Assembly (NCBI GenBank): GCA_018398765.1
Contig: JAHBMJ010000971.1
Coordinates: forward strand, 1 to 37,828
Length of the DNA stretch: 37,828 nucleotides
Reading direction: 5' to 3'
From: Chromera velia
Lineage: Eukaryota > Sar > Chromeraceae
In this document: in pieces, positions 1 to 37,828 of the stretch
How the letters are laid out: every line of letters begins with the position of its first letter
Numbering within the stretch: position 1 is the first letter of the stretch
Made by a program: the position numbers and the translations under genes
Notes under the pieces: model-generated
Told to the model about the DNA's origin: nothing
The model's database searches: none
What the model saw: only the letters and a program-made list of their open reading frames with translations

Positions 1-14
1 CCCCCCCCCCCCCT

Positions 15-50
<36 letters not shown>

Positions 51-754
51 ATGTGTGCGTGCATGTGTGCGTGCGTGTGTGTCTGCGTGGGTGTACGCGT
101 GTGTGCGCGCATGTGTGTATGTGCGTGTGCGTGTGTGCGTGAATGTGTGTATGTTTATGTGCCCTCTTTCGTGTGAGAGAGAGAAAGGGGGAGGGAGAGG
201 GACGGAGAGAGAGATCCCTGAGGACTGCATGTGCGTTTTTGGCGTGTGGGTATTCTCTCTGGTCGTTTGTCTGCGTATGAGCTCTCAGAAAACGTGGGGA
301 GGCTCGTACACGAGAAAAGGCGACGAAGATCCCGCCGTGCGCTGCGGTTGCCTTGTTTTGTGCAGCAGCCTCATCTCTTTTTTGGTCGGAATAGTTTGAG
401 GTCCTTTTTTCGTTCGCATTCATTCCACCACATCTGTCTGTCTGGATCGATTTTGCATGGGTGAGTCGATCGATCGATCGATGCCCCTCCCTCCACAGAG
501 TGCCTTCCTTCCTTCCGCATTGAATCTGTGACTGATTTGCTGCATGAAAGTATGAATGGCTCAACTGAGGACTGACTGACTGGCTGACTGAATGAATGAA
601 TGGTGAATGAATGGATGAATGGATGAATGAATGGATGAATGAATGGTGAATGAATGAATGAATGAATAAATAAATGAATGGTGAATGGATGAATGGATGA
701 ATGAATCAATGAATGGATGAATGAATGGATGAATGGATGAATGAATGAGTGCAG
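1..754. repeat. Microsatellite-rich sequence, probably intron of the gene ending at 2090
   Basis: The window opens with a run of C followed by a long GT/GC-GT tract to about 160, then purine-rich sequence near 175-215. Interrupted GAAT/GGAT tetranucleotides fill about 560-748 and run up to the splice acceptor GTGCAG that precedes the exon at 755. Between 230 and 480 there is non-repetitive sequence with short open frames. I could not tie it to a splice-consistent exon, so I leave it uncalled. Confidence 0.6.
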
Positions 755-2090
755 CGTCCAATCGGATCAGATGACCTCGAGCGAGGCCTTCAAGAAGACG
801 TGGGAGGTCAGTTTAAGAACCCATGCATCCATCAGTGGATATATGCAGAGAGAGTGTTGTTGTACTGAGGGATGGACGCTTTTCGTCAGTTCATACGTCT
901 CCTTACAGAGAGACGGACATTTGGAGAGATCCAGATTGGCGAGAGCCGATCCCGTCCTTTCTCTCTGCAGAAGAGATGTGTTCCTCCCTTCCCTTCGTTC
1001 CGTTCCGTCTCTTCGGCTACTTCCTTTGTATTGTGTTCTCCTCGTCTGTTCTCTCTCTCTCTCTCTTCTCTGTTGATTTTCATTCTCTCTCTGTCTCTCT
1101 CTTTTTCGATCTTCATGTCATTCTTTCTGCCTTTCGATTTGCCCCCGGCTCCCTCCCTCCCTCCCTCCCTCCCTCCCGAGAGAGAACGAGAGACGGGCAG
1201 AGAAAGAGAGAGAGAGGGATGCACTAATATGTATTCTTTCTGTAAGTCATCCATGTCAGCAATCATGCAGCGGCTCTGCATTCCCTCCGTCCAGCTTCTT
1301 GGGTCTTTTTTGTTCGGCTTCCGTCCAGCTTCTTGGGTCTTTTTTGTTCGGCTTCCGCTTCTTGAGTCTTTTTTGTTCGGCTTCTGGGGTCTTTTTTGTT
1401 CGACTTCCGCTTCTTGGGTCTTTTTTGTTCGACTTCCGCTTCTTGGGTCTTTTTTGTTCGACTTCCGCTTCTTGAGTCAAAAAAAATTTTTTGTTCGGCT
1501 TCTTGGGTCTTTTTTGTTCGACTTCCGCTTCTTGGGTCTTTTTTCCTAGCTTTTTTCTTCGACCTCGTCTTCGCTTTCAAACGATTCCAGGTTTTTCCCC
1601 TTCCTCTTTTCTGTGTCCGCTTCCTGTCTCCCTTGTGTCTCTCTGTCTTTTTCTCTATTCTTTTTTTTTTCCGTTGTTCTCTGATCCCTCCCCTCCTTCC
1701 TTGCTTGCTTGCTTCATTGCTAGTCTTCTCGTTAGTCTGTTCTTTGGTTCCTTCTTTCTTTACTGTTTTTCTGTTTTGTGTCCTGTCTTGCTTTCTTGCG
1801 TGCCTGCCTGCATGCATGCCTGCTTGCCTGCTTGCTCGCTCGCTCTGGCATTCTGTTTGTTCGTCCAGGGACATACCTGGTAAAATGGATGAGCCGTTGG
1901 ACGCGTGTTGGTGCTCGGCTCTTTCCCAGTCTCCTTGCTGACTGATGATACATTTTTTTGACTCTTTTGGCGTTGCGTGTACCTCTGTATTCTCTTTCTT
2001 TTCTCTGTTCTGCAGGATGCGCACAAGGCCTTTCTGCAGAAGGTGCGGGGGGGCTATCCGAGAGTCGAGGTACAAGTAGACAAGGAGTGA
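755..2090 (+). CDS. 3' end of an unrecognised gene: two terminal exons, product unknown
   Basis: Two exons are proposed. The first, 755-806, follows acceptor GTGCAG, ends at donor GTCAGT and reads ..VQSDQMTSSEAFKKTWE. The second, 2016-2090, follows acceptor TTCTGCAG, reads DAHKAFLQKVRGGYPRVE.. and ends at TGA (2088-2090). The first exon ends in phase 0 and the second begins in phase 0, and the joined peptide (about 41 residues) is charged and helix-like, unlike the surrounding satellite DNA. The 52-nt exon begins with the third base of a codon, so at least one more exon lies upstream, off the window or hidden before 755. I do not recognise the protein. The 1.2-kb intron (807-2015) holds a 23-34-bp minisatellite. 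Transcript data could show a different upstream structure. Confidence 0.5.
1286..1550. repeat. Intronic minisatellite, units of about 23-34 bp
   Basis: About nine tandem units share the core CTTGGGTCTTTTTTGTTCG with variants (GAGTC, GGGGTC; GGCTTCCG or GACTTCCG linkers). Unit length varies because the linker CTTCCG(TCCAG) is sometimes lost. One unit is interrupted by an A-run/T-run near 1477-1492. The array lies in the intron between exons 755-806 and 2016-2090, and the sense strand is pyrimidine-rich. Confidence 0.85.
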
Positions 2091-3475
2091 TCAGAAAAAT
2101 GTTTAGACAGCATGTGAATCACACGATCGAAAGAGCCTGTCACGTTAGAAGGTGGCTTGCTTCTCGTATGTGGGTTTGATTCCAAAAAGAGATACTAATT
2201 TTGTTGATCATTATGCAGCACCGATCAGTGTTTGATCTGAATATATGGGATCAATCTTCAACTTTGATTCTGAACTGAAACCTGTAGATTTGTAGATCTA
2301 TCTCGATTTCTGACAGTGACTCATTTTCAACTTAGTTAAATTTTAGTAGTGTTAAGGTCTACTTAGAGGGGTTGGCGCTGGTGAGTGCTTGCAGAGGTTC
2401 AAGGGTCTTCAGGGCTTGATGTCGCTGGAGCGGTTCAGGTCGATCCCTACTGTCAGACTCGATCGATATCAGGAGCATGGAGCTTTCTTGCGATTCGGCG
2501 ATCAATCTGATTTCATAGTAGTCTTCCAGAAAGTCTTTCGGAAGTCTTTCATGTGATTTCGATCGAAATGCGAAAGACCAAAATCTGTATAGTACAGGAC
2601 GTTAACGTCCCTAGTAACGTCCCGTCTCTTTTCTTGTTGATCCGTAAAAAGGCAGGTAGCGAGGATTCTAGCGAGGATTGAACCTATGATCTTCTGTTTG
2701 TTAATGTTATATGTTAACCACTAAGTCATGAACGTAAGCGACATACACCATTTTTTTTTGCTTAGCACTATTTTCGATTAAGTCAATTTATTTAATTCTC
2801 ATTTTCTTTCTAGTCACGCTTTGATAGCACATAGCAGTAGGTCCTGACTCCAGCTTTCAAAGTCAATGCAGTTGTATAATAGTTATGCGGCATAAAACGC
2901 GCGTACAACATGCACTTGATTATGCTGACTCATGCTTTACGCCCCCCCGTCTTTTCTGACAGAGGGTGCTCAGATGCCATCACGCCTATGCCCTGTTCAG
3001 ATTCTTGCTTTCACCCTAGCTAGCGGAACACAGAATTAATTGCGGTTCACTCTGATTTATTGTTTTTTTAAAAAAATAAATTTCCGTCTGTGTCTTTCTG
3101 ACTCTTTCATATAATGAAAATTAAAAAATTAAATGAAGTTCCATCCACATTCGGGTATACTCAGGCCTTCCTTTCCCTACTGCTCCCTAGACTGCTCCAA
3201 AGTACACGTTTCCATCAATTAATACAGTAGCTACTATAATAGCTCTCCCTAGATATCGATCAGTGATAAGTCGAAAATAATATTAGTCGAACATTAAAAA
3301 AAAAATAAGAAGTTATAAAAAGTAGAAAATTGTAAGACTGTATGACTGTGATACTGATGACTCACGTTATCTCAATTATTAATTCCTAGTCTATTATATG
3401 ACTGTCGTTAATACTCGTTATCATTTAAGCTAGAATTTAAGAACGATGAAATCCCTAGCTTGTTTTCTAACTTTT
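2091..3475. other. AT-rich spacer between convergent genes
   Basis: No credible coding frame is present. The composition drops to AT-rich, unlike the GC-balanced exons and satellite introns, and resembles the blocks at 12600-14260 and 31660-34500. It contains the perfect 14-nt palindrome GGACGTTAACGTCC at 2597-2610, with a further AACGTCC at about 2616, and a tRNA-like pol III signal on the minus strand near 2645-2730. It separates the + strand gene ending at 2090 from the - strand ankyrin gene ending at 3476. Confidence 0.6.
2645..2735 (-). repeat. tRNA-like SINE head or decayed tRNA copy
   Basis: On the minus strand an A-box-like TGACTTAGTGG (2718-2728) is followed 33 nt later by a B-box GGTTCAATCC (2675-2684), then by a T5 run (2646-2650), the usual pol III stop. 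The order and spacing match internal pol III promoters of tRNAs and tRNA-derived SINEs. I could not pair a 7-bp acceptor stem or a clean D stem, so a functional tRNA is unlikely. A 12-bp tandem repeat (TAGCGAGGATT twice, 2657-2679) adjoins the B-box. Confidence 0.4.
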
Positions 3476-5301
3476 TTATTCCCTCTCTTGTCTATGCAGA
3501 CCGGAAAGAAACACCGTGATTCCCCAGTCTTCCGGAAACTCCGCTTCTGCAAAAGCAAGTGCGGTCCGTCCATCATGGGAAACAGCCTCCACATTGATAC
3601 CATGCGCAACAAGCATCTGGGCTGTGCGTAATCTGATCCCCTCATCGACCTCAACAACGACACCGTCTGAAAATCTGAAGTTATCGGCCGAGTAGTGCAG
3701 AGCAGTACACCCCCAGCGGTCTACCTGATTCACATCTGCGCCTCGATCAAGGGCGACATGCATGTAACATCCTCACACAACCCCAACCGGCTGCTACGTG
3801 AAGAAGAGTTCTCCCGTCCTCATCTGAAGCGTTAATGTCGGCCCCGCGAGCGAGGAGCAACTCTGCAGCGGCATCGCTGTGCACCGGACGGCCTTCATCC
3901 AAACGAAGAGTATAATGCAAGGGTGTCATCCCCTCAGCACCCCTTGCATCGACCTCTGCCCCTCGATCAAGAACAAGCTGCAGTACTTTCATACAACCCC
4001 AACGGGCTGCAAAGTGCAGAAGGGTTTCCCCGTCCACATTTCTCGCATTCACGTCGGCGCCACGAGAAAGGAGCATTTCTGCAGAGGCGTCGTTGTCGAT
4101 CACCCGATGGTCCCCAACTGTCTTCCAACTCACAATACCCGCAGTGTTCATCAACGGGGTCTGTCCCGTTTGGCATCTTGCATCGACATCTAGTACGAAC
4201 CGATTTAGAGCAAGCTGTAGAACCTTCACAGCACCCGCAAGTGCTACGCGGTGGAGAATGGTTTCCCCATCGTCGTACGTTCCTCACATTTACTTCAGCT
4301 CCGTGCGCAAGCAGAAGCTCAGCGACAGTGTCACTGTCACTGATATGATAAAGGTCATCACTTATATGCGCCGTGAAGAAAAGGGGGGTGGATCCATCAT
4401 CGGTTCTAGAGTCGACATCCATCATGCCGTCGTCAATGAGCTTCTCTGCAATTTCCTTCTGGTTGCCTGCAGCCGCTAGGTGGAGAGCTGTAGCGCTGTC
4501 AAAAACGCTCTTTTCAAGGTCAGCACCCCCTGAGAGGAGATCCAAAAAAACCCCCAAGGGACCTTTGAGCGCTGCACAGCTAAGTGCCGTTCGACCGCTT
4601 TTATCCTTCGCATTCACATCTGCCCCTCTTGAAACGAGGAACCGCACAATATCAGGGCGGACCTCGAAACAGGCATGATGAAGGGCGGTGAAACCCTCAA
4701 AGTGTTTCACTTCACCCCCCCTCTGTAAACTCGCACCCTCTTCTATCAGCATCTCCACTGCTGGCAGACTGCCCGCGCAGACGGCATTCGAGAGTGCAGC
4801 CTTTCCTTCGGCCAAAGTATTTAAGTTCGCCCCCACTTTCAGCAACAGACGAAGGTCGTCCATGCCCTCAGACTCCGCATCTGCGCAGGCCTAGGCAGCC
4901 TGGCGAAGTGTCTCTGCGTCTACTGCCTGAAAGGAGCGGATCACGTTACCGACTTTCGAAGCAAAGAGAGGCGACAGATCGATTTTGTGGTACTCATTGA
5001 GAATCTGGTCAAGCTTTGAGTGAGTTTCTTGCTTCAGATACTGAAGGGTTGTGTCTACCACTTCACTAAGACCAGTGAGGGCAGCAGCAACCCTCGGAGG
5101 GGGAGGTGGAGACGCCTTCTCAAACGTTGCCGGGGGAAGGGAAAAGTCAGCAGGAGGCGGAGGAATTCGAAGATCACGGCACACCACATTGACGAGCACC
5201 CTCCTCTTTTCTCGAACCGGGGCAACCATCTGAGTGACGGCCTCCTCAAACCTCTGTATGCCCCGAAAGACAGACAAAAATGATTCTGGCAGTGCCTCCA
5301 T
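3476..5301 (-). pseudogene. Ankyrin-repeat protein gene broken by one stop and two frameshifts
   Basis: Reading starts at ATG 5301 (in-frame stop just upstream at 5335-5337) and would end at TAA 3476-3478, about 606 codons. The N-terminal ~140 residues have no ankyrins and carry proline runs (PPPP, PPPPP). About ten ankyrin repeats follow with textbook motifs: TALHHACFE, GADVNAKD, GRTALSCAA, GETLLHFAA, LDRGAEVDAR, GADINASD, GRTLLHVAA. Three lesions are visible: TAG at 4891-4893 inside continuous reading; a frame change near 4270-4275, where NVRNV meets DGETILH with four extra bases; and a second near 3760, where TTACATGCATGTC looks like a CATG duplication between RML and HVALDRGAD. No intron is visible, in contrast to the neighbouring transporter gene. 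Ankyrin arrays bind proteins; no partner can be inferred. It may be a pseudogene, a retrocopy or an assembly with indel errors. Confidence 0.85.
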
Positions 5302-6242
5302 TTCAACTGAGTGCACGGAAGAGCCTTTCAATACTCAAATCAGCGGGAGAGGGCTCTTGACGGACCAATATTCTGAAGATCTTGAAGCAGCTTCGTTTAT
5401 CTCAATTTCTCTTCAGCTCAGACTTACTGCGTATAGACCGTTCGTTTCAAATCTGCAAACATCTTCAAACATATGAACAAACGAGGCCCGCACGTGGAAA
5501 GAGGACCGGAGACGCGGAGTCTGCATGAGACGCTAAAGAGAACTTGGAGAATGGCCCCGCGGAGGGCGCGGAGCGAGGCTTGAAGCATGTATGCATGTTA
5601 ATTCGCACGCAGGTCTCCGCCGGGGGGATGCCGGGGGGGCGCTTATAATCCCCCGCGCGACTCCTTCCTCCAACATCCTCCAACACACTGCAGCACGACC
5701 AGAGACTCAGATGGAAGAGAGATGCTAAAGAAGCAAGGGATGGATGCAGCCCACTATTTATACATTCCTTTTCATTTTTTTCTCCCGGGCCCCGGCATAC
5801 TCTTCGGTATCCAGCATCCTGCATGAGGCATCACGTCCATCCCGTTCCTAGCTGAGTCGTCAGATTCCGTCTTAGCTCTTTAAGTCAGATGCAGCTGTCC
5901 CATTTTCCTCAGTCACGGCCAGTAGCCAGCAAGGGAGGTCAATCTCGCATGCTTCCAAAAGACACTTGCTGCTGACGGCACTTCCTCGATCCAGTCAGCA
6001 CAGCGAAGCCAGCCATATACAGTCTGAAGGCAGAAATGCAAGAATGAGGTTGCTGTGACTTGCTCAATCATGTCTTGTAGGATGGTTCCGCCCTGCCCTT
6101 GCCAAATCTATCCCTGAAGTGTGTCTCGATATTGAAGTTTGAAGTCAGGGGTGGGCTGTGAAGGCTCCCAAGAACCAAGTTGCCGCTCGGCTGTTCAGGA
6201 GACGCCCCCGAGAAATCGGAGACGGCGTAGCATCGCCAAGAT
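5302..6242. promoter_or_regulatory. Spacer shared by divergent ankyrin (-) and transporter (+) genes
   Basis: This 940-bp segment separates the ATG of the minus-strand ankyrin gene (5301) from the ATG of the plus-strand transporter (6243), so it must hold both promoters or 5' leaders. It is GC-balanced, free of long microsatellites and has a single TATA-like TATTTATA at 5755-5762. A G/C-run cluster lies at about 5620-5665. I see no convincing core promoter; only its position supports a regulatory role. Confidence 0.4.
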
Positions 6243-7968
6243 ATGCGGGGAGAAGGAGAAGAGCAGACCCCCGAGAACGCGGGTGGCTCCTCCGCCCTGG
6301 GGAAGGGAGGTGTGACTGCTCCGTTGCCCCCCCTGACAGAGAAGATCCAATTAGAGTACACCCTGTCGGACAAAGATAGAGAGGGGGACAATGCGGAGAC
6401 GGGAAGGACCCAACAACAACAATTGGAGGCCGTGATGTTCCCTGTCCACGTGCAGACCTTCTCCGCAGGGGGACTGCTTATGATGTCTCCAAGTAAGTGG
6501 ACTGACTGCTGCGTGATCTTGTGTGCAAGCATGGATGTGTGCCGGTGCAGGGAGGGAAGTGTGGAATTCATTCTCATATTTGTAACGAGAGTTTGAGTTG
6601 GTCTGTGGGTTTCTTTTTTGTTTCCCATGATTGTGCCTATCTGATCTGAGTGGCACGGGTCACATCACATCTGCGCGTTTGTTTGTTTGTTTGTTTGTTT
6701 GTTTATTTCTTCTCTCTCCTTCCACCTTGGTACAGCGGGGCCCATTCCTGAGTTGGAGTTCCCTCGCGTGACCTCTGGAGGGCTGGAGGCCAGTCTCCTC
6801 GGGTCTCCTGCCAGCAGGGGGAGGGTGAGTGTGGAGGATCCCCGCAGGCTCTCTGTGACTAGCGCCGTCTCCTCAGTCTTCCCTTCAGCCTGGAACGTTC
6901 AATCCGCACACCCACACTCAGCGGAGGGTCACCAAGCATACGCGGGGAGATCGCTTTCCTTCGCGGTGTCGCGGTCAGAGGGCAGAACAAGCTTCGTGTC
7001 TGTGGCTGCCACTGCGACAGCGGCAGGCGACGTCCCATCAGGCTCGCTGTTTGCCTCGATCTTCAATTCCGTGAATGTGCTGGTTGGAGTTGGGCTTCTG
7101 AGCTTTCCGTATTGCGCACGGCTGTGCGGGTGGGTTCCTTCCCTGGCACTCCTCTGCTTCTTCTCAGTGACCACTTGCTGGACAGGAATGATCCTGAAAG
7201 AGTGCGTCGACGTGGACAAGAAAAGGTCAGTCAGTCAGTCAGTCAGTCAGTCACTTATTCATTCATTCATTCATTCATTCATTGAGTCAGTCAGTCAGTC
7301 ATTTATTCATTCATTCATTCAGTCAGTCAGTCAGTCAGTCAGTCAGTCGGTCGGTCGGTCGGTCGGTCGGTCAGTCAGTCAGTCAGTCAGTCATTTATTC
7401 ATTCATTCATTCATTCATTCATTCATTCATTCATTCATTCAGTCAGTCAGTCAGTCAGTCAGTCAGTCAGTGAGCGGAAGGGAGAGGGAACACTTCTTTC
7501 CGTCTGGCTTTTCTCTTCCCCCCCCATCTCTCCCTCTCCCTCTTTCTCTGTCTCTCTGCCTGCGGGCATGATGGGATGTCGGTTCGTCTTGAGTCTTACC
7601 GCCTGTCTGCTGACCTGGCCATTTGCAGTAAGTGCGACAATTGGCGTTGATACTTCAACAGTCACAGAAAGAAAAAAAAGAAAGAAATAAAGAATTCGAA
7701 GTGGTCGGATGGAAAATTCCAGACCATCCATGCTTGCGTCTTCTTTCTCTTTCCCATTCTGTCCCTCTCTGTGTACTCTCTGTCCATCTATTTACTCACT
7801 TACTCACTTCAGGTTTGTGGGGTTTCCGGAGATGGCTGAGGCAGCCTTCGGCCGTCCCTTGCGCATTGTCATCTTCTGGATGTTCTCTCTCGAGCTCTGC
7901 ACTCTTGCGGGCATGTACCTCATCCTAATGGTCAGTTCTGGTAGTTGACGGATTCGTTTGTGTTTGTT

Positions 7969-8002
<34 letters not shown>

Positions 8003-8186
8003 TGTGTTTCTTTCTGTCTGACTGTCTCCCTGCCGGTCTGCCTCTCCGTTTATGAAGAAGAGGAGGGAAAGAAACCATATAGTCTGTCTGTCTGTCTCTC
8101 TGTCTGTGATGTTCTTTTGTCTTTGTTGCTTTCTTTCTTTTTGTCTGTCGTGTCCATGAAAGAGAAGGAGGGAAAGAAACCATACA

Positions 8187-8230
<44 letters not shown>

Positions 8231-10258
8231 GCCTGTTTGTCCGTGATGTTCTTTCGTCTTTGTTGCCTTCTTTCTTTTTGTCTGTCGTGTTCATGAAGAA
8301 AAGGAGGGAAAGAAGCCATGCAGTCTGTCTCTCTGTGTTGAACCCTCTGGGTCACGGAACAGGGGGGCAGGGAGAGACAAAAAAAAAAAAAAGCGAATTG
8401 ATATTTTCGCTCCAGGAGGAGACCTACTCTTCGTTGTGAAATGAAAGAACGATCACATTCGTCTCTGTTCTCTCTTCTTTAGTCTTCCTTTCTATTTCGT
8501 GATTTCGCTTTTCCCCCTTGCCTACAGTTAATCAATCTGTCACTCACACACTAACTCCCTCAGTCGAGCGAGAGATTTGTCGCTTTCCCTCTCCCATTTC
8601 TGTTTGCTCGCTCTCCTCACCCCCTTTGCCGACAGTTTCCAAAATCTCTGAGCGTTCGTTCTTGATCTACATTTGCAAACGCCTTTTCGTCTTTTCTGGC
8701 AGCTTTTTGTCTGTCTGTCTGGCTGTCTGTCTCTGTTGGTGGCTGTTCACCTCTCCCTGCAGCCGAAAGAGAAGAAGAAAAAATGATGCACAAATGAAAA
8801 GTTTGTCTGAGAGTTTTATTTCTACCACAAAACGAAAGGAGACGACGCACAAGAAACGCAATCGTACTCTGTGCTGCTCTGTCTCCTCTTGGGATTGGAC
8901 GGTGCATGTATTTTCTTTCATACAGACTTCTATGTATGTAAAAAGAAGTCTGTATGAAAGAAAATGCATGCCTCTTGGGATTGGACGAGGAGTGCCGATG
9001 AGAGGAACAAAAGCCCCTCCGTCTTCATTGATTCCTTCCTCTCTGCCTGTCTGTCTTCCTGCCTGCCACCCTGCAGGTGGACACTCTGGAGGCCCTCGTT
9101 CCGTCCGTGTCGGCAGATCGTGTGGGCAAGTTCTCCGCCTTCTTCATTGTGGCAGGTAGGCCTTCCAGTCGGGCGGTCGGGCAAAGGGGGACATCCAGAG
9201 AGACTCCTCAACATCCTTCTCACAGACTCGAAAGGAAAGAGAGAGAGGGCAGTTTGTTGAATAAAGAGGAAGGAGCAATCAGTGCATGCACATCCGCGTT
9301 TCGTCATCCATCGATACAAAGAAACGTTTCGTCATCCATCGATACAAAGAAACGAATCGATCCCGTGCTATCATGCTACTGCCGACTTGCTGCCCTGGCT
9401 ATACGTGTGTCTGGTCTGCTACCTCCGGGTCGGTCCCTTCCGAGATTCTCACAATCAAGCCCCGTCTCTTGCCTGCTACCCCCTCTGCAGCCGGCGTGAC
9501 TCCCACCCTATGGATTCAGGAGCTTTCCCTGCTGGCCCCTCTGGCCCTGATGGGAATCGGGTCGATGGTCTACCTGATCGTTGCAATGGGGGTCTATGGG
9601 GCGGTGGCGGAGGGAAAGGAGGGAGTGGGGGGGTCGTTTGTGCATCCGGCCTCCACAGAGATGTTCGGACCGGTAGGCCGATGGGTTTGATTCTTTTGGG
9701 TGTCCTTCTCTGTGTGGAAGGTTTTGTTTGTGTGCCTTTTCGCAGAAAACATGGTGCCTGTTAGATGCTCTGTCTGTCTGAATTGAAAGAAGCCAAAAAA
9801 GGAAAGAGAGAACGGTGTAGTTTGTCGGTGTGCCTGCTTGTGCGGGGGACCGTCTTCGCTTTATAAGTTTCAAAGCGCACGCAGAGATAGAAGGAAGTGA
9901 ATCCAGAACAGATCATATTAGACTTAGAGAGAACTTCGATCGATCCATTCTTCGCCCCCCTTTTCCCTTTTGTGTGGAAAGACCTGCAAGGTCGTTGATG
10001 CATCTCTTGATGCACGGCTCCACGATCCGCAAATACGCGTCTGGGCGTTTGCATGCATGCATGCAGTGGAAAAACTTGCCCATAGGGGTTGGTCTGATTG
10101 CTGTCGGTTTCTCTGGTCACTCGTGCTTCCCCCTGATCTACTCGTCCCTCGGTAGGGCCTCCAAGTGGAAGACCTCCGTGTCAGGGGCGTACATGGTGAC
10201 TGTGTCCATGTACGGGGGCATCATGGTCCTCGGGTACCTCATGTTTGGGAATCGGGTG

Positions 10259-10308
<50 letters not shown>

Positions 10309-11854
10309 TGTATGTGTCGCTCTTTGGAGGTTTGTTCTTCGAGAACGGGATTATGATGGGCTTCCTGAATGAGTATCTGCGATCTCAATGGTCCTCTTTC
10401 TCCAAACAAAAGTGAATGCATGCATGTAGATCACTTTCGCCCAATTAAAATGATCTTGCATGTGCGCAGACGGACTGTGAGATCTCCCGGAATCTGGCCG
10501 AGCTCCACAACTTCGCTTTTTCCATCGGGCTGGTGCTCCTTGTGCTGAACCCCTTCGGCAAGATCGCCCTGACCTTCGCTCCTGTGGCAGTTGGTATCGA
10601 GGCCTCGTACCTCCACAAGGTTGAGCCTAGGTGGAGGGGAGTCGCCAAGGCCTGTCTGAGAACTTGCCTGACCTTCGGGGTGGCAGCTGTGGTGGCTGTG
10701 GTCCCTTCTTTTGAGCAGGTGAGTAGGTGCGTCTGCATGCCATCCTTCCTTGCGGGACTTTCATGCATGATCATTGGTTGTGTTATAGTGGGCGCGTGTG
10801 CGTGAGGTTGTGTGTGTCCCCTCGGCAACCACGCACATGCAGCCGGTCAACGGATTTCTTGACGTGAATCAGACGCTCCTTATACAACATGTATGTGCTG
10901 TTGGATGCAGAATCAATCACGTGTTTGTGTGTGTTGCGGGACAGGGCATGGAAGGACAGGAAAGGAAGGGAACAAAATGAACACAAAAAGTGGTGCAGCC
11001 AGCCTCCTTTGACCATGCAGCTGCATGGCTGTCCAAAGGTGAAGCCGGCTTGTTTTTTTCCTGTCCGAGACAAATCTTCTCTGTTTGATGTGCCTGCTGT
11101 CACTCACATGCGTGCCTTGTCAAACTGCACAGTTTCTTTCTTTGTTTGTTTCTTTCTGTGTGTATACGTGCAGGTGACTGCCTTCATCGGTGCCCTGTTC
11201 ACGATTCCCATTTCTCTCACCCTGCCCTGCGCAATCTATCTCAAGTTCTTCGGACACCGCATCGGCTTAGCAAAGAAGGTCTGTTGATTTGATTGACAGC
11301 TAGGGGGAGAGGATTTGATGAGACATTGAATGCAAACAAACGGTTTGCCATCCATCCAGAATTTGGTGACGTTTTGCGTATTTGAAACACTCCTTTCGCG
11401 CTCGACACAACCAGGAGAGAAGGAATACAAATGATCGAGTTGCAAGACCGGGATTGGCCCTTCTCTTCTTCTCGTCAAACGGGACTGTCAAGAAGTAATC
11501 GGAAGGGAAGGGACTCCTTCCGAAGCAAAGGAAGGATTCGGGAGGGGAGAAAGGAAGTGCGCGGCTCGGTGTGCAGTCGTCTATATTGATTGATGATGTG
11601 CTCCCTTTCGGTGGTCATGTTTCTGTCGAGAGGTCTTCTTTCACGAGACATATGTCTTCATACGGAAATGCACATATATGAGTTGCATGCAAACCGGGGT
11701 GTGAAATGCCTTTCTGCCTGAGTCTGCCTTTAATTCCCTTTTCTTCTCTCTCTGCTTGCAGAGCGTCCTGGTGGGACTTGCCGTCCTCTCCTTGGTGCTT
11801 GTCCCAGTAGGCCTCGTGGGAGTGATTGCCTTGGAGGGAATGAAGGGGAATTAA
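6243..11854 (+). CDS. Amino acid transporter, AAAP family (AVT1/SLC32-like), nine exons
   Basis: Exons: 6243-6492, 6736-7225, 7813-7930, 9077-9155, 9491-9672, 10067-10255, 10470-10718, 11174-11278 and 11762-11854. They total 1755 nt (584 residues plus TAA), and every junction keeps phase across GT..AG introns. The ATG at 6243 is the first after an in-frame TAG at 6228. A hydrophilic N-terminus of about 185 residues precedes the membrane domain, as in yeast Avt1. Family motifs: NVLVGVGLLSFP in the first membrane helix (about 190-215), FPEMAEAAFG (about 251-260) and GFSGHSCFP (about 387-395), which matches the FSGH..FP signature. Hydrophobic segments continue to the C-terminus (VLVGLAVLSLVLVPVGLVGV), fitting about 11 helices. 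AAAP proteins move neutral amino acids with protons or sodium, often at vacuole or plasma membrane; substrate and membrane are not readable here. Confidence 0.93.
7226..7472. repeat. GTCA/TTCA/GGTC tetranucleotide array starting at the splice donor
   Basis: The array begins exactly at the donor GTCAGT of transporter intron 2 (7226-7812). It alternates blocks of TCAG, TTCA and TCGG units. Because the unit itself contains GTCAGT, the donor motif is repeated many times downstream of the true site. The frame stays open through the array and would encode Ser/Gln/His-rich peptide if the intron were retained. Confidence 0.95.
7960..8345. repeat. Satellite family: purine block plus GTCT tract, three copies in transporter intron 3
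   Basis: Three imperfect units of about 110-130 bp each consist of a purine-rich core, GGAGGGAAAGAAACCATA (at about 8064, 8169 and 8300), followed by a GTCTGTCT tract and a linker containing CTTTGTTGC..TTCTTTTTGTCTGTCGTG. The same core and linkers recur at 29950-31130 in the intron of another gene. Confidence 0.8.
8885..8987. repeat. 28-nt-arm hairpin bracketed by 17-bp direct repeats
   Basis: Left arm 8904-8931 and right arm 8944-8971 are inverted copies with a single mismatch (27 of 28 pair) around a 12-nt loop. Direct repeats CCTCTTGGGATTGGACG lie at 8885-8901 and 8971-8987. The structure sits within transporter intron 3 (7931-9076), so the pre-mRNA would fold into a long stem. Confidence 0.9.
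9297..9352. repeat. Perfect tandem duplication of a 28-bp unit
   Basis: Two identical adjacent copies (9297-9324 and 9325-9352) start CGTTTCGTCATCC and end CAAAGAAA, inside transporter intron 4. Identity suggests a recent event. Confidence 0.95.
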
Positions 11855-12599
11855 CGGGAGGGAGAAAACAGGTTTCTTTCCATTTTGTTTTTCTCAGATA
11901 AAAGATACTCAACGGAAAGAAGAGACATTGCGCAGGGGAAAGGTGGCAACACGGGAAAATTTAGTTCAAACCGCTGCAGATTTGGAATGTGAGAGGAATA
12001 GGGGAGAGAAACAGGAAGGGAGGGAGGAAGTAAAAGGAAAAGAAAGAAAGGATAAGGAAAAGAAAGAGCTTATCCAGACCAATCCACAGCGAGCAGCCAG
12101 TTGATTGACCTGCCTCGCCTCGAGGGTTGCTGGCAAGGAAAGAAGGTGCATAGGCCAGGGCTCGATGGAGCTGGGAAGGTTCCTTCCCTTCCCATGCGAT
12201 TGCATGCTGCAAGTAGTTGATTGATTCTTCTGCATGGTCGCACATCGATCGTCGATGAAGTTCGGGGGGGTTCCAACTTTGCCCTAGCTCGATCCTGCAT
12301 GCATGCATGCGCTTTGATGGGTCGAGGAGTCCAGTATACATAGCCCTGCAGGGGCGACTGTGTGCGCGTTGAGGAGGAAACGGCATGAATGTTTGTTGAC
12401 TTGATTTCAGGCTTTGGTGGATGGGATGGGAAATTTGCTTTCTTTAGTGAGTTGACGCAATTCATCAAATTGCTGTGCTCCAAGAGCCGAGCCAGATAAA
12501 CAGACAGACTCGGTTGGTGTGTGACCCGACCCTGCATGCACACGCATAATTCACTTCCCTCGAAGCGCGTCCGACAGAAAAAAAGAGAATGAACTTAAC
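11855..12599. other. Region downstream of the transporter, no gene seen
   Basis: Contains the presumed 3' untranslated region and purine-rich sequence (11960-12070), followed by mixed-complexity DNA with GCATGC repeats at 12296-12310. Minus-strand open frames of up to 157 codons exist, but they have poor composition and no splice or domain support. Confidence 0.5.
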
Positions 12600-13118
12600 C
12601 CTTTTTGAAGTAAAGAGGATTCTTAGAGGAAGGTATCGCTACTACAGCTTTTGTAGTCATTCGGCTTTGGGGTATCTGACTGTTTCGCTGCCCCTTGAGT
12701 CCACAGTAACGCTTTGCAACGTATCGCAACGCTGATGCACGGTTTCTTGGGGGAAAAGGATCAAAAGTATAAGGGTTCAGACACGGGCTGATCGAACCAG
12801 TGTATTGGTGTTTTACGTTGCGTCTTCTGTAACGCTCCATCTTCAGGTAAAGCTTCTCATTTTGTCCAAAAGTTGTGAATAAAAACTGATATAGAACTTA
12901 ATAAGTTAAACTGGGGCGGATGAAACTCGACTTGCAAACTCTGCAGTATGCGACTCGGATAGACAGTATCTTTCATATGATATTTACAGGTATCTACAAA
13001 AGCGCGTTTCTTAATTATAATCACAGTGTTCGTCCTGATAACAAGTCATCACTATATACATCAGTGACTAAACGATACTAAGCACGGCGGAAGCATCTTA
13101 ACTTAACAAGAACTACAC

Positions 13119-13601
13119 TGTGCTGTTACGAGTTACCAGCCCTTCTTAGAAAGCCTTTGGTTACCATGAAATTGGTAACCGAAATTTGGTAACTGGGGGG
13201 GTCTGAGGGGACTACCGCTACCCCGGTAATCTGGCCACAAATGTGTTGAATCGGGATCTAATATACGGGAAACACATCTTTAAAAACTGCCTACGACGTA
13301 AAAACAATCATTAAATTAAATTTTTAAACTTGTTTTGTCCAAGTTGTTTCTATAATATCAAAAACTTGACTTTAGCTTACACATATTTGTGGATATAAGA
13401 GAATTTTACAATAAATCTATTTTTATTATCCGATTTACTCACTACTTTGTCTAGTTGAAAAGAACGATTACCACTGTTTTGCTTACCAAAACAACGGTAA
13501 TCAATTGACTCTGCATAATTACCATAACCATGAAAATGGTTACCAAGCGGCCTAACAGCCGGTGGGGTAACCAAACTAAGTTGGTTACTCTTAACAGCAC
13601 A
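13119..13601. mobile_element. MITE-like element, about 483 bp
   Basis: The ends are inverted repeats of 20 bp: TGTGCTGTTACGAGTTACC.. at 13119-13138 and its near-complement at 13582-13601 (18 of 20 match). Inside are many copies of GGTAAC/GGTTACC or close variants in both orientations, clustered near both ends (13157-13235 and 13465-13590), the pattern of subterminal transposase-binding repeats in non-autonomous DNA transposons. There is no transposase frame. I could not see an unambiguous target-site duplication, so the true ends may differ by a few bases. Confidence 0.65.
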
Positions 13602-13642
13602 TTATACATTCTTGACATTTCTTGTATATTTTTGAAATAGGA

Positions 13643-13764
13643 GGGGCATTGACTTAAAGTTTGTTCCTAGCGTCTGGCCTATACGTCTTTCGTCTCTTCC
13701 TTCTGTCCTGGTTACTGCTCTCGCTGCTAGCTCTCTCTCTCATGCGACCTCATACTTGACGCTC
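13643..13764 (-). mobile_element. 5'-truncated retroelement tail, copy 1
   Basis: This is the reverse complement of a segment present at 32443-32580 and 33222-33365, nearly identical over about 120 bp. It contains CGTCTGGCCTATACGTCTTTC, CATGCGACCTCATACTTGACG and the end GGCATTGACTTAAAG when read on the + strand. Homology stops at 13764 at a T-run. It is read as a decayed insertion of the same family as the retroelement at 32115-32580. Confidence 0.75.
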
Positions 13765-14644
13765 TTTTTTTGAAATCAACTTTAGGTTTTATAACTAGTT
13801 TTATAGCAACATTAAGCAACATAAAAAATTTAGTAAGACTAATATTTAAAAAACGTCTGGAACGAGCTAGAGTCAGCTGGTACTAGGCTCGTACTAGCGT
13901 GCCAGTGCTACTAGGCGTGCTAGATGTTGCGCAAGTGTTATGAAAATTACTGTAAGTGTTCTCATATTTTGCACCAAACTTCATAAAGTGAGAAAAAAAA
14001 CTTTAGGTATAGTTAAACTATATATGGACATCAATCAACATTAATACCGTACTACATACTGCCACTGGCAGAATTTCAATTAAAGAATCAATTTAGTGCT
14101 TAAGCTGTCAAGCTAGCTGCCACGTACTATGCAACAACTCGAAACCTAGCTTGAAACCTATTTAACATATACAAAGCCGGTCTTACAAAGCATTCAGATA
14201 CGCGGGTCCAAACTCGTATCTTCAAACTTAGAGCTTGAAAGCGAGAGATGAGTCACATTGTGGGAGGCTTTGGGTGTCTGACACCAGCCTTGGCTGAATG
14301 CACAAAGGCTTCCTCTCAATCAATCCATTTTACAGCAAGACAGGACAAGAGGGGGAGCGTGTAGACGAGCATCTATGGGACGGAGTGGCAGAAGATAAGT
14401 CATCTGTTGGTCAGGGATGAAGGGATGAACAGGGAACAACAAAAAAGGTGTGTGTATGTGTGAGAGAGAGAGAGTCAGAGAAGGAGAAAGAGCAAGCATA
14501 CATCTACAGAAGAGGCGCTTGAAGTAGTCTAGGTCGACGGAGGTCTTCCTTCTTTCCTTTCTTTCCTGGTTCATTGCGTGCATGCGTGCAACGCCTTTCT
14601 TTCCATTCTTTCATTTTCATATCAGGTCTCCATTCATTCATCAG

Positions 14645-16707
14645 TTGCAAAAGCGGCCCCGGCACGATAGGCAGGCCAGATCCTTAGCGGGCAGGGACTT
14701 GTCAGTACATGTGCTGCCGGGGTCTCTTCAAAGACTCTTGGGCCCTGCATGGCATTTGGGGACACCTGTGAGCCCAGCCAGAACCTTCCATGAGGCGCAG
14801 TGCTAGGTGGGAGTGAGTCTCGCAGTTTTTCTTTCGGCCAAAAGAGATAGATAAAAGCCAGCGAGGAGGGAGATCTCCCCCCTCCCTCCCGCCTGCCTTT
14901 TGTTTCCCTCCAACTCCCTCCCACTCACGCTGACATAATGTGTGAATCGATCGAACGAGGTTCTCTTCCTTCTCTCTCCCTCTTGATCAATCTACAGCCG
15001 GCCATTCCATCCATCGATCCGGTTTGCATCCACCCCCTGTTGGAACCAAAAGAAAGAAAGCAGATGCAGTCGAGGAAGGAAGGAAGAATCAGCCGAAGGA
15101 CTCCGCAAACACCCAACGAATCTCTCATCCCATCTTTTGACCGACCGACCAACATATCTGCCAGATCTTTCCCGGAAAGCCGCGGTCTCAAAGGAAAGGT
15201 CAGACAGAGAGAGGCCAGCCGGAAGGGTACCCTCCAACCAACCGATCCATCACAATGGGCCATGCAGTCGTACGGGGGGTCAAATGATGATGAAGGGAAG
15301 CAGAGAAGGAAGTGGGACATGCATGCATGCATGCAGTCAGGGAACGACTGGCTGGCTGGATGTGCCCCATTGCAATCAACCCATGCAGGCAGGTGCCCCC
15401 CCTCTTGACATCACATGAACTTTCCTTCCTTCCTTCTCGCGTCCGTCCTGTCCGCTGTGTGTGTCTGCGTGTTCTTCCCTGTGCCACTGACTTTCTTTCC
15501 CTCCACCCGCGCTCTATTGCGAAATCGACTCGCGTTTCTCTCTGCATGTGCTTCTTTGTGTCTTTCAATTCTGCTTCCTTCCCGACATTCTTTCCATCAA
15601 TATCGAGCTCGAGCTCTACCTCCCTCTCACATACGGGAGGGCGGAACTACGGACCGATCTGATCCTTCTCGAAAGGAATCGAAAAGAGAAGAAGAAAAAT
15701 CTTTCACTCACGCCAAGAAGGAATGGCGGGCGCAAAGAAGAAAGGAGGCCCAAAGAAAGGAATCAAGGGACAGGCAGGCAGGCAGGCAGGCAGAATGAAG
15801 GAGAAAGGGGGGGGGAAGCATTCGATCAGCGATGGATGGATAGATGGATGACGTGACGAGACGCACAGACAGGCAGGCAGACTGCATGCATGGGGGCAAG
15901 AGCAACATGCAGAGAAAGAAATTCTGTTCGGAGAACCTACGCATGCATCTTGCATGCTATACAGTTTCTTTCTTTGTGTGCCCCCCAACCTGACGCACGC
16001 ACGAGACCCCTCCTACCATTCTCTAAGTGCTGTCCCCATGCACAGGGAAAGGCTTCGACAGCAGTAAGAACGAACAGCACACCAGCAACAAAAAAGCAAC
16101 AATAATCTAAACAGGCGAAGAAGAGCGTGGGTGAGTAAGGGCATACGCAGCCTCAAAAGAAAGTGAAAAAGAGAAAAAAGGTGCCCACACAGAGAGAACC
16201 CGGCCATGCAGCAGAGGAACAAAGGTGCAAACAACCGCCCCTGCATACAGGCAGGCAGGCCAGCTCTTCTTTCTGCCTTTTTTGTTTCCGAAAGTCTTCA
16301 TTTCGTCCTTTGCGCTCTCTTTCCCTCTCTTTTCCCCAAGCTTTTTTTTCTCATCTCTGCATGCTCCTCTGCTGCCGTGATTTTTTTTTATTCTGGCCCA
16401 TGCAGACAGACGGACGGCCTTTTGTCTCCCGGAGATGTTCCATGCATGCAGCGAATGTTGAGTGAGTGCCATACACGTTTTTCTTTTATGATTCCGGAGA
16501 ACTTTCCATCGACCAGTCCGGCCATCCCTTCCCAAAACGCCATGATCAAACAGTATATGCACAAAACGACCGGCCAACCCACCCCCGTCTCCCGTCAACG
16601 TCCGCGACGTATAACACACCATGAGGTGGGGAGAGGAAAAAACAACCAGCACGACAATACCGACACTGCAGTCGTCTTCCTCTTGGATCATGCTTGGTTG
16701 GGTCTGG

Positions 16708-16752
<45 letters not shown>

Positions 16753-18973
16753 CCCCTCTCTCCTTCTCTGCATGCTGAGTGAGTGGGTGAGTGCTGATTC
16801 TGGAAGGAATCCGAAAAAAAAGAAACATCTTGGGGATGAGACGAAAAGGAAGTTTTTAACGAAGTCCGTCCTCCCCCCCTCCCCCTCACCCTCTCAGAAG
16901 ATTCATTTCTCTCCTCTGGCTCTCTTTCTGCCTCCTTTATTCCTCTGGAAGGAATGCATCATCGACTTGCTTGCAGATTCTTTCCTTCCTGCATCACTTT
17001 TATTCCTCTGCCTCTGTCTCTCTGCCCGTCTATCCATCTGTCTGTCTGTCTGACCACTTTCCTCGATCAACGAAACGAACTCGACAACAGGGTTGCTCAA
17101 GACAGTTTGAAGCCACAAAAACCATACAAGCACAGGCAGCGCAACGCAACAAACATTGCAGGCAGGCAAAAACTGATCTATGCAAGCAAAGCTGGAGGGA
17201 GAGAGATCGGAGGAAGGAAGGAAGGAAGGAATGAAGTCTTGCAGCTTGCAAGCTTCCTTCCTGCAAAGCTCCGAGTCAGTCCACGGGTTGATCATTTCTT
17301 TCTGAGATGATGGATGGATGGATGGAGGCACTTTTGGCTTTTGTGGTCTGGAGACGTGTACGCAAAAAAGAGGAAGATTTGTCACACTGTTGGCATGCCA
17401 GCCAACCAAAAAGAAGAGGCAGCACGAAAGCCCCGAAGTTCACTCCACGAACAATAAATAAAAAAACTTGGATGCACGGTTGAACGAGCAAGCCTTGAAT
17501 GTTGGCATCTTGGTGTCTGTTTTGTTTGTTCGTTCGACTGATTGATTGGTAGGAAAAACCGTGTGTGTCCGTTTTCTCTTTCCGGCACACGCGTGACATT
17601 TTCATCGCTAGAGTGAGTGAGTGAGTGCACTGGAGGGAATGGAAAGGAATGGAAGGAGTGACATGGAAAGAGGGACTGCCAGGGCGGGAGTTGCGTTGAA
17701 CGAGGGAGACGAGAGACAAAGAGAAGAAAAGTGCGTGGGAGGGGGTTCGACAAAAAACAGGAAGAGGATGAGGACCTGCATATGAGACCAATGTTTTCTT
17801 TCTCTTCGTTTCTTGCGAGTGGAAGGAAGGCAGATGCCGTTTGAGAGCCCGGGCTGAAAGGAACAAAGAAAGCCATGCAGTAGTGTAAAATTGAAAGGCC
17901 GTGAAGGGAAAATTGAAAGAAACAGCCTGGAGGAGAGGGCGGGGGATTCGAAACTTCGTCCAGGAAAAAACGAAGGAAACAAGGAAGAAAGGAGAGAAGG
18001 TCGCATTGGTTGGTTTACCTTCCGACTCATTTTTTTTTGCGTTGAAAGGATTCATTCGTTCGTTCATTCTTTCGATCAACGAAGCAGTCAAGTCAAACGA
18101 TTCTATTATTGGAATTTGATTGGATTTTCTTTTCTTCGCTTCTTCTCTCGATCCTTTTTGCTTCTTGCTTGCTTCTTCTTCCTTTTGTTCCTGCTCCATG
18201 CAGTGCATCGATTCATCCTGGACTCCGTACGCATGCGCCTCCTCGAAGAAATCACCTTTGTTCCTTCCATTCATCCGGCCAGCAAGTCACTTATCTTCGT
18301 TCCACCCTCGATCGAGGTCTCTCTCGTTTGAGGTTCCTTTCCTCGTTTGTGCCTTGAGGCCCCCCCCCTCATGATGCATCCATCAAAGTGAGGATCCTGG
18401 GTGCACGAGTGCATGCATGAATGTACATTCCGTCATTCACTCCTTCACTCATTCTTGCAACTTTCCGTCATGTGTTAGTTCTTGCTGTCTCTGCAATACC
18501 AGACAGACAGACAGACAGAGAGGCTTGTGCCTGACTGACTGACTGACTGACCCGATTGTATGAGGACTCTGATCACCATCCGCACTAGTCCTTTTGTCTG
18601 CATGTCCTTTGCTACACACCTCTTTTATCTGTTGTTACAATCAATGCTCGATTGATTTAAGTTAGGTTCGCATGACTTCTTTTCGCATGCCTCGGTTCAT
18701 TGTTTGTTTCTCTCTCTCTCTCTCTCTCGCTCTTACTGTGTGTGTGGGTGTTTGTGTGCCTGTGGGTGTGTGTGGTGAGTCTAATATGGGTGGTGGAAAG
18801 GTTTCTGTTGCTTTCTACAAATACACCGTCAGCCTGTTGCCAGGCAGTACGCACGCCCTCCAGTGCGTCCGTCCACCCTCTTTCCTCCCTTCCAGTTGGA
18901 ATGCACGCAGAAGGTGCTGACCACCTTGGTTGAACGAATCTCGAGATGGATGAATGTGCGGGGAATTGCTTAA
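14645..18973 (+). CDS. Tentative multi-exon gene, product unknown
   Basis: Splice-compatible open segments on the + strand are 14645-14767 (acceptor ATCAG, donor GTGAGC), 14998-15198 (CTACAG, GTCAGA), 15965-16063 (TACAG, GTAAGA), 16452-16625 (ATGCAG, GTGGGG; reads RFSFMIPENFPSTSPAIPS..), 18204-18316 (ATGCAG, GTCTCT; HRFILDSVRMRLLEEITFVP..) and 18896-18973 (TTCCAG; ..TTLVERISRWMNVRGIA, then TAA). All are phase 0 to 0 except the 18204 exon, which needs a phase 1 donor, so an exon between 16626 and 18203 would be missing. The last two join naturally and are the most convincing. No start is identified. With so many CAG and GT dinucleotides here, chance assembly is a real risk. Antisense frames are open in places. 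Confidence 0.28.
14770..18200. repeat. Microsatellite-rich DNA around the tentative exons
   Basis: Tracts include GCATGC runs (15318-15333, 16441-16452), GGCA repeats (15773-15793), a GTCT/CT tract (16707-16755), GGAA (17213-17230) and GATG (17307-17325). The strand bias changes: pyrimidine tracts dominate much of 15400-17050 on the + strand, purine tracts 17160-18000. Apart from the proposed exons I see no gene. Confidence 0.6.
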
Positions 18974-21892
18974 AAGACTGCAGGGCACTTAGCGCAAGAG
19001 ACGATAATGCCTCTGCTGGCACGTTCAGTCTACAAACAGAGAGAGGGGGGTGAAGGGGGGGGGGGGTAACGAGAAAGCCTCATTAACAAGCCATGCAGTT
19101 AAGAGGAGGGGAGAGGAGAGGAGGATTACAGAGAGGTCCAAAACCCATGCAGGAAGATGCAAACAAATAAATAAGGATCTGACACCCTGAGGGAGGGTCG
19201 ATTGATGCCGTTTCCGTTTGTCTTTTGACCTTCACACACAACTCCCCAAGCAGGTCCCCTCCTTTGTCGATCTGTCTTTTATCAATTCACTTCTATGAAC
19301 AAAAGGTGAGGACTTCTATGAACAAAAGGTGAGGGCGTAGAAGAGAAGTTTCCAAAATCAGCATACATGTCTCCATGCATGCATGCAGACAAGCAGGCAG
19401 ACAGGCAACAAAGTGGTCCAGCCGCCATCCCGACAGACAAGAAAGAAGACCCGTCGTCAGGCAGCACGAGAACATCTGCTCACTCTCTCTCTTCTCTCTT
19501 TTCCTTTCATTTCATGTCACTGAGATGAGATGATCGATCAAAGGAAACAGAACAGAAAAGACAGAGAAGAGCAAGACCACATGATGCATGCATGTGTTGA
19601 GGAAATTGAAGCGAGGGGGAAGAAGAGAAAGACTGACTGATTGCAATGTTTCAGAATTGGCGTAGACGAACGAAGAACAACGCCGTCACGGTGGATCGAT
19701 CAGAGTATGGTACAGAATGGAAAAACGGATTGGAAGAAAAAAGCCTCATGGAAGAGGCATGTCGACAGACAGGCAGACAAGACGAATTGAGTGTCAAAAC
19801 CCAACAAACAAACAATGGGAGAGAACAGTGGAGAGGAGTGGAAGTCATACAAGGGACGGACGGACGGACAATGCAAGGACAGATAGATAGATAGAAGGTC
19901 AGAGGATCAGTTCATCAACTGAAGGGAAAATTGAACGATCGACGGACCGTGTAACCTTCTGTCTATACCTCCTGTCTTTTTTCTCTTGTGCTCTGCAGCT
20001 ATTCAATCACTGATCGATCGATGATGCATCCCAATTCAATCAAATCAGGCCTGCCTGCCTGTGTTTCTCCTTCCCACCTCCCTCCTGCCAATGCAGTACT
20101 TCCTTCCTTCAGCACTCAACCAGACGAACAAAACAAGAAACACGTGCACCAGCGGACAGCTGCAAGTCAAAGAACGAAGAAGAAGAGCAGGCACTCCAAC
20201 TTAGGAGCACTGTTAGAGGCCGGACCGCAAAGAAAGCGCTCCCTTCATTCATGTGCATGCACTAATATGCGTTGCGAAGAAAGAGTTAGGAGAGAGGAAG
20301 CACTCCAACCTAGGAGATGCCTCGCCCTGTAGCCGTGTTCCCCTTGACGTGCTGGCTAATTCATTCAATAAAGTCAGGCAAAAAGACACGAAAGAAAGGA
20401 CATCAGTGTAGCGAATTCAAAAACGACAAAGACATTGAGACGAAGAAACGGAAGGGCGCAAGACAGAGAAGAGAAGTGCAAAGGCGATGCGGGTGGAGAG
20501 ACCGAGACAGAAAAGGGGAGAGAGGAAGAGAGAGTCGGTCTACGTGTTGAGCAAAAATGCAAGCAAGCGGGCATGCACAACAGGCAAGTACGTAGCAGGC
20601 AAGCACTGAGGAGCGAGGGGAGACAGGAGAGGAGAAAAGGATGCCGTTTTCCTTCTTTAGTGCTTCTTGCCTCTGGTCTTTGGTCTATCCCCTCTCTCGT
20701 CGTTCAAAAGAAGAGAAGAGTGAGGGGGCAGGAGGAAGAGGGAGAGAGAGAAAGCAAACCCATTGACATTCTCGCCTGTCACCTTCATCCATCCACCCAG
20801 CCACCTGGTCCCTGTCCTTTCCCTCTGAAGCATTACTGCTGAATTTCGAGTGTCTGATCGATAAACTTCGGGGACCGCTCAGTTGGTCCCGTCTCCGTGC
20901 ATGCGTCTGTCTGTCCCCCTATTTCCCCCCCCCCTTTCCTTCTTCGGATTCATAGAGCATCTCTTTTCCTCCAGTGCCTCCCAACCAAATTCTTCTGTCA
21001 CCATATAGGGACTCCACGCATCCCTGCAACAGGAAGGAAGGCTTTCCACTCCACTCCAACCAACCCCCTCTGTTCTGTCTTATTGTAGTGCACACATCTG
21101 TACGGTGAGACACCAGTGGAAAAGAAGAGAAAGACGAAAGGAGGAGAACAGGCTGACTGAAGAAAAAAGCCAGACGGTACAACCATGAAGCCATCCATGC
21201 CGATCGATCAAAAGCAGAGCACATGCAGAGGGGCTTCCACCCTCCCTCACTCGTTCGAACCCCTCCTTCCCCCCTTCCCTCGCTCAGTCATGAAAGAATC
21301 CGTTTTGATTCGATCAAAAAGAAGGAAAAAGACAGAAACAGAAGGCATGCTGTGTGCAGCTCAGCCCAGCAAACCAGAACGCGATGGATGACCCACAATT
21401 CTGCCTGTCTGTTGTCTCTCTCCCTTGCATGGTGGTTCCGTTCTTCGTCCTCCACACACGGAGGAGGAAACGCAAGAAAGGAACGGAGGTCACGGTTTCT
21501 CATCGGCCGACCGATCGGCAAGTGCAACCAACCCTGCATGCCCTGCTCCCTTCGTTGTATCCAACAGCAGGCATGCAGGCAGGCAAAGGGGACAATTAAT
21601 CGGAATGGAAAATTTAACCTGACTGTCTGCACACGTCTTCCTTCCGCAATCAATTTTATGACTGCTGTTGCCTCTTCACTTCTCCCACACATGCGCTGCT
21701 GGTGACCATGCCCTGTCTCTTTCTCCCTCTCTCTGTGTGTTCGTGTTAATTTCCATAGTTCTTGATCGCACACGCGCGAAAGGTCCGGCAAAGATTGACA
21801 GGCTAGCCAACCCCTCCCGGAGGCACACACAGACAGAGAAACGAAGAAATCATCTCTCTTGTCAACGGACAAACGGACAAAAGACAAAGAGA
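18974..21892. other. 2.9 kb with no supported gene
   Basis: The DNA is mostly purine-rich on the + strand with short satellites: a G-run near 19060, a tandem duplication around 19287-19335 (ACTTCTATGAACAAAAGGTG twice), GACA/GGAC units at 19855-19892 and CT tracts near 21720. Several frames of 60-200 codons are open on both strands, but they are low complexity or antisense to one another and have no recognisable domain. Confidence 0.5.
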
Positions 21893-22803
21893 GAAAGAGT
21901 GAGAGAAAGACAGAAAGAAAGACATAGACAGCGTGACCAAATCAATTACAGACACACAAGAAAGACACCTTGGCCCGCCCCCACCACTCGCACACGCATT
22001 CAGGGTCAAACATTCCTGGTAAGAGAAACAAGCAGACGGACACACCAAGGTTGCTCTTTAAATCCGTCCACCCGTTTGCCCTCCCTGCCCATGCTTCCTT
22101 CCGTCCTTCTTTCGTTAATTCTCTCTCTCTCTCTTGTGTTTTCTTTCTGACCCCACACTCACAGTGACTCCTTCCTTAGCCCTCCCTGCCCCTTCAGACA
22201 AACAGGCAGGCAGGCAGGCAGGCAGATGACCAGCGAGAGAGAGACAGAGAGAGGAGAAGAGTAGACGATGACCAAATGAATTCTTTCAGGGACCTGCCTC
22301 CTCCCTCCCCCCTCCCCCTCTCTCTCTTCTCCCTGTTCAGCCCCCCCAAACCTCTTCCTTCCTCCCTTCAATTGTGCTCTTGCAATCCATCCCATCATTG
22401 TCGCCCCCGCCCCCCACCCCCCCCTTGCCCCTCCCTGCAGGCCTCCTCCTACTCGAACACACACACGACCTGCCGGATGGAAGGAGAGAAAGGGAAAGGG
22501 AAAGCGCCCTGAGTCATGGACAGAAAATGAACCGAGGACGGCCCTAACGCAGCAAGGCAGCGTTGCGGACCAGTACGTCCGGACACGCACACGTTCACGT
22601 TTTTCTCTTCTCAATCGCTGCGTTGCTTTCTTGCAAGGCACACTGTTGATTTATTGAATTGAATTCGAGTGGTCCCGGAAAGCGCAACTTCCTTCAACAA
22701 GGGAACACATACACGTACACGCCCTCAAGCGAAGGGCAGACGGAGGTGGCAGAAGAAAGGAAGCAAGACGATAGAGGCAGAGAGAAACACAGAGAGGGGA
22801 GCA
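21893..22803 (-). repeat. Arm A of a large inverted duplication (partner 37072-37828)
   Basis: Read on the minus strand, this segment aligns almost base for base with 37072 to the window end. Matching landmarks in the same order include GTGTACGTGTATGTGTTCCC, TTCATTTTCTGTCCATGACT, GGCCTGCAGGG/GCCTGCAGGG, GACAATGATGGGATGGATTG and AACCTTGGTGTGTCCGTC. The 37-kb arm lacks an internal segment at 22534-22692. Homology runs to the window end, so the duplicated unit is longer than seen. Confidence 0.95.
22534..22692. mobile_element. 159-bp segment present in one duplication arm only
   Basis: In arm B the sequence passes directly from ATGAACC to TTCAAC. Here the two are separated by about 159 bp beginning GAGGACGGCCC and ending CGCAACTTCC, with a CC at each edge. 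No clear terminal inverted repeat or poly-A end is visible. It could be an insertion here or a deletion in the other arm. It differs from the flanks in having no microsatellite. Confidence 0.7.
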
Positions 22804-23266
22804 TTCTGGTCCTGTCCATTCTCAAAATACTAAAGAAGTCAGAAGAAAGAAAGACAAAATGTACAAACGCAGACAGTGAGGTCCCTCCTTTTCATTTCTT
22901 CATCTGCTCTTCCAGACTTTCTGCCTACCTGTCTTTCAAACTTTCTTTCGTGTTCTCTCTCTGCACTTCTCTGGACCCATTTCTCCTCCCGCATTTCACC
23001 GCAACAAAAACATCTGGCAAAGAAAAGAAAAGAAATGGGAAGAAAGAGCAGTGATTTGTGTGGGTATGTCTGTCTGTCTATCCTGTAACGTCTTCGCAAA
23101 AAGAGAATGATGTTGAGGGAGAATACCTCCCAAAAAACCAGCGAGCCAGCAAGAGACCTGCTGAAGAGAAGAGAAGAGAAGAGGAGCAGAAAAACAAAGA
23201 AAGAAAGACGAGAAAGAAAGAAAGAAAGAAAGAAAGAACGAAAGAAAGGAAGGAAGGAAGGAAGGA

Positions 23267-23298
<32 letters not shown>

Positions 23299-23370
23299 AC
23301 GAAAGCCCCTAGCTGGACACAGAGAGAGGCCATCTATCGAGTAAGTACAACGGAGGCCTTCCCTCCCTCT

Positions 23371-23408
<38 letters not shown>

Positions 23409-25743
23409 AGTACACAGAAACGAAATAGAAAAGAAGAAAAACAAGGCCAAAGAAAAACAAGGCAGAAAAAAAGAAAGGACGGTCAGAAAGAAGGCTTTGA
23501 AGGGTTCGAAAAACAAACCAAAGGGGCTCTCTGTTGTCCGGAGGCAGACAGAGAGAAATGCAAGCCGGAGGAAGAAGAGCACAGTCGCCAGAGTGAGAAA
23601 GAAAGTACAGACAAAAAGAGAAGAAGACGATAAAAATAGCGATAGAGGAAGATGGAGGGGAGGAAAAGCAGCCATCACAGCATCGCGTGCGCGCCTCCGA
23701 ACCCCTCTCTCTCCAAGCACGTACGAGTACAGCAAAAGCAGAAATAAATGAAAGAGAAACAAACGTCAAATACTCCTACACAGAAATCGAGCCAGATAGA
23801 CGGACAGATGAGCTCTTTCTTCCGGCATTCCTCCTGCCTCTGTCTGTTGTGCGCTCTCGTCCCCTCTCCTTGCCATGCCCCCCACCATCTCCCTCTCCGC
23901 CCCCAAAGGAAAAGGGCCAGATCGAACGAAAACAGGGTCAAACTTAATTTCTTTCAAGCAGGGAGTTGAAGGGAAAGAATTTTGGAGGGCACGGCACACA
24001 CTTCTGCCTGCCATGCTTGTACGTCTGTGCTGTTCCTTTCTTCTCTTTTCTTCTGTTGACTCTCCGGTCGAATGCGTGACAGAGCACGCGAAGGAAAGAA
24101 AACCACAATGACAGAAGGGAACAGAAAAAGAAAGAAAACAACTCAGCAACTAAAATAATTCAGTGAGCATCTTTGGCTGAATTCATTCTTGTCCTACAAA
24201 TAGTAAAAAGAATCATCTCTCAAGGTAGGAAAGCATGCCTTTATCATTTTTTTTTTTTCAATCCGTCCTTTGCTCCGCCTTTTCTTTGCCTAATTCCTGT
24301 GCGAAGTGCCGAGCTGCCTTCTTCTCCAGCAGAATCGAAGAATTTTGACGGCATGCCCCCAATTCTGTTTCTTTCAACGCTCGCCCCCATCTGCCCTTCT
24401 TTCCCTCTCGTTTTGTCCCAATGTGGTGGTGAGGCATCTGCCACGCTTTTCAAAAACGAATTCTAATTGTCTGGATGGATCTATGTGTACAGAAGAAAAC
24501 AAAAAAGAAAGAAAATCACTCAAAAAATAGCAAGGATGGAAGCATGCAAAAACGGAGAAGGAAAGGGGGGAAGTTTGGAGAGGAAACGAGGAATTAAGGG
24601 AAAGTTGCATGAAGACGAGAACTAATGATCAAGGAGAAGAAAAAAAAGTGGAGGGAGGGCTGTACGTACGGAATAAATCCAGGACCGACAGAAGGAGTTG
24701 AAGAGACAGGCCGAAAGAAGGGGGGAGGGAGAGAGAGAGAGAGAGAGAGGGAAGAGAAGAAAAGAAACCACGCAGCAACCAGCCAGTTCGAAGATACAAT
24801 CGATTTTCGGTTCTCCGTTCCCACAGAGAGAGTTGGCAGGCAGTCAGAAAGAGAGATAGATAGGTAGAAAGAAAAGACAGAAGGACAGGCAAAGAAAAGA
24901 CCCAAACCTATGGACTGACAGAGAAGAGGGAGCGAGAGGAGAGAACTGCGTGAAGTGAACCATGGACCATCTCTCATCCACGGGCTCACACCCACAGGCA
25001 CACCCACTGTAAAAAAAAGAATGGCCCAGAGGGTCGATAAGACAAGACAAGACAAGAGATGCATGAACGGGAAAGAGGAAAAGAAAGAGATTGAGGGGAA
25101 GAGGCCGACACGCAAAAACGAAAGGAAGGAAGAAAAGATATGCCATGCTGCTTGAACAAAATAGCATCTCCATCTCTCTCACACAAAGTGAGAGAGAGAG
25201 ACAGGAAGAGTTCGTTCTCAAGAAAGAAGATCAGAAGGACGTACGGACAAGGTAAGCAAGCACAGCGAAAGCTGCCTTCCTTTTTATCAGGAGCGGGGGG
25301 GGGCATACGTGCAGCCAAACAGACGAGCAGGCTGCACAAGAAAAGCAAGCCAGGTTTTTGCCCCACTCCTTTTCCGTTACTCACCAGTGCAGGGTTGTTG
25401 TTTTCTTTTTTCTTCCTTCAGGGCACACACCTGTATGTATGTATGCCGATTCTGATTACAGGGAGGGAGGGAGCATTTTCCCTTCCTCCCTTTCTTTCCT
25501 CTCCTCTGTTCTGATATTCCTTCCTTCCTTCCTTCCTTCTTCGGCTTTCGGTACTCTGGGTCAAGAAGCGGATGTTTACATCTCTCTTCTCTCTCTCTCT
25601 CTCGCGCGCGCGCGCGCTCGCTCTGTCTGTCTGTCCGTCTGTCTGTTTGGCGCGCTCTGACTGCAAGCTGATTCGTGTGAAAAAACTTTGAGTACCGGCC
25701 TAGCTGAATGGGTGGGTGACTCCACCTCTCCTCTTGACGTTTC
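22804..25743. repeat. 2.9 kb of purine-rich satellite DNA, no supported gene
   Basis: The + strand is strongly purine-rich. Notable tracts are AAAG with AAGG and single AACG interruptions (about 23200-23305), CT (about 23358-23408), GA near 24730-24750 and 25190-25200, TTCC (about 25518-25538) and CTCTCTCGCGCG (25582-25620). Long antisense frames rich in Leu/Phe/Ser are by-products of these tracts. The last part before 25744 would be the 3' untranslated region of the minus-strand gene. Confidence 0.6.
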
Positions 25744-28040
25744 CTATGAAACCAAAAGAGCAGAGGCCGCCCGACGCAGTGCAAGCAAAACAGACCAAAA
25801 CCAACACAGCAATCTCTCTCTCCACCCTCGCGCTCCTCCCCCTGCTGCTGCTTGATCCTCCCCGTCTCTCCCTCTTTCCCCCCCTACAAGACACCCTACA
25901 CGAGAAGACCCCCTCTCCGTTCCTCCAACCCGACCTTGGGCAGCCAACGCCGCTCCTCCCCCGCTTACGTTTTCTGCTGCTGAAGTATCTGTTAGTTTCT
26001 CTTCGCCTTCCTGTGAGGAGGAAGAACCAGGAGAGGGAACAATTGAGGCGAGGTGGACCCTAAATGCCCCTTTTCCTTTCCCATTTCCTTTTCCTCCTTC
26101 TCCAGTCAGCCTGTCCTCTTCTGAAGAGGCACAAGGCACTGTCTGAGAGGGGACTGAGGGGACCTGCGATCTTCTTACAGAGGGTTGACACGGGGGGAGT
26201 CGGGTTCGCTCAAAAACGTCTTTTGCATCTGAATGGGGGGTCTCTGCATCTCCTAATTCTGCTTCTGTTGGTTTTCTCGCCATACCTCTATCCTGGTTGT
26301 GCTTCTGCAGTCCCGGCTCTTTCTGTCCCTCTTCTTCCTCGGCGGCATGGAGAGGGTGCTCGAACAACTCCGAGTGTGCCCCGTCTCCGTCTCCCTCCCC
26401 GTGCAGGCCGTCTCTTTGTGATGAGCTGGTCGCTGTCTGGGTGCTCTTCTCCTGCTCCTGCTCCTCCTGCAGGAAGAGAGAGAGAGAATGAACCTGACGA
26501 TTTTGGTCGTCGGATGTCTCTTGGCTTGAGGGATGCCCCCAGCGAGGCCGGGGGAGAGAGGGGGGGGGAGTGGCTGTTTGAGTTCTCTGCTTTCCGCTTT
26601 GTGCTCCCTCAAGTTCTTCTGCTGCAGGGAGACACGGGGGTGAGGGAGAGGGGCTGCTGCAGTCGGCAGTGGAGCCCCCCCCCGTGGAGCCCTGGGAGGA
26701 CGCGGCAGAGTTGACGGGCACCGAGGCGAAAGAGGAAGAGGACAGGGGGGAGGGCAGGGGCTTGGAGGAACACCCCGCCACAGAGAAAGACAGAGAAACG
26801 CTGGCAGTCGACTCAGAGTTGCTTTCGTCTTCCAGCGGCTCCTCTGCTGTTTGTTTTCCTTCTACCCCCTTGGTTGTCTTTGCCTTCGTCTGTTCCTCCG
26901 ACACCGACAGACAGGGGCTCTCTCTCTGGAGTTGGTCGTCACCCAGCTGCTTTGTTGATGTGAGGAGAGGGGAATTGGAAAGGGGAAGAGGGGGTGAAGA
27001 TGTGGATGTAGAGCAAGGAGAGCATGGGGACTCGGGAGGCGGAGAAACAGGGGAAGGGGAGGGGGTGGACATAGACGCCGCTACTGCAGCAGCAGCAGCC
27101 GCAACGATTTCGGCAGCGCCGTTCTTCTCTTCTCTGTCCGACGAGTTCGTCGGGCCTGCCCCTGCAGGGACCTGCAGGCAAACGTTTCGCGACACAAGAT
27201 TCAAATTCGAATTTGTCCTTCAAGTGGCTGACCTGCAAATGAGCTACACGTCACCATACACGAACGAGGCAGAGGACTAGAGGCCGGAGGAAAGGGAGGG
27301 CCGGGAGCGATTGAACGAATGCAACGCATCAAAAGCGGCTGTCATTCACTCCCAACGAAGCCGTCACACGCTCCGCTTGTGTCAAAGAGTGTGAGGGAAC
27401 TGAAGCCATCTGATCGTGCGAAGGTGCACACAGGGACCCAAAGGCCTGATGGACATATGGAGGGAAGGGGCAGACCGTCACGAAAGGCAGGGGGGCAGTC
27501 AGGGAGGAAGGAGACGATCAGGAGACAAGAAACAGTACATCTATCTGTCTATCCGCTTCTGACGTACCTCTCGTTGCCCCGCTATGAGCCCTTTGTGCAG
27601 AGGGCTGAGGGGAGTGTTGAAGAGGGGCAGAGATTCCCCGCGGAGATCTGCTTTCTGACAGGGTGGGGGCCCTGCTCTCAGTCCCCCAAAGCCGTACGTG
27701 CACTTCTGCGTAGCTACTGCACTCATTCTGCTTCGAAGGGGAAGCTGGGTATAGTCTGTGGCCGCTTGGATGACATCTTTGTTGTCTCCCCCCTCCCCGT
27801 TTGCATCCTCCGCACCCTTTCTCCTTGCCGCATGTCGCATAAAACGAGAATTCCGTGCGGGGCGACCACCCACGGCGTCTGCAAGTGGACAAGGGAAAGG
27901 GGAAAGGAAATTTCGGGAGACTTAAAAAGCTTGCAAATCCACGCACCGCCAATTCAAAAACCAACTAAGTCACAAGCACAGACACCGTGCTGACCCCTGC
28001 TCAGTTCTCCAAGGCTGTTCACTCTATCAGTTGCAATCAT
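25744..28040 (-). CDS. Low-complexity, probably disordered protein of about 594 residues, unrecognised
   Basis: The firm part is the last exon, 27171 down to TAG at 25744 (476 codons). It opens after acceptor CCTGCAG and encodes Ser/Pro/Glu/Gln/Gly-rich sequence: an Ala run (VAAAAAAVAAS), Pro/Ser blocks, acidic stretches, and a C-terminal hydrophobic patch (LLCWFWSVLLAL followed by RR and ALLV) that could be a membrane tail. Upstream, exon 27878-27568 (acceptor CTTGCAG, donor GTACGT, reads ..DVIQAATDYTQLPLRSRM..) joins in phase 0. A possible first exon, 28040-27995 (ATG, donor GTCAGC), joins in phase 1. The total is 1785 nt, divisible by three. The first exon is weakest; an ATG at about 28191 is an alternative. 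A competing acceptor at 27239 opens another frame of 99 codons. No known domain is seen. Confidence 0.55.
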
Positions 28041-28519
28041 GTTCCCGGACTTGTGTCTTGGTTCACTTGACGAGAAGGAGAGAGAGAAGAAGATTGATTC
28101 TTGAGGAAGCGACCCTCCCCACTCTTGGGCCTCTTCTGAGAAGCTTCAAAGCCGGAGAGGATTTCGAACGATGACCAGCCATCGTGACTCCACCAAAGCC
28201 ACAAACAAACCGATCCGATCCTTTGGTTCAAACTCAACACAGCAACGACCCAACGGCCACTTCACCACTGTCTGACGAGATGTGACTCACGGTGACTCAG
28301 AAGGGACACTGACAGACGTCCTGAGTGAAAGACCTACATGCATATGCGCTGCATGGTTTTTTCATGTTTTTTCGCTTTAAATTTTCGATCGTCAAACGCA
28401 GATCGGCACGCACGCATTTGGAGAGCGACCCCGGCGCCACGCCGCCGCGGCCTCGGACCCGGCGCGCCTCGGGCCCGGCCGGCGCCCGCGAGCGGCGAGC
28501 CGCATCGCATGCACCGCGC

Positions 28520-28721
28520 CTATACCGCGCCTGAAAACTGCCTTTTCATGCTAGCTAAGTCGAAGTTCAAGAATGCTTTAATCATTGTGCGAGGTACAGA
28601 AAAAAGAGAAAGCAGACGACTACCAAATATGTCATCAGGCGTCAGCACCCCTGCGTAAAAGTGCAGTGCAACCCTGTCGCTGCGACTTCCAATGATGACC
28701 TCCCGAGAGGTGCTGGTGCCA
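28520..28721 (-). CDS. Possible terminal exon, unrecognised
   Basis: After acceptor TCTCCGCAG the minus strand reads ..REVIIGSRSDRVALHFYAG.. to ..KAFLNFDLASMKRQFSGAV and a TAG at 28520, about 66 codons of natural composition. An upstream segment (28900-28770) ending at donor GTAGGG could be its partner, but the phase that fits the long frame is not the phase of the best upstream frame. It lies head to head with the start of the + strand gene at 28939 and downstream of a GC-rich patch on the + strand (28425-28515). Antisense frames on the + strand are also open. Confidence 0.25.
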
Positions 28722-28938
28722 CTGCGGAGACGGGGAGACGGCACGGTCAAGCACGCCCCATCTTCCCCCTACCTTGCTTTTGGAGTGTTGCCATACGTCT
28801 TCCTCCAAGGCTCCCTGGTTTGCGCTTCTGTGTGAGGTCTCGCGTAAACTCATTTCTCCATCCGCTACCCGCATCAAGTCCACTTGCGGTAATTGGTTGA
28901 AGTCAACGCACGCTCTTGAAAAAGCACGAGAGGAAGAT

Positions 28939-29718
28939 ATGGGCGCCGTCCTGAGTCACTTCCTGGCCGTGGCCCTTGGAGCCGTTGCCGTCCTGTACGT
29001 GGTGAAGCTGAAACATTTCTCGACAGACGAGTCCCTCATCTCGCTGGACACAGGAGACAAGGTCTGTCTGTGTCCGTACCTGAGACTCTCCAAGTTGTTG
29101 AGGCACAATCGTTGACACAAGATGAGACAGACTCACACAGTTGAGTGCTTCCCTCCGTGTGTATGTATACACATCAATATGAAAAAATGCGGGTCTGCTG
29201 ATTTGCCCACTGTGCTGCTGTTCTGAATAATGTTGTGGACTGATCTTCGTCCAATTTTCTCTCCTTGATTCTCCTGCTGGTCTTAGACCTCTCTTCAAAT
29301 TCCATCCGCCCTCTCTCCTGCTCCCCTTCGGTGGGCCCTTGTCGAGCTCCCCCTCCTTCTGTCTGAGCAGGAAGTCGCTGCGTGCCTTTCTGCTTCTGTA
29401 CGCATGTCTCCAGGCTGACCAGACTCCGAATGAGTTTGGCCCAGCATTTGCGTGTTTGCCCCTCCAGCATGAACAGACTTTCTCTCTGTTGTTGCAGTGA
29501 CCCATACCTTCTATGCCTGAATGAGCAGATGCGCCGCTGTGCCTCTCTATTTCTTTCTTTCTTTCGCTCCTTTCCCCCTTTTTTTCTCTCTTTTGCTGAC
29601 TGCTTCTCTCGTTGTCCCCACTTTCACTTCGAATGTCCGATTCTCTCGTAGTCCCCACTTTCACTTCGAATGTCCGATTCTCTCGTTGTGCCCACTTTCA
29701 CTTCGAATTTCTTTCTTT

Positions 29719-29774
<56 letters not shown>

Positions 29775-29805
29775 TCGTTCGTTCGTTCGTTCGTTCGTTC
29801 GTTCG

Positions 29806-29836
<31 letters not shown>

Positions 29837-30346
29837 TTCCTTCCTTCCTTCCTGTTGGCTGTTTGAGAACCCATCAACCCACGAACCCCCCAAACCCACA
29901 CCCGCACAGCAACACAGTGCCTGCATGTTCTCCGTCTATCTGTCTGTCTGTCTGCCTGAAGAAACATATAGTCTGTCTGTATAAATTTCTTCAAATTAAG
30001 TGCAGTGTACTGTCCTTTTTTCTCTCTCTCTCTCGTCTCGAATGGAAGCAGCAGGAGAAAACGTGTGACTCTTAACGATCGCGTGAAGTCCGGTCGGGAG
30101 GCATCGAAAAGGGACGCTTGACGCTGCACTTTTTGGACCCCCTGCCCACGCTGTCTGAGAGTGTTGCTCTTTTGGCTTTGGTTCTTTCTTTCTGCTTTGT
30201 CTGGTACGTACATGAACATGAAGAGGAAAAAGAAGACACATACAGTTTGTCTCTGCCTGCCTGATCGCCTGCCTGCCTGTCTGTCTGCCTGCCTGCCTGT
30301 CTGTCTGTCTGTCTCTTCATGAAGAAAAGGAGGGAAAGAAACCATA

Positions 30347-30382
<36 letters not shown>

Positions 30383-31656
30383 GGCCTAAACTCTGTCTGT
30401 CAAAAGAAAAGAAGAAAACAGAAGAGAATGAAAGGAAGGTCCCGTCTGTCTGTCTGTCTGTCTGTCTGTCCGAAGGAAAGAAAGGAAGCGGAAAAGCAAA
30501 GTAAAGAAAAGATGATATAGTCTGTCTGAAAAAACAAAAAAACAGACGAGAATGAAGAAAGAGAAAAAGGGGGAAAAAAAGACGATACAGTCTGTCTGTC
30601 TGACAATGAGTCAAGAGAAGGGAAACGAAAGAGAAAGAAAGAATTAAAGAAAGAAAGACTGCATTGTTTGTCTGTAGAAAAAGGGAAAAGCACGCAGTCT
30701 TCCTTTGTCTGTCTTCCTTTGTTTGTTTACCTTTCTGTGAGGAAACGAAGAAACGGAAAAGGAGAGAAGCGTATGATCGGTTTGCGTGTCTGCTTTCTCT
30801 CTTGCTTTTCTTTCTTTTGCTGTTCTCTTTCACGTTCGTTTGCTTACGTAGTCTTTCATCTGTTGTGTGGGGAAAGGAAGAGGGGGAAAAGAGTGGTATG
30901 GCCTGTTCATCTCTCTGCCTGCCTTCCAGACATTCTGATTGTTCACTTTTCACTTTTCCCTTTACGTGCCTGTTTGAATTTCTTTTTTCTTCTAGGGGTG
31001 TTTCTCTGGGATAGAAGACCAAGAGTGAGCTACTCGTGCAGCATATCATTTTGGCTGTCTGTCTGTCTGTCTGTCATTTTGTCTGTTGTGTTCATGAAGA
31101 AAAGAAGGGAGAAGAAGAAACATATAGTCTGTCTCTGTGTCTTGAAAAAAGGGAGGCGGGAGAAACGGAAAAGAGGACAGAAAGAACCAAAGAGACATCA
31201 AGGAGACTTGCAAGAAAGCATAGAGAGGGGGGAACCGATCAAAGAAACAAAGAGGAGGCTGGCTGTCTGCCTGTCTGTCTGAGACTTTTCTGTGCATTGA
31301 AGGCAAGAAGAAAAAGGAAACAGGAAACAGGACGAATGGCAATTAAATGATGGAGTCTCTATCTTCTCATGGAATCTGTCTCATTTGTCTCTTCGGTTTC
31401 TCGATTTTTTTTTCTTCTGGTCCATGCCAAGGAATCCCGTCTTGCTGTGTGTTTTGCTGTGCGCTCCTCTGTTCTGCAGTTGAAGCTTGTCTTTACCCTC
31501 TGTGGCCTGAGCATGGCCTGGTTCCTCTTCTTCCTGGCATTGCAGCGTTTTTCAGACGACGCAGGGTTTAGAGAACTGGGGGAGACTGAGAGGAGACAAG
31601 CCGTTGAAAGATTAAAAATGACGAAAGTCCGATCAGAGGAAGACGTACAAAGGTAA
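28939..31656 (+). CDS. Small two-transmembrane protein, 99 residues, two exons
   Basis: Exon 1, 28939-29061, begins ATGGGCGCC and ends at ACAAG before donor GTCTGT. Exon 2, 31480-31656, follows acceptor TTCTGCAG and ends at TAA. Both boundaries are phase 0. The product has a hydrophobic helix at about residues 5-25 (LAVALGAVAVLYVVK), a polar loop (STDESLISLDTGDK), a second helix at about 43-63 (VFTLCGLSMAWFLFFLAL) and a charged C-terminal helix (ELGETERRQAVERLKM). Small two-pass proteins of this build are often accessory subunits of ER or mitochondrial membrane complexes, but I recognise no family. The stop is formed by AGGTAAAT, which also resembles a splice donor, so the protein could continue into a further exon. 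The intron is 2.4 kb of satellites. Confidence 0.6.
29230..29510. other. Non-repetitive island inside the 2.4-kb intron
   Basis: In a satellite-filled intron this stretch has ordinary complexity and is open on both strands. The + frame ends ..SLRAFLLLYACLQADQ.. / ..HEQTFSLLLQ then TGA. The - frame reads ..QQQRESLFMLEGQTRK.. to ..NQQTRIFSY then a stop near 29180. Neither has splice phases that fit the flanking exons. It may be a decayed exon, a nested gene or chance. Confidence 0.3.
29609..29707. repeat. 38-bp tandem repeat, nearly three units
   Basis: Units share CCCCACTTTCACTTCGAATG and CCGATTCTCTCGT and differ at one or two positions (TAGTCC, TTGTGC). They are followed directly by the TTTC array. 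Confidence 0.9.
29708..29852. repeat. TTTC-GTTC-TTTC-TTCC composite polypyrimidine array
   Basis: A long TTTC array is interrupted by a block of GTTC units at about 29776-29806, resumes as TTTC, and ends in TTCC to about 29852. It is nearly pure pyrimidine on the + strand and close to a mirror arrangement. The complementary purine version with single AACG interruptions lies at 23200-23305. Confidence 0.95.
29935..31140. repeat. Purine block plus GTCT satellite, many diverged copies
   Basis: Alternating blocks of purine-rich sequence and GTCT tracts occur at about 29950, 30225, 30318-30380, 30400-30470, 30480-30530, 30560-30600 and 31093-31130. The best copy, GGAGGGAAAGAAACCATA at 30328-30345, matches the three copies in transporter intron 3. 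TTCATGAAGAA usually precedes the purine block. The array fills the intron of the small membrane protein gene. Confidence 0.8.
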
Positions 31657-32114
31657 ATCATAGAAAAGATTGTTATTCAATGTTATCTACTGTATTATCA
31701 CCGTTACACTATGCATGATGTGCAGATACAATATGTTGAGAAATATAGATTTTAGCCAAATAAACGTGTGTTTAATATAATATCTAGAATAATATAATAT
31801 CTACAGGTTTCTACAGGCCCTGGAGTATATGAGATAGTAATAATGATAGTGATTTAATTCGTACCCTAGGTAGAGCATTGTCGCCGTTCTATCAGAAGTC
31901 GCCCCTGCGAATGGCAAAGCTGCACCCCATTATTTATCAATATTCATTCAATGATATTCATTAAAGGAAGTTTAAGGAACATCAAATTGTAAAAATTAGG
32001 CGATCAAATTTGGCAGTCCCAATTTTTTATGCCAAACTCAACTCTATTCAACTAGCATCCACGTCTCAACACCTTCCTCATACTACAAGTTACTTAAATT
32101 TTATGTCGCTCTCA
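31657..32114. other. AT-rich spacer, no gene seen
   Basis: AT-rich sequence with repeats of AATATAATATCTA near 31775-31805 and ATATTCATT near 31935-31960. No open frame of note. It begins immediately after the stop of the small membrane protein gene. Confidence 0.5.
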
Positions 32115-32580
<466 letters not shown>

Positions 32581-32699
32581 TTTTTTTTCACGCCACAGCT
32601 GCGGACTATATCTTAAAACCGCGGACAATGTTTTAAAAGTTCAGACTACAAACGCGGATTAATTCTTGAAAGAAAAACTCGTATTCGAATCGTGGATGG

Positions 32700-33700
32700 A
32701 CTTGAACGTTTTTCTTTCAAGTGGTTGGTAGTGTTAGGGGCTAGGCAAAGGTGTTTAATCACGGAATATATTTATTCACTAGTTACTCACTTCAAAAGTA
32801 ATATAATTAGGAATATATTCAGGAATATATTCTTAAATAAATTAAGGGGGGTCTGGGGGGCGGAGCCTCCCAGGCAACCTTTTTTTTTTTTTTAAAGCAT
32901 AGTTTGTGACTGGTTTTGAAAAAGATAAACAGGGGCTATCTAGCTGTTAGGCACTGTTAATAGGCAGTAGTGTTACTATACTAGAATCATACTAGACTGT
33001 GTTACAGTATTACTAGAATTTTATAAAATCTTACAATTTATAAACTTATTAAACTAGTAAGTAACATATCATATGAATACGTGGTTGAAAGTTCATACAT
33101 GTTCTCATTGTATGAACATGCACACTACACCTTGTATTTAAAACTCATATATGAAGACCCAATTTTTTATGCAACATGTATAATCGGCTATTCGGCTCCG
33201 AATGCATGCACCGATAGCGTAGGCATTCAGATGGAGGAGCGTTAAGTATGAGGTCGCATGAGAGAGAGAGCTAGTAGTGAGAGCAGTAACCGGGACAGAA
33301 GGAAGAGATGAAAGACGTATAGGCCAGACGCTAGGAACAAACTTTAAGTCAATGCCCCCCCCCCCAAAAAAAAACGATAGCTGCGGCCACTTGTAGAAGC
33401 GGTAGGCGGCCGTAGGCCGCGCCGGCGCCTGCATGGCTGGCCCGGGCTACATGGGCTGGGCCATGCATGCAGTGCACTGGATATGCACAAGCCTCTAGGC
33501 TACTCCCAAAACATTTGTTTTTATAACATAAAAAAAAAACCATACACCATTAGAATGACCAAAAGTATTAAAGACTAGTAAGAATTGGACTTTGGCTAAT
33601 TAATCACTTTATTCAATCACATTCAATCACTTCATTGGATAATTAAATATATTCTAATCACAAGTGACTAAACACCTTTGGGGCTAGGTTAGGGGGGTAC
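32700..33700. mobile_element. AT-rich segment with inverted ends, carrying retroelement tail copy 3
   Basis: Sequence near 32735-32775 (GGCTAGGCAAAGGTGTTTAA.., AATATATTTA) recurs inverted near 33640-33690 (AATATATT.., GTGACTAAACACCTTTGG, GGCTAGG), suggesting terminal or subterminal inverted repeats around an element of about 0.95 kb. Between them are the 3' retroelement tail (33222-33365, ending in a C-run and A9), a GC-rich patch (33400-33470) and AT-rich filler. No transposase frame. The true ends are not defined. Confidence 0.4.
33222..33374 (+). mobile_element. 5'-truncated retroelement tail, copy 3
   Basis: It starts GGCATTCAGATGGAGGAGCG and tracks copy 2 through GCGACCTCATAC (complement) and CTAGGAACAAACTTTAAGTC with only a few differences, ending in a run of C followed by nine A. 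Nothing of the ORF end precedes it, so truncation removed all coding sequence. The 3' homopolymer is consistent with target-primed insertion. Confidence 0.75.
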
Positions 33701-34869
33701 GCCCGGATCGTCTATTCGCCGTCTAACTTCCAAAAATAATAGAGCTGCGCCAAGTTACGCCTCTTGGTATCTCTTTATCTTCGTAGACGTTCTCTTGATC
33801 TACCTCAATCCTACTTGATTAATCAGATTCTATGCGTTTCACGATCCAATCTAGGATCCATTCCTCTAGTTTCAACCGACCGGTCTGTACTGGTCTGCCT
33901 CGCCTTTTATAGTACTTTATAGTACTTTTTAGGACTTCCAAGCGAATTTCTGACTATGTATAAGACGTAACAAGGTGTCACCTCTGGGGCTGGGGACACT
34001 TATAATGATCGAATGAGATCGAATAGGCCACGATAGGCCGTTTGGTACCGTTTGGCGTGATGGTCGTACGGAGTAAGAGTAGAAACTCACCGGAACTCAT
34101 ACTTCTACGGCCGGGGGCCTACAGAGGGGCCTATAGTAGTGTTTACATAGTGTCTGTCAGTCAGTTAGTATAAACTGGTCTTCCGACAAATGATAGTGAA
34201 GTTAAAAAAAGTGAGTGCCTTAAAATGCTTTACGAGCAATCTCAAAGGTGAGTGCCTTAACTTTAATGTTAGAAGATGATTTTCTATTTTTTCCTAATTT
34301 ATTCGAAATTTTCCATCCCCGTGCCCACCTTCAATATGAATTTTTCGAAAAAAATGTTGCACTTTTAGCCGCAAGCCGTGTACTTGAGTAAAGGAGCTGA
34401 AATTTCTTACTGCCACTGAGCCGATCCACTCCGCCAGACTTACTTTCGCGCGCCTTGCGCGCGAACTGACTTGTATTAATAAAAACAAAAACCGAGGCCC
34501 AGGGCTCCGGCATGCATTGCAATGGCATCTCACACGGCTGGTCCCGGACCACTTCGAGCTGAAGTGCCCTTAAATTTTTTTTTGCGCAGAGGAAACTTTT
34601 TTGGTGACTGCACCATACTGCACCTTTTCTTTTGACACCTATCATATAAATCCCGAAGTGTCGTCTTCCCACGAGGCTTCCCAGAAACAAAGGCGCGTAA
34701 CCTTTCTGTTTGGTCTGTATACAAACGTTTTGGTGAGAGGCCTTCTTCACCACTGCTTCCGAGAAAGGCCCGCCTCTGTAAGCATTTCTTTTCACTGTTG
34801 TGCAGTGACTTGGACCTGTGTGTCGCGAGTTCGTTTTCTTTCATTTCGTTGTCGTCCTCTCCTGCGCAG
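33701..34869. other. AT-rich to mixed region upstream of the FHA gene
   Basis: No gene with splice or domain support. GAGTGCCTTAA occurs twice (34211-34221, 34251-34261). A minus-strand frame from about 34795 to 34331 has 154 open codons but begins with GTG and resembles no family. The missing 5' exon or exons of the FHA gene, which must end in phase 2 just upstream of 34870, probably lie here; I could not place them. Confidence 0.4.
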
Positions 34870-37069
34870 TACTGTCCAGGGTGCGTTGGCGCAGTTGACT
34901 CTGGTAGACGAGACGGGAAGGAGGTGGGAGGTGAGGGGGGCTGAGAAATTCAGTCTGGGAAGGAACAACTGCGACTGGACTGCGAATGCGATGTGCATTG
35001 CGAGGCATCACGCGGACGTATTCCGTTGTGATGGAGGCTTCTGTATAGAAGTGCACAGCAAGAATGGTTTGTTGGTCAAGAGACTGAAGGAAGAAGGGAG
35101 CGAGGACAAGGTCGATGTTCGAGTTCCACAAGGACGAAAGGAGACGCTGCGACAAGGAGATATCATTGCCTTCGTGTGAGTCTGTCTGCTTGTGAGTGCT
35201 TCATAGTTTCTCTTCTCTGCAGCTGTCTGTTTGTGTTTTCGTTCACATTCCACTTTACGTTCTCCCTATCTCAAGCAGACAGTCAAAGGAGACAGTCCTT
35301 CTCTTCTGGCATAGTCGTCGCTGTCTGGCTCGCTACTGACTGTCGTCTGCCCTCTTGCCCCGTTCCTCTGCACAGTTGTTCGACTCCTCTGTTGTCCCAG
35401 AGAACGAATGGTCCGCCCATTTCCTGAGGTCCTCCTGAAGTATGAAATGGGATCGGTGGTCTTTTGTTTGCGAAAGTAAGTTAGAGAGCGAATCGTTCTG
35501 CGTCTCCTTCCTTGCCTGCAGAGGCGCTGCGGACAATAGGCTCACCGTCCACCTTTCTTTCCTCCCCTGCAACAGCCACAGCAGCAGAGGCCGAATGCGC
35601 AACCGCAGAGCCCCACTGCAGCACAGCCATCAGCACAAGCACCAGCAATGAGAGAGGAAGGAGGGGCCCCTTTTCCCACCTCTGGGCAAGCGGGAGACGG
35701 GCAAACACGTGCTGCTGGTGCGGGCGGCAGCGAAAGAGGCACAGCTGTGTATCCCAACCCCCCTGCCCCAAGGGCTGCCTCTCTGGAAGCTCAACCAGTG
35801 CGTTCCGCCTTTGTGCCTGGAGGTTTGGGTGTGGGGAGGCACGGAGAGAGACCAGCTCGCCCCTTCACTGCGGGCCCCCAGGCAGAAAGCGAATTTGTGG
35901 GTCATGCAGTCGCACTGCTCTTCTCCGTGAGCAGAGAGTCACCTGCCAGTTGTGCATCTTGGATTTCGCTTTGCCGGGCCACTCTGGATCGTGCAGCCAA
36001 CCTTCAACCGCCCATCCCCTCCGAGTATGTGTCTCTGGCTTTTGCGCGATTTCTCGACAGTTGTGGCAGGTGGTCAGGTCAAACCGCTCCTCTCGTCCCC
36101 CCCCCCGCTGAATTGATGGTGCACTCACCAACAAACAGAAACACGGCAGCAGCATCCACCTCGATGGCGCCCCCCAGACCATCATCCCCCCATGCATCCC
36201 CCCCGCGCCCCGCCCCCCAGATCTCAGCGGGGGGTGTGCAGTCAGCAGGAGTGAGCGGGAGTCCCTCGATGTGGGGTGTGCCCGTGAGTCCGCAGGGGAA
36301 GACGGACAGCGAGAGGGAAAGAGACAGACAGCCTGCAGAAACCTCCGCTGCTCCCTCTGCAGCACCCCACACAGACGCAGTCTCTGCATCAAGTGCTGCT
36401 GTGCCCCATCCCTCTCTCCCCTCTTCAGTTCGGAGGAGCGCCCGGCTGGCACGTGGCCATCCGATCATCTCCTCTGCACCCCCTGCACCCGTCTCTTCTG
36501 CTTCCAAGAAGCGACGGCGTGAGGGGGACGGGGGGAAGGAGACTGAGAAGAGACGGAGGAAGGGGTCGAAATTCTGTGAGCACGGCCGGCAGCGCTCCCT
36601 GTGCAAGGAGTGTGGAGGGAAAGGCATCTGTGAGCACGGCCGGGTGCGGTGTAGGTGCAAGGAGTGTGGAGGGAAGAGCATCTGTGAGCACGGCCAAGAG
36701 CGGTACAAGTGCAAGGAGTGTGGAGGGGGAGGCATCTGTGAGCACGGGCGGAGGCGCTACCTGTGCAAGGAGTGTGGAGGGGGAAGCATCTGTGAGCACG
36801 GCCGGCAGCGCTCCCTGTGCAAGGAGTGTGGAGGGAAAGGCATCTGTGAGCACGGCCGGCAGCGCTCCCTGTGTAAGGAGTGTGGAGGGGGAAGCATCTG
36901 TGAGCACGGCCGGGTGCGGTCTCACTGCAAGGACTGCACAAGCATCTGTGAGCACGGCTGCGAGCGGAGGCGGTGCGCAGATCCTGAGTGCAGGGAACGT
37001 TGCAGGCACAGGGTGCATCCGAGTGTGTGCGCAGAGTGCGTGCATCCGCCTCCTCCAGGACGTCCTTGA
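34870..37069 (+). CDS. FHA domain joined to CEHGRxRxxCKxCGG repeats (5' end missing, frame conflict)
   Basis: Exon 34870-35175 (acceptor TGCGCAG, donor GTGAGT) encodes an FHA domain: KFSLGRNN (the GR turn), ARHHADVF (the SxxH-type phosphothreonine loop), SKNGLLVKRL (the NG turn) and LRQGDIIAFV. Exon 35401-35475 (TCCCAG, GTAAGT) continues in phase. The best next acceptor, CCTGCAG ending at 35521, leads to a stop at 35649-35651, whereas the long final frame (open from 35540 to TGA at 37067-37069) is offset; one extra base in the C4 run at 35564-35567 would join them. The final part is Ser/Pro-rich, has basic clusters (KKRRR, KRRRK), and ends in seven 18-residue repeats CEHGRxRxxCKECGG (from 36575) plus a degenerate eighth. 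C-x-H-x6-C-x2-C suggests zinc binding. FHA domains read phosphothreonine, so a nuclear signalling adaptor is plausible. Confidence 0.8.
36575..36995 (+). repeat. 54-bp in-frame tandem repeat encoding Cys/His motifs
   Basis: Seven 54-bp units plus a shorter eighth encode CEHGRxRxxCKECGG followed by K/G, G/S and I. Units 1, 5 and 6 are almost identical at the DNA level, while 2, 3 and 4 vary mainly at the two x positions (VRCR, QERYK, RRYL). The seventh ends CKDCTSI and the eighth breaks down to CEHGCERRRCADPEC. The tract is therefore both a coding domain and a minisatellite able to gain or lose units without changing frame. Confidence 0.95.
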
Positions 37070-37071
37070 AG

Positions 37072-37828
37072 GCTCCCGTCTCTGTGTCTCTCTCTGCCTC
37101 TATCGTCTTGCTTCCCTTCTTCTGCCTCCTCCGTCTTCCCTTTGCTTGAGTGCGTGTACGTGTATGTGTTCCCTTGTTGAAGGTTCATTTTCTGTCCATG
37201 ACTCAGTGGCGCTTTCCCTTTCCCTTTCTCTCCTTCCCTGGGGCGTGTGTGTTCGAGTAGGAGGGAGCCTGCAGGGAGGGGCAAGGGGGGGGCAGGGGAC
37301 GGGGCGACAATGATGGGATGGATTGTAAGAGCACAATTGCAGGGAGGAAGGAAGAGGTTTGGGGGGGCTGAACAGGGAGAAGAGAGAGAGAGGGAGGGGG
37401 GAGGGAAGAGAGAGAGAGGGAGGGAGGAGGCAGGTCCCTGAAAGAATTCAAATGGTCATCGTCTACTCTTTTCTTCTCCCTCTCTCTCTGTCTCTCTCTC
37501 TCGCTGGTCAACTGCCTGCCTGCCTGCCTGTTTGTCTGAAGGGGCAGGAAAGGTTCAGGAAGGCGTGAGTGTGGGGTCAGAAAGAAAACACAATAGGCAG
37601 AGAGAATTAACGAAAGAAGGACGGAAGGAAGCATGGGCAGGGAGGGCAAACGGGTGGACGGATTTAAAGAGCAACCTTGGTGTGTCCGTCTGCTTGTTTC
37701 TCTTGCCAGGAATGTTTGACCCTGAATGCATGTGCAAGTCGTGGGGGCGGGCCAAGCTGTCTTTCTTGTGTGTCTGTAATTGATTTGGTCACGCTGTCTA
37801 TGTCTTTCTTTCTGTCTTTCTCTCACTC
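37072..37828 (+). repeat. Arm B of the large inverted duplication (partner 21893-22803)
   Basis: Homology to the reverse complement of arm A begins within a few bases of the FHA gene stop codon (TGA 37067-37069), at GCTCCCGTCTCTGTG, and continues to the window end. It contains GGCA/CTGC and CT satellites and a possible splice acceptor CTTGCCAG followed by GAATGTTTGACCC near 37708. No gene is asserted within it. Confidence 0.95.

Follow-up and report, generated by a model that had tools for sequence, protein, structure and literature searches.

A young chimaeric gene in Chromera velia joins an FHA domain to a Cys/His repeat array of a putatively nuclease-associated type

CHFR is a ligase of FHA-RING-PBZ architecture, and the gene described here resembles it in combining an FHA domain with zinc-binding modules (the zinc being predicted in our case), but Pfam searches of the gene outside the FHA domain matched neither a RING nor any other family. 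A nearer plan is that of APLF, whose FHA domain binds phosphorylated XRCC4 and whose C-terminal zinc fingers bind poly(ADP-ribose) (PMC5207133). Akin to our gene, APLF has an N-terminal FHA domain, a long disordered middle and C-terminal zinc fingers in tandem (PMC5207133), and it may attach to chromatin through these fingers. Whereas the APLF fingers are PAR-binding PBZ modules, our gene carries seven to nine units of the C-x-H-x6-C-x2-C type that belong to no Pfam family, and APLF may be regarded as its nearest working analogue by architecture, and not as a relative.

The Cys/His array has described counterparts of its own. Phage HNH and GIY-YIG homing enzymes carry separate DNA-binding modules, zinc fingers included (PMC3943268). 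The likeness of the array to NUMOD modules is one of position, the array being modular and repeated and adjoining HNH-type catalytic domains in viruses; it has no Pfam match, and is thus not a known NUMOD family of that library. EsV-1-7 motifs have the spacing C-x4-C-x16-C-x2-H, and Pfam includes a model for them. The 18-residue unit studied here differs, with its C-x-H-x6-C-x2-C spacing and no Pfam match, although both are repeated motifs common to algae and viruses; the cysteine-rich EsV-1-7 family is reported from brown algae and viruses, with an expansion in brown algae (PMC7457493). Our literature search, with most subscription journals outside it, found no paper on the CEHGR repeat or on an FHA-array fusion.

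The window analysed is a 37,828-nucleotide stretch of Chromera velia DNA (assembly GCA_018398765.1, contig JAHBMJ010000971.1), in which a sequence-only reading had proposed an N-terminal FHA domain, a Ser/Pro-rich basic linker and at least seven 18-residue Cys/His repeats. The profile search of the FHA translation, a check named beforehand, bore out the first of these: PF00498 matched residues 29-102 of the exon 1 plus exon 2 translation with 34.5 bits (cut-off 20.7), a six-frame genome search placed the same profile over its cut-off at window positions 34952-35173, and the landmarks GR, ARHHAD, NG and GDIIAF were all found in the translation. The whole profile match falls within exon 1, and exon 2 probably supplies the last strands of the fold. 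The residues with which FHA domains contact phosphothreonine are GR, S-R-x-H and NG, the Ser being the usual phosphate contact; GR, R-x-H and NG are kept here and Ser is replaced by Ala (ARHH) in both copies of the domain, which makes phosphothreonine binding by this domain less certain. On the evidence of phase, splice signals and the conservation seen in a single paralogue, the three exons (Table 1) would join into a single frame of 620 codons including the stop, with zero internal stops, exon 3 (35576-37069, 497 residues) following in phase 0 and being open to the stop codon. The linker agreed with its earlier description, an Ala/Pro/Ser-rich part being followed by a basic lead with 16 K/R versus 4 D/E in 50 residues. 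Rfam gave zero matches within the window, and sequence searches of the PDB returned nothing meaningful (best E 0.74 and 1.1). AlphaFold2 models made from single sequences, of FHA exon 1 (97 aa, strands only, mean pLDDT 47.6) and of part of the lead plus array (179 aa, mean pLDDT 40.4), were of too low confidence for use.

Table 1. Positions of the segments, exons, introns and repeats in the window
Feature	Position	Strand	Remarks
High-copy interspersed repeat	33500-33680	.	94-98% identical copies at at least 35 other places (40 of 248 candidates scored)
Second interspersed element	34153-34491	.	Copies of 69-88% identity at at least five further places
Segment common to the window and G000:C3452:148332-150017 (FHA exons, introns, linker)	34795-36425	+	
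FHA exon 1	34886-35175	+	Pfam match; first codon TTG, ATG in the paralogue
Intron 1, GTGAGT...CCCAG	35176-35400	+	GT..AG; boundaries also in the L043 (C3452) copy
Exon 2	35401-35476	+	Coding piece; probable end of the FHA fold
Intron 2, GTAAGT...AACAG	35477-35575	+	GT..AG; boundaries also in the C3452 copy
Exon 3 part 1, Ala/Pro/Ser-rich linker common to the paralogue	35576-36424	+	
Exon 3 part 2, basic lead beyond the mosaic junction	36425-36574	+	
Seven strict C-x-H-x6-C-x2-C units, 18-residue repeat of CEHGRxRxxCKxCGG type	36575-36937	+	
Two degenerate Cys/His units, PPPPGRP end, stop	36947-37069	+	
3' flank recurring inverted at 21897-22806 of the window (88-93% identity)	37068-37828	.	

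The repeats, too, were as had been claimed, seven strict and two degenerate. The strict units start at 36575, 36629, 36683, 36737, 36791, 36845 and 36899, with a period of 54 bases, and the degenerate ones, identified by eye on the translation, read C-x-H-x6-C-x3-C at 36947 and C-x-H-x6-C-x2-C at 37001. The pattern C-x-H-x6-C-x2-C matched eight times in the 509-residue open reading frame (ORF), whereas 2000 shuffles of its residues gave a mean of 0.005 and a maximum of 1. Units 1 and 5 are identical over all 54 bases, from which we conclude that the array expanded recently. Pfam matched no family on exon 3 at E values up to 1, hence no PBZ and no nuclease, and neither W-x-D-H-I-like nor N-x-CN-x-K-like motifs were present in the three plus-strand frames from 35501 to the end of the contig. 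The degenerate tail had 18 weak matches in the genome (best E 0.002), several of them within array ORFs. The C-H-C-C ligand positions are present in the units, each of which, by analogy with known zinc-binding families, would hold a metal.

The window gene is a mosaic, with boundaries at approximately 34795, 36425 and 37068, since its identity to a second locus on contig C3452 ends at 34795 and 36425, the array follows, and the 3' flank recurs in inverted orientation. DNA identity between window and C3452 amounts to 94% (1386/1469) and 92% (182/197) and is confined to this interval; a genome search with the shared segment found only this one other copy (92% over all 1631 bases), and the FHA translation likewise had one other close place in the genome, again on C3452 (93% over the exon 1 stretch, 100% over exon 2). 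The paralogous gene carries an ATG-started FHA domain (PF00498, 35.5 bits) and the same linker, and then continues into hundreds of residues of a different, acidic and disordered-looking tail; the array pattern was absent from the 9.9 kb around it, the contig consisting of N from C3452:153288 to 160000. Beyond 36425 the window departs from C3452 with the basic 50-residue lead and then the array. The lead had no source in a DNA search of the genome, and a protein search gave 13 weak matches (E 0.03 to 4), none significant, two of them near arrays: on C206 (E 0.44) upstream of an array and within the same open frame length, and on C341 (E 0.14), where an array lies some 2 kb further downstream. 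A stop-free in-frame join across the 50-codon lead has a chance of about 1 in 15 by arithmetic at 60% G+C, and is weak evidence on its own. The FHA pair is young, because introns and synonymous sites diverge by approximately 5-6%, and the window copy is likely the derived one, given its TTG start and its several segment boundaries. One end of the inverted segmental repeat falls at the stop codon that closes the array ORF, and the copy at 21897-22806 carries extra sequence at 22534-22690.

The array belongs to a family that is very large in this genome: the 150 candidates scored, out of 748, gave at least 254 matches, with several falling in each array, and those listed are spread over at least 60 contigs. 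Among the 40 of 217 candidates scored at the DNA level, array matches longer than 300 bases elsewhere reached at most 81% identity, and one 57-base piece 91%. Around the best matches apart from the window, 29 loci (L010-L038) contained 399 units, overlapping loci being counted twice, of which 308 were distinct in DNA. In these 308 units, where C, H, C and C are fixed by the search pattern itself, G4, R5, R7, K11, G14 and G15 were almost invariant as residues although encoded by varying codons, and positions 9, 6, 16 and 8 were the most variable (entropy 3.28, 2.61, 2.35 and 2.12 bits). We note that variable positions 6, 8, 9 and 16 set between fixed ones are what a modular binding surface might show. 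The host array ORFs differ in what the array is attached to. Eight of the 29 (L015, L018, L022, L024, L027, L031, L036 and L037) matched the starch-binding CBM_20 profile at E values up to 0.1, in an N-terminal stretch that, among ten ORFs scanned singly, exceeded the Pfam cut-off in L018 alone. Four others (L019, L028, L030 and L035) carry a terminal W-x-[VI]-D-H-I tail, which the remaining 25 lack within the stretch read; each of the four matches phrog_28061, a family without assigned function, two of them also match phrog_1035, an endonuclease VII family (L030, 2e-5; L035, 2e-10), and Pfam named no nuclease in any of the four.

Relatives with the same 18-residue CEHGR-type unit were found in viruses. 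IMG/VR was searched with an alignment, which yielded 15 loci, and with a DNA pattern, which yielded 15 stretches, the two sets sharing most of their contigs, whereas scans with single proteins had found one contig, whose first viral match was 51% identical to the window array. The IMG/VR contigs held 15 distinct array ORFs with at least three units (loci L063, L065-L079 and L089). Most of these end in a nuclease, in contrast to the window ORF, which has none and carries the FHA domain instead. Nine of the 15 (L065, L066, L068, L071, L072, L074, L077, L078 and L079) had PHROG matches at E values up to 0.001 to families annotated as endonuclease, HNH endonuclease or endonuclease VII, the array preceding the nuclease part; we count seven as firm, because in L066 and L068 the endonuclease VII match is diffuse and extends across the array. 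The tails of both match phrog_28061, as the host tails do, and that of L066 is 48% identical to the tail of host locus L019 over 61 residues. Four further ORFs (two in L069, and those of L070 and L089) have a Cys/His tail that looks nuclease-like by eye, the array ORF of L073 reads into a transposase, and that of L075 runs up to the end of its locus. In one of the 15, Pfam named a nuclease (Endonuclease_7). Lysozyme-like and tail-like neighbouring ORFs, read by eye, suggest that L063 is a phage. None of the 47 pattern matches in bacterial and archaeal genomes was confirmed as an array relative. A phage collection contained no match for the window array; a viral array-plus-HNH protein matched 31 of its records, all below 60% identity, and in all 15 of the 31 that were listed the HNH part was covered, four of these covering some of the array too. 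Fusion to HNH or endonuclease VII-type nucleases recurs both in viruses and among the host array ORFs, and the CEHGR-type array is accordingly best read as a module that accompanies nucleases and binds nucleic acid; it may be an undescribed one.

In light of these relationships we lean, with modest confidence, towards a young mosaic gene in which a segment carrying FHA domain and linker came to lie in frame upstream of an array, and whose product, if expressed, would act as an adaptor between the partner of the FHA domain and nucleic acid. The FHA domain would bind a phosphothreonine partner, as members of its family do, the flexible linker would tether it to the array, and basic lead and array would grip nucleic acid with one metal ion per C-H-C-C unit; the fusion protein could then, speculatively, recruit its phosphorylated partner to DNA or RNA. 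We infer phosphothreonine-dependent recruitment to nucleic acid as its function, in an equally speculative sense. For the fusion to be translated, initiation would have to occur in an exon further upstream or at a codon other than ATG. The reading frame of the FHA domain extends open from 34574 and contains no ATG ahead of it, and when the upstream DNA was scanned for an ATG with a donor and an acceptor, 11 combinations turned up, none of which is outstanding (a raw count, uncorrected for chance).

A less probable but serious alternative is that a non-functional FHA segment landed beside an array gene, that any expression of the array exon begins at a start within the linker, and that the FHA part goes untranslated. 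In-frame ATGs do exist within the linker, the two copies differ in their start (TTG at window position 34886 versus ATG in C3452), the upstream flank consists of repeats and unique DNA with no outstanding first exon, and array ORFs often have their own basic lead at the start (10 of the 29 host ones contain a KRNR, KRDR or RNRH string); the linker, moreover, has a dN/dS of 0.75, indistinguishable from neutral (Fisher P 0.37). Against this alternative stand approximately 1.2 kb of common coding sequence with zero stops and zero frameshifts, in which the length differences (ten codons and one codon, 33 bases altogether by DNA coordinates) are multiples of three and keep the frame. The FHA exons also differ at fewer bases than the introns and 5' flank (9/366 versus 25/415, P 0.02), and with intron divergence as the yardstick the linker has 27 nonsynonymous differences versus 37.5 expected (P 0.045). 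For the FHA domain the dN/dS is 0.22 (Fisher P 0.03), with four nonsynonymous differences, one of them the ATG/TTG start codon, versus 17.2 expected if neutral (P 1.6e-4) and 8.6 expected with one copy alone constrained (P 0.07). These substitution counts show constraint on the window/C3452 pair taken jointly; the four FHA changes are also consistent with a constraint acting solely on the paralogue, and the evidence against a dead duplicate may reflect the paralogue's constraint.

The sequence-only reading had gone further and proposed that the combination, if real, would couple phospho-reading to a multivalent, probably zinc-bound platform. That such a fusion is an established, selected FHA-zinc platform, conserved beyond this locus and reaching an APLF-like design independently, appears unlikely to us. 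The architecture does resemble that of APLF (PMC5207133), but the genome search placed FHA domains at 13 sites, window included (E up to 0.001, a search that may miss intron-split FHA domains), and an array lies near just one of them; in the 6.4 to 9.9 kb around each of the 12 others, where parts of L043, L044, L060 and L061 are N, no strict array unit was present, and two loose pattern matches in L059 lie on the opposite strand and are unlike the CEHGR repeat. The closest relative also lacks an array in the stretch read, and the divergence of the pair is low. The earlier suggestion that the combination is unusual thus stands for this genome, and the FHA match, the linker and the Cys/His array are genuine; an established coupling is not supported, as FHA domain and linker are the young twin of a gene that is array-less in the stretch read, TTG stands where that gene has ATG, and the array comes from a very large family whose viral relatives often bear nucleases. 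It seems very improbable, finally, that assembly joined two unrelated loci at 36425. The contig, one of 4040, ends inside one copy of the inverted repeat, and three segment boundaries fall within 2.3 kb, as such an error might produce, but the left side differs from C3452 by approximately 6-8%, so that no collapse of that locus is involved, and the DNA just right of the junction is unique in the genome; misjoins usually require a shared repeat.

The window gene is therefore best called, on the basis of the sequence comparisons, a young chimaera that joins two kinds of parts and whose activity is putative. Domain shuffling may be on view here at an early stage, a young duplication having set a phospho-reader beside a repeat module. 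The array merits more attention than the fusion itself, and the window case hints at its function because many of the viral relatives carry nucleases. A broader conjecture, to which we give little credence, is that CEHGR arrays are modular nucleic-acid readers in which one unit meets one short target stretch through positions 6 and 9, that they were brought by virus-type mobile nucleases, amplified in the host and re-used on starch-binding-like, nuclease and FHA heads, and that the FHA version would be a phospho-controlled, sequence-targeted adaptor. If arrays do read nucleic acid unit by unit, the many examples in one genome would allow a direct test of the code.

Two features near the FHA paralogue on C3452 may be recorded as well. 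Its acidic tail (L043, 6636-9482) contains the strings VIVIDSEDEE and VDGDVVVVGG, which we take to resemble SUMO-interaction motifs, and on the minus strand at L043 3129-5018 lies an ORF that, read by eye, resembles a Cys-loop ligand-gated channel.
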